Both the position numbers and the translations under genes were made by a program. From positions 1 through 64,000 of the forward strand of contig JAEINO010000001.1 in assembly GCA_016342345.1 (NCBI GenBank): 64,000 nucleotides of DNA, read 5' to 3'. The notes under the pieces are model-generated. The model was not told the origin of the DNA and ran no database searches. It worked only from the letters and a program-made list of their open reading frames with translations. This document shows positions 1 to 64,000 of this stretch, piece by piece. This stretch comes from Pseudodesulfovibrio sp. Its GTDB lineage: Bacteria > Desulfobacterota > Desulfovibrionia > Desulfovibrionales > Desulfovibrionaceae. The stretch's first letter is position 1. Every line of letters starts with the position of its first letter.

Positions 1-78
1 ATGGGTGAAATCAAATCAGCGGGCATCGACAGGCTGGGCATTGTCGCCGAGCAGGCCAAAAACGAGAAAACGAAATAG
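1..78 (+). CDS. tolR: TolR/ExbD-family protein, C-terminal end only (partial)
   Basis: An open frame enters from the left edge and stops at 76-78. The 25 visible residues (MGEIKSAGIDRLGIVAEQ...) match the end of ExbD/TolR proteins, where a conserved helix leads to an 'aGi..lgivt' strand. The ATG at base 1 is probably an internal methionine. The gene lies 20 bases before tolA, as expected for a tolQ-tolR-tolA-tolB-pal operon. TolR is an inner-membrane protein that, with TolQ, couples the proton motive force to TolA. Only the tail is seen, so ExbD versus TolR is decided by context. Confidence 0.75.
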   Translation: MGEIKSAGIDRLGIVAEQAKNEKTK

Positions 79-98
79 TTTTGGTGAGATAACAAAAT

Positions 99-962
99 AT
101 GCGGTTTAGTCTTGGATTTGTCTTTTCGCTCCTGTTTCATGCTGCGCTGGTAGCGTTTGCACTGTTTTGGGTGAATGGGCAGAATGTGCGAATCAACATG
201 GATCGTCCTGTTTATACGGTCGATCTTGTGACATTGGCTCCGCCTTTGCCTGAAATGCCTGTGCCGGTAGTTGAGGCAAAGCCGGAAGTCGATTCCAGCA
301 CCACAGAAGTCCCGGTTGTCGAAGCCAGTCCTGAGACTGTCACGGAAGCGGTCGTGACTCCTGTGGTTGAAGCCAAGGCAAAGCCAGAAGTTGAAAAGAT
401 CAGTCCGAAAAAGGTTGAAAAGAAAATAGTCGTCAAAAAGAAGAAAGAAAAACCCAAACCGAAACCCAAGCCAAAAAAGACCGCCAAACAACTTTTAGCT
501 GAAGGTTTGAACGTAGCTAAGGCCAAGACAAAAAAGGAAGAGCAAAAGAAAGTTCGAGCTCTTGCCAGTGAGCTTGCTGCGCTGAAAAAGCAGGAAGGGG
601 CACAGGTCTACGCCCATGGTGGACAATCTGCCGGTGTCACAGATGGCAGGGAGGGTGGAGTCGCAGGTGGCACTGGTTCGGGACTGTCTGAGGTCTATGC
701 TCTCATTGTAGGTACGGCCATAAAAAAGAATTGGAGATTTCCAACATTTTCAGGCGAGGCCAACTTGTTCGCTTCCGTAGAGATCGTGTTGGAAGATGAC
801 GGCAAAATCATATCCTCGAAGGTCATTGAGTCATCAAACAACCCTGAGTTTGACAGTTCCGCCCTTCGAGCCATCAAGGAAACCGAGTATGTAGAGAAGC
901 CGCGAACTCATCGAGATCGTGTTCTCCGCATCAACTTCAACAGCCAGGAACTTTCAGAGTAA
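99..962 (+). CDS. tolA: TolA-like protein, TonB C-terminal domain
   Basis: 287 residues. One N-terminal membrane helix (about residues 5-25) is followed by a Pro/Glu/Val-rich stretch with imperfect VVEAKPEV repeats, then a lysine-proline rod (KPKPKPKPKK near residue 120). A C-terminal TonB/TolA-type domain (about 195-287) shows 'IKKNWRFPTF' and 'SSALRAIKETE'. This is the layout of a periplasm-spanning energy transducer linking the TolQR motor to TolB and Pal. The ATG at 99 has a GGTGAG upstream. It sits 20 bases after tolR and 5 bases before tolB, so it is co-transcribed. TonB is the alternative, but the neighbours make TolA much more likely. Confidence 0.88.
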   Translation: MRFSLGFVFSLLFHAALVAFALFWVNGQNVRINMDRPVYTVDLVTLAPPLPEMPVPVVEAKPEVDSSTTEVPVVEASPETVTEAVVTPVVEAKAKPEVEKISPKKVEKKIVVKKKKEKPKPKPKPKKTAKQLLAEGLNVAKAKTKKEEQKKVRALASELAALKKQEGAQVYAHGGQSAGVTDGREGGVAGGTGSGLSEVYALIVGTAIKKNWRFPTFSGEANLFASVEIVLEDDGKIISSKVIESSNNPEFDSSALRAIKETEYVEKPRTHRDRVLRINFNSQELSE

Positions 963-967
963 ACGGT

Positions 968-2275
968 ATGAAACGGATTCTTATTTTTCTCATTTGTTGT
1001 GTCTTTATTGTCTCCATGTCCATTGTGGCAATTGCGGGTGGTCCTTTGACTGTGGATATCCATGGACCTGGACAGCGCATGGTCAACATGACGCTTTTGC
1101 CACCTAAGGGCCTGGCGGGTACTCCGGTCCCGCAGGCTGTTGCCAAAGCTTTCGAGGAATTGATTGCCAATGACTTGAGTTATATCCCGTTCCTGAAAAT
1201 AGTACCGGTCACCGAGTTTCTTGGTGGTGATCCCAGCAAGGGGGTCAAGGGTTCTGAAATTGATTTCAAACCTCTTCAGCTTGCTCGTGTGGATATTTGC
1301 ATGACAACAGGATGGAATGGGCAGAATATCGAGGTTCGTGCTTTTGAAACATTCAGCGGACGGAGAATTGTTGGCAAGGCGTACAAGGATGTTGGATCGA
1401 CATTGCCACAAGTTGCCGATCGATTCTGTTCATCCTTTCTTGAGTCCTTGACCGGCAAAAAAGGGTTTTTCGATTCTCCCATTGCCTTTGTCCGGCAGGA
1501 AAAAAATTCCAAGGAAATATTTACGGTACTGCCTCAGGGACGGGGGCTGAAGAGGATCACGAGTCTGGGCGGGTACAATCTTAGTCCTGCCTGGTCCCTG
1601 AATGGCACCAAAATCGCGTTTACGCATATCGGAAAGACCCGGCATGAACTTGGAATCTATGACAGCAAGACGAAGAAAATAACGATGATATCCAAAGGTT
1701 TGGGGCAGACTGTTATTAGTCCTGTGTTTGGTCCGAATGATCGTCTTTCCGTTGCCCTTAATCGAAATGGTGCAACGAATATATATCAGTTGGATGGCAA
1801 CTATAAACCGCAACGGATGTTGGCGAGAAGTCCGTACATTGATGTTTCGCCCAGCTTTGATAATACCGGAGAAAAGATGGTCTTTACTTCCGGGCGAGCT
1901 GGAAACCCCCACGTTTACCTGATGGACATGAAGTCTGGAGATGTTCGTCGTGTGACCTTGACCGGCAAATACAATACACATCCGTGTTTGAGTCCCAACG
2001 GGCGGTATGTTGCCTATACTCATCGCACTTCGAACGGACATCGCATTTATTTGCATGATCTGACTACCGGACGGGAAAAGCAGCTTACCTTCGGCCCTGG
2101 AAATGATGAATATCCGGCTTTTGGGCCTGATGGTTATTTTGTGGCTTTTTCTTCGAGCCGTTCCGGTGAATACAAGCTCTATTTGTCAACGCGTCATGGC
2201 GATAAACCCAGAATTATATCCACAGGCAAGGGACAGGCGTTTGCACCTGCATGGGATACGTCCCTTCAGTGGTGA
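968..2275 (+). CDS. tolB: Tol-Pal system periplasmic protein TolB
   Basis: 435 residues, the usual TolB size. A signal peptide covers about residues 1-24 and probably ends near AIAGG. The N-terminal alpha/beta domain includes 'GPGQRMVNMTLLPP' and 'VADRFCSSFLESLTG'. A six-bladed beta-propeller follows with repeated WD40-like motifs such as 'LSPAWSLNGTKIAF', 'VSPSFDNTGEKMVF', 'THPCLSPNGRYVAY' and 'EYPAFGPDGYFVAF'. TolB acts in the periplasm, where it binds Pal and TolA during outer-membrane constriction at division. It starts 5 bases after tolA and is followed by pal after 123 bases. Confidence 0.95.
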   Translation: MKRILIFLICCVFIVSMSIVAIAGGPLTVDIHGPGQRMVNMTLLPPKGLAGTPVPQAVAKAFEELIANDLSYIPFLKIVPVTEFLGGDPSKGVKGSEIDFKPLQLARVDICMTTGWNGQNIEVRAFETFSGRRIVGKAYKDVGSTLPQVADRFCSSFLESLTGKKGFFDSPIAFVRQEKNSKEIFTVLPQGRGLKRITSLGGYNLSPAWSLNGTKIAFTHIGKTRHELGIYDSKTKKITMISKGLGQTVISPVFGPNDRLSVALNRNGATNIYQLDGNYKPQRMLARSPYIDVSPSFDNTGEKMVFTSGRAGNPHVYLMDMKSGDVRRVTLTGKYNTHPCLSPNGRYVAYTHRTSNGHRIYLHDLTTGREKQLTFGPGNDEYPAFGPDGYFVAFSSSRSGEYKLYLSTRHGDKPRIISTGKGQAFAPAWDTSLQW

Positions 2276-2398
2276 TTTGTAACTTCCAGAGGGTTGATTT
2301 TTATTGGAGAAAGGGTAACACCTATAAAAGGTGAAACCAATTGGCTTGAGAAAGCTCTAAAGATAATGGCCGGGTGACGGTTCTACCAAGGAGTGAGC

Positions 2399-2956
2399 AT
2401 GAAAATGAAATGGTATTTCGGGATTATGGTGCTTCTGGCCCTGACCCTTATTGTGGGCACAGGTTGTGCCAAGAAGAAAACGACCAGCACTCCGCCCGAT
2501 GTGCAGGTTGAGGTCAAAGACGACACCCGGTGGACGCCGCCGCCACCGCCGGAAGAACCCAAGGTGGATGAAGCTGCTCTGGCTGCCGAAGCAGAAGCTC
2601 GTGCCAAGGCTGAAGCTGTTGAAGAATTGTCCAGCGTTACTATTCATTTCGCCTTTGATTCCTATGAATTGAAGGAAGAATCCCGTGCTGTCCTGGCTCT
2701 CAAGGCCAACATCATGCGGCGTTACGAAGAAGTTAATGTTGTCATTGAAGGGCATTGTGACGAACGTGGTACTGAAGAATACAACCTTGCCTTGGGAGAA
2801 CGTCGTGCACGTGCAGCCTATGAGCATCTGGTTATTCTGGGTGTTACGCCAGAACGCATGAGTATCGTCAGTTTCGGAGAAGAGCGTCCGGTAGACCCAG
2901 GCCACAATGAAATTGCCTGGGCCAAGAACCGCCGGGCCGAGTTTGTTGTGCAATAA
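2399..2956 (+). CDS. pal: Peptidoglycan-associated lipoprotein Pal
   Basis: 185 residues from the ATG at 2399. The ORF track begins at a GTG two codons earlier, but AAGGAG at 2388-2393 is well spaced for the ATG. The lipobox 'IVGTGC' places the lipidated cysteine at residue 23. A proline-rich linker (WTPPPPPEEP) and an Ala/Glu helix follow. The C-terminal OmpA-like domain has 'IHFAFDSYEL' and the peptidoglycan-binding signature 'IEGHCDERGTEEYNLALGERRA'. Pal anchors the outer membrane to peptidoglycan and partners TolB. It closes the Tol operon in front of a strong terminator. Confidence 0.95.
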   Translation: MKMKWYFGIMVLLALTLIVGTGCAKKKTTSTPPDVQVEVKDDTRWTPPPPPEEPKVDEAALAAEAEARAKAEAVEELSSVTIHFAFDSYELKEESRAVLALKANIMRRYEEVNVVIEGHCDERGTEEYNLALGERRARAAYEHLVILGVTPERMSIVSFGEERPVDPGHNEIAWAKNRRAEFVVQ

Positions 2957-2973
2957 CGCAATATATTGTTACG

Positions 2974-3011
2974 AAAAAACGCCGTTTCCATTTGGAGACG
3001 GCGTTTTTTTT
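2974..3011 (+). terminator. Bidirectional intrinsic terminator, pal / pgpA
   Basis: An 11-bp stem (ACGCCGTTTCC / GGAGACGGCGT, one G-U pair) with an ATTT loop is flanked by A-runs on the left and eight T on the right. It therefore works for pal on the plus strand and for the convergent maf-pgpA unit on the minus strand. Confidence 0.85.
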
Positions 3012-3026
3012 GTCAGTTGATTGAGT

Positions 3027-3500
3027 TTAAAGAAAGTAATTAATCAAGTGCAAACTGACCAAGGCGTACAATCCGGCTACAGCATCATCAACCATGACAC
3101 CAAGTCCTCCGGGAAAAGCGTTTTCAGACCATTTGATGGGCCATGGCTTGAAAATATCGAAGATTCTGAAGAGTACGAATGCAAGTCCAAGGTACCAGAG
3201 AGGCATGGCTGAAAAAAAGAGAAGGGTCAGCCACTGGCCGAGCAGTTCGTCGATGATTACGCAGCCAGGATCTTTTTCCCCCAACGTCTTTTCTGCCTGA
3301 GAGCAGGCCCATGTTCCGACGATGAGTACGCCTATCAGTATGGTGACACGGCCCCATAGGGGAAAGGGGAGAAAAATCCATGGTGCGGCGACTACGGCAG
3401 CCAGCGAACCCCAGGTTCCGGGTGCTTTGGGAAAATGTCCGATAGGGCCAAGGGTGGCAAGGGCTGTGGCGAATTTGTTCAAGGGAGTAGGCGTGGTCAT
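3027..3500 (-). CDS. pgpA: Phosphatidylglycerophosphatase A
   Basis: 157 residues from the ATG at 3500; the ORF track adds two residues from a TTG. The PgpA family pattern is clear: 'LATLGPIGHFPKAPGTWGSL' at the N-terminus, the acidic active-site segment 'DPGCVIIDELLGQW', and 'FRIFDIFKPWPI' followed by 'GGLGVMVDDAVAGLYA'. About four hydrophobic helices fit an inner-membrane enzyme. It dephosphorylates phosphatidylglycerophosphate to phosphatidylglycerol. Its start lies next to the maf stop codon, so the two are translationally coupled. Confidence 0.93.
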   Translation of the reverse strand: MTTPTPLNKFATALATLGPIGHFPKAPGTWGSLAAVVAAPWIFLPFPLWGRVTILIGVLIVGTWACSQAEKTLGEKDPGCVIIDELLGQWLTLLFFSAMPLWYLGLAFVLFRIFDIFKPWPIKWSENAFPGGLGVMVDDAVAGLYALVSLHLINYFL

Positions 3501-3502
3501 TG

Positions 3503-4120
3503 TCAATCCAACCTGGCTGAGATTATTTTTGTTTCCATGAGTGTGTCAAGAATCCGTGCTACAGGTAATCCAACCACATTAGTGTAGGATCCCCGGATTC
3601 CGGTAACAAGAAATGTTCCGATTCCTTGAATGGCATAGGCCCCTGCCTTGTCCATGGGTTCGCCTGTTTCAATGTAGCCTTTGAGTTCCGTTTCGCTGGA
3701 AAGACGCATGTCGACATCTGTGCTGACCGCGTTCAGGATGGTATTTCCATCAGGCAGGACAAGGCAGAATCCGGTGATGACCTGATGGGTCTGGCCTGAG
3801 AGGGCAGAAAGCATTTCCAAGGCGTCCAGTTTGTCGGATGGTTTACCCATTATGCGATTTTTAAGAACAACGATGGTGTCGGCACCGAGTACGGTTTTGC
3901 CTGCATACTGTGCAGCCACGTCCATGGTTTTCATCTTGGCCATTTTCTTGACATATTCCAAAGGAATTTCATTAGGTTGAGGGGGTGGCTCGTCCGCTTC
4001 ACTTGGGTGAATTTCAAAATCCAGACCAAGGTCGGCTAGCAATTCGCGTCTTCTAGGTGAACCGGATGCCAGTATGATGGTGCTGTTCGTTCTGAACGGC
4101 CCTTGGATGTTTCTATTCAT
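3503..4120 (-). CDS. maf: Maf family nucleotide pyrophosphatase
   Basis: 205 residues from the ATG at 4120. The track's extra 23 residues lack family similarity and a ribosome site. The Maf signature is present: 'IILASGSPRRRELLADLGL' at the start, then 'ADTIVVL', 'MLSALSGQTHQVITGFC' and 'EPMDKAGAYAIQGIG'. Maf proteins hydrolyse non-canonical or dTTP/UTP-type nucleotides and are implicated in division arrest. It is the first gene of the maf-pgpA unit. A promoter-like pair lies about 120 bases upstream. The exact nucleotide preference cannot be read from the sequence. Confidence 0.92.
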   Translation of the reverse strand: MNRNIQGPFRTNSTIILASGSPRRRELLADLGLDFEIHPSEADEPPPQPNEIPLEYVKKMAKMKTMDVAAQYAGKTVLGADTIVVLKNRIMGKPSDKLDALEMLSALSGQTHQVITGFCLVLPDGNTILNAVSTDVDMRLSSETELKGYIETGEPMDKAGAYAIQGIGTFLVTGIRGSYTNVVGLPVARILDTLMETKIISARLD

Positions 4121-4237
4121 AGTTTCCGAGTACTCTCCCAAATTTATATCGGAGTCAATATGCCGCCTTTGGTGGCAGTTTTTTGTCATTTTGAAAATGT
4201 ACGGTTTAGAACTCTATGAATTTATAAAAATATTAAC

Positions 4238-4266
4238 ATAATATCAGGTGGTTATTGGTATGGCAA
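4238..4266 (-). promoter_or_regulatory. Sigma-70-type promoter for maf-pgpA
   Basis: Read on the minus strand: TTGCCA, a 17-base spacer, then TATTAT. It implies a leader of about 110 bases before maf. A weaker plus-strand pair (TTGGTA, 16 bases, TGTTAT at 4255-4282) overlaps it and could serve the divergent MotB-like gene. Confidence 0.5.
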
Positions 4267-4308
4267 AGTTCTTGCTTGTTATGCGTGCGTGAGACACCAG
4301 GAGTGAAT

Positions 4309-5031
4309 ATGCGGGATATCGAAAAGAGTTTTACCAAAAATTTTTCCTCGTTCGATCAGATCGAGGGGCCGCCTGCTGCGCGGGGCATGCACGATTGGGC
4401 TGTGCCTTGGGCCGACTTGATGATGGTCATGTTCGTGTTGTTTGTGGTGTTGTTTGTTTATGCAAATTCTCATCAGGATGTGAAGATTCTCTTTAGTCAT
4501 CAGAGTGCGGAAAAGGCTCAGGCAGCCAGTTCCCTGGATCCCTTAATCGGTCTTATCGGTCAGATTGCCAGTCGCGCTGACAATGGTGGGGTGCAGGATT
4601 TTGTTCGCATGGCTGATAATCAGGTTTTGTACAGATCTCGGACAAGTGGAATTTCCATTATCAGGGAATCTTTGGGCCGGATACGCATTTCCTTGCGTGG
4701 TAATTTGTTTTTTGAAGAAAAGCTTGGGGAACTCAAGGATAACTCTGAGCTATATCTTCAGGAAATTGCCGAGGTTGTGAAATTGAGTGTTGGTACGGTT
4801 CATGTGATTGGTTATGTGGATAGAAGCGAGTCAGAGGGACTGGAAAGTTTTACTTTATCCTCGGCACGGGCTGCTGATGTGGCTGGTTATCTCATCAATA
4901 AATTTGAAATAGATCCCAAGAGAATCACCATTTCCGGAAGAGGGGCTTATTCTCCAGAATTACCGGAAACATCCCATGCCAATGAGGCAATGAATCGACG
5001 TGTTGAAATTGTTATCATAAATGAAAGTTGA
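4309..5031 (+). CDS. MotB/OmpA-family stator protein
   Basis: 240 residues from the ATG at 4309 (AGGAG at 4298-4302); the upstream extension in the track is not convincing. There is a short cytoplasmic N-terminus, then one membrane helix (about 34-52) that begins 'PWADLMMVMFV', where Asp36 is the expected ion-binding aspartate of MotB. A periplasmic C-terminal OmpA-type domain (about 160-240) has 'VHVIGYVDRSESEG' and 'EAMNRRVEIVI'. It would form an ion-driven, peptidoglycan-anchored stator with the next gene. Gene order is B then A, the reverse of usual motAB, and no other flagellar gene is nearby. A flagellar stator or a stator-like energiser for another machine are both possible. Confidence 0.82.
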   Translation: MRDIEKSFTKNFSSFDQIEGPPAARGMHDWAVPWADLMMVMFVLFVVLFVYANSHQDVKILFSHQSAEKAQAASSLDPLIGLIGQIASRADNGGVQDFVRMADNQVLYRSRTSGISIIRESLGRIRISLRGNLFFEEKLGELKDNSELYLQEIAEVVKLSVGTVHVIGYVDRSESEGLESFTLSSARAADVAGYLINKFEIDPKRITISGRGAYSPELPETSHANEAMNRRVEIVIINES

Positions 5032-5048
5032 ATCGGTTGGAGGTCATC

Positions 5049-5924
5049 ATGAACAGGAATAATCTCATTGGCGTAAGTCTTAGTCTCATCATTTTTGTCG
5101 GCAGTTTCATGCTGACCGGTGCTGCTGGAGCTTATTGGAACCTGGCCGCATTTTTGGTGGTTGGTTCAGGTTTGATAGCTGCCATGCTTATCAGTTACCC
5201 CTTCCATCATGTCAAAAATGCCTTCAAAGTTGCGAAAAATGCCTATGCAAATGGGCATGCCACGTCAGAAGAAATTGTGAATATGCTCCTTGATCTGTCG
5301 GTGAAAAGTAAGGTGGATGGAGTACTGTCTCTGGAACGTAATGAGGCCAAAGCTACGAGTTCATTTATGAAAAATGGCTTGATTCTTCTTGTGGACAACT
5401 ACAAGGAAGAGGAAATTCGTGACTGTTTGAATGCCGAGATGGCTTTTTTCAATCTTCGTCGTCAGCAAAGCGAGCGTTTTTTTCAGACCATGGCCCGTAT
5501 GTCTCCGGCATTTGGTGTTGCGGGAAGTGTTATTGGCCTTATTGGCTTACTTATGGGTATCAACGATACCGCAGTTATTCTCAAAAACATTCCGGTGGCA
5601 TTCATTTCGACTTTGTATGGGTTGGTGCTCAGCAATCTGATTTTTTCTCCAATAGCCGAAAACATCAATTTTTCCACTCGTGCCGAGCTGTTGAATCAGA
5701 AGCTGGTTCTTGAAGGTATCGTTGCTATCAGCAAGGAACAGAATTCCTACAAATTGGAACGCAAGCTGGCATCTTTCCTGAGTCCCAGTGAACGCGAAGG
5801 GAAAACCGAAACACTGCGTCGTATTACTCGTAAGTACGTTCAAAAACGCACCCAGCCAGTAGAATCATCCGATCTTCTTGAATCGGATGAAACAATCCTG
5901 ACAGGGGAGACTGAGGCCGCGTAA
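5049..5924 (+). CDS. MotA/TolQ/ExbB-type proton channel protein
   Basis: 291 residues from the ATG at 5049, with GGAGG at 5039-5043. Hydrophobic helices lie near residues 5-25 and 30-48 and again at about 155-215. The last pair carries the MotA family pattern 'MSPAFGVAGSVIGLIGLLMG' and 'VAFISTLYGLVLSNLIFSPIAEN'. The long cytoplasmic loop between the helix pairs fits MotA/PomA rather than ExbB. The tail is acidic and ends SDETILTGETEAA. It is 17 bases behind the MotB-like gene and closed by a terminator, so the two form a bicistronic stator unit. Confidence 0.85.
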   Translation: MNRNNLIGVSLSLIIFVGSFMLTGAAGAYWNLAAFLVVGSGLIAAMLISYPFHHVKNAFKVAKNAYANGHATSEEIVNMLLDLSVKSKVDGVLSLERNEAKATSSFMKNGLILLVDNYKEEEIRDCLNAEMAFFNLRRQQSERFFQTMARMSPAFGVAGSVIGLIGLLMGINDTAVILKNIPVAFISTLYGLVLSNLIFSPIAENINFSTRAELLNQKLVLEGIVAISKEQNSYKLERKLASFLSPSEREGKTETLRRITRKYVQKRTQPVESSDLLESDETILTGETEAA

Positions 5925-5949
5925 GCGCACAACAGATGATATTGATTGG

Positions 5950-5976
5950 AAAGGAGCCTTGAGGCTCCTTTTTTTT
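5950..5976 (+). terminator. Intrinsic terminator after the MotB/MotA pair
   Basis: Perfect 8-bp stem AAGGAGCC / GGCTCCTT with a TTGA loop, followed by a run of eight T. Confidence 0.88.
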
Positions 5977-6019
5977 GGTGGTTTGTGATAGCCTGCTCGT
6001 CACGAGAGGAAATGAATTC

Positions 6020-6967
6020 ATGGCAAAAATACTGACAGCGGACATAGGCGGGACAAATAGTCGTTTTGCCTTGTTCAATACAGCCAATGGTACACTTGAG
6101 ATGGAGGATTCCATCTGGCTCAAGACTCATGAGGCATCGTCTTTTGCCATGTTGCTCGAACAGTTGTGGGACAGCCGTTTCGCCGCAGTCCCGGGCGTGG
6201 CTGATTCGGTCGTTCTGGCCGTGGCCGGTGCTGTTCTTGGAGGCGTGGAATGCCGCAAACTTCCCAATGTTCCTTGGTCCATAGATATTCGATCAATAGA
6301 TTTCGGGACGAAAAAAGCATGTCTGATCAATGATTTTGCTGCGCAGGCCTATGCCTGTCGTACTCAGGCTGTTGACAAAGCCATAGTCATTCAGGAAGGC
6401 ATCGCCCACGCTCGTGGAGCTCTGGCTGTTGTCGGGGCTGGAACCGGATTGGGGTATTCTGCCCTTGTTCCCACGGAAAAAGGATGGACAGCCATACCAT
6501 CGGAAGGCGGACATATGGCGTTTCCTTTTGTCGGGAAAGAGGAGGCCGAATATGCCGAGTTCAATCGTAATGAAAGTGGTCGTAATTGGGCAGAGGGCGA
6601 TTCTGTTGTCACCGGATTGGGCCTGACGCTCGTGCATAAATTCCTGACCGGTGAAGAACTGACGCCATCAGAAATTTCAGCTAAGATTTCTTCTGATAGT
6701 GAAACTGCGAAGTGGTATGCGCGGTTTTATGGACGCGCATGTCGTAACTGGGCTTTCGCACTCATGGCCTATGGCGGACTCTTTATTGCGGGTGGGATTG
6801 CTGCGAAAAACCAGACGTTTGTCATTGTTCCCGAGTTCATTGAAGAATTTCATAATTCACATATCTATTCCGATTTTTTGCATTCTGTTCCGATCAAACT
6901 CAATACCAATGAGGAAAGCGGTTTGTATGGAGCCGCTTTTTACGGGGTGCAACTGCTGGATGAATAA
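6020..6967 (+). CDS. glk: Glucokinase
   Basis: 315 residues from the ATG at 6020 (AGAGGA at 6005-6010), the usual size of proteobacterial Glk. The phosphate-binding loop 'LTADIGGTNSRFALF' opens the protein. 'CLINDFAAQAYA' carries the likely catalytic aspartate. 'VVGAGTGLGYSALV', 'PSEGGHMAFPF' and 'GGLFIAGGIAAKN' complete the family pattern. It phosphorylates glucose with ATP in the cytoplasm. It overlaps the track start of the next gene by one base and seems co-transcribed with the VTT protein. ROK kinases are excluded by the Glk-type motifs and the lack of a ROK zinc site. Confidence 0.9.
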   Translation: MAKILTADIGGTNSRFALFNTANGTLEMEDSIWLKTHEASSFAMLLEQLWDSRFAAVPGVADSVVLAVAGAVLGGVECRKLPNVPWSIDIRSIDFGTKKACLINDFAAQAYACRTQAVDKAIVIQEGIAHARGALAVVGAGTGLGYSALVPTEKGWTAIPSEGGHMAFPFVGKEEAEYAEFNRNESGRNWAEGDSVVTGLGLTLVHKFLTGEELTPSEISAKISSDSETAKWYARFYGRACRNWAFALMAYGGLFIAGGIAAKNQTFVIVPEFIEEFHNSHIYSDFLHSVPIKLNTNEESGLYGAAFYGVQLLDE

Positions 6968-6981
6968 TGGAGAGCTTAATC

Positions 6982-7677
6982 ATGAATGCGCGTACCGTTA
7001 AGAAATTGATTGTTGTCGGTGTTGTTGCAGGCTTGATTGTCAGTTATTTCATTTTGGATCTTGGGCAATATTTTTCTCTTGAGTACATCAAGGCTTCACA
7101 TGAAGGGTTTCAGGCCTTGTATGCAGAACACGCCACGGCTGTTATCTGCGTATATTTCACAATATATGTGAGCGCTACGGCCTTGGCATTACCTGTGGCG
7201 GCTGTCTTGACGTTGACAGGCGGTGCGTTGTTCGGATTGGTGACCGGTACCATAGTTGTGTCATTTGCGAGCAGCATGGGGGCGGCATTGGCTTTCGTGG
7301 TTGCCAGATATCTATTTCGGGATTTCGTGCAGCAAAGATTTGGCGACAAGTTGCAGAAGATCAACGAGGGTATCGAAAAAGATGGTCCATTTTATTTGTT
7401 TACTCTTCGTCTGATTCCTGTTTTTCCATTTTTCGTCATCAATACAGTTGTCGCACTGACTCCCATGCGAATTTTCACCTATTATTGGGTGTCACAGCTT
7501 GGCATGTTTCCGGCCACTGTCGTTTATGTCAATGCGGGCAATGAGTTGGGACAAATTGAATCTTTTTCAGGGTTGATTTCTCCGAGTCTGATAATTTCAT
7601 TTGCTCTGCTTGGGATATTCCCTCTCGTTATGAAAAAAGGGCTTGGTTGGTATCAGAACAGAAGGGGGCAGGCATGA
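6982..7677 (+). CDS. TVP38/TMEM64 (VTT domain) membrane protein
   Basis: 231 residues from the ATG at 6982 (GGAGAG at 6969-6974). There are about five to six membrane segments. The VTT core is visible as 'ALPVAAVLTLTGGALFGLVTG', 'ASSMGAALAFVVARYLFRD' and 'LFTLRLIPVFPFFVINTVVALTPM'. The family (DedA/TMEM41/TMEM64) is linked to lipid scrambling or transport, but bacterial substrates are mostly unknown. Its stop overlaps the next gene's start (ATGA), which implies tight coupling with the flavoprotein downstream. NCBI family annotation includes bifunctional fusions of these two modules, which supports a shared function. Confidence 0.87.
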   Translation: MNARTVKKLIVVGVVAGLIVSYFILDLGQYFSLEYIKASHEGFQALYAEHATAVICVYFTIYVSATALALPVAAVLTLTGGALFGLVTGTIVVSFASSMGAALAFVVARYLFRDFVQQRFGDKLQKINEGIEKDGPFYLFTLRLIPVFPFFVINTVVALTPMRIFTYYWVSQLGMFPATVVYVNAGNELGQIESFSGLISPSLIISFALLGIFPLVMKKGLGWYQNRRGQA

Positions 7678-9125
7678 CAAAATATGATTATGACATTGGT
7701 GTGATTGGTGGTGGTGCAGCCGGGTTGACCGTTGCAGCCGGAGCATCGCAATTGGGTGTGAAAACGCTGCTTATTGAAAAGGAACCCAGGCTTGGAGGAG
7801 ATTGCCTTCATTTTGGGTGCGTTCCCAGCAAGTCGCTTATCAAGTCCGCTTCCGTCTTTCATCAGATGCGAAATGCTTCCCGTTATGGATTGCCGAATGT
7901 GAAATTATCCCCTGTTGATATGTCTCAGGTCAACGCACACATTCAGTCGGTTATTGATATTATTCAGGTTCATGATTCCGAAGAACGTTTTTGCCGTTTG
8001 GGTGTGAAAGTCGAGTTTGGTCAAGCAGAATTTGTTGACGAACATGTTGTCGAATACGGAGGCAAGCGTGTTTCGGCCAGAACATGGGTTCTTGCGACCG
8101 GTTCAGCTCCGGTATCCTTACCGATTTCCGGTCTGGAAGAAGTCGGATACATGACAAACGAGGATGTTTTCCGTCTTGATGAATTACCATCATCGCTTAT
8201 TGTTGTGGGAGGAGGACCTATCGGTTGTGAAATGGCTCAATCATTTTCTCGACTTGGTACTGATGTGCGAATTCTTCAGCGCAACTGTCAGGTTCTTGCT
8301 GTCGAAGATGAAGACATGGCCGAGGTTGTGCAGAAAAACCTCATGGCCGAAGGGATAAAATTGGATTTGTGCGCCCATACTCAGGAAGTTCGTAAAGGGG
8401 TTGATGGAGTTGAGGTCGTCTACGAGCGTGATGGCGTGGAACATGTCATCAAGGCAGACAAATTGCTTGTGGCGGCAGGACGTGCACCGCGTATAAAAGG
8501 CCTGAAGCTTGAAAATGCGGGTGTGGAATATGACAAGCATGGCGTCAAGACAGACTTGCGGCTCAGAACTAGCCAAAAACATATTTTTGCAGCCGGAGAT
8601 GTGCTGGGAAAACATCAGTTTACACATGCTGCCGGATATGAGGGTGGTATCGTTATTTCCAATGCCGTGTTTCACTTGCCGCGCAAGGTTGATTACAAGT
8701 GGCTGCCCTGGTGCACCTACACCGAGCCTGAGTTGGCAAGTATCGGGATGAACGAGAAAGCCGCAAACAAGGCCGGGCTTGAATATACGGTTTGGGAAGA
8801 GCACTTTGCCGACAATGATCGAGCTCAAGCTGAATGTGAACCGGATGGCAAGATAAAACTTATTCTCGATAAGAAGGAAAAGCCGCTTGGTGTCCAGATT
8901 GTTGGTGTCCATGCAGGTGAATTGGCGGCTGAATGGGTAGTTGCACTGAATTCCAGGATTGGACTTAGCTCTCTTGCTTCTTCCATGCATCCATATCCAA
9001 CCGTGAGCGAAATCAACAAGAGAGTGGCTGGCAAGGTGCTGTCATCAAAGCTTTTTTCAGAGAAGGTTCGTAAGACTCTTGGTTATATTTTTGATTACAA
9101 AGGACGTGCTTGCACTCTTGATTAA
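7674..9125 (+). CDS. Mercuric reductase / dihydrolipoamide dehydrogenase-like flavoprotein
   Basis: 483 residues from the ATG at 7674, overlapping the VTT gene by 4 bases. FAD-binding 'DIGVIGGGAAGLTVAAG' is at residues 6-22. The redox-active disulfide lies in 'GGDCLHFGCVPSKSL'. An NAD(P)-binding 'LIVVGGGPIGCEMAQSFSRLG' follows, and 'HIFAAGDV' closes the FAD site. The C-terminal dimerisation domain has 'VVALNSRIGLSSLASSMHPYPTVSE' with the expected His-Pro. No N-terminal heavy-metal domain and no C-terminal Cys pair are seen, so it is not a classical MerA. It is a class I disulfide reductase of unknown substrate, probably membrane-linked through its VTT partner. Confidence 0.85.
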   Translation: MTKYDYDIGVIGGGAAGLTVAAGASQLGVKTLLIEKEPRLGGDCLHFGCVPSKSLIKSASVFHQMRNASRYGLPNVKLSPVDMSQVNAHIQSVIDIIQVHDSEERFCRLGVKVEFGQAEFVDEHVVEYGGKRVSARTWVLATGSAPVSLPISGLEEVGYMTNEDVFRLDELPSSLIVVGGGPIGCEMAQSFSRLGTDVRILQRNCQVLAVEDEDMAEVVQKNLMAEGIKLDLCAHTQEVRKGVDGVEVVYERDGVEHVIKADKLLVAAGRAPRIKGLKLENAGVEYDKHGVKTDLRLRTSQKHIFAAGDVLGKHQFTHAAGYEGGIVISNAVFHLPRKVDYKWLPWCTYTEPELASIGMNEKAANKAGLEYTVWEEHFADNDRAQAECEPDGKIKLILDKKEKPLGVQIVGVHAGELAAEWVVALNSRIGLSSLASSMHPYPTVSEINKRVAGKVLSSKLFSEKVRKTLGYIFDYKGRACTLD

Positions 9126-9194
9126 TCATGTGAATATGGGTACTAATCCCTCTCCATTTTGTCTTTGGGGAAAACATGAGGAGAAGAATCATCA

Positions 9195-9680
9195 ATGGGT
9201 GAAAAAGATCGATATAAGAAAATGTTTCCTGTGTCCTGGGAACAATTGCATCGTGATTGCCGGGCACTTTCCTGGCGTCTGATGGAAAAAGGACCATGGA
9301 AAGGCATTCTTGCCATTACGCGTGGTGGTTTGGTTCCTGCGGCTATTATTGCCCGCGAGTTAGACATTCATCTTATCGACACCATCTGTCTGTCGTCCTA
9401 CACGTGGAAAGAACAGGGTGAAGCCAGTATCCTCAAGCAGGTTAAACATGATGGTGAGGGATGGCTTCTGATTGATGATTTGGTGGATACCGGCAAAACG
9501 GCAAAAATAGTTCGTGACATGGTGCCAAAAGCTCATTTTGCAACGGTATATGCCAAACCCGAAGGGCGCACCATGGTCGAGACATTTATCACTGAAGTAA
9601 GCCAAGATACTTGGATATTATTTCCATGGGATGCTGGTACACAGTTTGTTGTACCGATTGCCCATGTTTCCGAAGAATAA
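9195..9680 (+). CDS. gpt: Xanthine-guanine phosphoribosyltransferase
   Basis: 161 residues. It closely follows E. coli Gpt: '[22 protein letters not shown]', the PRPP-binding '[19 protein letters not shown]', '[15 protein letters not shown]' and '[11 protein letters not shown]'. It converts guanine, xanthine and (less well) hypoxanthine to their nucleotides with PRPP. GAGGAG at 9178-9183 precedes the ATG. It lies just upstream of a nucleoside-type ABC importer and a dGTPase, so it probably salvages imported purine bases. Confidence 0.93.
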
Positions 9681-9802
9681 AGAATAAAAAACATGTTCAT
9701 ATATTTCTGTCTATTAGAGACTGTCGCGTAGTGAAGGGCCTTGCCCTGAATCGCATGCTGGGATATTGGAAATTAATAAAAATCGCTAACGGAGAGGTCC
9801 CC

Positions 9803-10945
9803 ATGAAAAAGCTGTTGAAACTGTTTACTGTATCGGCTGCCTGCATGGCACTGATGTTTTCTCTTTATGCCTGTGGCGAAGCCCCTCAGGAAAAAAAAGC
9901 GGAAGAGCCTGCCAAAATTGATGAGGCCGTGGCACCCACGGAAGAAGCCAAGACTGTCAAAGCCGGCTTTGTCTATGTTTCCCCAGTTGGTGACGCTGGA
10001 TATTCCTATGCTCATGATCTGGGACGCAAGACTGTTGATGGCCTGGACTTTGTCACCTCTGCCTTTGTCGAATCTGTGCCTGAAGGTGCTGATTCGGAAC
10101 GCGTTATTCGTAACATGGCCCGTAAAGGTTTTGATATCATCTTCACTACCAGCTTCGGCTACATGGACCCGACTATCAAGGTTGCCAAGGAATTTCCCGA
10201 TACCAAATTCATGCATTGCTCCGGTTTTAAAAAGGCCGAGAATGTAAATAATTACTTTGGTCGTATTTATCAATCCCGTTATTTGACCGGTTTGGTTGCC
10301 GGTGCCATGACCAAGAGCAACAAGCTGGGTTATGTGGCAGCTTTCCCGATTCCTGAAGTCATTCGCGGTATCAACGCCTTTGCTGTTGGTGTGCGTCAGA
10401 TGAACCCGGATGCTGAAGTCCGTGTTGTCTGGACCAAGACCTGGTATGATCCTGCTTTGGAAAAAGATGCAGCCAAGAGCCTGCTGGATGCCGGTTGCGA
10501 TGTTATCGCCCAGCATCAGGATTCACCCGCTCCGCAAGAAGCTGCCCAGGAAGCTGGTGCCTATTGCATCGGTTACAATTCCGACATGTCTTCCTTTGCT
10601 CCCAAGGCTCACCTGACTTCCGCCATCTGGAACTGGGGCCCCATGTACACCAAGACCGTTGAAGCTGTTCGTGACGGCTCCTGGGAAGGTAATCAGTCCC
10701 TGTGGTGGTCCATGCAGGACGGTGTTGTCGATATTGCCCCCATGGGTCCGATGGTCCCTGAGGACGTCAAGAATGCCGTTATGGCCAAGAGAGACGAACT
10801 CAGAAATGGTAATGACATCTGTTTCGTCGGTCCGATCAAGGATCAGAATGGCGAAATCAAGATTGCCGCTGGTGAAAAAGCGACCGATGAGCAATTGCAT
10901 GACATGATGTGGTTTGTTGAAGGCGTTGTTGGCACCGTCAACTAG
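9803..10945 (+). CDS. BMP-family substrate-binding lipoprotein of a nucleoside ABC importer
   Basis: 380 residues from the ATG at 9803, preceded by GGAGAGG; the longer track ORF starts inside untranslated leader. The lipobox 'SLYAC' puts the lipidated cysteine at residue 24, then a charged linker. The BMP/PnrA fold begins near residue 52 with 'AGFVYVSPVGDAGYSYAHDLGRK' and continues with 'GFDIIFTTSFGYMDP', 'DTKFMHCSG' and 'YFGRIYQSRYLTGLVAGAM'. BMP proteins bind nucleosides at the outer face of the inner membrane. It heads a four-gene transport operon with two permeases and an ATPase. Confidence 0.9.
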   Translation: MKKLLKLFTVSAACMALMFSLYACGEAPQEKKAEEPAKIDEAVAPTEEAKTVKAGFVYVSPVGDAGYSYAHDLGRKTVDGLDFVTSAFVESVPEGADSERVIRNMARKGFDIIFTTSFGYMDPTIKVAKEFPDTKFMHCSGFKKAENVNNYFGRIYQSRYLTGLVAGAMTKSNKLGYVAAFPIPEVIRGINAFAVGVRQMNPDAEVRVVWTKTWYDPALEKDAAKSLLDAGCDVIAQHQDSPAPQEAAQEAGAYCIGYNSDMSSFAPKAHLTSAIWNWGPMYTKTVEAVRDGSWEGNQSLWWSMQDGVVDIAPMGPMVPEDVKNAVMAKRDELRNGNDICFVGPIKDQNGEIKIAAGEKATDEQLHDMMWFVEGVVGTVN

Positions 10946-10956
10946 ATGCCTGGCAT

Positions 10957-12018
10957 ATGCCTTTAACAATTATAAAAAGAGATGAACCCTGGAAGTGGGG
11001 CGCCCTGGTTATTTTCCTGGGCGCCCTGCTCTTTTGCCTTGCTGTCAGTGCTGCACTTCTGGCAGGTCAGGGAAAAGATGCCTTGCATGGTCTCTACGTC
11101 CTTTGGCTTGGCAGCTTTGGCAATTTGTGGGCTTTGGAAGGCGCGTTACTGAAGGCCATCCCCTTATTCCTCTGTTCTCTTGGTGTGGCTGTTGCCTTTC
11201 GTATGCAGATATGGAACATCGGAGCTGAAGGGCAATTCGCTTTAGGTGCTATCGGTGCCACATGGATGTCTCTGCTTTTTCCAGATCTTCCTCGTCTTAT
11301 CTTGTTGCCGCTCATGTTTATGATGGCATTTCTTCTTGGTGGTATTTGGGCTTTCATTCCCGCTTTTCTCAAGCTGAAGTTGCGGGTTAATGAAATCATA
11401 TCCACTCTGATGCTCAATTATATTGCAATACTTCTGCTTGATTTTCTTGTTTTCGGTGTTTGGAAGGACCCGGCGAGTTTCGGTTTTCCAATGACTCCGG
11501 AATTCACTCAAGGTGCAATTATTCCAACCATCGGGGACAGCCGGGTTCATTGGGGACTCCTGTTTTGCCTGATAGTTGGTGTCGGTTTGTGGGCGTTCAT
11601 GCGTTTTACTCGCCTTGGATTCGAGTTGCAGGCCAGTGGAGAAGGGGCACGGGTGGCGAAGTATGCAAAGATTCGCTACGGCATGCTCGTCATGTTCGTC
11701 ATGTTTCTTTCTGGAGGATTGGCTGGTTGGGCCGGGTGTGTTGAGACCTCAGCGATCCTGAATCGGCTTCAACCAAGTCTGATGGTTGGCTATGGCTATA
11801 CAGCCATTGTTGTGGCCTGGCTGGCTCGTCTAGAGCCTCTTAATATAGCCTTTGCATCGTTCCTGTTGGCTGCATTGCGTGTTGGTGTCGAAAACATGCA
11901 GCTTGAATTGCAGATTCCTGCGGCATTCGGTGTGATCATGGAAGGAATAATTCTCCTTACGGTTCTGGCTGGACAGTTCTTCCTTTTGTATAAACTTGAA
12001 CGAAAGCACAGTTCTTAG
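10957..12018 (+). CDS. Nucleoside-type ABC transporter permease (first)
   Basis: 353 residues with about eight to nine hydrophobic segments. The BPD_transp_2 pattern shows in 'AFRMQIWNIGAEGQFALGAIGA' and 'LRVNEIISTLMLNYIA', typical of the YufP/NupP-like permease that accompanies BMP proteins. It starts 11 bases after the binding-protein gene, with no clear Shine-Dalgarno, which suggests translational coupling. It forms a heterodimer in the inner membrane with the next permease. Confidence 0.9.
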   Translation: MPLTIIKRDEPWKWGALVIFLGALLFCLAVSAALLAGQGKDALHGLYVLWLGSFGNLWALEGALLKAIPLFLCSLGVAVAFRMQIWNIGAEGQFALGAIGATWMSLLFPDLPRLILLPLMFMMAFLLGGIWAFIPAFLKLKLRVNEIISTLMLNYIAILLLDFLVFGVWKDPASFGFPMTPEFTQGAIIPTIGDSRVHWGLLFCLIVGVGLWAFMRFTRLGFELQASGEGARVAKYAKIRYGMLVMFVMFLSGGLAGWAGCVETSAILNRLQPSLMVGYGYTAIVVAWLARLEPLNIAFASFLLAALRVGVENMQLELQIPAAFGVIMEGIILLTVLAGQFFLLYKLERKHSS

Positions 12019-12032
12019 GTGGATTTACGGCT

Positions 12033-12950
12033 ATGTGGGAATTCCTGATACCGCTTTTCGCAGCTACGGTGCAGTCCGGGACTCCGCTCATATATGCTAC
12101 TCTTGGTGAGATCATGACAGAGAGAGGCGGGGTGTTGAACCTCGGCGTCGAGGGCATCATGAGCATTTCTGCCTTGGTCGCTTTCTGGATAAGCTTTACC
12201 ACAGGTTCCCCTTGGTTGGGTTTTCTGGGTGCCGGATTGGCAGGAATGGTGTTTGCCTCCCTGCATGCTTTTGTTTGTATTTCATGTCTTGGAAATCAGG
12301 TTGTATCCGGTCTGGCCTTGACCATTTTTGGTGTCGGTTTGACTCATTACCTCGGTGTTCCCTATGTCGGCTTGCATGCCCCTGGCTTCACCCCTTTTGA
12401 TTTTCCTTTGCTGTCGCAGATTCCAGTTCTTGGTGATGTTTTTTTCAAGCATGACATGCTGGTATATTTGTCATTTGTTGTTCCTTTCCTTTTCTGGTTC
12501 TTTTTCAAGCGCACCAGCCTCGGTCTGCACGTTGTTGCCACTGGAGAAATGCCAGCCGCCGCCGCCGCAGCAGGTCTCAGGCCAATTGCTCTTCGTTATT
12601 TTGCAGTTGTTTCAGGTGGATTTCTGATCGGACTTGGCGGAGCTTACCTTTCGTTGGCTTACACGCATCTATGGACCAACGGGTTATCCGGAGGTCGTGG
12701 CTGGATCGCCGTGGCCCTGGTTATTTTTGCGTTTTGGCGTCCAGGACGAGCTGTAGCCGGGGCATACCTCTTTGGTGGCGTTATGGCTTTTCAACTTCGA
12801 CTTCAGGCCATGGGAACTCATTTGCCATCTTCACTTCTGCTCATGTTACCATATATACTTACTATTCTGGTTCTTATCCTGTCTGCATGTTTCGGTCGTC
12901 GTATTGAAGCACCAGCCGCTCTTGGTACAAATATCGAGCCGGAGGGATGA
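12033..12950 (+). CDS. Nucleoside-type ABC transporter permease (second)
   Basis: 305 residues, about eight membrane segments. Family motifs are 'TPLIYATLGEIMTERGGVLNLGVEGIM', 'GNQVVSGLALTIFGVGLT' and 'GGRGWIAVALVIFAFWRP', as in YufQ/NupQ-like permeases. A run of alanines (PAAAAAAGLRP) sits in a cytoplasmic loop. AGGTGG lies 10 bases before the ATG. Its stop overlaps the start of the ATPase gene by 4 bases. Confidence 0.9.
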   Translation: MWEFLIPLFAATVQSGTPLIYATLGEIMTERGGVLNLGVEGIMSISALVAFWISFTTGSPWLGFLGAGLAGMVFASLHAFVCISCLGNQVVSGLALTIFGVGLTHYLGVPYVGLHAPGFTPFDFPLLSQIPVLGDVFFKHDMLVYLSFVVPFLFWFFFKRTSLGLHVVATGEMPAAAAAAGLRPIALRYFAVVSGGFLIGLGGAYLSLAYTHLWTNGLSGGRGWIAVALVIFAFWRPGRAVAGAYLFGGVMAFQLRLQAMGTHLPSSLLLMLPYILTILVLILSACFGRRIEAPAALGTNIEPEG

Positions 12951-14485
12951 TGTCTGAATTGATGTTCGTTCGTCCTGTCTCTGTGCGGTCTTTGCCGGAA
13001 GGTACGCAGCCTGTGGTCAGCTTGAAGGGTGTAACCAAGCGATTTGGCAAGGTCCTTGCCAACGAATCCATAACCATGGATGTCTATCCGGGTAGAATCA
13101 AGGCTCTGCTTGGTGAAAACGGTGCAGGCAAGTCCACGATGATGAGTATGTTGGCTGGTCGTTATTGTCCGGACGAGGGTCATATCGAAGTGGACGGCAA
13201 ACCCGTACGGTTTACTTCATCAAAGGATGCCATTGCCGCTGGCATAGGCATGGTCTATCAGCATTTCATGTTGGTAGATTGCATGACTGTGGCCGAGAAT
13301 GTCCTTTTGGGACAGGAGGGTACCTTCTTTATTAATCCTAGGGAAATGAAGAAACGTGTCGGAGAACTGGCAGAGGCCTATGGACTCGACATTGATCCCG
13401 CAGCGCGCATATCTGATCTTTCGATGGGTGAACGGCAACTGGTCGAAATTTTGAAGCTTCTTTATCGCGAAAGTCGTATTCTCATTTTTGATGAACCGAC
13501 CGCAGTTTTGACGCCCGAGGAGACCAATAAGCTTTTTGAAGCATTGTGGCGCATGACTGAGCAGGGTAAGTCCATTATCTTCATCAGCCACAAGCTGGAA
13601 GAGGTCATTGCCTTGGCTGACGAGATCGCCATCCTGAGGCGTGGTCGTCTTGAAGGTGAGCTTGATCCCAGTGCCATAACGTCAAAATCAGAATTGGCTT
13701 CGCGCATGGTTGGAAAGGAAGTGATTCTTGAGGTTAATCGAAAGACTGTAGAGATCAGCGAGCCTGTTCTTGAAATCAGGCATCTTACGGGCTTGGGCTT
13801 GACTGATATTAACTTTAGGGTGCGCAAGGGCGAAATAGTTGCGGTTGTTGGTGTAGCTGGTAATGGCCAGAAAGCTTTGGTTGAGGCCGTTACAGGTTTG
13901 TGCAAACCTCCAGCTAATACCGTTTTTATCATGCAGCAGCCATGGCGAAAGTTTTTTGCAGAATCCACCTGGAATCGATCCATGTGTTATATTCCGGAGG
14001 ACAGGCTTGGGTTGGCAACTCTGCGTAACCAGAACATGGTGGACAACCTGCTCCTGACAACTCGAAAGGGTTTTTCTAATGGACCATGGCTGAACAAGAA
14101 ACGTGCAGAAAAGGATACCCTGAAACTTATCAAGAAATTTGATATTCGCCCGGGTAAGATTCACGCGCTGGCTTGGCAACTTTCGGGCGGCAATTTGCAA
14201 AAAGCTGTTCTGGCCCGTGAACTGTATAGGGAGCCGCGTTTTATTGTGGCTGAACAGCCCACTCAGGGACTTGATGTTTCAGCTACCGAGGAGGTTTGGA
14301 ACCGGCTGTTGGATGCTCGTGACATTTCGGGCATATTGCTTGTCACAGGCGACTTGAACGAGGCGTTGCAATTGGCTGACTATATTGCCGTCATGTATCG
14401 TGGCCGTATTCTTGGTATGCTGCCGACGTCCGAAGAAGCAACTTCCGGTAAGATAGGTCCGCTCATGGCCGGTGTCACGGACTAG
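12947..14485 (+). CDS. Nucleoside-type ABC transporter ATPase (two nucleotide-binding domains)
   Basis: 512 residues with two ABC modules. The first (about 25-250) has Walker A 'GENGAGKST', signature 'LSMGERQLVEILK' and Walker B 'ILIFDEPTAVLTP'. The second (about 260-500) has the relaxed Walker A 'GVAGNGQKAL' usual for this family, 'LSGGNLQKAVLARE' and 'FIVAEQPTQGLDV'. This is the RbsA/MglA/YufO-type ATPase. Operon order here is binding protein, permease, permease, ATPase; in many BMP systems the ATPase comes second. Confidence 0.92.
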   Translation: MMSELMFVRPVSVRSLPEGTQPVVSLKGVTKRFGKVLANESITMDVYPGRIKALLGENGAGKSTMMSMLAGRYCPDEGHIEVDGKPVRFTSSKDAIAAGIGMVYQHFMLVDCMTVAENVLLGQEGTFFINPREMKKRVGELAEAYGLDIDPAARISDLSMGERQLVEILKLLYRESRILIFDEPTAVLTPEETNKLFEALWRMTEQGKSIIFISHKLEEVIALADEIAILRRGRLEGELDPSAITSKSELASRMVGKEVILEVNRKTVEISEPVLEIRHLTGLGLTDINFRVRKGEIVAVVGVAGNGQKALVEAVTGLCKPPANTVFIMQQPWRKFFAESTWNRSMCYIPEDRLGLATLRNQNMVDNLLLTTRKGFSNGPWLNKKRAEKDTLKLIKKFDIRPGKIHALAWQLSGGNLQKAVLARELYREPRFIVAEQPTQGLDVSATEEVWNRLLDARDISGILLVTGDLNEALQLADYIAVMYRGRILGMLPTSEEATSGKIGPLMAGVTD

Positions 14486-14487
14486 AT

Positions 14488-14518
14488 CTGTTGATTGTTG
14501 CAATTTGCACATCAACAG
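14488..14518 (+). terminator. Possible terminator hairpin after the nucleoside importer operon
   Basis: Perfect 8-bp inverted repeat CTGTTGAT / ATCAACAG around a 15-base loop, starting 3 bases after the ATPase stop. The T-tract that follows is broken (GAATTTCTTT), so termination may be weak. Confidence 0.4.
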
Positions 14519-14596
14519 GAATTTCTTTCAACCTCTCTTCTTTCTTCATTTCCTTTCAGCTTTTCTATAGGCTCTCCTCAATAAGGGAGAATCAAA

Positions 14597-15871
14597 GTGA
14601 AGAATAACTTTTACAACGATTTTGATACGGAATGGATTGGACGCGGACAATCCAAGAATGACAAGGGGCGCACTCCCTTTGAGCAGGATCGTGATCGGAT
14701 AATCTACTCCCCAGCTTTTCGTCGCTTACAATCCAAGACCCAGGTTTTCTTGTCCGGTGAATTTGATTTTTATCGCACGCGCCTGACTCATTCCATTGAG
14801 GTCTCCCAGATTGGACGATCCATAGTCAATCATTTGAATCGATCATCAGAATTTCTTGAAGACGGCTATTCCATAGATCAAGATTTGGTCGAGTCAATTT
14901 GTCTTGCTCACGACATTGGGCATCCGTCCTTTGGTCATGCCGGTGAACAGGTTCTCAACGAGTTGATGGTTCAATCCGGTGGATTCGAGGGTAATGCCCA
15001 GAATCTTCGAATACTTGTTGATCTTTTCTATCGGAACCAGACTGAATGGAATGGCATGAAGCCCACCCGCGCATTCCTAGATGGTTTGTTGAAATATAAA
15101 ATAATGTTCAGTGCGTCGGAAAAGAAAAAGCATCATTTCATATATGATTTTCAGCAGGACATTCTCGATTTTGTCAGCCCGGAGACGTCCTTTTCAGGAA
15201 TGTTTGATACTGAGAAATCCTTGAATTCATTCAAGTCTCTTGAATGCAGGATAATGGATTGGGCTGATGACATAGCCTATTCGATTCATGATCTGGACGA
15301 TGGTATTCGGGCAGGCTTCATTAATGTAAAGAAAATTCGGAATTGGCTTGATGCCAAGGACATAGAATATACCGGTAAGGATGGGGAATTTCTTGATTCC
15401 CTATGTGAAGCCATAATCACAGATACGTTCAGTTCTTTTCTTGCGAGACTGATCGGTGAATTCATTCATGCAACGACTTTTATTCGTCGTGAGAATGTTC
15501 TTTCGACAACTACCAATCGGTATGCGTTTGATATTGACGTTGAACCTGATGCCAAAAGTCTTTGTTCATTGTTGAAAATGCTCGCAGTAGGATTGGTTTT
15601 TCACACACCGCAAGTGCATCAACTTGAATATAAGGGCGGAGAAATATTACGGAAGCTCTATACGGTCATGGAAACAGAGTATGTTCTGAAGGAAACGCCG
15701 GGATACCAGCTTCTGCCATCTCATTATCACAAGGCCATGCTGAACAGTGACGAACATGGCAAACGACGTATGTTGTGTGATTATATTTCCGGCATGACAG
15801 ATGGTTTTGTGGTTCGCACGTACAAACGTCTCTTTGATCCCGATTTTGGGTCCATTATCGATCTGATCTAA
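14597..15871 (+). CDS. dgt: Deoxyguanosinetriphosphate triphosphohydrolase (HD domain)
   Basis: 424 residues from a GTG start with AAGGGAGA upstream; the purine-rich ribosome site could pair with TCTCC 10 bases before it. The N-terminus has the dGTPase pattern 'IIYSPAFRRLQSKTQVF'. The HD metal site is built from 'RTRLTHSIEVSQIG' and 'CLAHDIGHPSFGHAGE', with a further Asp in 'MDWADDIAYSIHDLDD'. It hydrolyses dGTP (or dNTPs) to deoxynucleoside and triphosphate in the cytoplasm. Its place behind gpt and a nucleoside importer fits purine turnover. Whether it is dGTP-specific cannot be told from sequence. Confidence 0.92.
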   Translation: MKNNFYNDFDTEWIGRGQSKNDKGRTPFEQDRDRIIYSPAFRRLQSKTQVFLSGEFDFYRTRLTHSIEVSQIGRSIVNHLNRSSEFLEDGYSIDQDLVESICLAHDIGHPSFGHAGEQVLNELMVQSGGFEGNAQNLRILVDLFYRNQTEWNGMKPTRAFLDGLLKYKIMFSASEKKKHHFIYDFQQDILDFVSPETSFSGMFDTEKSLNSFKSLECRIMDWADDIAYSIHDLDDGIRAGFINVKKIRNWLDAKDIEYTGKDGEFLDSLCEAIITDTFSSFLARLIGEFIHATTFIRRENVLSTTTNRYAFDIDVEPDAKSLCSLLKMLAVGLVFHTPQVHQLEYKGGEILRKLYTVMETEYVLKETPGYQLLPSHYHKAMLNSDEHGKRRMLCDYISGMTDGFVVRTYKRLFDPDFGSIIDLI

Positions 15872-15878
15872 CTAAAAC

Positions 15879-15910
15879 AAGAAGGCCCCGGTGTTTGTCG
15901 GGGCCTTCTT
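15879..15910 (+). terminator. Bidirectional terminator between dgt and the small lipoprotein gene
   Basis: Perfect 12-bp stem AAGAAGGCCCCG / CGGGGCCTTCTT with an 8-base loop. The better T-run (TTGTTTT) follows on the minus strand; on the plus strand only CTTCTT follows. Confidence 0.8.
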
Positions 15911-15920
15911 GAATTCGGGG

Positions 15921-16142
15921 TCATTTTTCTTTTATGACTTCAATTTCTTCCTTGCTGAGAATGACTTCTTTTCCTTCTTCGTCCTTGAACTTGTAGGTTT
16001 CGCTATGCACATCGTAATCAGGCGATCCATTGGCAGTGAAAGTCTGCCCGGATCGAGTGGTTACTTGATATGTCTTGGAACCGCAGGCTGCAAGTGAAAG
16101 GGTCATCAGCAAGGCTGTGATAAGCACGAGTAATCGTTTCAT
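15921..16142 (-). CDS. Small YgdI/YgdR-like lipoprotein
   Basis: 73 residues. A signal sequence with lipobox 'SLAAC' puts the lipidated cysteine at residue 20. The short mature part 'YQVTTRSGQTFTANGSPDYD' and 'YKFKDEEGKEVILSKEEI' is the small beta fold of YgdI/YgdR (DUF903) lipoproteins. GGGGGGA precedes the ATG. Function in the family is not known; it would sit in the cell envelope. Confidence 0.85.
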   Translation of the reverse strand: MKRLLVLITALLMTLSLAACGSKTYQVTTRSGQTFTANGSPDYDVHSETYKFKDEEGKEVILSKEEIEVIKEK

Positions 16143-16236
16143 TCAAAATCCCCCCAGAATTGATTGAAAAAGTGTTCAATTCATACAATCCAAATGATGT
16201 TTTTATCAACTTCTATTTTATGAAACTTGAATCAAA

Positions 16237-17034
16237 TTAGTACGAGTCTGATTCCAGAATGTTGTTGGCTGTGGTGAGAAGTCGTTCAAGTTGAGAGTCA
16301 TTAAGCTTGAGACGCTTCACGAGTTCCCGGATTTCATTGGACGGGTCGAATAAAGGGTAATCGCTGCCAAAAAGAATTCGATCCCATCCAAATGTATTGA
16401 ACAAGCTTTTGAGCAGGGTGTCATCCACAAAATTTGTCATGCTCGATGTGTCCACGAACACGTCGATATTATTTAAATGCTCAAGCGCATATTCCCAGTG
16501 CAGATAACCACCCATGTGAGCCGCAATCATGACTGGTTCAGGAAATGCCTTGCGAAGTGAAGCCATTTTTTTGGGACACGAAGGGTTCTTGTCCGGCGGG
16601 AGCACATCTCCAACATGAAACAGGCAAATAAAACGGTCGCCTATCATTTCCATGAGATCATAAAATGATGGGTCGTCCATCCTGTAACCTTGAAAGTCGG
16701 GATGAAATTTCAGCCCCTTGATCCCATGCTTTTCCAACCGATCTAGTTCAGCTTCATTGCGATCAAAATCTGGATGAAGTGTTCCGAAAGGGATGAGTCT
16801 GGGGTATTGGGTCTTGAGCTGAATTGACCAATTGTTGGCCGGTATGACTTGGTCAGGTGAAGTGGCTGCCGTCAATACAACACTTTTGTCAAGGCCGGCC
16901 TGATCCAATCTTTTTACGAGATCATCGGCATAACCATTCCCTGAAGGTGAGATGTGGTAATGCCCATTAAGTTGTTCCAGCACCTTGTGAGCAATCTTCG
17001 GATGAAATGCATGAGTATGAATATCAATACGCAT
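16237..17034 (-). CDS. Amidohydrolase family 2 metal-dependent hydrolase
   Basis: 265 residues forming a TIM-barrel amidohydrolase. Metal ligands are visible: 'RIDIHTHAFHP' at the N-terminus, 'GLKFHPDF', 'AAHMGGYLHWE' and the C-terminal 'LFGSDYPLFDP'. The last motif, with 'ERLLTTANNILE', is typical of PF04909 (amidohydrolase 2, ACMSD-like). Such enzymes include decarboxylases and lactonases, so the substrate is open. It is separated by 81 bases from the alaC-hom-apgM-thioesterase operon upstream and may be read through from it. Confidence 0.85.
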   Translation of the reverse strand: MRIDIHTHAFHPKIAHKVLEQLNGHYHISPSGNGYADDLVKRLDQAGLDKSVVLTAATSPDQVIPANNWSIQLKTQYPRLIPFGTLHPDFDRNEAELDRLEKHGIKGLKFHPDFQGYRMDDPSFYDLMEMIGDRFICLFHVGDVLPPDKNPSCPKKMASLRKAFPEPVMIAAHMGGYLHWEYALEHLNNIDVFVDTSSMTNFVDDTLLKSLFNTFGWDRILFGSDYPLFDPSNEIRELVKRLKLNDSQLERLLTTANNILESDSY

Positions 17035-17115
17035 GTGTGCGAGATTGCCAGATTGTTTGGGGGATGTAAACAGTTGTTTGAAGTCTGTAATTATCCGTTA
17101 TGGTTGGGATAAAAA

Positions 17116-17535
17116 CTAAACGAAAAGCTCCTTGAACCATTCGGGGACCCGTACCGGTTTGCCGTCTGGGTTGATGGAGGCATGTTCAGTCATGCCGGTG
17201 GCATGCAAAATGGTTTTATCTTTGTTCCAGATTTCATAAATGAATTTCATGGAAACGCGTTTCCATTCCTGAATTCCGACATGTATGAATATCTCGTCAT
17301 CGAATTGGATTGGAGATCGATAACGGCACTGTGCCTCCCTGACAGGCAGGATAATGCCTCTTTTTTCCACTTCGGCGTAGCTCATGCCTCTTTCGCGTAT
17401 GTAGACATTACGGGATCTTTCAAAGATGTGCAGGTATTCAGCATAGTAAAGAACGCCCATGGTGTCTGTTTCGCCATAGGACACAAAGTGATGATACCAA
17501 CTGTTCGAGGTAGGAAAATCAGGGACTTTGACCAT
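17116..17535 (-). CDS. Acyl-CoA thioesterase, 4-hydroxybenzoyl-CoA/YbgC-like
   Basis: 139 residues with a single hot-dog fold. The catalytic region 'VSYGETDTMGVLYYAEYLHIFERSR' contains the Asp-x-x-Gly pattern of YbgC-type thioesterases. YbgC is normally the first gene of tol-pal operons; here it lies 16 kb away behind the ApgM-like gene. Its ATG shares one base with the upstream TAA stop (TAATG), so it is translationally coupled to that gene. It probably hydrolyses acyl-CoA or acyl-ACP in the cytoplasm. Confidence 0.87.
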   Translation of the reverse strand: MVKVPDFPTSNSWYHHFVSYGETDTMGVLYYAEYLHIFERSRNVYIRERGMSYAEVEKRGIILPVREAQCRYRSPIQFDDEIFIHVGIQEWKRVSMKFIYEIWNKDKTILHATGMTEHASINPDGKPVRVPEWFKELFV

Positions 17536-18731
17536 TATTTGATTCCGAATTTTTTAAAAGCGTAAGACAGGAGTTCATGACCATTTTCTAATTTCAAGCC
17601 AGTGGAGTCTGCTGTTTGTTCACTGAAAGATTCAATGCCGGACGCATCACAACCCGGACCATTGAGGATGAAGGGGACGGCATCCATGGTGTGAGTGCGT
17701 TCGACAATCGGGGTGAAATGGTCGCAGGTGATGATCCAAGCGACATCTTCGCCTTTGAGAGCCTTGCGCAACGGGGCAACAACCTGTGCGTCAAAACGAC
17801 TGATGGCCTCGACCTTGTCCTGGGCATTTCCACCGTGCCCGCATTCGTCTGGGCCTTCCAAGTGGACAAAGACAAAATCATTATTTTCAAGATATTTGAG
17901 GGCGGCATTAATCTTGCCTTGGTAGTTGGTGTCAAGCAGACCGGTTGCGCCGTCAACATCTATAACATCCATGCCGGAGGCGTAGCCAAGACCCTTGATG
18001 AGATCAACTGCGGAAATGACCGCGCCATTCATGCCTGATGTTTCTTTGAAATTCGGTAGATTAAGAGGACGGCCTTGTCCCCATGGCCAAATGGAGTTGG
18101 AAATGCTCATGTTGATGTCACGATCATTCATCAACTCGTTGGCCTCAAAAAGTAAATCCCAGAGCATCGGGCTTTTGGATATATTGCGGAGATCAGGCTT
18201 GATGGGTTTGTCTGTAATGTCGTGAGGAGGATTGACATACAGATTTGCATCGTCACTGAGCGCACCTTCCTTTTGGACGAGCAGATGGCGATACTGCACC
18301 CCGGGGTAGAAGGTGTACATGTCGTTTCCGAGCTTTTCCTGCAGGGCTTCCACGATTGGCCTGGCCTGTTCGGTGGAAATGTGTCCTGACGAATAATCCC
18401 GCATGTAACCGTCGATGGTCAGTTTGGAGACGGTGACGAGGTTCAACCTCCAGACCAGATCATCAGGGGCAAGTTCAAGCCCTTGGGCTGCGGCTTCTAT
18501 GGGGCCGCGGCCTGTGTGGTACTGGGCAGGATCAAAACCCAGAAGGGACATATTCGCCACGTCGGAACCGGGGGGCATGCCTTCTGGAACGGTTTGTGCC
18601 CGACCAACGACTCCGGTCCTGGCAAGTTCATCCATATTGGGTGTGACAGCGGCTTCCATGGTGGTCTTTCCGCCGAGTTCGTCCATAGGCCAGCCGCCCA
18701 TGCCGTCTGCTATGAGATAGAGTAGTTTCAT
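17535..18731 (-). CDS. ApgM-type phosphoglycerate mutase family protein, probable homoserine kinase
   Basis: 398 residues of the archaeal-type cofactor-independent phosphoglycerate mutase (alkaline phosphatase superfamily). Metal and catalytic motifs are visible: 'LIADGMGGWP', 'PPGSDVANMSLLGFDP' with the nucleophile serine, 'HLEGPDECGHGGN' and 'CDHFTPIVERTHTMDAVPF'. It starts 12 bases after homoserine dehydrogenase. No thrB-like GHMP kinase is in the window. Genetic work on Desulfovibrio and Bacteroides (recalled, not checked) assigned members of this family as homoserine kinases. I infer that role from the position next to hom. A glycolytic mutase is the alternative. Confidence 0.82.
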   Translation of the reverse strand: MKLLYLIADGMGGWPMDELGGKTTMEAAVTPNMDELARTGVVGRAQTVPEGMPPGSDVANMSLLGFDPAQYHTGRGPIEAAAQGLELAPDDLVWRLNLVTVSKLTIDGYMRDYSSGHISTEQARPIVEALQEKLGNDMYTFYPGVQYRHLLVQKEGALSDDANLYVNPPHDITDKPIKPDLRNISKSPMLWDLLFEANELMNDRDINMSISNSIWPWGQGRPLNLPNFKETSGMNGAVISAVDLIKGLGYASGMDVIDVDGATGLLDTNYQGKINAALKYLENNDFVFVHLEGPDECGHGGNAQDKVEAISRFDAQVVAPLRKALKGEDVAWIITCDHFTPIVERTHTMDAVPFILNGPGCDASGIESFSEQTADSTGLKLENGHELLSYAFKKFGIK

Positions 18732-18743
18732 TCGGGGTCCTGG

Positions 18744-20042
18744 TTAGAGGATTCTGAATTTTACGCAAGGCTCGACCGAGAAGTCCATGGCATCCATTTC
18801 TTCGCTCATGGCATAAACATTCTCGGCTGAGGTCTCATGGGTTATGATGACCAGAGGGACTCCTTCTGCGCCTGCTTCGCCCTTTTGAACCGCTTGGGCA
18901 ATGGAAACCCCATGGTTGGCCATGGAATTGGTGATCGCTGCCATGACGCCGGTGCGGTCGGCAACAGTGAAACGGAAATAGTATTTGGATTCGGATTGTT
19001 CAGGTGGCAGTATGTCGGCTAACATGATGGGCTGGTTGCAAAAGCCGGTATTGTCGGGATGTGTGCAGCCATCATTTATTTTGCGTATCAGGTTCATGAT
19101 GTCGGCAAGCACGGCACTGCCCGTAGGCATGTCGCCAGCACCCTGACCATGGAGCATGATCGGACCGACTGCATTTCCTTCAAGGCGCACGGCGTTATAG
19201 TTCCCGCCGACTCGTGCAATCAGATAGGTGTATGGTACCAGTGCCGGATGCACACCTGCTTCAAGTTTGTCGCCTATCTTCATGACATGGGCGAGTAGTT
19301 TAATGCGGTAACCGAATTCACGGGCGAATTCTATGTCCATCGGGGTTACACTGCTGATCCCCTGAATGGGAATCTCACTGAGCGGGTAATCCACTCCATA
19401 GGCCATCCGAATCAGTACACACAGTTTGTGTGCTGTATCGAATCCCTCAATGTCGAATGTCGGGTCGGCTTCGGCGTACCCAAGGTCCTGTGCATCTGCA
19501 AGGGCGGTCTGAAAATCCATGCCCTTGGTGGTCATTTCGGAAAGTATGTAGTTGGCTGTGCCATTCATGATTCCGAACATCTTGATTATTTCGTCGCCTG
19601 CCAGGCTCTCTTTGAGAGTCTGGACAATGGGAATGCCGCCAGCACAGCTTGATTCGAACATCAGTCCGACCGAGTGTGTTTTTGCTGCTTCAAACAATTC
19701 CAGGCCATGTTCGGCCAGCAGGTGCTTGTTGGCGGTGACAACATGTTTGCCTGCGGCGAAAGCGTTGAGAATCAGGTCTTTTGCTGTATCCAGACCGCCC
19801 ATGAGTTCGACTACTATGTCAATTTCCGGGTCGGTCACAAGAACGGCCGGGTCGTCGGTGAAAGTCACGTCTGGGCCAAGGTCAAAAGCGCGTTTTTTGT
19901 TCAGATCACGAACAAGAACCGACTTGATCTCAATGCGCTTGCCAAGTCTCTTGGCGATGCGCTCGGAGTTCATGTCGAGAATCCTGGCCAAACCGGAACC
20001 GACAGTGCCAAAGCCTCCAAGGCCGAGTTTGATTACATCCAT
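18744..20042 (-). CDS. hom: Homoserine dehydrogenase with C-terminal ACT domain
   Basis: 432 residues. NAD(P)-binding 'LGLGGFGTVGSGLARIL' opens the protein. The catalytic part contains 'ESSCAGGIPIVQTL', 'GIMNGTANYILSEM', 'AQDLGYAEADPTFDIEGFDTAHKL' with the catalytic Asp and Lys region. A C-terminal ACT domain (about 350-432) begins 'YYFRFTVADRTGVMAAI'. The ACT domain points to feedback control, classically by threonine. It reduces aspartate semialdehyde to homoserine. It lies 2 bases after alaC; AAAGGGG inside the end of alaC is its ribosome site. Confidence 0.95.
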   Translation of the reverse strand: MDVIKLGLGGFGTVGSGLARILDMNSERIAKRLGKRIEIKSVLVRDLNKKRAFDLGPDVTFTDDPAVLVTDPEIDIVVELMGGLDTAKDLILNAFAAGKHVVTANKHLLAEHGLELFEAAKTHSVGLMFESSCAGGIPIVQTLKESLAGDEIIKMFGIMNGTANYILSEMTTKGMDFQTALADAQDLGYAEADPTFDIEGFDTAHKLCVLIRMAYGVDYPLSEIPIQGISSVTPMDIEFAREFGYRIKLLAHVMKIGDKLEAGVHPALVPYTYLIARVGGNYNAVRLEGNAVGPIMLHGQGAGDMPTGSAVLADIMNLIRKINDGCTHPDNTGFCNQPIMLADILPPEQSESKYYFRFTVADRTGVMAAITNSMANHGVSIAQAVQKGEAGAEGVPLVIITHETSAENVYAMSEEMDAMDFSVEPCVKFRIL

Positions 20043-20044
20043 CG

Positions 20045-21256
20045 TTACCCCTTTGAGAAGAATTTTCTCAAGTTGCGGACAGCCTGATTGGTGCGGTGGC
20101 GGTTTTCCACGAAGCTGAAACGAACATGGTCGTCGCCATATTGACCGAAGCCAAGGCCAGGTGAAACCGCTACTTCAGCTTCCTGCAGGAGCATTTTGGA
20201 GAATTCAACGGAACCCATGTTCTTGAATTCATCCGGGATTGCTGCCCACAGGAACATGGTAGCCTTGGGAGGGGTAACTTCCCAGCCTATTCGGTTCAGT
20301 CCTTCGCATAAGGCATCGCGGCGGTCACCATAGATGGACATGATGTCTTTCACTGCCTGATCCATGTCCTCTGCCGAGAATTTGGGGTCATCGCCCAGAT
20401 CGCCGTTCAGGGCGCAGGCGGCCGCGATCTGGATAGGCTGATAGATTCCATAATCAAGGTAGCTCTTGATGCGGGTCAGAGCGTTGACCATTTCGGGGTT
20501 GCCGACGCAGTAGCCGACACGCATGCCAGCCATGGAATAACTCTTTGTCATGGAAAAGAATTCAACGCCGACATCCTTGGCTCCTTCGGCCTGCATGAAG
20601 CTCGGAGCCTGATAGCCGTCGAAAACGAAATCTGCATAGGCAAGATCATGAATGACAAACAGGTCGTGTTCCTTGGCAAAGTCTACTATGCGTTGGAAAA
20701 AACTCAATTCAACACATTGAGTGGTCGGGTTGTGCGGGAAATTGATGATCAGCAGTTTCGGTTTGGGCCAAGTGTGCCTGACAGCGGTTTCCAGGTTTTC
20801 GAAAAAATCCTGGCCCGGGCCGATGGGCACACGGCGAACATCCGCACCTGCAATGATGGAAGCATAAGGGTGGATGGGGTAGGCCGGATCAGGAGCCAGA
20901 ACGACATCGCCCGGGCTGAGCATGGCGAGAGCAAGATGTGCCAGGCCTTCCTTGGCACCCATTGTGACGCAGACTTCCTGATCGCAATCGAGAGATACAT
21001 CGTAACGACGGTAGTACCAGTCCCGGACGGCTTTTCTCAGGCCCTTGATCCCCTTGGATGCCGAATATTTAGAGTTGCCGGGCTTGTACGCCGCTTCAGT
21101 GATTTTGTCCAAAATGTGTTTGGGTGTCGCAACGTCGGGGTTGCCCATTCCCAGATCGATGATATCCGCGCCCGCATGGCGCATTTTCATCTTAAGTTCG
21201 TTAACCTGGGCAAACACATACGGAGGCAGTCGATCAACTCTCGCAAACTTGGACAT
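20045..21256 (-). CDS. alaC: AlaC-type alanine aminotransferase
   Basis: 403 residues, very close to E. coli AlaC (YfdZ) along its length: '[21 protein letters not shown]', '[10 protein letters not shown]', '[12 protein letters not shown]', '[13 protein letters not shown]', '[14 protein letters not shown]' and '[15 protein letters not shown]', where the lysine binds PLP. The C-terminus keeps '[18 protein letters not shown]'. It transaminates between pyruvate/alanine and glutamate. It heads the hom operon and is preceded by a strong promoter. LL-diaminopimelate aminotransferase is a close relative but the AlaC match is better. Confidence 0.9.
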
Positions 21257-21296
21257 GGCAGGAAACTCCTAAAAATAGTATTAGTACAAGCAAAAA

Positions 21297-21325
21297 TTCA
21301 TACTCTCGACGGGGTTCGCTGTCAA
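21297..21325 (-). promoter_or_regulatory. Sigma-70-type promoter for alaC-hom-apgM
   Basis: Read on the minus strand: the consensus -35 TTGACA, a 17-base spacer, and TATGAA. It lies about 45 bases upstream of the alaC start codon. A plus-strand candidate for the divergent ilvE (TTGACC, 17 bases, TAGTTT at 21355-21383) is weaker. Confidence 0.6.
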
Positions 21326-21441
21326 AATGAAAATGGGTATCTTGTCGTAGTGTCTTGACCTTGTGAGTGCTTTTTCTTAGTTTGCTTTTCTATTTATGCC
21401 ATATGAGCGCAATGTATCATTAATATTAAGGAGTGACATTC

Positions 21442-22365
21442 ATGGTCCAGAAATCCGAAACCATCTGGTTTGACGGCAAGCAGGTTCCCTGGGACGAGGC
21501 AAATGTTCACGTCCTGACTCATACCCTGCACTATGGTGCTGGTGTTTTCGAGGGAATTCGGGCGTATGAATGTGCTGATGGTTCCAGCGAGGTTTTTCGT
21601 CTGGAAGAGCACATGGTTCGTCTTGTCAATTCTGCCAAAATTCTTGGCATCAAGGTGCCGTATTCCGCGCAGGAATTGACCGAAGCCGCAGTTGAGACTC
21701 TGAAGCTGAACAAATTGGCCGGAGCCTATGTCCGTCCTTTGGTCTTTATCGGTGACGGCGTCATGGGTGTCCATCCCGGTGATAATCCGATTCGGACGAT
21801 TATTGCCACATGGCCCTGGGGTGCATACTTGGGTGAAGAGGCTCTTGAAAAAGGCATTGCCGTCAAGACCAGTTCCTTCAGTCGTCATCATGTCAACGTC
21901 ATGATGACCAAATCCAAGGCTTGCGGAAATTATGTCAACTCGGTGCTGGCCAAGACCGAAGCGGTCGCAGATGGATACGACGAGGCCATCATGCTTGATA
22001 CCACTGGTCATGTTTCCGAAGGGACAGGCGAGAATATTTTCATGGTTGTTGATGATGTTATCCATACTCCGAATGTTGACGGTGTGCTGGGTGGTCTTAC
22101 CCGGAATTCCATCATTACTTTGGCAAATGATATGGGCTATGAAGTCCGCGAAATTCCGATCACTCGTGATATGCTCTACATTGCTGACGAGGTGTTCTTC
22201 ACTGGAACAGCAGCGGAACTGACACCCATCAGTTCTGTTGATCGACGTGAGATAGGCAATGGCAAGATTGGTCCTGTGGCCAAATTGCTCCAGACCGAGT
22301 ATTTCAAGATCGTCAAGGGTGAGAATCCTGACTATGAGCATTGGTTGCATCGTTATTCAATTTAA
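21442..22365 (+). CDS. ilvE: Branched-chain amino acid aminotransferase
   Basis: 307 residues from the ATG at 21442, with AAGGAG at 21428-21433; the track's GTG start three codons earlier overlaps that ribosome site. Fold IV aminotransferase motifs are 'VHVLTHTLHYGAGVFEGIRAYE', 'GAYVRPLVFIGD', 'MMTKSKACGNYVNSVLAKTEA' holding the PLP lysine, 'LDTTGHVSEGTGENIF' and 'LGGLTRNSII'. It interconverts branched-chain amino acids and their 2-oxo acids. It is divergent from the alaC operon, so amino-acid genes face each other here. Confidence 0.94.
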   Translation: MVQKSETIWFDGKQVPWDEANVHVLTHTLHYGAGVFEGIRAYECADGSSEVFRLEEHMVRLVNSAKILGIKVPYSAQELTEAAVETLKLNKLAGAYVRPLVFIGDGVMGVHPGDNPIRTIIATWPWGAYLGEEALEKGIAVKTSSFSRHHVNVMMTKSKACGNYVNSVLAKTEAVADGYDEAIMLDTTGHVSEGTGENIFMVVDDVIHTPNVDGVLGGLTRNSIITLANDMGYEVREIPITRDMLYIADEVFFTGTAAELTPISSVDRREIGNGKIGPVAKLLQTEYFKIVKGENPDYEHWLHRYSI

Positions 22366-22572
22366 AAAATCTGGAAGTTAAAAGATTTGTTGATTTTGAC
22401 GCCTTCACGTTTTTTGAAAACTTTGAAGGGCCATTTGGGAAAGCCTTTTGTGGCATATTGAATCATCATCTGGTAAGTATGGGGAAATTCGGCGCGGAAT
22501 GTCGGGTTTCCCCAATTTTATTGAGTATTTTCAGCGGGGTTCCGTTACCGCGCACAAGCCCCAGGCATATCA
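22366..22572 (+). other. ilvE-dnaX intergenic region with hairpins
   Basis: 207 bases without a gene. Two hairpins can be drawn: AAGGGC / GCCTTT near 22426-22447 and GGGGAAA / TTTCCCC at 22481-22513 followed by AATTTTATT. Either could terminate ilvE. The 4.5S RNA core that often lies next to dnaX in other bacteria is not present. Confidence 0.35.
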
Positions 22573-24432
22573 ATGAGTACATCGAATCTTACAGCAAAGT
22601 ATCGTCCGCAAACATTTGCCGATGTGGCCGGACAGAGCGTGGTCAAGGCTATTCTATCCAGAGCCGCAGCTCAGGACAAAATAGCTCCTGCCTATCTTTT
22701 TTCCGGCACTCGCGGGGTGGGCAAGACCACTATTGCCCGCATTTTCGCCAAAGCTCTCAATTGCGTGAATGCTCCTACGGGTGAGCCTTGCAATGAGTGT
22801 TCAAATTGCAAGCAGATCACCGCAGGTGTCGCTGTGGACGTCATTGAAATCGATGGCGCGTCCAACCGCGGCATTGATGACGCGCGGCGTTTGAAAGAGG
22901 ACATTGGATATGCTCCCGTGGAGTGTCGGTACAAGGTCTTCATCATCGATGAGGCACATATGCTCACAAAGGAGGCATTTAACGCGCTCCTCAAGACTCT
23001 GGAAGAGCCGCCGCCTCGTGCCACGTTTGTTTTGGCGACCACCGAGCATCATAAATTCCCGGCCACGATCATCAGCCGGTGTCAGCACTATACATTCAAG
23101 ATGCTTCTTCAGTCCGAGCTCGTGGATCATCTGGAAAAGATCATGAATCTGGAAGAACTCAAGTTCGAGCCGGGCGCATTGCAAATCATTGCCAAGCGTG
23201 GAGCAGGGAGTGTGCGTGATTCAATGTCCCTTCTCGGACAGTCTCTTGCCATGGGCGAGGAAATACTTACCGAGGAAACTGTCCGCAACTTCCTCGGCCT
23301 AGCTGGTCAGGATGTCTTTTTCGGACTGATGGAAGCCATGCATTCCCGTAATCTCGTGTCTGTCGGGGGAGTGCTCAGGCAAGTCCTTGACCAGGGGCTT
23401 GATCTCGGCTTTTTCCTGCGAGAGTTGACAACTTGCTGGCGTAATATGTTTTTGCTCAGACAGGCTGGTGAAGAAGCTTTGCCTTTGTTGGGATTCTCCG
23501 GTGAAGAGGCAAAAAACTGGATGAATTGGGCTGGTCGTTTTGAACCGGCACATATCCATGCCTGTTGGCAGATGACTCTTGATGGTCAGAGAAAAGTCAT
23601 GACCAGCCTGGAACCGGCTCTTGCGCTGGAGTTGCTGCTTCTCAATCTGACCTGCCTGCCCGATCTTATCAGTCTTGAGTCCATGGCCGCACAGGCTCCG
23701 ACCGGAAATACGCCACCTCAGCGGCCTGCTCCGGGTAATTCTGGCGGTGGACAATTCGGTGGTCAGCAGGGTGGTGGGGCTCCTCGCGGTATGTCTGGAC
23801 AAGGTGGCATGCCTTCCGGTGGTCAACGCTTTTCCCCTCCCAATGCTCCGTCTGCCCCACCGCAAGTGGCTGCTCCCAAGCTGCAGTCACCACCAGTGCA
23901 GAATGCAGATTTATCGTCATCTCCACCTTCTCGTGAGCCGGAACCAGTTGTGGCTTCCGAAATCGCTTCATCTGCTCAATCTTTGAATCGACAGCAAGAG
24001 GTTTCCACGCCTTCGAAAAATTCAATAGAGGAAAAGGTTGTCCTGAATCCCTTGGACCCGTCTCCATCGTCTGGTCCTCGTGATTGGAACGGTTTTCTGC
24101 GCTTTGTCGAAGAAAGGAACGGACAATCAGGTGTCAAGGTGGGGATGTTGCATCTGACTGAAGGAAAACAACAGGGCAACGAGCTTGTCGTGACGTGTAA
24201 ATCCAAGATGTTGTGTGCGCAACTGACTGAAAAACAGACTCTTTCCGCCTTGGATACATTAACAAGAAAATATTTTGGTCCCATGGTTGAAGTTCGTGTG
24301 GAAACAGGCGATATTGCCATCCCGAAGACGGACAAGCAACTGCGTGACGAGGCCGAGAATCATCCTGGTGTCATAAAGATCATGGATTCCTTTAATGCCC
24401 AGATGGTTTCGGTCAGTCCTCGAAAACAGTAA
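22573..24432 (+). CDS. dnaX: DNA polymerase III subunits gamma/tau
   Basis: 619 residues. The AAA+ clamp-loader core has Walker A 'GTRGVGKTTIARIFA', the zinc-binding 'CVNAPTGEPCNECSNC', Walker B 'FIIDEAHML' and sensor 'LEEPPPRATFVLATTEHHKFP', then 'RGAGSVRDSMSLL'. After domain III a low-complexity Gly/Gln/Pro/Ser linker (about 375-500) leads to a C-terminal tau-like domain. It loads the beta clamp and tethers polymerase in the replisome. It heads the dnaX-ybaB-recR-recD2 run. The ribosome site is poor. An in-phase A AAA AAC heptamer exists but is judged incidental. Confidence 0.95.
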   Translation: MSTSNLTAKYRPQTFADVAGQSVVKAILSRAAAQDKIAPAYLFSGTRGVGKTTIARIFAKALNCVNAPTGEPCNECSNCKQITAGVAVDVIEIDGASNRGIDDARRLKEDIGYAPVECRYKVFIIDEAHMLTKEAFNALLKTLEEPPPRATFVLATTEHHKFPATIISRCQHYTFKMLLQSELVDHLEKIMNLEELKFEPGALQIIAKRGAGSVRDSMSLLGQSLAMGEEILTEETVRNFLGLAGQDVFFGLMEAMHSRNLVSVGGVLRQVLDQGLDLGFFLRELTTCWRNMFLLRQAGEEALPLLGFSGEEAKNWMNWAGRFEPAHIHACWQMTLDGQRKVMTSLEPALALELLLLNLTCLPDLISLESMAAQAPTGNTPPQRPAPGNSGGGQFGGQQGGGAPRGMSGQGGMPSGGQRFSPPNAPSAPPQVAAPKLQSPPVQNADLSSSPPSREPEPVVASEIASSAQSLNRQQEVSTPSKNSIEEKVVLNPLDPSPSSGPRDWNGFLRFVEERNGQSGVKVGMLHLTEGKQQGNELVVTCKSKMLCAQLTEKQTLSALDTLTRKYFGPMVEVRVETGDIAIPKTDKQLRDEAENHPGVIKIMDSFNAQMVSVSPRKQ

Positions 24433-24464
24433 ATCAGAATTAACGACAGAGTAAGGAGAATATA

Positions 24465-24776
24465 ATGAAAGGCATGAATGATATGATTCGCCAAGCCCAG
24501 ATAATGCAACGCAAGATGGGTGAAGCTCAAGAATCTCTCAAGTCCAAGGTTGTTGAGGCATCCAGTGGTGGCGGCATGGTGACCATCAAGGTTACCGGTG
24601 CACAGGAATTTTCCGAAGTCATTATTGAGAAAAGTGTAATGGAGGCCGGTGATGTCGAGATGCTTCAGGATCTTGTTCTGACTGCAGCAAATGAGGCTAT
24701 CAAAAAATCCAAGGATATGATGGAAAATGAGATGAAGGGCATTACCGGCGGTCTTAATATTCCAGGCATGTTCTAG
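24465..24776 (+). CDS. YbaB/EbfC family nucleoid-associated protein
   Basis: 103 residues with the family pattern 'MIRQAQIMQRKMGEAQESL' (coiled helix), 'GGGMVTIKVTGAQEFSEVIIEKSVM' and 'LVLTAANEAIKKSKDMMENEM'. YbaB proteins form DNA-binding dimers. The dnaX-ybaB-recR order is one of the most conserved bacterial gene strings and supports both identity and co-transcription. GTAAGGAG lies upstream of the ATG, and recR starts 8 bases after its stop. Confidence 0.95.
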   Translation: MKGMNDMIRQAQIMQRKMGEAQESLKSKVVEASSGGGMVTIKVTGAQEFSEVIIEKSVMEAGDVEMLQDLVLTAANEAIKKSKDMMENEMKGITGGLNIPGMF

Positions 24777-24784
24777 GCGAAGGT

Positions 24785-25390
24785 GTGCAAAACCTCCCTG
24801 CCCCTCTCAAAGAGGTGGTTGAACAGTTTTCCAGTCTTCCAGGAATAGGACCAAAATCAGCTCTGAGGATTGCGCTCACCTTGCTCAAGATGCCCCGGGA
24901 GCGGGCTGGCGGGGTTGGACAGTCCATCCTTGATCTTAGGGATAATTTGTGCATGTGCGATAATTGCGCTTGTTTGGCGGAATCCAGCCCCTGCCCAATC
25001 TGTTCCGATCCGTCTCGGGATGATGACCAACTATGTATTGTGCCTGAATGGGATGCGCTCCTTGCCATGGAAGAGATGGGTGTCTATCGGGGAAAATATC
25101 TTGTCCTTGGCGGGCTCCTGTCGCCTCTGGATGGCATAGGCCCCGGACATCTCGAAATAGATCGTCTTCGTCGTCTTTTGACCAACGGCAATGTCACGGA
25201 GTTGATTTTGGCTCTGGGAGCGACGTTGGATGCCGAAGCCACGACTTCGTATGTCAAGAACCTTGTGGAGGCCAACTTTGCCGAGGTGTCGGTGAGTCGT
25301 CTTGCGCAGGGCATTCCCATGGGGGCGGAAGTCAAGTTCATGGACAAGGAAACGCTGAAACAGTCTCTGGTCCACAGGCAAAAAATATGA
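24785..25390 (+). CDS. recR: Recombination mediator RecR
   Basis: 201 residues from a GTG start. The helix-hairpin-helix 'FSSLPGIGPKSALRIALTLL' is near the N-terminus. A cysteine cluster 'CMCDNCACLAESSPCPIC' forms the zinc finger. The Toprim domain shows 'YLVLGGLLSPLDGIGP' and 'ELILALGATLDAEATTSYV', and the end has 'VSRLAQGIPMGAEVKFMD'. RecR acts with RecF/RecO to load RecA at gaps. It follows ybaB by 8 bases and precedes recD2 by 16 bases. Confidence 0.95.
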   Translation: MQNLPAPLKEVVEQFSSLPGIGPKSALRIALTLLKMPRERAGGVGQSILDLRDNLCMCDNCACLAESSPCPICSDPSRDDDQLCIVPEWDALLAMEEMGVYRGKYLVLGGLLSPLDGIGPGHLEIDRLRRLLTNGNVTELILALGATLDAEATTSYVKNLVEANFAEVSVSRLAQGIPMGAEVKFMDKETLKQSLVHRQKI

Positions 25391-25406
25391 TTCGGGTTGA
25401 AAATCC

Positions 25407-27617
25407 ATGAAGGACAATCAGCTTTCCACGCTTTCTGATGTGGAAGTCCAGGCCGTTGTCTACCATAACAAGGAAAATGGGTATACCATTGCCCGCGTTC
25501 GAGCCAAGGATGAACCTGGGACGATCTCCATTGTTGGCACCATGGGAGATTTGTCCGCAGGGGCGACACTCGATTTGAATGGGGTTTGGAAGGTTCACCC
25601 GAAGTTTGGGCGACAGTTCGAGGTCAAGACTTTTGAACAGGCTCGGCCAGCCACCGAGAATGGCGTCATCAAGTTTCTTCAGTCTTCCATCAAGGGTGTT
25701 GGCGAAAAGACTGCTACGCGATTAGTGGAAAGTTTCGGCATCGAAGTCCTGGATATTCTGGATGATGATCCTGACAAACTCTTGAAAATAAAGGGTATTT
25801 CAAAGAAGAAGCTGGTTGATATCATTGAGTCCTGGGGGCGTCAGCGGGAAATCAAAAATCTTCTGGTCTTTCTCCAGACGCACAATGTTCCGACAACTTT
25901 TGCCGGGAAGATATTTCATCTCTATGGTGCCCAGGCCGAACGCAAGCTCAGGGATAATCCCTATGATCTTGCTTACGAGATTCGGGGTGTGGGTTTTCGT
26001 ACCGCAGATCAGATGGCCCTGAATCTTGGATTTGCTCCGGATTGCGCACAGCGACTTGAAGCTGCCATTGCCTATACCATGCTCACCACGTGCGAGCGTG
26101 GCGGTCATATGTTTCTGACAAAGGATAAATTGCTGGCTGACGTGTCGCGGATGCTTGATACCAGTGATTTCGACAAGCTGGAACTTGCCCTGTACTCATT
26201 GGAAGAAAAAAAACGTATTCGTATCGAGGATCTGCCGGAACAGGATATTTCCGATGCCGTTTATCTCATGTATTTCTTTCATCATGAAAACGAGATTACC
26301 CAACGCTTGTTTCAGTTGGTGAGCCATCCGATGCCGGTCAGTCGCAAAAAGGTCGAGAAGACTTTGCCGAAGGTCGAGAAGACTCTCGGCTTTACCTTGT
26401 CTGACGAACAGCGTGATGCCGTGTTCGAGGCATGCAGCAATAAGGTGTTTATCATCACGGGCGGTCCTGGAACAGGAAAGACCACCATCACCAAGGCGAT
26501 CATGCTCACGCTCAAGGAACTTGGGCTGAAGATCAAGCAGGCCGCGCCGACAGGTCGGGCAGCCAAACGCATGTCCGAAGCTACCGAATATCCTGCACAT
26601 ACTGTGCATCGTCTGTTGCAGTATCGGCCGGACGGCGGATTCCATTATTGCGAGGATCAGAAGCTGAAGACCGATGTACTGGTTGTGGATGAGGCGAGTA
26701 TGGTGGATGCCCACTTGTTCGTATCCATTCTGCGTTCTCTGCCTCATACGTGTCGTTTGATTCTGGTCGGCGATGTCAATCAGCTTCCCAGCGTTGGCCC
26801 GGGAAATGTCCTTGGCGATCTGATAAATTCACACCGCATCCCTTGTTCTGTGTTGACTCATATCTTCAGACAGGCGCAGGAAAGTTTCATTGTCGTGAAT
26901 GCCCATCGAATCAACAACGGAAAATTTCCACGCCAACATCCGTGTCAGGCCCCCGAGGCGGACTTCTACTGGATTCCTCAGGATGATTCGCTCAAGGTGC
27001 AAAAACTTATTCTCGACAGCGTCTGCGAACGCATTCCCCAGCGGTACGGGCTTGATCCCTTGCGGGATATTCAGGTGCTGACTCCGATGCACAAGGGTGA
27101 TGTTGGAACCCAGGCTCTCAATGTGGCGTTACAACAGCGACTCAATCCGCCCGGTGTGAACGTCAAGGAAGTCAAACGCAAATTTTCCACATTCCGGGTG
27201 GGTGATCGTGTCATTCAGCTCAAGAACAACTATGACAAGGAAGTCTTTAATGGCGATCTTGGCTGGATCGTTGATATCGATACGACAGGCCATGAGTTGT
27301 TTATTGAGTTTGATGGTAATCATGTTCATATGGAATCGAGTGAGCTGGATGAACTTGGTCTTGCCTATGCCGTGAGTGTTCACAAATCGCAGGGAAGTGA
27401 GTATCCGGCTGTTGTTATGCCTATAGTCACCCAGCATTTCATGCTTTTGCAACGGAATCTTCTCTATACCGGTTTGACCCGAGCCCGAGAGCTAGCTGTA
27501 CTCATAGGGAGTGAAAGAGCCTTTCAGATCGGCCTTAACAATGCCACAGCCGAAAAACGGAGTACGCATTTGGCTCATCGGTTGGAAAGAATTTTTGCCG
27601 AGAATCGCCTGCTTTGA
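25407..27617 (+). CDS. recD2: RecD2-type ATP-dependent DNA helicase
   Basis: 736 residues, the size of RecD2 (longer than RecBCD RecD). The N-terminal OB-like part 'NKENGYTIARVRAKDEPG' and helix-hairpin-helix repeats 'IKGVGEKTATRLVESFG' and 'IKGISKKKLVDIIESW' come first. SF1B helicase motifs follow: Walker A 'ITGGPGTGKTTITKAI', 'AAPTGRAAKRMSEATE', 'DVLVVDEASMVDAHLF', 'RLILVGDVNQLPSVGPG' and the C-terminal 'AYAVSVHKSQGSEYPAVVMP'. It unwinds DNA 5' to 3' in repair. A 21-base tandem repeat just before the helicase core gives VEKTLPK-VEKTLGF. Confidence 0.94.
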   Translation: MKDNQLSTLSDVEVQAVVYHNKENGYTIARVRAKDEPGTISIVGTMGDLSAGATLDLNGVWKVHPKFGRQFEVKTFEQARPATENGVIKFLQSSIKGVGEKTATRLVESFGIEVLDILDDDPDKLLKIKGISKKKLVDIIESWGRQREIKNLLVFLQTHNVPTTFAGKIFHLYGAQAERKLRDNPYDLAYEIRGVGFRTADQMALNLGFAPDCAQRLEAAIAYTMLTTCERGGHMFLTKDKLLADVSRMLDTSDFDKLELALYSLEEKKRIRIEDLPEQDISDAVYLMYFFHHENEITQRLFQLVSHPMPVSRKKVEKTLPKVEKTLGFTLSDEQRDAVFEACSNKVFIITGGPGTGKTTITKAIMLTLKELGLKIKQAAPTGRAAKRMSEATEYPAHTVHRLLQYRPDGGFHYCEDQKLKTDVLVVDEASMVDAHLFVSILRSLPHTCRLILVGDVNQLPSVGPGNVLGDLINSHRIPCSVLTHIFRQAQESFIVVNAHRINNGKFPRQHPCQAPEADFYWIPQDDSLKVQKLILDSVCERIPQRYGLDPLRDIQVLTPMHKGDVGTQALNVALQQRLNPPGVNVKEVKRKFSTFRVGDRVIQLKNNYDKEVFNGDLGWIVDIDTTGHELFIEFDGNHVHMESSELDELGLAYAVSVHKSQGSEYPAVVMPIVTQHFMLLQRNLLYTGLTRARELAVLIGSERAFQIGLNNATAEKRSTHLAHRLERIFAENRLL
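26349..26390 (+). repeat. 21-base in-frame tandem duplication within recD2
   Basis: The 15-mer AAGGTCGAGAAGACT occurs at 26349-26363 and again at 26370-26384. The 21-base period keeps the frame and adds seven residues to the linker before the helicase core. Confidence 0.75.
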
Positions 27618-27643
27618 GATTGGGTTTGTCAGAATCAGCTTCA

Positions 27644-27677
27644 AACCGTGTTCTTTGCCAAAGAGGGCGGTTTTTTC
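27644..27677 (+). terminator. Intrinsic terminator of the dnaX-recR-recD2 run
   Basis: A long stem (AAACCG...TCTTT / AAAGA...CGGTTT, loop GCC, one mismatch in the middle) ends in six T. It lies 26 bases after the recD2 stop. Confidence 0.7.
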
Positions 27678-27797
27678 ATGGCAGTGGAGGGTTTGCAAGA
27701 GCCATCATCAGAACATTGCAATCATAACTAAAAATGTTGCATTGATGTCCAGTCAGGCCGTCATGCAATTGATTTCAGGTTATCTCTGCATTGCTGG

Positions 27798-27825
27798 TTG
27801 CCGGGTGCCAGTTGGTGATTATATT
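27798..27825 (+). promoter_or_regulatory. Sigma-70-type promoter for ferritin
   Basis: TTGCCG, 16-base spacer, TATATT. It predicts a start near 27832, about 33 bases before the ferritin ATG. TTGCAT/TGCAAT-rich sequences further upstream (27710-27775) have no identified role; no clear Fur box is seen. Confidence 0.45.
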
Positions 27826-27864
27826 GTACGGACAAACGTAAAATAGTATCAGGAGATTGAAGTC

Positions 27865-28371
27865 ATGCTTAGCGAAAAAATGCAGGATGCGTTGAATGCA
27901 CAAATGAATTGGGAAATTTTCTCGGCTCATATTTATCTTTCCATGTCGTCCCATTTCTCACAGATTGGCCTTCCCGGCATTGCCCAGTGGATGAATGCCC
28001 AGTATCAGGAAGAAATGTTTCATGCCATGAAGTTTTTTGCATATATTAATGAAGCCGGTGGTCATGCCAGGCTTGGTACCATTGACACTCCTCCATATGA
28101 ATGGAAAACGCCGCTGGCAGCTTTTGAAGATGCGTTGGCACATGAGCAGGGTGTTACGGCACGAATCAATGAACTTGCCAATCTGGCAATTGAAGAGAAG
28201 AATCATGCGGTTGGCATTTTCCTGCAATGGTTTATTTCCGAACAGGTTGAGGAAGAGGATACTGTTGGTGGTATTGTCGGCAAGTTGAAACTGGTCGGAG
28301 ATGGCGGTGGACTTTTCATGCTTGACCGAGATCTTGGCACCAGGGTGTTTACCCCTCCGGTCAAGGCTTAA
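27865..28371 (+). CDS. ftn: Ferritin, bacterial non-haem type
   Basis: 168 residues. The four-helix ferritin pattern has di-iron ligands at Glu17 ('NWEIFSAHIYL'), the 'YQEEMFHAMKF' Glu and His pair, and 'AHEQGVTARI', with 'FISEQVEEEDTVGGIVGKL' in the last long helix. No methionine haem-ligand signature of bacterioferritin is evident. It stores iron as a 24-mer cage and protects against oxidative stress. It is monocistronic: its own promoter-like pair, AGGAGA 9 bases before the ATG, and a strong terminator. Confidence 0.93.
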   Translation: MLSEKMQDALNAQMNWEIFSAHIYLSMSSHFSQIGLPGIAQWMNAQYQEEMFHAMKFFAYINEAGGHARLGTIDTPPYEWKTPLAAFEDALAHEQGVTARINELANLAIEEKNHAVGIFLQWFISEQVEEEDTVGGIVGKLKLVGDGGGLFMLDRDLGTRVFTPPVKA

Positions 28372-28381
28372 AAAAAAGAGT

Positions 28382-28413
28382 ATGGCCGGACAAATCCTCC
28401 GGCCATTTTTTTT
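28382..28413 (+). terminator. Intrinsic terminator after ferritin
   Basis: Perfect 8-bp stem TGGCCGGA / TCCGGCCA, 7-base loop, then eight T. Confidence 0.9.
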
Positions 28414-28539
28414 ATAATTCAAAAGAAAAAGAATCTTCGCAAGGGCTGGTACTCTTGATTCGGTTTTTTACCACTTTACAAAGCAACGCATCTTTGCAAA
28501 AGCTTCTGCACATTAAAAAAAGCATTTCACGAGGTGAAA

Positions 28540-30222
28540 ATGAGCAACGAATCAGATAAGATTATCTACTCGATGTACAAAGTGACCAAGCGTCACGGTC
28601 AGCGGGAAGTCCTGAAAGATATTTCTCTTTCCTATTTTTACGGGGCCAAGATTGGCGTTCTTGGTCTTAATGGTTCAGGCAAAAGCTCGCTCTTGAAGAT
28701 CCTGGCTGGTGTGGACAAGAACTTCGAAGGTGAAATACAGGTTCAGGACGGCTTTACCATTGGCTATCTGGAACAGGAACCTTTGTTGAATGATGAACGC
28801 ACTGTCCGTGAAGTTGTTGAAGAAGGTGTGAGCGAAATCATGAAGATTATTCGCGATTACAACGGAATCAACGAAAAGTTCGCCGAGCCCATGGAGCCTG
28901 ACGAAATGGACGCCTTGATCGAGCGTCAGGGGAAAGTGCAGGAACTCATGGATTCCAAGGGGGCATGGGATATTGATTCAAAGCTTGAGATGGCAATGGA
29001 ATCCCTGCGTTGCCCTCCAGCTGATACTTCTGTTTCCGTTATTTCTGGTGGAGAAAGGCGTCGTGTGGCTCTATGCCGTTTGCTGCTTCAGTCTCCTGAC
29101 ATTCTGTTGCTTGACGAGCCCACCAACCATCTTGATGCTGATTCGGTAGCCTGGCTTGAACGATTTCTTTCCGGTTTCCCTGGTACTGTCATTGCCGTAA
29201 CTCATGATCGATATTTTCTCGACAATGTGGCGGGCTGGATTCTGGAACTGGACCGTGGCCGTGGTATTCCCTGGAAAGGAAACTACTCCTGCTGGTTGGA
29301 ACAAAAGCAAAATCGTCTTTCTCAGGAAGGCAAAGCTGAAGCTGAACGTCAGAAGACTCTACAGCGTGAATTGGAATGGATTCGCATGTCGCCCAAAGGG
29401 CGTAGAGCCAAGGGCAAAGCGCGAATCAACGCCTATGAATCCATGGTCAGTCATGAAAGTGAGCGTTTGGCGGATGATCTGCAAATTTACATTCCGCCGG
29501 GACCTCATCTTGGCAAGCAGGTCATCATCGCTGAAGGCGTGTCAAAATCCATGGGTGACAAGTTGCTTATGGAAAACATGAGTTTCATCCTGCCTCCCAA
29601 TGCCATTGTCGGTATCATCGGTCCCAACGGAGCTGGTAAATCCACACTCTGCAAGATGATTGTCGGTGAGGAGAAGCCTGATTCCGGTGAAATGATTGTC
29701 GGAAAGACGGTCGAACTTGCCTACGCAGACCAGAATCGCAATTCTCTGGTGCCGGGCAAGACCGTGTACGAGATCATCAGTGGTGGAGACGAGTTCATCA
29801 AACTTGGTGAACGCGAAATCAACGCCCGTGCCTACTGTTCCCGTTTCAATTTTGCAGGGCAGGATCAACAGAAGCCGGTTGAAGTTCTTTCTGGTGGCGA
29901 GCGAAATCGTGTACACATGGCGCAGATGCTGAAATCCGGTGCCAACGTTTTGCTTCTTGATGAACCTACCAATGATCTGGATGTGAACACCATGCGTGCC
30001 CTCGAAGATGGTTTGGACAACTTCGCAGGATGCGTACTCGTCATCAGCCATGATCGTTGGTTCCTCGATAGAATCGCTACCCATATAATCGCCTTTGAAG
30101 GTGATTCAAAAGTCGTGTTTATCGAAGGCAACTACAGCTATTATGACAAAGATAGAAAAAGTCGTCTTGGTGCGGATGCGGATCAACCCCATCGTATCAA
30201 GTTCCGCAAATTGACCCGTTAA
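28540..30222 (+). CDS. ettA: ABC-F protein EttA (energy-dependent translational throttle)
   Basis: 560 residues from the ATG at 28540, with GAGGTG at 28531-28536. Two ABC domains and no membrane segment: Walker A 'GLNGSGKSSLLKIL' and 'GPNGAGKSTLCKMI', signatures 'ISGGERRRVALCRLLL' and 'LSGGERNRVHMAQML', Walker B 'LLLDEPTNHLDADS' and 'LLLDEPTNDLDVNT'. The inter-domain arm and linker 'ELEWIRMSPKGRRAKGKARI' is typical of EttA. It binds the ribosomal E site and gates entry into elongation according to ATP/ADP. It is flanked by terminators, so probably monocistronic. Confidence 0.94.
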   Translation: MSNESDKIIYSMYKVTKRHGQREVLKDISLSYFYGAKIGVLGLNGSGKSSLLKILAGVDKNFEGEIQVQDGFTIGYLEQEPLLNDERTVREVVEEGVSEIMKIIRDYNGINEKFAEPMEPDEMDALIERQGKVQELMDSKGAWDIDSKLEMAMESLRCPPADTSVSVISGGERRRVALCRLLLQSPDILLLDEPTNHLDADSVAWLERFLSGFPGTVIAVTHDRYFLDNVAGWILELDRGRGIPWKGNYSCWLEQKQNRLSQEGKAEAERQKTLQRELEWIRMSPKGRRAKGKARINAYESMVSHESERLADDLQIYIPPGPHLGKQVIIAEGVSKSMGDKLLMENMSFILPPNAIVGIIGPNGAGKSTLCKMIVGEEKPDSGEMIVGKTVELAYADQNRNSLVPGKTVYEIISGGDEFIKLGEREINARAYCSRFNFAGQDQQKPVEVLSGGERNRVHMAQMLKSGANVLLLDEPTNDLDVNTMRALEDGLDNFAGCVLVISHDRWFLDRIATHIIAFEGDSKVVFIEGNYSYYDKDRKSRLGADADQPHRIKFRKLTR

Positions 30223-30240
30223 CGAGCTTGATTTTAATAA

Positions 30241-30277
30241 AAAAGGCCTTCCTTCTGTATTGAAGGAAGGCCTTTTT
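30241..30277 (+). terminator. Bidirectional terminator between ettA and the c-di-GMP protein
   Basis: Perfect 15-bp stem AAAAGGCCTTCCTTC / GAAGGAAGGCCTTTT with a 6-base loop. T-runs follow on both strands. Confidence 0.92.
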
Positions 30278-30293
30278 CATGCGGTTTGAATGG

Positions 30294-32510
30294 CTATTTT
30301 TGCCCCAAGGGAAGCCTGCGATCAACTGCGACAGAATTGCCGGGTATGGATTTTGCGAATTTCTTGATATGAGCGGCTCTTTCCCCAATTTCCACAAGGG
30401 AACAGTATCCGTTTATTTCAATGACACCCAGTGAAATGGAAACCAACGAAAAATCACGCTCCTTTCCGTCTCGGCCTTTTGCCTTGATCCAACCTCGATC
30501 CTGATCTTCTGCGCAATAACAATTTTTCACCAGTCGACCGAAACAACGGGTGACGGATGTGCAGATTCGGTCAATGGATTCATGGTTTGTGATGAGTACA
30601 AAATCGTCGCCACCGATGTGGCAGAGATTTGCATCTTGTGGAGCATGTTTTTTGGTTGCCCAAGTCAATATATCTGCTGCCAGCTTGATGACCCTGTCGC
30701 CATTCTTGAATCCGTATGTGTCGTTGTATACCTTGAAGTGATCAAGATCGCCGTAGATGATGCTGAACTTTCTATTTTGAGCAATCCGATTTTCAACCTC
30801 CTGCTCAAGGGCGACATTCCCCGGTAGGCCGGTAAGCGGATTGGTGCCTTTGGCCATTTCCACCTGGATTTTGGCAAGGGTGCTGAGGATGTTCTGTACT
30901 GTTACAATCCCGTAGAGTTTGCCTTTGCGAGTTATGATGAGATCATCGTAAGCTTTCAGCGGTTCACGTTTCATGGCCTGACGAGCTGCCTGTTCAACAG
31001 GTATACCAATATCGACTATCAGCGGACTTGAGTCCATGACCGTGTCGATGGATCGTTTGTGGTAGAGAGCTATGCCGTATTGTGAAGAGAGTTGTCGGTT
31101 GAGGTGATATTCCATGACCAGTCCCTTTGGCATGGCGTTTTCTACAACAACTATGCTGGAAAGTTTGCTGTTTTCATTGAAAAAATCCTGTGCCATGGAA
31201 ACAAGAGTTTTCGAGACAACAGCGTGGGGTGGCTGAGCGATCTTTCCGATGGGAAGTGAGCAGGTAATACTCTGATTGGCGATGTCGCCAACAGATTGAA
31301 GACTGATGCATTCGTTTGTCAAATCAGGCTTCGGGGTGGCCGGCTTGGCTATGAAATATCCCTGTCCGTAATGAACTCCGATATTCTTCAGGCAGATTGC
31401 CTGCGCTTTGGTTTCAATGCCTTCGGCGATAATCTGTGAACCAATTTTGTCGGCAAAGGTTACAGTTGTTTCAACGAGTGCCCGTTTGACAGGGTCTTTG
31501 TGAACATCATCAATGAGTAATTTGTCGAGTTTTATGTATTCCGGTTGGAGTTCGGCGATCATTGTTAATCCGGCATATCCGGCTCCTGCATCATCAACGG
31601 CAATTTGGAACCCCTGACTGCGATAATGGTCAAGCGTTCGATAGAACAGGTCGAATTCCTGTACGCTGTGTCGTTCAGTGATTTCAAAAACAATGTTTTT
31701 GGGAGACAGTCCTGCCTCCTGCATCAGTTCGAGTGTTTTTCCCGGAGTGAAATGCGGGTCAGCCATGGTTTTCGGATGGATATTGAGAAAAAGTTTCTGA
31801 CCTTTCTGGAGTGTTCCGATATTTTTTATTGCGACCTCTCGACAGAGTTTTTCCAGAGCAAACAGACGACCAAGTTGTTCAGCTGTTTCAAACAGGAAAA
31901 TCGGATGTCTGAAAGAGGATTCTTTAGGGCCACGAGCAAGGGATTCCCAGCCCAGTATGGAACCGGTTTTAAAGTCCATGATTGGCTGGTAGTGAGCGTT
32001 TACCAACCCCTGGGAAAGGATGGAGTTAAAATGGCCTGCAATGGAAAGTTCTTTCATGTTCAGCTGTGTGCGTGTTTTGCGACGTGCTTCTATTAAGGCA
32101 TGGTGAAAATGAATGTTGTTCATGTTGTTTGGTCCACTTTCCACCTTGGCGTAGCCCATTCCGAGTTCTATACCCATACCTGTCTGGCGTAACATGGTTC
32201 GTTTCAAGTCCAATTGTGCCTGGAGTTTGTACTCATATGCAATATCCGCAGGTGCACTTCTTTGCTGGACAAGAAAGGCCGACTCGCCGCGATTAATGGC
32301 AAAGAATTGTATATGCTGGCTGTCGTTGTTTTTATGAGCTGTGTCAGCCAGTGTTGCTTTGAGTTCCTTTTCGAGCAGATTGATGAAATCCTGACCATAC
32401 ATTTCCTTGAGTATTGAGTAATCCCTGATTGTGATGAGTATCAAAATGTTTGGAATAGCTAGGTTGAGCCGTGCGTCATTCGAGACGTGTATTGGTAATT
32501 CCATGTGCAT
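30294..32510 (-). CDS. c-di-GMP protein: degenerate GGDEF - EAL - CBS pair - GGDEF
   Basis: 738 residues from the ATG at 32510. The longer track start would run through the accAD terminator. Residues 1-150 look like a GGDEF fold whose motif is replaced by RGESAF (74-79). The EAL domain (about 165-395) has 'GWESLARG', 'LFLNIHP', 'FEITER', 'VDDAGAGY', 'IKLDK', 'IAEGIE' and 'GQGYF', so the catalytic residues look present. A pair of CBS modules spans about 430-550. The C-terminal GGDEF domain has 'GDLDHFKVYND' and 'HIGGDDF' (633-637), a slightly altered but probably active site. No membrane helix is seen. It may both make and degrade c-di-GMP under ligand control through CBS. Confidence 0.88.
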   Translation of the reverse strand: MHMELPIHVSNDARLNLAIPNILILITIRDYSILKEMYGQDFINLLEKELKATLADTAHKNNDSQHIQFFAINRGESAFLVQQRSAPADIAYEYKLQAQLDLKRTMLRQTGMGIELGMGYAKVESGPNNMNNIHFHHALIEARRKTRTQLNMKELSIAGHFNSILSQGLVNAHYQPIMDFKTGSILGWESLARGPKESSFRHPIFLFETAEQLGRLFALEKLCREVAIKNIGTLQKGQKLFLNIHPKTMADPHFTPGKTLELMQEAGLSPKNIVFEITERHSVQEFDLFYRTLDHYRSQGFQIAVDDAGAGYAGLTMIAELQPEYIKLDKLLIDDVHKDPVKRALVETTVTFADKIGSQIIAEGIETKAQAICLKNIGVHYGQGYFIAKPATPKPDLTNECISLQSVGDIANQSITCSLPIGKIAQPPHAVVSKTLVSMAQDFFNENSKLSSIVVVENAMPKGLVMEYHLNRQLSSQYGIALYHKRSIDTVMDSSPLIVDIGIPVEQAARQAMKREPLKAYDDLIITRKGKLYGIVTVQNILSTLAKIQVEMAKGTNPLTGLPGNVALEQEVENRIAQNRKFSIIYGDLDHFKVYNDTYGFKNGDRVIKLAADILTWATKKHAPQDANLCHIGGDDFVLITNHESIDRICTSVTRCFGRLVKNCYCAEDQDRGWIKAKGRDGKERDFSLVSISLGVIEINGYCSLVEIGERAAHIKKFAKSIPGNSVAVDRRLPLGQK

Positions 32511-32716
32511 GGTACTCTCTTGATCTTTTTGTGTTTTTGGCGCCAATAAAACGAGAAAATCTGAAGTTGTCATTGTGACAAATCTTAAACCGTAATGTTT
32601 GGAATTGGTTGTCGATAGCAGCTTCCGAGTCCCTGACTGTCGCCAAGAGTTTACACGGATCATAAGAGTGATTGTTACAATGTGATGGCGATTTGAAGGT
32701 GTTTTGGTTTCATGAA

Positions 32717-32753
32717 TGAAAAAAGCGGCAACCATTGAAATGGTCACCGCTTT
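32717..32753 (-). terminator. Intrinsic terminator of the accC-accAD operon
   Basis: On the minus strand a 14-bp stem AAAGCGGTGACCAT / ATGGTTGCCGCTTT (two G-U pairs), loop TTCA, then six T. It lies about 25 bases after the accAD stop. Confidence 0.88.
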
Positions 32754-32777
32754 AGGTGTGAATTGTACGATTACTGA

Positions 32778-35024
32778 CTATCGATAGTAGAGGTTTCGTC
32801 CACCAATGGTCAAAAATGCCTGGTGCAGGTTCTTGCGAATGTCCTTGCGGCTCCAGACACCTTGAATATGGCCTCTGGACAGGGCCTTGTAACAATTGTG
32901 ATAGTTGGGCGGGATTTCTATCCCGGTGGTCTCCTTGATGACGCCTGGGCCCGCAAACCCGAGTCTGGATGAGCGTACCGCGTATTGATAGGGCGAACAA
33001 CCCAGGAATGACGCTACGGGGCCAGCATATGAATTGGTGTCGTACAGGACAATGTAAAGGCCACCTTCTTCGATATATTTGCGAACGGCCATGGTGCAGC
33101 GAGGCATCTGAATGAGACCGTTGACGCCTTCCTGAATGCGAATTCCAGCTGTGCCATGGACATAGGCGAGGAATGGTTGGTGTTTAGTCTGGGCAAGCTC
33201 AAGGGCTCGAATGAATTTTTCGCCTTCAGCAGCTCCGACGGAGCCACCACGGAAGTTGGCTACAAGTGTTGCGCAGGTAAGTCGAATACCTTCAAGGCTG
33301 GCATTGAATGTCATGCAACTGCTTTGCAAACCGGTTTTTTCCTTGGCGATATTGAGACGTTTTTCAAAATTGGGAAATCCTGTGGGATTGCCAGAAGCTA
33401 TGTCTCGATTGAACTCGCGGATGGAATCCTTGTCGAATATGTTGTGGTGATACCACTGGTATTCCATGGGGAAGTTGTATCCGCAGTGCGGGCAGACTCC
33501 AGCAAAATCGGTGAACAGGTCGCGAGCCCAGATGTCCAGACATCCGCGTTTCTCCGCATGGGGACATGTGAGTTCACGATCTTGCATAGCCTGGGGACTG
33601 ATATAGCCTGTGTCGCTTTCAATTGTAACTCGAGCTGGCATTGACTTGGAAAGGCCGGTCAATTCCATTTCCTTCTGACGATCATTGTTGGATTGAATGC
33701 CAACTTTTTTGAGAATGTTGCAGGCCAAAGTGTTGATTTTGGCAGTAACCACATGGATGTCATCAGTGGCTTCTTCAATGACGCGGCTGATGCGTTGCTT
33801 GAAGGGTTTGATAAGGCCGTACTGAATGGCGGATGTGGTGGACGATACAATCCCTGTGCGGGTTGCATTGAGTTTTTCCAGAAGTGAACGATTATCCTGA
33901 TAAGCCTGTTGAGCCAGCTTGCGGTATTTCTTGTAACGTCTGGCGACAATACGTTCGCGGGCTTTTTCATTAAGCGTCCAGCGAACAATGATGTTGGTAT
34001 TTTTGCGGAAAAGGCGCATGGCCACAGCCCTGAACAGACGCATGCCTCGTACATTCAATGTTACTTCGTCGGTAGCACGGATGACCTGCTCTCGGACCTG
34101 TTTGTAGAAATCGAAATGATCAGCACGAACACCAAGAAGTGGCTCTTCGATAATTTCGTCAATATAGCCGTTCTTCAGGTTGTCCTGGGCTGTGATCTGC
34201 TGTGAGATTGCACAGGATTCGATGAGTTCGACTGGAGCACGTTCTGACCCGCGTATGCGACCTTCAATGGCTGCCGCTCCTTCCGGCGAGATAACGGAGT
34301 AGTAGCCATGGGAGAGCATAAGCCGCTTGTCAGCCATACCGATGGCCTCGGCTCCGCCGGAGCCGCCTTCGGAAAAGATGGCAATGATCGGAACGGGTAA
34401 GCCTGCCATTTCATAAATATTTTCGGCAATTTGCTGGGCAGCCCCAGGATAATCTTCGACGGGATAAGAGCCGGGCGTATTCACATAGGCATGGATGGGA
34501 ATTTGTTCCCTGGCCGCAACCTTCATGTATTTGAGTGCCTTGCTGTTGCCCCATGGCTTGATGGAACCACCATTGCGGAATTCCTGACCATGTCCTTTTT
34601 CCTGACCGACAACCATTACCGGCTGGTTGATGACCTTTTTGCCCTTGTGGCGGGTGATGTAGGCCCTGGCGATGAGCATGCCTGGATCAATGGAGTGTGC
34701 GTCCATCCCGCCAATTTCTGTGTAGTTGTCATAGACATTTTCCAGGATATCTTTGAGGCAGGCTCGTTGCGGGTGGCGAACGATACGCACCTTGTCCATG
34801 GCTGTTAGTTGAGTATCAATGGCCGATTCAGCTGTTGTGAGTCGGTTGTCCAAGGCCTCAACGGCATGGGCAGTCTGATTTTCTGATCTGTCTTTGTTGT
34901 TTTCAAGGAACTCATTTATTTCCTTGGAAAAAGCATCCAATTCAGGCCGTATGTGGCTACCGAGGATGTCACGGGTGTAATTTACCCGTTCCATAAGTTC
35001 TTGTAATTTTTTTTCTATATTCAT
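32778..35024 (-). CDS. Fused acetyl-CoA carboxylase carboxyltransferase, AccA-AccD order
   Basis: 748 residues from the ATG at 35024. The first half (about 1-320) is AccA-like: coiled start, 'RACLKDILENVYDNYTEIGG', 'QPVMVVGQEKG', 'PIHAYVNTPGSYP' and 'IFSEGGSGGAEAIGMAD'. A basic linker follows. The second half (about 485-748) is AccD-like: a cysteine knuckle at C487, C495, C511 and C514, then 'GGSVGAAEGEKFIRALELA', 'FLAYVHGTAGIRIQEG' and 'RLGFAGPGVIKETTG'. The C-x2-C of ordinary AccD has become C-x7-C. It would transfer carboxyl from biotin to acetyl-CoA, making malonyl-CoA. It follows accC by 10 bases; the biotin carrier protein is not in the window. Confidence 0.87.
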   Translation of the reverse strand: MNIEKKLQELMERVNYTRDILGSHIRPELDAFSKEINEFLENNKDRSENQTAHAVEALDNRLTTAESAIDTQLTAMDKVRIVRHPQRACLKDILENVYDNYTEIGGMDAHSIDPGMLIARAYITRHKGKKVINQPVMVVGQEKGHGQEFRNGGSIKPWGNSKALKYMKVAAREQIPIHAYVNTPGSYPVEDYPGAAQQIAENIYEMAGLPVPIIAIFSEGGSGGAEAIGMADKRLMLSHGYYSVISPEGAAAIEGRIRGSERAPVELIESCAISQQITAQDNLKNGYIDEIIEEPLLGVRADHFDFYKQVREQVIRATDEVTLNVRGMRLFRAVAMRLFRKNTNIIVRWTLNEKARERIVARRYKKYRKLAQQAYQDNRSLLEKLNATRTGIVSSTTSAIQYGLIKPFKQRISRVIEEATDDIHVVTAKINTLACNILKKVGIQSNNDRQKEMELTGLSKSMPARVTIESDTGYISPQAMQDRELTCPHAEKRGCLDIWARDLFTDFAGVCPHCGYNFPMEYQWYHHNIFDKDSIREFNRDIASGNPTGFPNFEKRLNIAKEKTGLQSSCMTFNASLEGIRLTCATLVANFRGGSVGAAEGEKFIRALELAQTKHQPFLAYVHGTAGIRIQEGVNGLIQMPRCTMAVRKYIEEGGLYIVLYDTNSYAGPVASFLGCSPYQYAVRSSRLGFAGPGVIKETTGIEIPPNYHNCYKALSRGHIQGVWSRKDIRKNLHQAFLTIGGRNLYYR

Positions 35025-35034
35025 GGCGTACTTG

Positions 35035-36453
35035 TTAAAATTCGAGCAGGTTTTCAGTCTTTTCGACAAGGAAAGGGAGGTTGGACTTCATGCCCGATCC
35101 ACTGGAATCGGAACCGGTAAGCTTGAGTGTATTCAAAAACTCAATGCCGCGTTTCTTGGCTTCTTCCAGATCCTTGCCCCATATGATGGCCAGAGCCAAG
35201 TTGGGATCGTACTCGGTCGGGATCTGGTAGGGACGATCAAGAGGAACATGGGTATGGATGTTCAACCAGTCGCATTCTGACCAGTTTAGTCTATTGATCT
35301 TGCCGACCCATGGAGTGAATCCGTTAATCGTATCTTCGGCTATCAGGCGGTATTCGATGCCTACGCCGTCAAAAGTGACGTCAGACTGAGTGTAGCCAAG
35401 GTCTTCCCCCAGGCCGATACGAATTTGTTCGCGAACCAGATTGACGTTCTTGTCACCTTTGACTGAAGCGATGCAGGCAGAAACACCATTTTCCACCTGT
35501 ATGCGGGTGTTGACTTCCATGAGGAACGGCTTTCCATCGGGAGTGACAATCCATTCCCAAGTGCCAACGTTGTCGTATTTGATCTCGCGGGCAATGGAGA
35601 GAGAGTATTCGGTAATGTCATTCAATACCTTTTGTCCGTCAAACCCGTAAGACAATTCCGTTGGGCAAAATCCGGGAGCAACCTCAATGCGTTTCTGGAG
35701 GCCAGGACTCTGGACCGAGCAGTTTCGTGTGCCAAAGTGAACCGGGTTGGTACCGGACCGATCAGATGCTATTTGCACTTCAAGGTGATTGAAATTAAAT
35801 ACTCGTTGTTCAATGAGCACACCTTCATCGTTGAAGGTACGCAAGGAATAGTTGCGGATGCGGCGATAGGTTTGCCTGAATCTGGCCATATCTTCGACTT
35901 CGTCAATTCCCATTCCGCCGCCGCCTGCAGAAGCCTTGACCAGGACTACCGGGCGATTCACACCCATCTTGACCTGAAATTCAAATAGGCTTTCGGCAAT
36001 GGTTTCGGCTTCAAGCTCGTCATAGATGGCTCTGTCCGAACCGGGAATGGTCGGAATTTCGAGTTTGCGGGCGAGTCTTTTGGTGTTGATCTTGTCTCCA
36101 AGATCACGAATGACTTTCCACGAAGGGCCTATGAAGGTCATCGGGCGATCTCGTTCCGTGACGCGTCTGGCAAATCGGTAGTTTTCCGAGAAAAAACCGT
36201 AACCGGGATGAACGGCGGTTGCTCCAGATTCATCTGCTACTGAAAGGATATCACCGGCGTCCAGATAATTGTGGATGCGGTACAGCGACTGGTCGCCGCC
36301 GAGCTTCCTGGCAACATCCACATGACCGGATTGATCATCTTCCTTAGTATATACCGCGACAAAGGGAAGGCCCAATTCTGTGCAAGCCTGCATAATCCTT
36401 ACGGCTATCTCGCCTCTGTTCGCTATCAGTATTTTGTTTCCGTTAATGCTCAC
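35035..36453 (-). CDS. accC: Biotin carboxylase subunit (AccC-like)
   Basis: 472 residues from a GTG start. The biotin carboxylase pattern is complete: 'NKILIANRGEIAVRIMQA', 'AVHPGYGFFSENYRFA', the ATP-grasp glycine loop 'VKASAGGGGMGI', 'FGTRNCSVQSPGLQKRIE' and 'PFLMEVNTRIQVENGVSA'. It carboxylates biotin using ATP and bicarbonate. It is the first gene of the accC-accAD unit. GGAG lies 13 bases before the GTG, and a 6-codon frame overlaps the start. A pyruvate or propionyl carboxylase role is less likely given the AccA-AccD partner. Confidence 0.88.
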   Translation of the reverse strand: MSINGNKILIANRGEIAVRIMQACTELGLPFVAVYTKEDDQSGHVDVARKLGGDQSLYRIHNYLDAGDILSVADESGATAVHPGYGFFSENYRFARRVTERDRPMTFIGPSWKVIRDLGDKINTKRLARKLEIPTIPGSDRAIYDELEAETIAESLFEFQVKMGVNRPVVLVKASAGGGGMGIDEVEDMARFRQTYRRIRNYSLRTFNDEGVLIEQRVFNFNHLEVQIASDRSGTNPVHFGTRNCSVQSPGLQKRIEVAPGFCPTELSYGFDGQKVLNDITEYSLSIAREIKYDNVGTWEWIVTPDGKPFLMEVNTRIQVENGVSACIASVKGDKNVNLVREQIRIGLGEDLGYTQSDVTFDGVGIEYRLIAEDTINGFTPWVGKINRLNWSECDWLNIHTHVPLDRPYQIPTEYDPNLALAIIWGKDLEEAKKRGIEFLNTLKLTGSDSSGSGMKSNLPFLVEKTENLLEF

Positions 36454-36494
36454 GGTGTATCATTATCTCCTGAAAAAACTTTTTGAAGGTGCTT

Positions 36495-36523
36495 TAAATA
36501 GCTGTTCTTTTGGGTTCTTGCAA
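36495..36523 (-). promoter_or_regulatory. Candidate promoter for accC-accAD
   Basis: On the minus strand: TTGCAA, 17-base spacer, TATTTA, about 40 bases upstream of the accC start codon. The -10 element is only partly consensus. Confidence 0.4.
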
Positions 36524-36568
36524 ATCCTTTGATATTAAGTTTTTTTTAATAATCTCATAATGTTGTAA

Positions 36569-36584
36569 TAAAACACGTGTTTTA
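36569..36584. promoter_or_regulatory. 16-base perfect palindrome, operator candidate
   Basis: TAAAACACGTGTTTTA is a perfect inverted repeat in the AT-rich divergent region between accC and the NAD(P)/FAD oxidoreductase. It lies about 115 bases from each start codon. The regulator is unknown. Confidence 0.45.
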
Positions 36585-36702
36585 ATTTTTTGGCATGGAT
36601 TTTTTACAAAAAAATGGTTAGACAGGCTGTTGTTTAGCTCTAAAATTAGTATATTTATCATTATTGGCAATTATTAATATGATTGTAGGGGGATGAACTT
36701 GT

Positions 36703-37965
36703 ATGGATTACGTAATTGTTGGAAATGGTGTGTCGGCCATAGGGGCGATTGAGGGAATTCGGCTGCATGACAAGGCAGGAAAAATCATGGTTATCAGTGA
36801 CGAAGAAGTGCCGACGTATGGTCGTCCGCTGATATCTTACTATCTTTCAGATAAAATCAAATTTGAAACGCTGCCATATCGACCTGAAGAATTTTATAAG
36901 AAGAACAATGTCGAAATGAAACTTGGGTCTCGAGTTCTGTCCGTTGATGCCAAGCACAAACAGTTGGTGCTGGACAATGGTGAAACCATGTCATTTGGCA
37001 AGCTTTTGCTTGCAACAGGCGGAACTCCGGTTAAGCCTGATTTGCTTGGCATAGAAGGGCCAGGAATCTATAATTTTACCACAGTTGCCCATGCCGAAGC
37101 ACTCAGAGAGCTTGTCGATAAGGTCAGGAAGGTAGTTGTCATCGGCGCAGGTCTCATCGCGCTCAAGGCAGCCGAAGGATTTGCGGAAAAGGGTGTCGAC
37201 GTCACCATCGTGGTACGTTCTCGTATCATGCGGACGTATTTTGATGAAACTGCAGGCCGACTGATTGTTGAACATCTCGAAAAGAATGGTATAACATTCA
37301 TGCAGGGAACCGGTACCAAGGAGATCGTTCGATATAGCGATGGTTCAATCAAAGGTGTCGAGACTAATAAAGGTTTTGTCGAGGCCGATGTTGTTATTGT
37401 GGCCGCTGGCGTTCGTCCGAATATGGGATTGGCAGCTCGGGCTGGATTGACGACTCAACAGGGTATTCGTGTCGATGATTACATGACTACAAGCGATTGT
37501 CATATCTTTGCTGCTGGGGATGTGGCCGAAGCCAAGGACTTTCTGACTGGTGAATATACTGTACGTCCTATCTGGCCCAATGCCTATACTCAGGGACGTT
37601 ATGCCGGTTTGAACATGGCTGGAGCAGACAAGCCATACACCGGTGGAATGGCAATGAATTCTATAACCTATTATGGATTGCCAACAATTTCAGTGGGCGA
37701 AACCAATCCTGCTGAAGAAAATGGATATGAAGTTACTGTCTATCTGAATGAGGAAAAGAGCATATACCGCAAGCTCATCTTCAAGGGCGACATTCTGGCT
37801 GGTTGCATTTTGATCGGTGAAATCGATGGGGCTGGCTTTTATACCAGTTTTATCAAGAATGGTTTCAAGCTGGATGATGAGGCAAAAAAACAGTTGGTGG
37901 AAGGTAATCCATCTCCTGCATTGTGGCCTGATACATTTATTGAAGCAATGCACAATAATCCTTAA
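36703..37965 (+). CDS. NAD(P)/FAD-dependent oxidoreductase
   Basis: 420 residues. FAD-binding 'DYVIVGNGVSAIGAIEGIR' opens the protein, then 'YGRPLISYYLS', 'LLLATGGTPV', NAD(P)-binding 'VVVIGAGLIALKAAEGFAEKG', and the second FAD motif 'HIFAAGDVAEA'. This is the class III-like NADH:rubredoxin/nitrite reductase or NADH oxidase group, without a redox cysteine pair in the usual places. GGGGGAT precedes the ATG. It is monocistronic and divergent from accC. In anaerobes such enzymes pass electrons to rubredoxin or oxygen-detoxifying proteins; the partner here is not known. Confidence 0.86.
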   Translation: MDYVIVGNGVSAIGAIEGIRLHDKAGKIMVISDEEVPTYGRPLISYYLSDKIKFETLPYRPEEFYKKNNVEMKLGSRVLSVDAKHKQLVLDNGETMSFGKLLLATGGTPVKPDLLGIEGPGIYNFTTVAHAEALRELVDKVRKVVVIGAGLIALKAAEGFAEKGVDVTIVVRSRIMRTYFDETAGRLIVEHLEKNGITFMQGTGTKEIVRYSDGSIKGVETNKGFVEADVVIVAAGVRPNMGLAARAGLTTQQGIRVDDYMTTSDCHIFAAGDVAEAKDFLTGEYTVRPIWPNAYTQGRYAGLNMAGADKPYTGGMAMNSITYYGLPTISVGETNPAEENGYEVTVYLNEEKSIYRKLIFKGDILAGCILIGEIDGAGFYTSFIKNGFKLDDEAKKQLVEGNPSPALWPDTFIEAMHNNP

Positions 37966-37995
37966 GCCGAATTTGATCATGTGTTGATGAAAAGT

Positions 37996-38028
37996 GGGGC
38001 CGCACCAATGTGCAGCCCCGTTCTTATT
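37996..38028 (+). terminator. Terminator-like hairpin between convergent genes
   Basis: GGGGCcGCAC / GTGCaGCCCC stem with one C-A mismatch and loop CAAT, between the oxidoreductase and the cyclase gene. The downstream T-tract is broken (GTTCTTATTT). Confidence 0.55.
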
Positions 38029-40252
38029 TGGTTTTGTGTGTGAAGACACCATCCCAGTCACCTTCTGGGGGTTCTTCTTGCAGATGTTCACACCGATCGA
38101 TGTACATGTCGTACAAGACAGGCTCTCCATGTTTATCACGAAGCTGCTGAAAGGCTTTCCTGGCTTGTTCAAAATCCATATTCAGATAGAGATCGTGAGC
38201 TTTATCGTAAAGCTGAAGTTCTTCATCCCGCAGTTTTGCCTGTTCAATTGTATAGGCCGTGAAAATGGTTACCGGTTCCACTTTACCTTTGACACGAACA
38301 CTATCCAGAATACGGAAAACATAGCGGTCTCCACAGGCGTCAACAATACTTTGGCTGACAACTATTTTTTGACCATAATATTTTGTAAGTCCTTCGAGTC
38401 GAGAGGCAAGGTTCACGTTGTCACCAATAAGGGTGTAATCAAAAAGATCTGCTGAGCCCATGTTGCCGACTCGCACGCGGCCAGAGTGAACTCCAATACC
38501 GACAGCAATGGTAAATCCATATTTTTCGATAAAAAGTTCATTGAGCTCATCGAGTTTGTCGAGTTGCGCCAAGGCTCCTTCCAAAGCCTTGAATTGGTGG
38601 TCTTCGATATCAAGCGGCGCGTTCCAGAAAGCCATGACAGCGTCACCGATGAACTTGTCCAATGTACCTTCATGTTCGGTTATTATTCTGGTCATTGGAG
38701 TCAGATAATCATGCAACAAATTGGTTACTTGGGTCGGTGTCAGTTTTTCTGAAAGAGATGTGAAGCTGCGGATATCAGAGAATTCGATAGTTATTTCCTT
38801 TTCCTGTCCTTCAAGGGAAAGGGAATCCGGGTCGTCCATGATCTGAGAAATGACAGAAGGAGCGAGATAATGGGCAAAGGCACCGTGGATGAATTTTTTA
38901 GCATGTTCTTCGCGCCAGAATTTGATGACTGTCAGCAGGGTGAACGTCAGGGCAAGGTTAAGGAATGAGTACATGGGCGATATATAAAATCGTTGCTCTA
39001 CATACATATGTACTGATCCGTACCACATGGCAAACCCAAGACCTAGCAATGGAACAATCAGCCATGCAGCACGTGCCCACATAAGGAGCAGTGTGGTGAT
39101 AATGCCAGCACTTATCATCATGGCAAACTCAAGCCCTTTTGCCCAATCAGGGATGTTCAGGAACTGTTTTGATATAATATTATCAATGACTGTGGCGTGT
39201 GCTTCAACTCCGGGATACCCCGGATCAAGAGGTGTCGAACGGATATCCTTGAGTCCTGCTGCCGATGTCCCGATAAAGGCTATTTTGCCTTGAAGTGCTC
39301 CTGCGGGGAGTTTCTTGTTCAGTATGTCAACCGCACTTATGTATTCGAATGTCTTCATTTTCCCACGATAATTAAGGAGCATTCGTCCTTTTTCATCGGT
39401 GGGGATGACTGTTTTTCCAAAACGTATGGATTCAACACCAATAGTCGACATTTTCAAGACCATTGATTTAATGCCGGTTGCCTGCATGAGGGCGGCCATC
39501 GCAAGACTCGGATATAGTTGTTCGTTCCAACTGAAAAGCAAGGGGACTCGCCGGTAGACGCTGTCCGGGTCTGGAGCAATTGTTATAAAACCAGTTTGTC
39601 GCGCGGCCTTGGCGAGGATTGGCAATGGGCAGATGGCTCCTTCCGCTTTGAACAGGACGTCATGAGGAGAAGGTGCCCCCGGAGGAGCAAGGATTGCCAC
39701 CTTGGCTGGTTTGATAAAACAATTCTCGGTTGTTTTGATACTGCCATCTTCGTTTACCGGGGCCTTGATCAGAAAGTCAAAACCAAGGACAAAAGGGCCG
39801 GTCTTGATGTTGTTAGCGAGGAGTAGGTCGTTGTCGGCAAGGGCTAGAGGGAGTCCCTGGATTTTTATATCCAGTTTCATTTCCTTTTTTAGTTGTTTTT
39901 GAAGAACAACCGGGGAGGTTCTGTCCGGTTCGGCGAAAATTATATCAGTAGCCACAGAAGCTGCACCATAGGCCTGAAGGTGTTTGAGCAGTATGGCAAT
40001 TCGGTATCTCGGCCAAGGGAATTGGCCCAGTTCAGCAAGGCTTTTTTCATCAATATCAATGATTACAGGAATGCTGGTAGCATTTGATGTATGATATTGC
40101 TTTAGGTAAAGATCATAAATTTTATAATCGAGAAAACGCAAAAAAGGCGGATGGGTGATAAAGAGAGAAGCCATTACAATAGAAGCTGCTATTCCGACTC
40201 CAAGAAGAATCAGTTGATCTTTTTTGAAAGCTCTTTTTAGAAAGTGGAGCAT
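38024..40252 (-). CDS. CHASE2-domain class III adenylate/guanylate cyclase
   Basis: 742 residues. A first membrane helix (about 15-32) is followed by an extracytoplasmic CHASE2 sensor (about 35-390) with 'IDEKSLAELGQFPWPR' and 'GVEAHATVIDNIIS'. Three further helices lie at about 390-455. The class III cyclase domain has both metal aspartates ('IEFSDIRSFT' and 'DKFIGDAVMAFW') and 'IGDNVNLASRLEGL'. A TPR-like tail closes the protein. It senses something outside the membrane and makes cAMP (or cGMP) inside. AGGAT precedes the ATG. It is divergent from the type I secretion genes. Confidence 0.9.
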   Translation of the reverse strand: MLHFLKRAFKKDQLILLGVGIAASIVMASLFITHPPFLRFLDYKIYDLYLKQYHTSNATSIPVIIDIDEKSLAELGQFPWPRYRIAILLKHLQAYGAASVATDIIFAEPDRTSPVVLQKQLKKEMKLDIKIQGLPLALADNDLLLANNIKTGPFVLGFDFLIKAPVNEDGSIKTTENCFIKPAKVAILAPPGAPSPHDVLFKAEGAICPLPILAKAARQTGFITIAPDPDSVYRRVPLLFSWNEQLYPSLAMAALMQATGIKSMVLKMSTIGVESIRFGKTVIPTDEKGRMLLNYRGKMKTFEYISAVDILNKKLPAGALQGKIAFIGTSAAGLKDIRSTPLDPGYPGVEAHATVIDNIISKQFLNIPDWAKGLEFAMMISAGIITTLLLMWARAAWLIVPLLGLGFAMWYGSVHMYVEQRFYISPMYSFLNLALTFTLLTVIKFWREEHAKKFIHGAFAHYLAPSVISQIMDDPDSLSLEGQEKEITIEFSDIRSFTSLSEKLTPTQVTNLLHDYLTPMTRIITEHEGTLDKFIGDAVMAFWNAPLDIEDHQFKALEGALAQLDKLDELNELFIEKYGFTIAVGIGVHSGRVRVGNMGSADLFDYTLIGDNVNLASRLEGLTKYYGQKIVVSQSIVDACGDRYVFRILDSVRVKGKVEPVTIFTAYTIEQAKLRDEELQLYDKAHDLYLNMDFEQARKAFQQLRDKHGEPVLYDMYIDRCEHLQEEPPEGDWDGVFTHKTK

Positions 40253-40461
40253 GTATCAAATCCTGTTGGTTTGTTTTATGCATACATGTTGGTGATAATG
40301 AGCCAGTATCTCTAGCAAAAATGTCATTAGTAATTGCTTTTTTTTTAGAGTTTTTATATCATGTTTAGTAATTGAAAAGAAATTAATTCTAATTAGTTGA
40401 TATTGATATTAAATTTGATGTATTTGGCCTTCATGTACATATATACACGTGGGAGAGCATT

Positions 40462-41784
40462 TTGAAAAGGTCGTCTATCAAATTCGTTTTGTTAACCATG
40501 GTCATCTTGATGGCTATCGGATTCGGATCATTGGCTAGCGCCCAGGAATCCAGGAATCTGAATCTCGATAGTTTGCTTGAGGATTTGGTCCAAACACATG
40601 ACCGAATCAAGTCTTCCGAGGCTCAATTGGAGTCTATTAAGCATCAGTACGAAAGTGCCAAGGGTGGATGGTATCCCCAAGTCGATGCGACAGTTGAGGG
40701 CGGGCGAGAACAAATGACCAAGCCCAGACGAACCTCTACTAATATGAATCGAAATGAGCAGACACTGACAGCAAAGCAGCTGATTTATGATTTTGGTGGT
40801 GTCTCCGGAACCGTTGATTCGGCTGCCGGAACTGTTGATAAATATGGTGCGCTTTTATCTCAGTCCAAGCAGGAAGTCATCGCGCTTGGAATCACAGCAT
40901 ATTTACAAGTTATTCGTTCTCGTGAGCTTCTCAAGTACGCCCGCAGGTCAGAAGAGAGCATGAAAGAACTTTCCGGTATGCAGGAAATCCTTGTTGAACG
41001 TGGAGCCGGGTATTCATACGAAGAGCTTCAGGTCAAGGGACAACTTGCAGGAGCCCAATCTTATCGTGTTACTCAGGAGCGCCAACTGCATAGCTCTATC
41101 AACAACTTCAAATCTGTTTTCGGTTTTGCTCCCACCATTGAAGAAGTTGGACAAATGGCAACAGTATCGGTTCCTCGAAAACATTTGCCTAGTTCTGTTG
41201 AAGAAGCTGTAGTTATAGCTTTTGAAAGCAACCCCATGTTGCTTGAAACGAAATATGCCATCGAAAGTCTTCAGGGAGATTTGAAAAACCAGGAATCCAA
41301 TTATCTTCCGAGATTTGATGCTGTCCTTGAAGGAGAGCGCAAGGAGAATGATCAGGCCAACCCCGGTGTCAGAACTGAAAATCGTGCCACAATTCAAATG
41401 ACATACAACCTCTTTTCCGGTTTTCAGGATTCTGAGAATATTCAATCTGTCAAATCCGAAATGACCAGTTCCCGTCGGGTACTCCTGGACCGTCGCCGGA
41501 CTGTTGAGGAAAATGTTCGTAATTCCTGGTTGGAATTGACGACATTGCGTCTGAACTCTGATCTTTACGAAAATCAGGCCAATATTACATGGGAGTTCCT
41601 TGGGCTTGTCAAAAAGAAAAAGGCCACTGGCGAAGAAGTGCGCCTTCTTGATATTCTGGTTGGCGAAAGAGACTACATTTCTGCCATCAGCGCAAAAGTT
41701 GCAACTGATATAGACATTATTATTTCAGGTTACACTTTGCTTTATGAAATGGGTCTCATAACCAAAGATATCACCGAAATTTAA
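40462..41784 (+). CDS. TolC-family outer membrane protein
   Basis: 440 residues from a TTG start, with GGGAGAG at 40451-40457. The signal peptide ends near 'SLASAQ'. Two outer-membrane-efflux repeats give long coiled-coil helices, for example 'RIKSSEAQLESIKHQYESAKGGWYPQVDATVEG' trimmed to 'SAKGGWYPQVDATVEGG' and 'NQESNYLPRFDAVLEGER', with 'IQMTYNLFSGFQD' in the second half. It is the outer-membrane channel of the following ABC and HlyD genes, so this is a type I secretion system rather than a drug pump. Confidence 0.9.
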   Translation: MKRSSIKFVLLTMVILMAIGFGSLASAQESRNLNLDSLLEDLVQTHDRIKSSEAQLESIKHQYESAKGGWYPQVDATVEGGREQMTKPRRTSTNMNRNEQTLTAKQLIYDFGGVSGTVDSAAGTVDKYGALLSQSKQEVIALGITAYLQVIRSRELLKYARRSEESMKELSGMQEILVERGAGYSYEELQVKGQLAGAQSYRVTQERQLHSSINNFKSVFGFAPTIEEVGQMATVSVPRKHLPSSVEEAVVIAFESNPMLLETKYAIESLQGDLKNQESNYLPRFDAVLEGERKENDQANPGVRTENRATIQMTYNLFSGFQDSENIQSVKSEMTSSRRVLLDRRRTVEENVRNSWLELTTLRLNSDLYENQANITWEFLGLVKKKKATGEEVRLLDILVGERDYISAISAKVATDIDIIISGYTLLYEMGLITKDITEI

Positions 41785-41842
41785 TCAAAACACGGCATTT
41801 TCGATAATTAATCCTGATAATAGTAATTTGTAAGGGGCTGGT

Positions 41843-43534
41843 ATGAACGAGCTTATAAGACGGCTGTTCCAATCCAGGCCACTTGCTGTAGAAATTATTG
41901 TAGCATCCTTTTTTGTTAATATCCTGTTTTTAGCATCACCTATTTTTGTTATTCAGATTTTGAGTCGATACATCGCCTATGGATTTGATGGTACTTTGTA
42001 CACGCTGACTGTTGGCATGCTGATAGCTTTGGCTTTGGGCGTTGCATTCAGTGTTGTTCGTACTCGCATGTGCTCAGCCATCAGCACAGAGCCAGATCAT
42101 AAACTCCAGTCAATCGTGCTAGAATCCTTATCGCAAGTTAAGGCGGCTGCTCTTGAGCGAATCCCCCAAGCCAAGGTTCAGGAAGTCATGGCAGGCCCGA
42201 TGGTTGTTCAGTCTGCCTATGAAGCTTCCAAAATTGCTTCCGTTCTGGATATGCCATTCTTCATTCTGTTTATTCTGGCCATTTTCATGCTCAGTCCGAC
42301 CCTGGCAATCATTACGCTCCTTGCTGTGGGAACTACAGTCGTAGTTGGTAAGATGAATATGAATAGTGCTCGCCAGTCTGATAATGTTTTTCGAGAGGAA
42401 ATGGTCAGACATCGGGGTGGGGTCAATTCGGCCATACACGGCGCTGAGACCGTTCGTGCTTTCCACGGGGGGGGATTTCTGCACAGGATGTGGGATGAAC
42501 AAATCTCAAGAGTCATGGACCTCAAAGAGAAAATCGTTCAGCAGAAAAGTTGGTCGCTTGCCGTGATGCAAGGTTTGAATTCTCTTTTGAAAGTGGCCGT
42601 ATATGCGGTGGGCGCCAAGCAGGTGGTTATGGGGGATTTGACAGTTGGAGCCTTGATTGGTGCCAGTATCCTGTCGGCTAAGTCTTTACAGATATCAAGC
42701 AGCTTCATGCAGACTGTCCTGCTTATGGGAAAGGCTGAAGATGCCATGCGCATGATCAATGAATTTGTTGGGTTGCCTCGAGAAGCTTCCAGTGGAACCG
42801 CTATGAAACGGTTTTCTGGTCGTTTGAAGTTCATGGATGTTGCCATTGCTTTTCCTGGAGCTACAGGTCCTCTCTTCGAGTCACTTACTTATGTAGTAGA
42901 ACCGGGAAGTGTCATTGGAATAGTTGGTTCAAATGGAGCTGGTAAAACCACTTTGTGCAAATTGGTTGTTGGGTTGTTTGAGCCAGGCAGAGGGCAAATC
43001 CTTGCTGATAGTGTTGACTTACGGCAACTTGCACCAGAATGGTGGCGCAAGCAAATCATGTATCTGCCACAGGAACCGACTTTTCTGAATGGAACGTATC
43101 GTGACAATATAACGTTGCTGAATCCTGACATTGATGATGTGCGGCTTAATGAAATAGTTCGTGTAGCTGATTTGAGACGTTTTATGGACAGTAGTGCAAC
43201 TGGTATGGATACCCCCATTAAGGATGGGGGTAGAAGTCTGTCACTTGGCATTCGCAAACGTCTGGCCCTTGCCAGAGCCATGGTGGGTCAAGGACAAATT
43301 GCTGTATTTGATGAGCCTACAGAAGGACTCGATGTGGAAGGCTGTGAGGCTATTTTTCAGATTATGAATATGCTGGCCAAGCAGAATATTACATTGATAA
43401 TTGTTTCCAAAGATCCAAACATTGTCAAGGGATTCAGTGCAATCATTGATCTCAATGTCAAACCGGTTCCCAATATTGGTATTGTAAAGAAGAAAATTCA
43501 AGATTCTGCCCCTGATGCGGTCTTGAAGTCATAG
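41843..43534 (+). CDS. Type I secretion ABC transporter, PrtD-like
   Basis: 563 residues. Six-helix membrane domain in about residues 15-290 with 'ASPIFVIQILSRYIAYG' typical of type I exporters, then an ABC domain: Walker A 'GSNGAGKTTLCKLV', 'YLPQEPTFLNGTYRDNI', a signature segment 'SLGIRKRLALARAM' that departs from LSGGQ, and Walker B 'IAVFDEPTEGLDVEG'. No N-terminal C39 peptidase or C39-like domain is present. It powers export through the HlyD-TolC channel. AAGGGG lies upstream of the ATG. Confidence 0.9.
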   Translation: MNELIRRLFQSRPLAVEIIVASFFVNILFLASPIFVIQILSRYIAYGFDGTLYTLTVGMLIALALGVAFSVVRTRMCSAISTEPDHKLQSIVLESLSQVKAAALERIPQAKVQEVMAGPMVVQSAYEASKIASVLDMPFFILFILAIFMLSPTLAIITLLAVGTTVVVGKMNMNSARQSDNVFREEMVRHRGGVNSAIHGAETVRAFHGGGFLHRMWDEQISRVMDLKEKIVQQKSWSLAVMQGLNSLLKVAVYAVGAKQVVMGDLTVGALIGASILSAKSLQISSSFMQTVLLMGKAEDAMRMINEFVGLPREASSGTAMKRFSGRLKFMDVAIAFPGATGPLFESLTYVVEPGSVIGIVGSNGAGKTTLCKLVVGLFEPGRGQILADSVDLRQLAPEWWRKQIMYLPQEPTFLNGTYRDNITLLNPDIDDVRLNEIVRVADLRRFMDSSATGMDTPIKDGGRSLSLGIRKRLALARAMVGQGQIAVFDEPTEGLDVEGCEAIFQIMNMLAKQNITLIIVSKDPNIVKGFSAIIDLNVKPVPNIGIVKKKIQDSAPDAVLKS

Positions 43535-43542
43535 GTGTAAAA

Positions 43543-44907
43543 ATGGAAAAGCAGGGCAGTAAATATGGTATAGACAAGACGACCAAAGTCTTTTTTTACC
43601 TCTGTACAACTTTTTGCATCAGTTTTTTTTTATGGGCATCAGTCAGTCCACTAGATATTGTCAGCGATGCGATCGGTGAAGTAATACCGAGCAGTAGGGT
43701 TAAGAGAATTCAGCATCTTGAAGGCGGAATTGTCCGTGAAATAAAGGTGCGTGAAGGAGATTCTGTCAAGATTGACCAGCCTCTTGTCGAGTTGGAAACA
43801 ACGGCTAGTCAATCATCCGTGGAAGAATTGAATGTTCGTGTCGCTTCCCTCAAGACAGAAATTGAACGGCTTGAAGCAGAGGCTCGCTGGTTTGATGACC
43901 CTAAAGCTGCAACAGACACCAATGGAACGGGAAAGGCTTTGCCAGTTGCATTGTATTTGGACCCTTATTCGGTCGAATTGATCTTTCCACAGGATGTTAT
44001 TGCTGATTCTCCTGATTTAGTGACTCAGGCTCTGGGATTGTATGAGACGCGTCGGGACAGACTTGTCAATGATCTTAATACACAACTGGAAAAAATTAAG
44101 CAGCGAGAACAGGATGTCGCAGAAATATCTGCACGGATCAGAAATCAGCGAAAGAATTTGGTGTATGTCCAAGAGCAAATTTCCATCAGCGAAGAACTTC
44201 TCAAAGACAAATTGACTTCTCGCTATAAGCATCTTGGATTTTTGAAAGAAGAGTCTACGCTTGTAAGCAAGATCGAGGAAGACCGGGCTGCGCTTGCGCG
44301 TTCACAATCAGCCATGGCTGGCGCCAAGGAACATTTGGATCAAATTTATAATTCATTTAATGAGGAAGTGCAGGAACTATTAAGAAAATCTCGAAGAGAG
44401 CTTCTTGAGTTTTCACAACGGCTTCGAAAAACATCGGACAGTCTTGACAGAACGGTTATAAGATCCCCAGCCAATGGTATAATCAAATCCATTTATATCA
44501 TGGGAGAAGGTGAAGTCGTTCAACCGGGCATGACTGTTCTTGATATAGTTCCAGCAGGTGACAAACTCGTTATTGAAGCTCATCTGGCTTTGGGTGATAT
44601 AGGATATGTACAAGCAGGACAGCCTGCGACGGTCAAGCTCGCAACCGGTGATGCAAGAATGTTTGGTAATATTGACGGAATCGTAAAACACATCAGTCCT
44701 GACGCCATTACAAAGCCGGAAGAGGGGACCTTCTACAAGGTTTTGGTGGAAACAGAAAATGATCGATTTGAGAAAGATGGTCGACGTTATCAACTGTATC
44801 CGGGCATGCGTGTATTAGTCGGGATAAAAACAGGCGAGCGTACTGTTATCGAATATTTGCTTTATCCATATTTTGACAAATTATATCAAGGTCTTCACGA
44901 ACGATAG
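43543..44907 (+). CDS. HlyD-family type I secretion adaptor
   Basis: 454 residues. One membrane helix (about 14-33) near the N-terminus, then a split lipoyl/barrel-sandwich ('RIQHLEGGIVREIKVREGDSV' shortened: 'HLEGGIVREIKVREGDSV') and a long coiled coil (about 105-310). The second half lipoyl segment is 'VIRSPANGIIKSIYIMGEGEVV'-like, followed by the HlyD beta-barrel 'VEAHLALGDIGYVQAGQ'-type region. It bridges the ABC protein and TolC across the periplasm. It begins 8 bases after the ABC gene. Confidence 0.91.
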   Translation: MEKQGSKYGIDKTTKVFFYLCTTFCISFFLWASVSPLDIVSDAIGEVIPSSRVKRIQHLEGGIVREIKVREGDSVKIDQPLVELETTASQSSVEELNVRVASLKTEIERLEAEARWFDDPKAATDTNGTGKALPVALYLDPYSVELIFPQDVIADSPDLVTQALGLYETRRDRLVNDLNTQLEKIKQREQDVAEISARIRNQRKNLVYVQEQISISEELLKDKLTSRYKHLGFLKEESTLVSKIEEDRAALARSQSAMAGAKEHLDQIYNSFNEEVQELLRKSRRELLEFSQRLRKTSDSLDRTVIRSPANGIIKSIYIMGEGEVVQPGMTVLDIVPAGDKLVIEAHLALGDIGYVQAGQPATVKLATGDARMFGNIDGIVKHISPDAITKPEEGTFYKVLVETENDRFEKDGRRYQLYPGMRVLVGIKTGERTVIEYLLYPYFDKLYQGLHER

Positions 44908-44927
44908 ATGCCTGCATTTCGGTTCAT

Positions 44928-45653
44928 TTAAAAAATGTTTCTATACAGCAACATGCATCCCAAAAAAAATACGATAATCAAGGCAAGCCTTTTGTATCCC
45001 CGGTCTGAAATACGGGTATACGCGAGTGTTCCTAAGAAAATTCCTATGGCCAACGTTGGCAAAGAAATAAGAAATAGGTGCCTGACTTGCTGCGTAATAA
45101 GGCCGGTATAGGCATGCGTTATTGAGATAATCATACCGGAAATGCTAAAATAGAATGCGAGGGTCGCTTTTGTCTGGTCTTTGGACCATGGCTGCAGGGT
45201 TGAATAGACTATTACGGGTGGCCCACCTGCACCGATACTGCCACCAAGAATTCCAGAGGACAAACCAGCCAAAATAGTAGAAGAAAGTCCAAGTAGTCTT
45301 GGTGCTGGTTTTGTCAATAGTTGGTATGTAGTAAAGACAATCATCAATACACCCAAGCCAATAGCCAATGTTTCAGCAGGAATTTGTTTAAGAGTATACA
45401 CTCCCAAAGGAATTCCAGGCACGGTTGCAGCTATGAGTATATAAATATCTTTCAGTTTGATGGCTTTTCTAAACTGAAAGGTCTGTATCAGGCTGATACA
45501 CAATGCCAGCATGACCACAAGAGGGATAATGGTCTTGATGTCGAAGAACAAACCTAACAACGGTAATGTAATGAGGCCAAAACCAAATCCCGTCAATCCC
45601 TGAAGAAAACCAGCGATAGTAACGATTATGGCAAGAGATGTTGTTTCAAGCAT
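44928..45653 (-). CDS. TauE/SafE-family sulfite/sulfonate-type permease
   Basis: 241 residues with about seven to eight membrane segments. The two internal repeats carry 'GFLQGLTGFGFGLITLPLLGL' (first) and 'GILGGSIGAGGPPVIVY' (second), the hallmark of the TauE/SafE family. Members move sulfite, sulfonates or other organic anions across the inner membrane. The gene is convergent with the secretion operon, with only 20 bases between stops, and I see no terminator there. The substrate is not evident. Confidence 0.88.
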   Translation of the reverse strand: MLETTSLAIIVTIAGFLQGLTGFGFGLITLPLLGLFFDIKTIIPLVVMLALCISLIQTFQFRKAIKLKDIYILIAATVPGIPLGVYTLKQIPAETLAIGLGVLMIVFTTYQLLTKPAPRLLGLSSTILAGLSSGILGGSIGAGGPPVIVYSTLQPWSKDQTKATLAFYFSISGMIISITHAYTGLITQQVRHLFLISLPTLAIGIFLGTLAYTRISDRGYKRLALIIVFFLGCMLLYRNIF

Positions 45654-45729
45654 TGGCGTGGCTTACTTTAAATCACTATTGTCGCCAACCTTTCTTTTTA
45701 GGGTTATAATGTAATTAAGAGAAAAAGGG

Positions 45730-45759
45730 TTGCCACCAAAAAGGCACAAAGTGTATAAG
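45730..45759 (+). promoter_or_regulatory. Candidate promoter for the ferredoxin gene
   Basis: TTGCCA, 18-base spacer, TATAAG. It lies about 55 bases upstream of the ferredoxin ATG. A further TATAAT-like element is at about 45706 without a good -35. Confidence 0.4.
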
Positions 45760-45774
45760 ATGTTCAGAAATTGA

Positions 45775-45993
<219 letters not shown>

Positions 45994-46013
45994 TTTTTTT
46001 AAGCTTTTTGAAA

Positions 46014-46052
46014 CAGAAACGATCGCATTCAAATGCGATCGTTTCTGTTTTT
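46014..46052 (+). terminator. Bidirectional terminator between ferredoxin and hemerythrin
   Basis: Perfect 15-bp stem CAGAAACGATCGCAT / ATGCGATCGTTTCTG with a TCAA loop, then TTTTTG on the plus strand. Confidence 0.92.
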
Positions 46053-46055
46053 GTA

Positions 46056-46517
46056 TTACATCCGCTTGCTTTTTGTTTTTTTGATGAACTCTGCATACAC
46101 TGTATCCACTTGCAAAATGTGCGTTCCCCACCAGTTGGCGATGTATTCGCTCATGGTAATCAGAAAGAGCTTCATATCTTCTTCAATGTTTTCTTTATTA
46201 TTCATCCTGGTAAGTAACTGTTTGAAATCTTGTTCAAATGTCATCATTTTTTGGAGATAGATGTTGTGAATTTCTGTATGATTAAGATATTCGGGAAAAC
46301 CATACTTCAACATTAACTCTTCTTCTGTCTTGAAGTGAATAAAAGCATAGGCTCGCATGGCACCAAGCAGTCGAATGGTCGTTTTAAAACTAGTATCAGT
46401 GGTCAATTCCTGTTCTGCATGTTGAGCGATTATTCTACATAACTCGAAGAATTTCTTGTGTTGCTCGTCAATTGTATCCAAATTGAGAAGGTAATCAGGC
46501 TTCCAAAGATTTTGCAT
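46056..46517 (-). CDS. Bacteriohemerythrin
   Basis: 153 residues in a single hemerythrin domain. The di-iron ligands are visible in order: His in 'TIDEQHKKFFEL', His and Glu in 'FIHFKTEEELML', two His in 'HTEIHNIYL', and His plus Asp in 'WWGTHILQVDTVY'. It binds oxygen reversibly, so in an anaerobe it would store, deliver or sense O2. It is monocistronic and divergent from the CHASE histidine kinase. AAAGGAAGAG precedes the ATG. Confidence 0.93.
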   Translation of the reverse strand: MQNLWKPDYLLNLDTIDEQHKKFFELCRIIAQHAEQELTTDTSFKTTIRLLGAMRAYAFIHFKTEEELMLKYGFPEYLNHTEIHNIYLQKMMTFEQDFKQLLTRMNNKENIEEDMKLFLITMSEYIANWWGTHILQVDTVYAEFIKKTKSKRM

Positions 46518-46680
46518 GGCTCTTCCTTTTATGAGTTTGGATTAATTGCATAAAACAATGATTAATGAATTTTTGAATTCAAATATGTTGTTTTGCTCTT
46601 ACTGATATGAACGTAATAATACTGGCTCTTGATTGAAATACCTGAGTATACTACCAGGAAAGTAAAAAGGTCTGTACATT

Positions 46681-48804
46681 ATGACATATGTCCGTAAAAA
46701 CACACAATGGTATTCTTGGGGGATCAAGCTGGTGCTTCTTGGGGGAGCAGCTTTAGCTGTTTTCGGTTTTTTTGTTTTACGGGAAGCTGAAAGATTAGAT
46801 GTTCGTTCCGTATTCATGCGAGAAATGGACAATCGCTATGCATCGCTGGAAAGGGAACTTGATCTGCATAAGGAATTTCTACTCGGTCTCAAGGGCTTTT
46901 TTGATGCATCCGAATATGTTTCCCGCCATGAATTCAATGAATATGTCAATCCAGCACTACCTCGTATAGAAGGACTCCAGGCCGTTGAATGGATACCCTA
47001 TGTCTCAAAAAGAGAACGATTGGCATTTGAAAAAAAGGCTCAGGCTAGCGGTTTCCCGGATTTTATTTTTACCCAGAGAACAGAACAAAATCGGATGGTT
47101 CCAGTTGAAGAACGAGATGCTTATTATCCCGTTTACTATGTTGTTCCGTTAAAAGGGAATGAGACGGCGTTGGGTTTTGACCTTGGATCAAGTCCAACCA
47201 GATTACAAACTCTCAAGCAGGCTAGAGATTTGGCAACTTCAGTTGTGTCTCCACGAATTCTTTTGATTCAAAAAGGTAACCAGGCTGGCGTGTTGCAGCT
47301 TGTAGCTGTTTATGAAGGAGAGCCAACAACAGTTGATGAACGAAGAAAGGCTTTGAAGGGATTTGTCCTAGGTGTGCATCGTATTGGTGATATTGTTGAC
47401 TATTCCTTAATGAAAATAAATATAGAGGACATTGGAATTGATTTTTGTCTTGTTGATCGAACAGCTCCTGAAGGCGAAGGGGTTCTTTACGAAAGCAAAT
47501 CATGGGCAGGAATTCCACAATCAAAGGATTTTTATTTTGAAAAGGAATTGAAATTTGGTGGTCGAAAATGGATGTATATAGCAACCCCAACTCAAGAGTT
47601 CCTTCGTTATCATAAATCGTTCAAATCTTATGGAGTTCTTGCTAGCGGACTTATTATTACCTTGCTCTTGACCTTGTATATTCGTCAAGGATCAAGTGAT
47701 TTGCGAGATACGCAGGGGACAACCCAGGCAATTGTTGCTTCATCTCTTCACTGTATTCTCATGATTGATTCAGTAGGAAAAGTTTTGTTGTTCAATCCGG
47801 CAGCAGAAAAAGTTTTTGGCTATTCTAGTAAAGAGGTTGTGGGCAACAATGTGACGATGCTCATGCCTGATCCATACCGATCAAATCATCCTCAATTTCT
47901 GAAGAATTATCTTGGGACAGGATTAAAAAAAATCATCGGTATTGGGCGCGAAGTCAGGGCATTGAAAAAGGACAATACGGAATTCCCAATTTTCTTGTCG
48001 GTTAGTGAAATTGCTGGAGCACAGGGAGGGCGGCGTTTTGTTGGCATGATTGTCGATATTACCAAGCGCAAGCAGGATGAAGAGATGCTTATCAAGGCCA
48101 AAGATGAGGCTGAGAGTGCCAATCGTACCAAGTCCGAATTTCTTAATGTCATGAGTCACGAACTCAGGACGCCTCTTACTGTCATTCTCGGATATCTGCC
48201 CATTCTTATGAATAAAGATAAAATACCTGAAGCTCAAATGGTTGCGCAGATAGCTTCAGAAATGGATCATTCCGGTCATCACCTTCTCACTTTAATTAAT
48301 GATTTGCTTGATATTTCCAAGATTGAGGCTGGTGCACTCGATCTCGATTGTCAATCTTTGTCCATTTCAGACAGTGTGGAGGATGTTGCTGATATGTTCA
48401 GAAACAAGATTGAAGAAAAAGGTCTTGAAATTGAATGCCGAACGATTGATGCGTTGGTTTTTGCTGATCAGATTCGTATTCGTCAGGTCCTTATCAACCT
48501 CTTGGGAAATGCCGTTAAATTTACTGATAAGGGGAAAATTACGATTGAAGTCGAGTTGGGCGGTCGCACGGTTCTTGTTAGCGTTACGGATACCGGCGCA
48601 GGCATTGGGGAAGAGGACTTGATGCAGGTATTTGAAATGTTCAGACAGGCAGATAGCACAGCCAGCAGGTCAGCCGAAGGAACCGGTTTGGGGTTGGCCA
48701 TTACACGCCGTTTGGTAGAAATGCATGGTGGCGAAATATATGTTGATAGCATATTGGGTGAAGGCTCAACGTTTACCTTCTCTTTACCTGTTTACAATGG
48801 ATAA
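46681..48804 (+). CDS. CHASE-PAS hybrid-less sensor histidine kinase
   Basis: 707 residues. Membrane helix at about 13-31, an extracytoplasmic CHASE domain (about 70-300) with 'YPVYYVVPLKGNETALGFDL', and a second helix at about 318-338. A PAS domain (about 350-460) has 'GKVLLFNPAAEKVFGYSS'. The HisKA phospho-acceptor is 'FLNVMSHELRTPLTVILGY' near residue 495. The HATPase domain shows 'LINLLGNAVKFTD', 'DTGAGIGEEDL' and 'GTGLGLAITRRLVEMHGG'. There is no receiver domain. It is followed 57 bases later by a REC-GGDEF regulator, its probable partner. Confidence 0.93.
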   Translation: MTYVRKNTQWYSWGIKLVLLGGAALAVFGFFVLREAERLDVRSVFMREMDNRYASLERELDLHKEFLLGLKGFFDASEYVSRHEFNEYVNPALPRIEGLQAVEWIPYVSKRERLAFEKKAQASGFPDFIFTQRTEQNRMVPVEERDAYYPVYYVVPLKGNETALGFDLGSSPTRLQTLKQARDLATSVVSPRILLIQKGNQAGVLQLVAVYEGEPTTVDERRKALKGFVLGVHRIGDIVDYSLMKINIEDIGIDFCLVDRTAPEGEGVLYESKSWAGIPQSKDFYFEKELKFGGRKWMYIATPTQEFLRYHKSFKSYGVLASGLIITLLLTLYIRQGSSDLRDTQGTTQAIVASSLHCILMIDSVGKVLLFNPAAEKVFGYSSKEVVGNNVTMLMPDPYRSNHPQFLKNYLGTGLKKIIGIGREVRALKKDNTEFPIFLSVSEIAGAQGGRRFVGMIVDITKRKQDEEMLIKAKDEAESANRTKSEFLNVMSHELRTPLTVILGYLPILMNKDKIPEAQMVAQIASEMDHSGHHLLTLINDLLDISKIEAGALDLDCQSLSISDSVEDVADMFRNKIEEKGLEIECRTIDALVFADQIRIRQVLINLLGNAVKFTDKGKITIEVELGGRTVLVSVTDTGAGIGEEDLMQVFEMFRQADSTASRSAEGTGLGLAITRRLVEMHGGEIYVDSILGEGSTFTFSLPVYNG

Positions 48805-48861
48805 TTCGTTTTATGTGAATGAAAACTTGCGGATATACATGATGATACAATTGGAGCAATC

Positions 48862-49737
48862 ATGAGCATCAAGGTTCTTATTGTGGATGACAATGCTGGA
48901 GTCAGGCGCATGATCAGGACCCATCTTGATATCGCCGGTGGTTATGAAGCCCATGAAGCTGAGAACGGTGAGCATTGCCTGAAAGTGGCTGCTGAAGTCA
49001 GGCCGGATGTGATTCTGCTTGATATAATGATGCCTATTATGGATGGGATGGAGGCTTGCCGTAGGCTTCGTGATGATCCATTTACCGCCTCTATTTACAT
49101 AATAATGCTTACTGCCAAGGCAAAGGTCGAGGATCGCGTGGAGGGCCTGGACACCGGAGCGGACGACTACCTGGCCAAGCCCTTTGCCCCGGATGAACTT
49201 CTGGCTCGAATTAGGCGGGGAAACAAGATCGTGGATGATCGGCGCATAGCTCTTTTCGATCAGTTGACAGGTCTATACAATCGCCGCAGTTTTGATAGTT
49301 TTTTTGAAAAAGAATTGGCCCGTTCGAATCGGTACGACAGTCATCTTTCCGTTATCCTTGTGGATATTGATCATTTCAAGAACGTCAATGACACCTATGG
49401 ACATCCGGTCGGTGATGAAGTCCTCAAGGTCTTGGCTCAAATTCTTCAGGACAGCATTCGATCCAGTGACTTTGCCTGCCGGTGGGGCGGAGAGGAATTT
49501 GTGATTCTCATGCCTGAGACCAATTTGGAAGCGGCCAAAAAGAAAGCGGAATTAGTGCGGCAGGTTGTTGCGGATTTTTCATTCCCGAAAGTAGGGCATT
49601 TGACCGTAAGTTTTGGCGTCTCGTATCCGGGCAAGGATGAATTTGCAAAAGATTTTTTTGAAAGGGTGGACCGTGCTCTTTACAAGGCCAAGGATGAAGG
49701 GCGCAACCGTGTTGTTGCTCTTTTGCCAGGGGAATAA
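48862..49737 (+). CDS. REC-GGDEF response regulator (diguanylate cyclase)
   Basis: 291 residues. An N-terminal receiver domain (about 1-120) contains acidic 'VDDN', the phospho-acceptor Asp in 'DVILLDIMMPIMDG' and the conserved Lys in 'YLAKPFAPDEL'. The GGDEF domain (about 130-290) has 'DQLTGLYNRRSFD', 'VDIDHFKNVNDTYGH' and the intact active site 'RWGGEEF'. Phosphorylation by the upstream kinase would switch on c-di-GMP synthesis. GGAG lies before the ATG. Its stop is only 4 bases from the stop of the convergent DUF1499 gene, with no terminator between. Confidence 0.94.
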   Translation: MSIKVLIVDDNAGVRRMIRTHLDIAGGYEAHEAENGEHCLKVAAEVRPDVILLDIMMPIMDGMEACRRLRDDPFTASIYIIMLTAKAKVEDRVEGLDTGADDYLAKPFAPDELLARIRRGNKIVDDRRIALFDQLTGLYNRRSFDSFFEKELARSNRYDSHLSVILVDIDHFKNVNDTYGHPVGDEVLKVLAQILQDSIRSSDFACRWGGEEFVILMPETNLEAAKKKAELVRQVVADFSFPKVGHLTVSFGVSYPGKDEFAKDFFERVDRALYKAKDEGRNRVVALLPGE

Positions 49738-49741
49738 ACGA

Positions 49742-50197
49742 TTACTTGGTGCCTGTGAGAAGTTTTCTTAATTCTTCTACCCGTTTACGGTTGGCACCCA
49801 AGTCTGAATATCCTATCCGTGATGCTGACCGTATTTGGATGAGAGCTTTTTCAATATCGTAATAGCATTCCAGATCATCGATAAAACGCATGATTCTGCT
49901 CGTGTATTCCGCATAAAGATACGGCCCTTTTACCTCAATGACCTTTCCTCCAAACATCGATTCAATCGTATTTGCCAAGTCCACCATGACTTTGTCTTCA
50001 CTCCCATTCATGACAATGGGAGCGACTTTGTGCTTATCGTCAGTTGCTTCGGAAGATACGCAGTTTGGTGAATCCGGACAGAGTGCGAAATGACCGTCCT
50101 GCATCCCTAGATTGTCGGGAGCCTTGGATGAGCAGGCTGTCAGAACAAGCACGGTTGAAACTGTGATTACCATGAATGAGAAGATATTATATTTCAT
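49742..50197 (-). CDS. DUF1499 lipoprotein
   Basis: 151 residues. The signal peptide ends in a lipobox 'VLTAC' with the cysteine near residue 22. The mature part has the DUF1499 pattern: 'ALCPDSPNCVSS' followed by 'YLYAEYTSRIMRFIDDLECYYD' (in two parts) and 'IQIRSASRIGYSDLGANRKRVE'. The family is widespread in envelopes and of unknown function. A weak promoter (TTGCAT, 18 bases, TAGTAT on the minus strand, 50204-50233) lies just upstream. It is convergent with the GGDEF regulator. Confidence 0.88.
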   Translation of the reverse strand: MKYNIFSFMVITVSTVLVLTACSSKAPDNLGMQDGHFALCPDSPNCVSSEATDDKHKVAPIVMNGSEDKVMVDLANTIESMFGGKVIEVKGPYLYAEYTSRIMRFIDDLECYYDIEKALIQIRSASRIGYSDLGANRKRVEELRKLLTGTK

Positions 50198-50511
50198 ATA
50201 TGCATACTATTTCAAATAATGATTCGTATGCAAGCTTTTTGGCAATGACGATTGAAAAATAGATATTCTTGCTGTGCCTTCGTACTGAGTAAACCGGAAG
50301 AAAAGTCAATCGATTACCAAGGCTTTATTTTGTTGTTATTTTAATTGAATACAACATGTTGTGTTTAATTGATTAATCCGTGGAAATCCTATTTCCCACT
50401 GGCAAGGTGTGGTTCTTGCCAAGAAATCCCCAGCAGTTTAAAAACCTTACATGCATCAGTTGTATTTTGACTGTTGCCATTGTCAAAAATCATATATTCT
50501 GGAGAATTGAA
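50198..50511. other. 314-base intergenic region with a palindrome and a hairpin
   Basis: The region separates the DUF1499 gene from a 94-residue orphan. It is AT-rich. It holds the DUF1499 promoter candidate, a 32-base near-palindrome at 50341-50372 and a perfect 7-bp hairpin TGGCAAG / CTTGCCA at 50400-50421. The track ORF that starts at 50380 inside it is not credible before the ATG at 50512. Confidence 0.5.
50341..50372. promoter_or_regulatory. 32-base imperfect palindrome, operator candidate
   Basis: The centre ACAACATGTTGT is a perfect 12-base palindrome. The flanks extend the symmetry (TTAATTGAAT versus GTTTAATTGA) so that 13 of 16 positions per half-site match. It lies about 140 bases upstream of the orphan ATG at 50512. 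Confidence 0.5.
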
Positions 50512-50796
50512 ATGTCCGAACGTATAATTGAAGAACTGGAAAAAAAACTTGAGGATCTTCTTGGTTCAGAGCTTCCTGCCCATCCGGCGCAAAATATCAA
50601 CGCGGCCTTGCAAGTGGCTGAACTTTTGGAGTCCAGAGGCTTTTCCTTTCAATTGAAGGATCTTTGTCCCAGCAGCATGAATGAAACCAAATGGAGTGCT
50701 ACTTTTATCAAGAGTGGTACCGAATTTGTTGCCGAGGATGCTCAAACTGCAGTCGCCGTATGCAGTGCTGCTGTTTCGGCCCTGGACAGGAGCTGA
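50512..50796 (+). CDS. Uncharacterised 94-residue protein
   Basis: Starts at the ATG 50512 behind GGAGAA; the 44 extra track residues are upstream untranslated sequence. I do not recognise it firmly. It begins with a charged helix (MSERIIEELEKKLEDLLG), then 'INAALQVAELLESRGFSFQLKDL', 'ETKWSATFI' and an alanine-rich helical end. The helix-strand-strand-helix layout recalls phage ABA-sandwich proteins (weak inference). No signal peptide, no membrane segment. Downstream is a terminator, so it is monocistronic, and upstream lies a long palindrome that may control it. Confidence 0.75.
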   Translation: MSERIIEELEKKLEDLLGSELPAHPAQNINAALQVAELLESRGFSFQLKDLCPSSMNETKWSATFIKSGTEFVAEDAQTAVAVCSAAVSALDRS

Positions 50797-50849
50797 CGTT
50801 TCCATTTGAGCTTCCAGAATTTACATTAGCTCACTGATTCTTGAAATAA

Positions 50850-50900
50850 AAGAACACCTTGCTGATTAATTGGATTCAATTGGCAAGGTGTTCTTGTTCT
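50850..50900 (+). terminator. Bidirectional terminator between two orphan genes
   Basis: Perfect 13-bp stem AAGAACACCTTGC / GCAAGGTGTTCTT around a 20-base loop that can itself pair (AATTG / CAATT). T-rich sequence follows on both strands. Confidence 0.8.
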
Positions 50901-50923
50901 TTTGGCAGTTTGAAATAAAACGA

Positions 50924-51286
50924 TTACCCGCCGAACCAGCCTGGAGAAATGACTTCCATTGCTTTTGTGTAATGAACGCGAAGATCTCCAAGTTTTCCAG
51001 AGATAATTTTTTCCTGATCGCCAAGGCTACTGGGGCAGACATTCTGCATTTCACCAACAACTGTATCCAGCTCCTTCATGGTAGATTTGAGCAAATTGAT
51101 TTCATCCTGAAGTCCGGCAGGGCTTTCGTATGACAACACTTCGTAAAGCCTAGCTTTCCATGAATTTAGTTCCATTTCAAGGCCCTTGCAATAATGGGTG
51201 ACCGCTTCCTTTTTAGCCTCTTCAGTTCCACAGCCATCTATTCCCATACAGCTTGGGCATGGTCCTGGATAATCCATATTGGGCAT
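50924..51286 (-). CDS. Uncharacterised 120-residue cysteine-motif protein
   Basis: I do not recognise a family. The N-terminus carries a cysteine cluster, 'PGPCPSCMGIDGCG' (Cys 10, 13 and 19), with two more cysteines at about 33 and 84. The rest is helical: 'AKKEAVTHYCKGLEMELNSWKA' (in part) and 'LQDEINLLKSTMKELDTVVGEM'. The protein ends in PGWFGG. It has no signal peptide. The CxxC motif suggests metal binding or redox use. GGAG lies upstream of the ATG. It is a single gene between a terminator and an empty stretch. Confidence 0.75.
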   Translation of the reverse strand: MPNMDYPGPCPSCMGIDGCGTEEAKKEAVTHYCKGLEMELNSWKARLYEVLSYESPAGLQDEINLLKSTMKELDTVVGEMQNVCPSSLGDQEKIISGKLGDLRVHYTKAMEVISPGWFGG

Positions 51287-51492
51287 AACTTTTCTCCATG
51301 TGGTTAAATGTTAATACTGTTGAAACTATACACCATGCCCGGAGTAATTGTAGCGGATTGAATAAAAAATAATGAAAGCAGTTAACCCGCTAAAATTCTG
51401 TTCTTTGTATGCATAGAAAATTTGGATTTGCGAATAGGGCTGGTATTTCATTTTATATGGATTTGGTGACATCATCTCTGTCTTAATTATCA

Positions 51493-51525
51493 AAAAGCCT
51501 TTGAGTTTTCGACTCAAAGGCTTTT
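51493..51525 (-). terminator. Intrinsic terminator after tRNA-Ser
   Basis: Perfect 14-bp stem AAAAGCCTTTGAGT / ACTCAAAGGCTTTT with a 5-base loop. Read on the minus strand it ends in TTTTT and lies 10 bases after the tRNA 3' end. Confidence 0.9.
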
Positions 51526-51535
51526 ATTGTTGGCA

Positions 51536-51630
51536 TGGCGGAGAGGGTGGGATTCGAACCCACGTACGGGGATGAACCCGTAACTCGATTTCGAGTCGAG
51601 CGCGTTACGGCCGGACTTCGCTACCTCTCC
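51536..51630 (-). tRNA. tRNA-Ser (anticodon CGA)
   Basis: 95 bases including an encoded CCA. The 7-bp acceptor is GGAGAGG / CCTCTCC with discriminator G. The anticodon stem is CTCGA / TCGAG, with loop CTCGAAA, giving anticodon CGA at 51591-51593 (minus strand) that reads UCG. The long variable arm expected for serine is GTTACGGGTTCATCCCCGTAC-like. The T-loop GTTCGAATC is standard. It has its own promoter and terminator and is thus monocistronic. Confidence 0.97.
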
Positions 51631-51675
51631 GCATTTTTTTTGCGGCATGTTTGGCTAATGCCGATGTGGTGTGCG

Positions 51676-51704
51676 GTTATAAACGGACTCGACGGGACTG
51701 GCAA
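51676..51704 (-). promoter_or_regulatory. Sigma-70-type promoter for tRNA-Ser
   Basis: On the minus strand: TTGCCA, 17-base spacer, TATAAC. It implies a 35-40 base leader that contains a hairpin (CGGCAT / ATGCCG at 51643-51663) before the mature 5' end. Confidence 0.65.
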
Positions 51705-51775
51705 GAAGTTTTGCTTGTTACGTTGAGTCGTTAAGTCAGATTGTTGTTTGCCAGCAGGGCGAGCGGATTATTTTG

Positions 51776-52273
51776 TTATTCTTTCCGCTTTCTTCTTTCG
51801 AGAAAGAATCGTTTGAGAATCGAACTGCATTCGTCTTCCATGACGCCCTCGATAAGCCACATCTTGTGATTGGTAAACGGGAGTGCATAGCCGTTGAGAT
51901 TGGAGACAAGTGCCCCGGTTCTGGGGTCGCGTGCGCCAAAGATAACGCCTGCAACACGGGCGTGAATAATTGCACCGGTACACATCAGGCACGGTTCCAG
52001 AGTTACGGCGAGGATAGTGTTTGGCAGTCGGTAGTTGCCAAGTGTTTTGGCTGCTTTTCGCAGACAGAGAATCTCGGCATGGCCGGTGGGATCATTCGAA
52101 ATGATCGGTTGATTATGAGCCTTGGCAATGAGCGTGCCTGAAGACGAAAACAAGGCTGCGCCAATGGGAGCCTCGTCAACTTTGGCCGCGTTGCATGCTT
52201 CTTGGAACGCGACTTCCATGAAATCCCGCCAGTTTGTTCCTGCGGGCGCATCTGGCGGTGTCGGGACGGTCAT
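51776..52273 (-). CDS. tadA: tRNA-specific adenosine deaminase
   Basis: 165 residues of the cytidine deaminase fold. The zinc site is 'GHAEILCLRKA' with His65 and the catalytic Glu67, plus 'TLEPCLMCTGAIIHARV' with Cys95 and Cys98. The long C-terminal helix 'CSSILKRFFLERRK' is typical of TadA. It deaminates the wobble adenosine of tRNA-Arg(ACG) to inosine. It follows purQ by 17 bases. The tRNA-Ser gene downstream is not its substrate. Confidence 0.92.
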   Translation of the reverse strand: MTVPTPPDAPAGTNWRDFMEVAFQEACNAAKVDEAPIGAALFSSSGTLIAKAHNQPIISNDPTGHAEILCLRKAAKTLGNYRLPNTILAVTLEPCLMCTGAIIHARVAGVIFGARDPRTGALVSNLNGYALPFTNHKMWLIEGVMEDECSSILKRFFLERRKRKE

Positions 52274-52290
52274 GATACTATCAAGTTTGC

Positions 52291-53106
52291 CTATTGGTTT
52301 TTGAGGTATTTGACGCCTGCTTCAAGCATGGCAATACCAAGAGGAATGTTTGGATCGGTACCACGAGTCCAGGACGGATGATTTGTCGGATGGTTATATG
52401 CCTCTGGATGTGGCATCAGGCCGAGAATGCGTCCGGTCGGGTCGGTGAGTCCGGCAAGTCCCAGAGGTGAGCCATTCGGATTATATGGATATTCCTGGGT
52501 CGGTTCTTTTGTTTCCGGGTCAACATATTGGACTGCAATGAGATTGTTGTCCTTAATGGCTTGAAAGGTTTCATCATCCATGGGGATAATCTTGCCTTCA
52601 CCATGACGGATTGGAGCGTCGAGGTACTCCAGGCCCTTTGTAAAGACACATGGTGAATTCGGGTTGGCCTTGAGGCGAACCCAACGACTTTCAAATCTGC
52701 CGGAATCATTGTATGAGAGTGAAACTTGGCGTTCAAAATATTTTCCGCCAACGGCAGGGAGCAGACCGAGCTTGCACAGAAGCTGGAATCCGTTGCAAAT
52801 GCCGAGGATGATGCCGCCATTGTCGAAAAAGGACTTGAGCTGATCAAGTACCGGGCTGCCATCGGCTGTGGTGGACCAACGCCAGCGAAGGGCGGCAGCC
52901 TGGGCTGCACCAAGGTCGTCACCATCGAGGAACCCACCCGGGCACAGGAGGTAATTGTACTTGTCCAAACGAACATGACCAGCAGCGAGGTCAGAAAAAT
53001 AAACTATATCGACATTGTCCGCACCGGCTTCTTTCAAAGCATAGGCGGACTCATTTTCACAGTTGGTGCCGTATCCGGTGATGACAAGGGCGTTGACGCG
53101 GGCCAT
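52291..53106 (-). CDS. purQ: Phosphoribosylformylglycinamidine synthase, glutamine amidotransferase subunit (PurQ type)
   Basis: 271 residues of class I glutamine amidotransferase. The N-terminus 'ALVITGYGTNCENESAYAL' is PurQ/PurL-like. The nucleophile cysteine is in 'ILGICNGFQLLCKLGLLP' and the His-Glu pair in 'LGLMPHPEAYNHP'. It supplies ammonia to PurL in purine synthesis, converting FGAR to FGAM. It is somewhat longer than the usual ~230 residues. GAGGAG lies before the ATG. It leads the purQ-tadA unit and is divergent from pyrG. Confidence 0.9.
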   Translation of the reverse strand: MARVNALVITGYGTNCENESAYALKEAGADNVDIVYFSDLAAGHVRLDKYNYLLCPGGFLDGDDLGAAQAAALRWRWSTTADGSPVLDQLKSFFDNGGIILGICNGFQLLCKLGLLPAVGGKYFERQVSLSYNDSGRFESRWVRLKANPNSPCVFTKGLEYLDAPIRHGEGKIIPMDDETFQAIKDNNLIAVQYVDPETKEPTQEYPYNPNGSPLGLAGLTDPTGRILGLMPHPEAYNHPTNHPSWTRGTDPNIPLGIAMLEAGVKYLKNQ

Positions 53107-53179
53107 GAAAATCTCCTCTTCGTATTGACTTTGTCGCGGTACCCTGCAAAATTCGCAAAGCAGCGTTTTTCAGGGCAGG

Positions 53180-53208
53180 AACATACGTGTCCGGCGCATG
53201 ACAGTCAA
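53180..53208 (-). promoter_or_regulatory. Sigma-70-type promoter for purQ-tadA
   Basis: On the minus strand: TTGACT, 17-base spacer, TATGTT, about 73 bases upstream of the purQ start codon. Confidence 0.55.
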
Positions 53209-53246
53209 CATGGATGGTACATGAGGTTGCTCATGATATATCTTAA

Positions 53247-54926
<1,680 letters not shown>

Positions 54927-54929
54927 ACA

Positions 54930-55733
54930 ATGGGAGATTTTTACAACTCCAGTCGGTCCGGCCCATTCATTTTGGCCGGTCCGTGTGTCATTGAAAACAG
55001 GGAAATAACCTTTCAGGCTGCCGAGACATTGGCTGCGCTTGCTGAAAAACTTGATTTGCCCCTTGTTTTCAAGAGTTCCTTTGACAAGGCCAACAGGACT
55101 TCCGTGACGAGTTTTCGCGGTCCAGGACTGGATGTCGGGCTTGAAATTCTGGCAGAAGTCAAGAAGGCCACTGGGTTGCCCATTGTTACGGATATTCATC
55201 ACCCTGAACAGGCTGCCCGAGTAGCAGAAGTTGCTGATGTCATACAGATTCCGGCATTTCTTTGTCGGCAGACTGATTTGCTGGTGGCAGCAGCCAAGAC
55301 CGGCAAAATCATCAATATCAAAAAAGGACAATTTCTGGCTCCATGGGACATGAAAAATGCAGTCGAAAAAGTCCGTGCTTCCGGCAATGATCAAATTTGG
55401 CTCACCGAACGCGGTTCCACCTATGGATACAACAATCTTGTTGTGGACATGCGGTCCATCCCGGAGATGAGTAAATTCGATGTCCCGGTTGTTTTTGATG
55501 CAACTCACTCCGTACAATTGCCTGGAGGTCTGGGTTGCGCTTCTGGCGGACAGCGTGAATACGTTTCCGTGTTGGCTTCGGCAGCAGTTGCGGCCGGGGC
55601 CAATGGAGTTTTCATGGAAGTTCATCCTGATCCTGACAAGGCCTTGTGCGATGGCCCGAACAGTCTTTCGTTTGATCAAGCTGAAAAACTTCTTATCAGG
55701 CTCAAGGCCCTTTGGGAGTTGAATAATGGCTGA
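54930..55733 (+). CDS. kdsA: 3-deoxy-8-phosphooctulonate synthase
   Basis: 267 residues. The KDO8P synthase pattern is clear: '[20 protein letters not shown]', '[22 protein letters not shown]', '[16 protein letters not shown]' and '[18 protein letters not shown]'. Cys19 in '[10 protein letters not shown]' is where the metal-dependent class (as in Aquifex) has its ligand; E. coli KdsA has Asn there. It condenses PEP and arabinose 5-phosphate. Its 3' end overlaps kdsC by 8 bases. Confidence 0.95.
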
Positions 55734-56253
55734 CAGTGCCAAGGAACTCGCGAAAAATATCAAACTGCTTGTTCTTGATGTTGATGGTGTTCTCACTGAT
55801 GGCGGATTGTATTATGGTGATGAGGGCATCGTCATGAAGCGTTTTAACGTTCAGGATGGTTTCGGCATCAAGCTGGCGCAGGCTGTAGGCCTTGAAATAG
55901 GCGTAATTACGGGATTGGACCAGAAACCTGTTGCAGCTCGGGTGAAAGAGCTGGGAATAACACACTATTATCCTGGTAAACATAAAAAACTCCCCTTGTT
56001 TGAAGAGATTTGCGAAAAAACCGGTATAAGTCCTTCCGAGGCAGCATTCATGGGAGATGATTGGATCGACTTGACTGTCATGCGGCGGGCTGGTCTGGCA
56101 TTAAGTGTCCCGAACGCGATGCCTGAAGTCATCAAGGAAGCTGATTGGGTCTCCACTCGAATGGGCGGCCATGGTGCGGTTCGAGAGGCTATCTCTTTTA
56201 TTCTCGAAGCACGTGGATTCAAGGACGATGCCTGGAAAGAGTGGGCAGGGTAG
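55726..56253 (+). CDS. kdsC: 3-deoxy-D-manno-octulosonate 8-phosphate phosphatase
   Basis: 175 residues, a C0-cap HAD phosphatase. The catalytic '[17 protein letters not shown]' gives Asp18 and Asp20, '[19 protein letters not shown]' is motif II, and '[19 protein letters not shown]' holds the last acidic pair. It removes phosphate from Kdo8P after KdsA. It overlaps kdsA and its stop is followed at once by lptC. Confidence 0.94.
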
Positions 56254-56865
56254 ATGAAAGGGCGTCCAGGTCTGACTGTTCTTGTTATTTTTGCCATTGG
56301 GCTTGCTGCTGGTGTCGCCATTAATGCGATTTTTTTTTCAGATCCCATTATTGAAAAAGTCTCAGTCGAAACTGAAACGGAAAAGTCGCACGAACGTTTG
56401 TTTGATGATGCAAATGTGACAGCCGAAGACATTGAGTTGGTCCAAGGGAAACATGGTAGCATGACATGGAAGTTACTTGCAAAAAGTGCGAAGTATGATC
56501 AGGAAAGACACTTGGTTGGTGTTGAACGTCCTCAGTTGACTGCGTATTTTGGCGTTGATCGGCAGGAGGTGTATGTCAAATCTGATAGAGGTGAGATTGA
56601 TCAAGGCAATGACAATTTGACATTATATGATGGAGTAACCGGTCGTTTCGGTGATATTGCACTTGATGCTCAACATCTTGATTATGTTGGTGCCATTGGT
56701 AAAGTTTATCTCAAGGGCGGAGTCCTATTGCGTCATCCAGACATGACAATAAAGGCCGTTGCTGTGGAAATTGATCTTGTTACTCACAAACTTGTTGCTG
56801 CCGGTGGAGTCGAAGCCTTGCTTGCGCCCAAAGGCATCGAACAGAATCTATTATATGAACAATAG
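56254..56865 (+). CDS. lptC: LPS export protein LptC
   Basis: 203 residues. One N-terminal helix (about 5-25) anchors it in the inner membrane. The periplasmic part is an LptC/YrbK beta-jellyroll with 'AEDIELVQGKHGSMTWKLLAKSA', 'VYVKSDRGEIDQGNDNLTLYDGV' and 'LKGGVLLRHPDMTIKAVAVEID'-type strands. It hands LPS from LptBFG to LptA. The ATG follows the kdsC stop directly. Identity rests on both pattern and its place between kdsC and lptA-lptB. Confidence 0.87.
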   Translation: MKGRPGLTVLVIFAIGLAAGVAINAIFFSDPIIEKVSVETETEKSHERLFDDANVTAEDIELVQGKHGSMTWKLLAKSAKYDQERHLVGVERPQLTAYFGVDRQEVYVKSDRGEIDQGNDNLTLYDGVTGRFGDIALDAQHLDYVGAIGKVYLKGGVLLRHPDMTIKAVAVEIDLVTHKLVAAGGVEALLAPKGIEQNLLYEQ

Positions 56866-56883
56866 TGAAGGAGTCATGCTCCG

Positions 56884-57738
56884 ATGAAAAACGTATACAT
56901 GTTTTTGATTGCATTGTTGCTAACCATTTCTTTTTTGTCAGGGTTGGCTTGTGCCGAGGATTGGGGCGAAATTCGAGAGGCCACTCTTAATCTCAATATT
57001 CGAGAAAAGAGAACACCTAAAAGCGAGCATGTTGTCACACTCGCCACAGGACAACGGGTCAAGGTTGATTTTTTGAGGGATGGCTGGTTTGCCGTGTTCA
57101 ATCTCAACGAATCCAAACGTGATGAAACTCGTGCCATAGGCTTTGCCAATTCCAAGTATTTGATTGCGGTTCCTGTCGAACAACAAGTTCAGACCTTATC
57201 TGTTGTTACCAAGGAGACTGTACCTGTTGACAAAATCAGTGAGGGCGGAGTCAAGGTTAAGGTTGGAACAGCCCCTCCCTCAGATCCGATCATGGTTGGT
57301 ATTGATCCGAGTCGTATTCCGGTTAAAATTACATCCGATCGAATGACTTATGATGAAACTGGAAAAGTCGTTTCCTTTGTCGGCAATGTGGTTGCCGAAC
57401 ATGGTCAATTGACCTTGTGGGCCGACAAGATTTCAGCATATTTTTCTTCGAAAAACGGTAAAGGATTTGGAGCCGACAGCGTGGAACGAATCATTGCGGA
57501 TGGCAATGTTCGCGCCAAGAAAGAAAAGACTGAAGGGAAATGTGGAAAATTGACGTATTGGGTTGAAAAGCAGTTGTTGAAAATGGAACAGAATCCATTA
57601 TTGCAAGATGGCCCCAACAGACTGACTGGCGAGGTAATCAATTTTCATATCCGAGAAAATCGAAGTGAAGTGATTGGAGGAAAGAACCAAAGAGTCAAGG
57701 CCGTTTTCATGACTCCCGAAAAAATGAAGGTGCAGTAG
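56884..57738 (+). CDS. lptA: LptA with an N-terminal SH3-like domain
   Basis: 284 residues, about 100 longer than E. coli LptA. The signal peptide ends near 'GLACAED'. Residues about 28-100 look like a bacterial SH3 domain ('TLNLNIREKRTPKSEHVVTL', 'GQRVKVDFLRDGWFAVFN', 'GFANSKYL'). A linker leads to the OstA/LptA domain (about 145-280) with 'ITSDRMTYDETGKVVSFVGNV', 'WADKISAYFSSKNG' and 'NRLTGEVINFHIRENRSEV'. LptA bridges the periplasm for LPS. The SH3 part could hold peptidoglycan. It abuts lptB with no gap. Confidence 0.85.
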   Translation: MKNVYMFLIALLLTISFLSGLACAEDWGEIREATLNLNIREKRTPKSEHVVTLATGQRVKVDFLRDGWFAVFNLNESKRDETRAIGFANSKYLIAVPVEQQVQTLSVVTKETVPVDKISEGGVKVKVGTAPPSDPIMVGIDPSRIPVKITSDRMTYDETGKVVSFVGNVVAEHGQLTLWADKISAYFSSKNGKGFGADSVERIIADGNVRAKKEKTEGKCGKLTYWVEKQLLKMEQNPLLQDGPNRLTGEVINFHIRENRSEVIGGKNQRVKAVFMTPEKMKVQ

Positions 57739-58464
57739 ATGTCTGACGGATTGAGGGCCACCAATCTTTTAAAAAGATATGGCCAGAAAGAAGTTGTGCA
57801 TGGCATCAGCCTTGAACTAAACCCCAAGGAAGTCGTTGGATTGCTTGGGCCGAATGGTGCGGGCAAAACAACAACTTTTTATATGCTCGTCGGCATCGTC
57901 AAGCCGAACGCAGGTCAAGTCACACTCAATGGGAAATTGTTGACAGACAAGCCGCTCCATGAGCGCGCTCGACTTGGGGTAAGTTACTTGCCTCAGGAAA
58001 ATTCCATTTTCAAGAAACTGACTGTTCGCCAAAATCTTGAGATCATACTTGAACAAACTTCACTGAATTCGGCTGCACGTAAAAAACGTGCTGATGAGTT
58101 GATGGAAATGTTCACTATCACAAAACTATCCGATCAAGTTGCCATGTATTTATCCGGCGGTGAACGACGAAGGCTTGAAATTGCCCGCGCTTTGATTCTT
58201 GATCCGCAATTCATTTTGCTTGATGAGCCTTTTGCCGGAATTGATCCCATAGCGGTTATTGATATTCAGGAAATCATTTCCGTTTTGAAAAGCATGGGGA
58301 TCGGAATTCTCATATCAGATCATAACGTTAGAGAAACATTGAATATTTGTGATCGAGCTTATCTTGTCTACGAAGGGGCCATTATCCTTGAAGGTTCCCC
58401 TGAAGAGATAGTTCAGAGCAGTCGTGCCCGCCAAATTTATCTGGGTGACGATTTCAAATTGTAA
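57739..58464 (+). CDS. lptB: LPS export ABC transporter ATPase LptB
   Basis: 241 residues, the LptB length. Walker A 'GPNGAGKTTTFYMLVG', Q-loop 'YLPQENSIFKKLTVRQNL', signature 'LSGGERRRLEIARAL', Walker B 'FILLDEPFAGIDPIAV' and H-loop 'GILISDHNVRETL' all fit. It powers LPS extraction by LptFG, which are not in the window. Its start immediately follows the lptA stop. After it comes a 237-base gap before rpoN. Confidence 0.96.
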   Translation: MSDGLRATNLLKRYGQKEVVHGISLELNPKEVVGLLGPNGAGKTTTFYMLVGIVKPNAGQVTLNGKLLTDKPLHERARLGVSYLPQENSIFKKLTVRQNLEIILEQTSLNSAARKKRADELMEMFTITKLSDQVAMYLSGGERRRLEIARALILDPQFILLDEPFAGIDPIAVIDIQEIISVLKSMGIGILISDHNVRETLNICDRAYLVYEGAIILEGSPEEIVQSSRARQIYLGDDFKL

Positions 58465-58498
58465 TCATCCCTTTTTTGCCTGTTTTTTGTATTGACGA

Positions 58499-58527
58499 TT
58501 TACACTATGCTGAATCGTTGGTACACT
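58499..58527 (+). promoter_or_regulatory. Possible promoter in the lptB-rpoN gap
   Basis: TTTACA, 17-base spacer, TACACT. The elements are only partly consensus, so rpoN may instead be read through from lptB. Confidence 0.3.
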
Positions 58528-58701
58528 TTTTTCATGTCCCATTATCCAAATTTTTAATCCAACAGTAACGGGATGTTATAAGTATTGTGTTGCTTCCTTT
58601 TTGGGGATGTGGCATGATCAAATCAAGATTTAATGATTCTGATGGAAAAAATGGATAGTACGTTACGGAACATGTTTGTTTAGCCTTTGAGGCCTGAAAA
58701 T

Positions 58702-60111
58702 ATGGGTTTGGAACTTAGACAACAACTCAAGCTTTCTCAGCAACTGGTTATGACGCCGCAGTTACAGCAAGCTATCAAGCTTCTGCAACTTTCACGTCTT
58801 GAACTGCTTGAAACCGTTCAGCAGGAACTTATGGAGAATCCTTTTCTCGATGAGCCAGAAACTGAAGCGGATGTGTCTGAATCTACAGAGAAAATAACCG
58901 AATCGCAGGCTGAGGAAGAGCTTGTTCGTAACGCTGATTGGGAAAATTATCTGGGTGAATTCTCAAGCACATCAAAACAATCGAATTCTCGTGATTCCGA
59001 AATCCCCGAAGAAGGTCTTTCCTTTGAAGCTAGGCTTGCATCCAAGCCAACTCTTGAAGGACACGTCAATTGGCAAATGCGCCTTTCCAATTTTACTGAT
59101 AACGAAATTGCCATTGGCGAAATAGTCCTCGGTAATATCGACGTTAATGGCTATCTTCAGGCTTCTGCCGAAGAAATAATAAGCATGGTCCAAGCTACAG
59201 AAGCAGAAGTGGAATCCGTTATTAAGCGGATACAGCGTCTGGATCCTGTTGGTATTGCTGCTCGTACCCCACAAGAATGTTTGCTTATTCAAATGGATGT
59301 TCTTGGGTATGACGATCCCATTCTGGTTTCACTTGTCCGTGATCATTTGGAAGATCTTGAAAAGAATCGCTATAAGCCCCTTGCTCGAAAATTTAAAATT
59401 TCCATGGACGAACTTAAGGGATATCTTGATCTATTACAGACTCTTGATCCTTTGCCTGGGACTAATTTTTCCAGCTCTGAGCCGCATTACGTCAGTCCTG
59501 ATGTTCATGTGTATAAATATGACGATGAATTTGTAGTCATTCTCAATGAAGATGGTCTGCCTCGAATCCAAATGAACGAATTTTATATGGAGTCCATGAA
59601 AGGGTCGGCTGGCAAGGAAAAAGAATATTTTCAGGAAAAGATGCGATCTGCAGCATGGCTTATGAAAAGCCTGTACCAGCGACAGAGAACATTGTATAAA
59701 GTTGTAGAGAGCATTGTCCGATTTCAGCGTGGTTTCTTTGAAAATGGAGTGACAAAGCTCAACCCATTGATTCTCAAGGAGGTCGCCGAGGATATCGAAA
59801 TGCACGAATCTACCGTAAGCCGTATCACCACGAGTAAATATGTTTCTACTCCACATGGTATTTTTGAGTTGAAATTCTTTTTCAATAGTGCGTTGGATAT
59901 AAACGATGGTTCTCAGGTTGGTTCGGAGAGCGTCAAGGCTCTCATCAAGAAGATGATTGCAGAGGAAGATACGAAGAAGCCGCTTAGCGACGAACTGATT
60001 GGCGAAATACTTAAGAAAAATCTTGATGTAAATATTGCAAGACGAACTGTCGCCAAATACCGTTCCGCATTGAACATTCCTTCTTCTTCCAAACGCAAGC
60101 AATACTTCTAG
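58702..60111 (+). CDS. rpoN: RNA polymerase sigma-54 factor
   Basis: 469 residues from the ATG at 58702 (GAGG at 58688); the track's TTG start adds five residues. The Gln/Leu-rich activator-interaction region 'LELRQQLKLSQQLVMTPQLQQ' opens it. An acidic region and the core-binding part follow ('VGIAARTPQECLLIQ'). The C-terminus has the helix-turn-helix 'MHESTVSRITTSKYV' and the RpoN box 'ARRTVAKYR'. It directs transcription from -24/-12 promoters with enhancer-binding activators. It heads the rpoN-hpf-ptsN-rapZ-PTS segment. Confidence 0.96.
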   Translation: MGLELRQQLKLSQQLVMTPQLQQAIKLLQLSRLELLETVQQELMENPFLDEPETEADVSESTEKITESQAEEELVRNADWENYLGEFSSTSKQSNSRDSEIPEEGLSFEARLASKPTLEGHVNWQMRLSNFTDNEIAIGEIVLGNIDVNGYLQASAEEIISMVQATEAEVESVIKRIQRLDPVGIAARTPQECLLIQMDVLGYDDPILVSLVRDHLEDLEKNRYKPLARKFKISMDELKGYLDLLQTLDPLPGTNFSSSEPHYVSPDVHVYKYDDEFVVILNEDGLPRIQMNEFYMESMKGSAGKEKEYFQEKMRSAAWLMKSLYQRQRTLYKVVESIVRFQRGFFENGVTKLNPLILKEVAEDIEMHESTVSRITTSKYVSTPHGIFELKFFFNSALDINDGSQVGSESVKALIKKMIAEEDTKKPLSDELIGEILKKNLDVNIARRTVAKYRSALNIPSSSKRKQYF

Positions 60112-60146
60112 TCTGCTTGTCAGTACTTTCAACCAGGAGGTAGCGT

Positions 60147-60689
60147 ATGAACATCAGTTTCACTTTCAAGAACTTTGAGCCGTCTGATCATCTCAAAGGC
60201 TACGCGAAAAAGCGTTTTGGAAAAGTGGCTAAATACGTTTCCGATTCGGAAGCTGATCTTCAGGTGAATTTGCTGGTCGACAAATTCCGCCACAAGGCAG
60301 ATGTGATATTGAATGCGGATAATATTCATATATTAGCCGACGAAGCCTCGGAAGACATGTATTCCACTATTGATTTAGTGCTGGAAAAGTTGAAGACGCA
60401 ACTTCGTAAGATGCGTGAAAAGGTTAAGAGTCGTAGTAAGATGGGGCGTGGAAACAAGTTGGTACAATTGAATGTGCTTTCATTCGAAGAGTTGCCGACT
60501 GATTCTGGCCCTACCATTATCGGTACCGATGAATACGAACCAAAACCAATGTCCGTTGATGAAGCAGCTATGCAACTGGATTCTCTCGATAATGATTTCC
60601 TCGTATTTCGTAATGCCGAAACCGAAGGAGTCAATGTAATCTATAAGCGAAAAAATGGCGATTACGGCCTGATCGATCCTGGATATTAA
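60147..60689 (+). CDS. hpf: Ribosome hibernation-promoting factor, long form
   Basis: 180 residues with AGGAGG before the ATG. The S30AE domain (about 1-100) has 'FTFKNFEPSDHLKGYAKKRFGK' in part and 'DVILNADNIHILADEAS'-type strands with alternating basic helix. The C-terminal dimerisation domain (about 125-180) contains 'EPKPMSVDEAAMQLDSLDNDF' and 'VNVIYKRKNGDYGLIDPGY', which marks the long form that forms 100S ribosomes alone. It lies 35 bases after rpoN, a very common arrangement. Confidence 0.94.
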   Translation: MNISFTFKNFEPSDHLKGYAKKRFGKVAKYVSDSEADLQVNLLVDKFRHKADVILNADNIHILADEASEDMYSTIDLVLEKLKTQLRKMREKVKSRSKMGRGNKLVQLNVLSFEELPTDSGPTIIGTDEYEPKPMSVDEAAMQLDSLDNDFLVFRNAETEGVNVIYKRKNGDYGLIDPGY

Positions 60690-60691
60690 AT

Positions 60692-61141
60692 ATGAAATTT
60701 GGTGAGTACCTGGACAAGGATCTTGTCCTTCCCAATTTAACTTCCGGCTTTAAGTCGGAGGTTCTTAAAGAACTTATCGCCCCTTTGGGTGACAAATATC
60801 CCGAGATGGACACGGACCAGGCGGTCCGTGTCCTTCTTGAACGAGAAAAACTTGGAACAACGGGAATTGGCAATGGTATAGCTATTCCTCACGGCAAGCT
60901 TGATGACCTGGAAAAAATGATAGTGGTGGTGGGCAGGAGTGAAGGGGGAATCGAATTTGAGGCTCTTGATCTCAAGCCATGCACCATTTTTTTTCTCGTC
61001 CTTGCCCCGGAGCAGGCGGCAGGCATGCATCTGCGTATTTTGGCGCGAATATCCCGTCTGTTGAAAGATGAAACTTTTCGCCAGGAATTCAACGGAACCG
61101 AAGGGCATGACGCTTTGTGGCAACTTCTTCAAAGTGTATAG
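60692..61141 (+). CDS. ptsN: PTS EIIA-Ntr (fructose-type EIIA)
   Basis: 149 residues. The EIIA fold carries the phosphorylated histidine His67 in 'GIGNGIAIPHGKLDDL', and 'PCTIFFLVLAPEQAAGMHLRIL' follows. There is no fused GAF or EIIB domain. It takes phosphate from NPr and regulates targets such as kinases and transporters; it is not a sugar carrier. It begins 2 bases after hpf. The setting (rpoN-hpf-ptsN-rapZ) is the nitrogen-PTS locus. Confidence 0.93.
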   Translation: MKFGEYLDKDLVLPNLTSGFKSEVLKELIAPLGDKYPEMDTDQAVRVLLEREKLGTTGIGNGIAIPHGKLDDLEKMIVVVGRSEGGIEFEALDLKPCTIFFLVLAPEQAAGMHLRILARISRLLKDETFRQEFNGTEGHDALWQLLQSV

Positions 61142-61159
61142 ATTTACGGGTGTTATCCT

Positions 61160-62041
61160 GTGAGTCATAACAATCCGTTTCCTGTTATTATTGTGACCGG
61201 AATATCCGGGTCAGGCAAGAGCACGGCTTTGAAGGTTTTCGAAGACTTGGGTTTTTTCTGCATTGACGGTTTACCATCACGAATGGCTTCAAAACTCGCC
61301 GAACTTATTCTCAAACAAGACTCCGCATATCGGGGACTTGCCCTTGGTATGGATATGCGTCAGCCTGAATTTCTAGATGGATGGGATGAAGCTCTGAGTA
61401 CTCTTTTTGAAATGGGTATTACGCCTCAAGTCCTATTCCTTGAAGCCAGAAGGAATGTACTTGTGCGTCGCTATGCCACGACTCGCAGGCCCCATCCTCT
61501 TGAGAGTCAGAAGTTGGGCTTGGAACAGGCATTGGAGCAGGAAAAAGATCTGCTTGATCCAATTCGCAGGAATGCAGAGATAGTTCTGGATACTTCGGAA
61601 TACTCAGTCCATGATTTAAGGCGTGTCATTCAGACCAAATGGTCGGCAATTGAAGAGCTTGGCCGTGGGATGCGGGTGCATCTCATTACTTTTGGTTTCA
61701 AATATGGTGTTCCCGCTGAGGCTGATTTGGTTTTTGATTTGCGCTTCTTGCCGAATCCATATTTTGAAAAGGAACTCAGACCGTTATCCGGGTTGGATCA
61801 AGCCATATCTGAATATATTCTTGAAAGCGAAGTCGGTTCTGAGTTCAACAAACGATTCTTGGATTTCATATCATACATGTTGCCACTCTATGCCGATGAG
61901 GGACGTTATAGAATAACGTTGGCTATCGGTTGTACTGGTGGGCGACATCGGTCTGTCGCCGTGGCCGAGTCTGTACTGGCGACCCTCAAGAAAAAAGGGT
62001 ATGCAAGCTCAATTGAACATAGACATATGGAATTAGGATAA
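61160..62041 (+). CDS. rapZ: RapZ-like RNase adaptor / nucleotide-binding protein
   Basis: 293 residues from a GTG start. Walker A 'VTGISGSGKSTAL' (about 12-24) and the second loop 'ALGMDMRQPEF' come first. 'FLEARRNVLVRRYATTRRPHPL' and the C-terminal 'RITLAIGCTGGRHRSVAVAESV' are the family signature. In E. coli RapZ guides RNase E to the GlmZ sRNA and so tunes GlmS. Here the RNA partner is unknown. It lies 18 bases after ptsN and 3 bases before the EIIA gene. Confidence 0.93.
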   Translation: MSHNNPFPVIIVTGISGSGKSTALKVFEDLGFFCIDGLPSRMASKLAELILKQDSAYRGLALGMDMRQPEFLDGWDEALSTLFEMGITPQVLFLEARRNVLVRRYATTRRPHPLESQKLGLEQALEQEKDLLDPIRRNAEIVLDTSEYSVHDLRRVIQTKWSAIEELGRGMRVHLITFGFKYGVPAEADLVFDLRFLPNPYFEKELRPLSGLDQAISEYILESEVGSEFNKRFLDFISYMLPLYADEGRYRITLAIGCTGGRHRSVAVAESVLATLKKKGYASSIEHRHMELG

Positions 62042-62044
62042 ATA

Positions 62045-62485
62045 ATGGCTGCAAAATGTGAAAGTCGAGATAAAACATTTGTTGGTGTCGTTCTCGTTAC
62101 TCATGGAGCCTTCGGGGAAACCCTTTTGGCTGCAGCAAAGACAGTGCTTGGCCCTCAGGATAATTGTCAGGCCATAGGCGTGGATGTAAACATCGGTGTG
62201 GACGAAACCATGGAAGCAATTCGTTCGGCCATTCGTTCCGTCGAGAATGGAAAAGGTGTTCTGGCTTTGACTGATCTCTTTGGCGGATCACCAACCACCA
62301 TGAGTCTTTCGCTCATGAAATCGGAGAATCTTGAAGTCATTACAGGTGTCAATCTCCCTATGGTTGTCGCCACGCTTCAGGCACGCCTTTTACCTTTGAA
62401 TGAATTGGCTGAAAAAGCCAAGGACGCCGGACAGCAGGGCATCAAGGTGGCTGGCGCCATGTTACGCAAAAAAACCAAGAAATAG
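62045..62485 (+). CDS. PTS mannose/fructose-type EIIA
   Basis: 146 residues. The mannose-family EIIA shows 'VGVVLVTHGAFGETLLAAA' with the phosphorylated His20, and 'GKGVLALTDLFGGSPTTMSL'. AGGA lies before the ATG. It accepts phosphate from HPr and passes it to EIIB. It stands alone as a domain, and EIIB and EIIC follow at once. Whether the system moves a sugar or only regulates is not clear, as no sugar-metabolism gene adjoins. Confidence 0.92.
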   Translation: MAAKCESRDKTFVGVVLVTHGAFGETLLAAAKTVLGPQDNCQAIGVDVNIGVDETMEAIRSAIRSVENGKGVLALTDLFGGSPTTMSLSLMKSENLEVITGVNLPMVVATLQARLLPLNELAEKAKDAGQQGIKVAGAMLRKKTKK

Positions 62486-62495
62486 GTGTAGCTCC

Positions 62496-62960
62496 GTGAT
62501 TCTTGTTCGTATAGATAATCGTTTGATTCACGGTCAAATAATCGAGACGTGGCTTCCTTTTACCGGGGCGAATCATGTCATTGTTGCCAATGACGGATTG
62601 GCAAATGACGTACTACAACAGGAAATCATGTCGCTTGCCATACCCCAGACAATCGAGAGTTATTTTATCAATGTTGATCGTTTGTCAGAAAAAATTGAAC
62701 AGATTCAATTCATTAATGATGCGCAGGGTATAGTTGTCCTGTTTTCAAGTTGTCCTGATGCCAAACGAGCTTTTGACTCGGGTTTTGCATTTGATAACCT
62801 TAATATTGGAAATGTTCATTACAGCCCTGGCAAGAAACAAGTGTCCCCAAGTGTTGCACTTTCAGATGAAGATGAAAGATGTCTCAGGCAATTGACCAGA
62901 AAAGGGGTTGAACTCGATTTTCGTTGTGTTCCCAATGATCCCGTTCAGGTGAGGTTCTAG
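62496..62960 (+). CDS. PTS mannose/fructose/sorbose-type EIIB
   Basis: 154 residues from the GTG at 62496, 10 bases after the EIIA stop. The track's longer frame (from 62400) overlaps EIIA and is not credible. The N-terminus 'MILVRIDNRLIHGQIIETW' is the canonical EIIB-man start, with phospho-accepting His12. 'HVIVANDGLANDVLQQEIM' and 'LNIGNVHYSPGKKQVSPSVAL' (part) follow. It moves phosphate from EIIA to the sugar held by EIIC/EIID. Confidence 0.92.
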   Translation: MILVRIDNRLIHGQIIETWLPFTGANHVIVANDGLANDVLQQEIMSLAIPQTIESYFINVDRLSEKIEQIQFINDAQGIVVLFSSCPDAKRAFDSGFAFDNLNIGNVHYSPGKKQVSPSVALSDEDERCLRQLTRKGVELDFRCVPNDPVQVRF

Positions 62961-62986
62961 ATTATGCAAATGAACGATCCATTCAT

Positions 62987-63661
62987 GTGGTTTGCTTTGG
63001 TCGCTTTTTTTTTGCCTTGTTTTCCCTTTTTAGAAATTCGGTCAGTGTAGGGCTTCTTGAACGTCCTCTAGTCGTAGGACTGTTTTGGGGAGCTTTTACG
63101 GGCGAATATACTACAAGTTTGTATATTTCCATTTTTTTTGAGCTGTTTTGGCTTGATTTGATTCCTGTTGGTACCTTTATTCCCCCACATTTGACTGCTG
63201 CGACTTTTTCGGCTCTTTCGCTGACAACCTATTTGGGATTGGATCATCCTGCTCGAATAATGGGTGTACTTTTTGCCAGTATGCCATTTGCATGGCTCGG
63301 CACAAAAGTTGAAGAATTGCTTCGTGAACAGGAGCGGGGGAGTTATAACAAACTTCTTAGATGGGCTCGAAATCCTGAATCCCCGAATCTTCCAGGCACT
63401 CTCGTTTTACGTTCCCTGTTACGAACACTTGTCCTGTCTTGGGTGACATTCTATGTTTCCATTCTTTTACTGAAATATATTTTTCAGATGATATTTTCTT
63501 TGTATCCCGGTTTCTTGACATCAATCGACATTACATGGTCGCATCTATGGGTAGCTGCAACACTTGGTGGCCTGATGGCTCTTCGGCTTAAACGCGTCTA
63601 TGCCGTTCTCGCAACAGGGATTTGTATTTTTGTGCTTTTCTCTATTTGGGGCCGCTTTTAG
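62987..63661 (+). CDS. PTS mannose-type EIIC, start region disrupted by a frame change
   Basis: The open frame (224 residues from a GTG at 62987) is EIIC-like and hydrophobic: 'LLERPLVVGLFWGAFTGEY', 'FFELFWLDLIPVGTFIPPH' and later helices 'LVLSWVTFYVSILLLKYIF'. The GTG has no ribosome site, and its first codons (VCFGR) do not fit the family. The natural start is the ATG at 62964 (GAGG upstream), which reads MQMNDPFMWFALVAFF and stops after 28 codons. One extra T in the T9 run at 63005 would join them as ...ALVAFFFALFSLF. So the gene may be phase-variable, slippage-read, inactivated or mis-sequenced. EIID is not present next to it. Confidence 0.78.
   Translation: MVCFGRFFFALFSLFRNSVSVGLLERPLVVGLFWGAFTGEYTTSLYISIFFELFWLDLIPVGTFIPPHLTAATFSALSLTTYLGLDHPARIMGVLFASMPFAWLGTKVEELLREQERGSYNKLLRWARNPESPNLPGTLVLRSLLRTLVLSWVTFYVSILLLKYIFQMIFSLYPGFLTSIDITWSHLWVAATLGGLMALRLKRVYAVLATGICIFVLFSIWGRF
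63005..63013 (+). repeat. T9 homopolymer at the EIIC frame break
   Basis: Nine consecutive T between GTCGC and GCC. The frame from the ATG at 62964 and the frame of the EIIC body meet here, one base out of register. Confidence 0.85.
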
Positions 63662-63755
63662 CTTGGCAGCAGATAAAGGTTGTGATATTCCTCACATTCT
63701 ATTTCCAAAGGCACATTTCCTTTATGAAGGGTACATTTAATTAGGAGGACTTGAT

Positions 63756-64000
63756 ATGGCTATTCTGGTTGTTGGACACAAAAACCCTGATACTGATACC
63801 ATCGCTTCTGCGATTGCTGCTGCTGATCTGTACACCAAACGTGGTATGGATGCTAAAGCTATCTCCCAGGGTGAAATTGCTCCCGAGACTGCTTTTGTTC
63901 TTGGAAAATTTGGTTTTTCCGCTCCCGAGATCGTGACCGATGCTACAGACAAGCAGATCATTCTGGTTGATCACACTGATATTTCCCAGACCATCGACAA
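63756..64000 (+). CDS. ppaC: Manganese-dependent inorganic pyrophosphatase (partial, N-terminus)
   Basis: 81 codons are visible before the window ends. AGGAGG lies 8 bases before the ATG. The DHH-family family II pyrophosphatase starts with 'AILVVGHKNPDTDTIASAIAAAD' and continues to 'ILVDHTDISQT', which supplies the metal-binding Asp and His. It hydrolyses pyrophosphate and needs Mn or Co. In Desulfovibrio sulfate activation produces much pyrophosphate, so this enzyme matters to sulfate reduction. The 94 bases before it hold no clear terminator. Confidence 0.93.
   Translation, partial: MAILVVGHKNPDTDTIASAIAAADLYTKRGMDAKAISQGEIAPETAFVLGKFGFSAPEIVTDATDKQIILVDHTDISQTID

Follow-up and report, generated by a model that had tools for sequence, protein, structure and literature searches.

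A VTT membrane protein paired with a MerA-like flavoenzyme in Pseudodesulfovibrio, and its association with ArsS and radical-SAM/ArsM-like genes

Membrane proteins of the VTT type (TVP38/TMEM64, COG0398) are widespread and related to the eukaryotic scramblases TMEM41B and TMEM64. COG0398 proteins have been put forward as scramblases themselves, and the same study noted a fusion of a COG0398 protein with a flavoenzyme and connected COG0398 with aerobic metabolism (mBio 2023; PMC10127716). The fused form is also found on plasmids, where RefSeq names it bifunctional TVP38/TMEM64 family protein/FAD-dependent oxidoreductase. Both sources bear out an earlier statement, made in a preliminary description of the locus studied here, that the two modules occur as a single protein in some bacteria. 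We analysed a window of 64,000 nucleotides from Pseudodesulfovibrio sp. (contig JAEINO010000001.1), in which the two modules are encoded by separate, overlapping genes (Table 1). The phylum of this organism is rich in anaerobes, and the present case is an extensive occurrence of the VTT-flavoenzyme module within it. A flavoenzyme that is repeatedly tied to one group of COG0398 proteins and to a pathway-specific radical enzyme provides a concrete handle on both.

Table 1. Features of the VTT-flavoenzyme locus (window positions) and of related fusion genes at other loci
Feature	Position	Strand	Remark
Glucokinase-like gene, first in probable operon	6021..6967	+	ORF call
GGAG, putative Shine-Dalgarno-like element 5' of the VTT start at 6982	6969..6972	+	read directly
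VTT (TVP38/TMEM64, COG0398-type) membrane protein gene	6982..7677	+	231 aa; PF09335 match
VTT domain with R114, R148, P154 and N159 invariant among partner VTTs	7201..7542	+	numbering from the ATG at 6967
ATGA common to VTT stop and flavoenzyme start	7674..7677	+	read from sequence
MerA/LPD-superfamily flavoenzyme gene	7674..9125	+	483 aa
Redox disulfide CLHFGC (Cys44, Cys49)	7803..7820	+	both Cys kept in 139/140 relatives
Tyr441 (HPYPTVSE), in place of disulfide-reductase catalytic His	8994..8996	+	PDB alignments
C-terminal basic amphipathic tail, predicted membrane-binding helix	9039..9122	+	hydrophobic moment, charge
Cys480 in tail motif KGRAC	9111..9113	+	conserved in clade A
Scanned radical-SAM/SPASM + ArsM-like + MbdU-like fusions	L095:1197-4382, L097:5840-9163, L183:2-2830, L191:6027-8900		

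The ATGA overlap between the VTT and flavoenzyme genes that had been reported for this locus is confirmed by reading of the sequence at 7674-7677, and AGAAGGGGG precedes the ATG of the flavoenzyme gene (7674). The claim of translational coupling stands only in part: strict coupling is plausible in the window, whereas the exact overlap is not general among relatives, and spacings range from -14 to +211 bases across the loci in which the VTT gene lies directly upstream of the flavoenzyme gene. An in-frame ATG at 6967 is a second possible start of the VTT gene. The glucokinase-like ORF ends at 6967, only 14 bases ahead of the VTT start, and therefore the three genes probably form a single operon. 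The same gene order recurs in Desulfogranum mediterraneum (L012) and in most genomes of the genus. The glucokinase-like ortholog at locus L082 reaches 171.6 bits against glucokinase models, below their cut-offs (cut-off 333). A promoter and terminator pattern scan of the window locus returned matches at chance level. Further downstream (window 9195-14485) lie genes that we read as coding for a phosphoribosyltransferase and, after it, a BMP-type substrate-binding protein, two permeases and an ABC ATPase, probably a nucleoside uptake operon, which is kept across the genus.

The flavoenzyme is covered over its whole length by the domains Pyr_redox_2 (202.4 bits) and Pyr_redox_dim (85.2 bits). Its best curated model, NF004991, matches full-length with 479.6 bits, below the cut-off of 620, and the scores against lipoamide dehydrogenase (LPD; TIGR01350, 366 bits, cut-off 408.8), MerA (TIGR02053, 349.2 bits, cut-off 454) and glutathione reductase are likewise below cut-off. 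In the flavoenzyme tree, the window's clade A and a clade B separate with full support. No N-terminal metal-binding domain was found in the window enzyme, which begins at its FAD domain, and a vicinal CC is absent from the last 40 residues in 140 of 140 relatives; the two MerA controls from plasmids, by contrast, have SCC(A) at their ends. The enzyme was thus rightly described before as devoid of the metal-binding ends of MerA. Its designation as a disulfide reductase fared less well. Tyr441 aligns with the catalytic His of LPD and with a Tyr of MerA, and Tyr is present in 139/139 relatives that keep the motif; the His/Tyr contrast is based on PDB alignments. Because a Tyr stands where the catalytic His belongs, as in MerA, the label appears doubtful. 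The second active-site Tyr of MerA, which we take to lie in the NQKY region of 5x1y, was not found in the flavoenzyme, and the window has HDSEERF at that region. Of the 90 clade A members, 64 share the QR coenzyme motif of the MerA controls, while clade B mostly has E; for the window enzyme this suggests NADPH as coenzyme. A structure model of a natural fusion (L178; pLDDT 92.7, pTM 0.77) has an enzyme domain that matches lipoamide dehydrogenase and MerA structures with a TM of about 0.9.

The C-terminal tail of the flavoenzyme is roughly 20-30 residues long, and its median net charge is about +3 to +4. Its median hydrophobic moment is 0.48 in clade A and 0.49 in clade B, compared with 0.28 and 0.21 in control stretches, and the tail is predicted to bind the membrane. 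The motif G[RSK][AG]C is found in 82 of 90 clade A tails; of the 50 clade B proteins, 7 have a Cys anywhere in their last 30 residues. A selenocysteine in the tail was considered for two relatives with an in-frame TGA and rejected; these are ordinary stops, one of which follows GRAC while the sister of the other has TAA.

The partner protein matches PF09335 (VTT_dom) with 82.9 bits, above the gathering cut-off of 33.9, and scores 17.2 bits against the undecaprenyl phosphate transporter UptA (NF052604), below the cut-off of 250. The AlphaFold model of the window VTT is all-helical (pLDDT 91.8), and a fold search of the PDB with this model returned no significant match.

Among 36 genomes of the genus, 20 encode a flavoenzyme ortholog (at least 62% identity) and 21 a VTT ortholog (at least 49%), and the two genes are adjacent in 18. 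In two genomes (G003 and G011) the flavoenzyme gene stays at the locus while the VTT gene sits elsewhere, and in another (G010) the VTT gene is kept and the flavoenzyme gene is gone. Adjacency inside the genus is weak evidence of joint function, because the whole neighbourhood is syntenic across the genus. Across the phylum, the flavoenzyme is present at E <= 1e-80 in 146 of 395 genomes. We inspected 122 flavoenzyme loci, that is 120 fetched and two more, with one place counted twice (L012 and L125). A VTT is fused to the flavoenzyme in 13 of these, adjacent in 54 and within 3.5 kb in 16. Hence 83/122 loci have a VTT partner, where about 0.8%, or about one locus, is expected by chance on a generous estimate; the two genes co-occur well beyond chance. 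In the other 39 loci no VTT was seen in the fetched stretch, eight of these stretches being ended by contig ends.

Fusions occur only among clade B flavoenzymes, and the partner VTTs do not form one clade. The group of the window VTT (59 members, support 1.0; VTT tree supports are from FastTree) includes partners of clade A and eight fused clade B partners; other fusions fall in other VTT groups, and at least two well-separated groups contain fusions. This spread of partners and fusions over several VTT groups indicates that pairing or partner exchange took place more than once, as judged from the trees, and repeated pairing is a stronger sign of joint function than one inherited arrangement. 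VTT and flavoenzyme thus appear well supported as one functional module. The earlier description of a membrane-associated redox pair is in line with this pairing, and the conserved basic amphipathic tail adds to it.

Hints at a pathway come from the gene neighbourhoods. Families confirmed with NCBIfam and Pfam as neighbours are ArsS (TIGR04167), the TIGR04282 glycosyltransferase, the TIGR04169 peroxidase-like protein, DUF547 and DUF3047, as well as 6-phosphogluconate dehydrogenase, glucose-6-phosphate dehydrogenase, transaldolase and transketolase. Of the 72 clade A loci, 25 contain pentose-phosphate or glucokinase genes, as do 7 of the 49 loci of clade B. ArsS, a radical enzyme forming a C-As bond according to work cited in PMC12159101, is present in 121/395 genomes and occurs together with the flavoenzyme in 84, compared with 44.7 expected (Fisher 1.5e-18; odds ratio 7.8). 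Kinship was allowed for through genus and family counts only, and the association persists in both, with 75 genera (1.6e-17) and 50 families (5e-8) in common. In the genus, ArsS is found in 12 of 20 flavoenzyme genomes and in 0 of 16 others, eight of the 20 being without it. By a hand count from match coordinates, the distance to the flavoenzyme is at most 10 kb for ArsS in 29/84 genomes and for the glucose-6-phosphate dehydrogenase gene zwf in 18/90. The association of zwf with the flavoenzyme has an odds ratio of 7.1 and is thus of similar strength to that of ArsS, and part of the ArsS signal may therefore reflect lineage or lifestyle; when stratified, both associations persist (odds ratios 5.8 and 5.4 for the two).

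The window genome has an ArsS of its own (395.8 bits, above cut-off; G000:C56:60080-60979), unlinked to the pair on another contig, next to BASS-family-like transporter and ECF-transporter-like genes. By reading, this ArsS gene (L252:8042-8989) is followed by a BASS-family-like transporter gene and a DUF4198-like gene, and ArsS loci of the genus run on with FadL-like and ECF-transporter-like genes. Neither an ars gene nor a radical-SAM gene is among the neighbours of the window pair. A search of the window genome for ordinary ArsM (NF008823) gave no match at E <= 1e-30, and arsenic itself is therefore only a candidate for the element handled there. The arsenosugar-type ArsM model NF038099 gave zero matches across the 395 genomes and equally none in control genomes.

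A second type of radical enzyme accompanies the flavoenzyme. Eight loci have large radical-SAM/SPASM neighbour proteins, all of one cluster. In the four that were scanned (Table 1), the radical-SAM/SPASM part is joined to an ArsM-like methyltransferase domain (203-228 bits against a cut-off of 263) and to an MbdU-like metal-binding part; cluster mates are found in L107, L134, L139 and L207. We searched whole genomes in a sample of 40 with and 40 without the flavoenzyme, using a query from a locus adjoining the flavoenzyme, and found the radical-SAM/ArsM-like fusion in 12/40 flavoenzyme genomes and 1/40 others. Within the flavoenzyme genomes it is present in 12 of 17 without ArsS and in 0 of 23 with ArsS (P 1.1e-6), and either ArsS or the fusion is found in 35/40 flavoenzyme genomes compared with 9/40 others (P 5e-9). 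This complementarity is the strongest hint to the pathway, and a link to radical-SAM chemistry of the ArsS/ArsM type has moderate support from such associations.

Related gene sets occur in other phyla and on plasmids. A Pseudanabaena plasmid has VTT, flavoenzyme, arsM, VTT and arsS in one gene run; the second VTT gene of the cyanobacterial cluster, between arsM and arsS, lies at L278:9411-10169. In Burkholderia glumae, a VTT-flavoenzyme fusion is encoded near TIGR04282/TIGR04283 arsenosugar glycosyltransferase genes. In an E. coli IncC plasmid and in Alteromonadales, the fusion is accompanied by an ABC transporter and a CDP-alcohol phosphatidyltransferase. The E. coli IncC plasmid pYDC637 (L275) is conjugative, with insertion-sequence genes on one side of the fused cluster. 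The neighbours of the plasmid fusion are homologous to E. coli K-12 YnjB (64%), YnjC (46%), YnjD (55%) and YnjF (48-55%), whose genes adjoin ydjX and ydjZ in K-12 (L282, 1833401-1841403).

We tentatively favour the reading that the pair is an NADPH reductase of the MerA type, bound to the membrane, which serves an organometalloid pathway with radical-SAM enzymes, arsenosugar-like in kind. The two genes would encode one membrane-bound module, probably as a physical complex, in which the VTT partner, together with the flavoenzyme's own basic amphipathic tail, holds the flavoenzyme on the inner face of the membrane. NAD(P)H, with NADPH more likely in the window's clade, would reduce FAD, and electrons would pass via the Cys44-Cys49 pair to a thiol-reactive substrate, Tyr441 standing in for the His of the active site. 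The VTT protein may handle or move an amphipathic or lipid-linked substrate. The pathway would most likely be a radical-SAM route to organometalloids akin to arsenosugars or arsenolipids, in which the flavoenzyme keeps the metalloid reduced and reactive (trivalent) for ArsS-like or ArsM-like steps. The substrate, which the preliminary description had left as unknown, is still a matter of inference; by association, the gene context narrows it to radical-SAM chemistry of the ArsS/ArsM type and NADPH supply. It is conceivable, if rather unlikely, that the pair is the membrane reductase still missing from the biosynthesis of organoarsenicals (arsenosugar/arsenolipid-type) in bacteria, where it would work with ArsS or alternatively with the giant radical-SAM/ArsM-like fusion, and that electrons or the metalloid travel from the C-terminal Cys behind the membrane helix to a substrate on the lipid side that the VTT protein handles.

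Other functions have to be weighed against this organometalloid reductase. Two redox Cys, a fold and sequence near lipoamide dehydrogenase, and the NADPH-type motif in most of clade A would suit a disulfide reductase that is linked to the membrane and acts on a small thiol, similar to glutathione or lipoamide reductase. The exchange of the catalytic His in all relatives with the motif and the scores under the lipoamide dehydrogenase and glutathione reductase cut-offs make such an enzyme unlikely. We consider a true Hg(II) reductase, with the VTT protein replacing the Mer transporters, more improbable still, even though the Tyr and the coenzyme motif are MerA-like, Synechocystis Slr1849 is named MerA and induced by Hg (PMC6741143), and a cyanobacterial relative belongs to the NF004991 subfamily with 833 bits. 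The vicinal C-terminal Cys pair, the N-terminal metal domain and the second Tyr are missing, the score is 349 against a MerA cut-off of 454 bits, and no mer gene was recognised beside the flavoenzyme in the window.

The flavoenzyme could also protect membranes as a membrane-bound NAD(P)H:quinone or lipid-redox enzyme, with the VTT protein as scramblase and an indirect link to ArsS; this would be in line with the amphipathic tail, with the CDP-alcohol phosphatidyltransferase and sterol-desaturase-type genes that adjoin fused forms, and with the scramblase proposal for COG0398 (PMC10127716). We see little likelihood in it, since it leaves both the mutual exclusivity of ArsS and the radical-SAM/ArsM fusion and the need for both redox Cys unexplained. 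The two genes could also be neighbours through shared regulation or genome history, their products not working together. Synteny of the whole locus in the genus and the genomes in which the genes are apart (G003, G011) or the VTT gene stands alone (G010) fit with this; that upstream, downstream and fused arrangements recur in many families, and that VTTs from several subclades were paired, renders mere neighbourhood highly unlikely.

While the fusion was known, new here are the Tyr in place of His, the tail, the link to ArsS or the radical-SAM/ArsM-like fusion, the clustering with pentose-phosphate genes and the likeness of the gene set to the ydj-ynj region; our literature search found no paper that joins arsenosugar genes to TVP38 proteins. 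Compared with its closest known counterpart, the bifunctional RefSeq protein, the window pair has both domains, arranged in the same order. The window's flavoenzyme belongs to a sister clade of the fused ones, and eight fused VTTs fall into one group with the VTT of the window. The window pair differs in being two genes, in its extra tail Cys and in a coenzyme motif that is mostly QR; also, it adjoins glk, whereas the fused plasmid members adjoin an ABC transporter and a phosphatidyltransferase. The FAD-containing oxidoreductases of NF004991 (PRK06370.1-3) provide the best model, but the window enzyme is a sister group only (479.6 < 620), compared with 833 bits for the cyanobacterial relative. 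With MerA (TIGR02053) the window enzyme shares the fold, the CxxxxC pair, Tyr for His and a QR-type coenzyme motif, but it has neither the C-terminal CC nor the NmerA domain nor the second active-site Tyr, and scores below cut-off. With dihydrolipoamide dehydrogenase (TIGR01350) it shares the fold, the CxxxxC pair and 366 bits, but the catalytic His is missing and the cut-off of 408.8 is not reached. Genes that are often called mercuric reductase may act on another substrate. The E. coli region ydjX-ydjY-ydjZ-ynjABCD-ynjE / ynjF differs in that it is devoid of a MerA-like enzyme and has the 4Fe-4S protein YdjY between its two VTTs. However, like the fusion loci, it combines VTT proteins with an AhpD-like protein, an ABC transporter and a CDP-alcohol phosphatidyltransferase, the latter two being homologues of genes that surround the fusions on plasmids, and this uncharacterised ydjXYZ-ynjABCD-ynjF region is thereby linked to a testable pathway.
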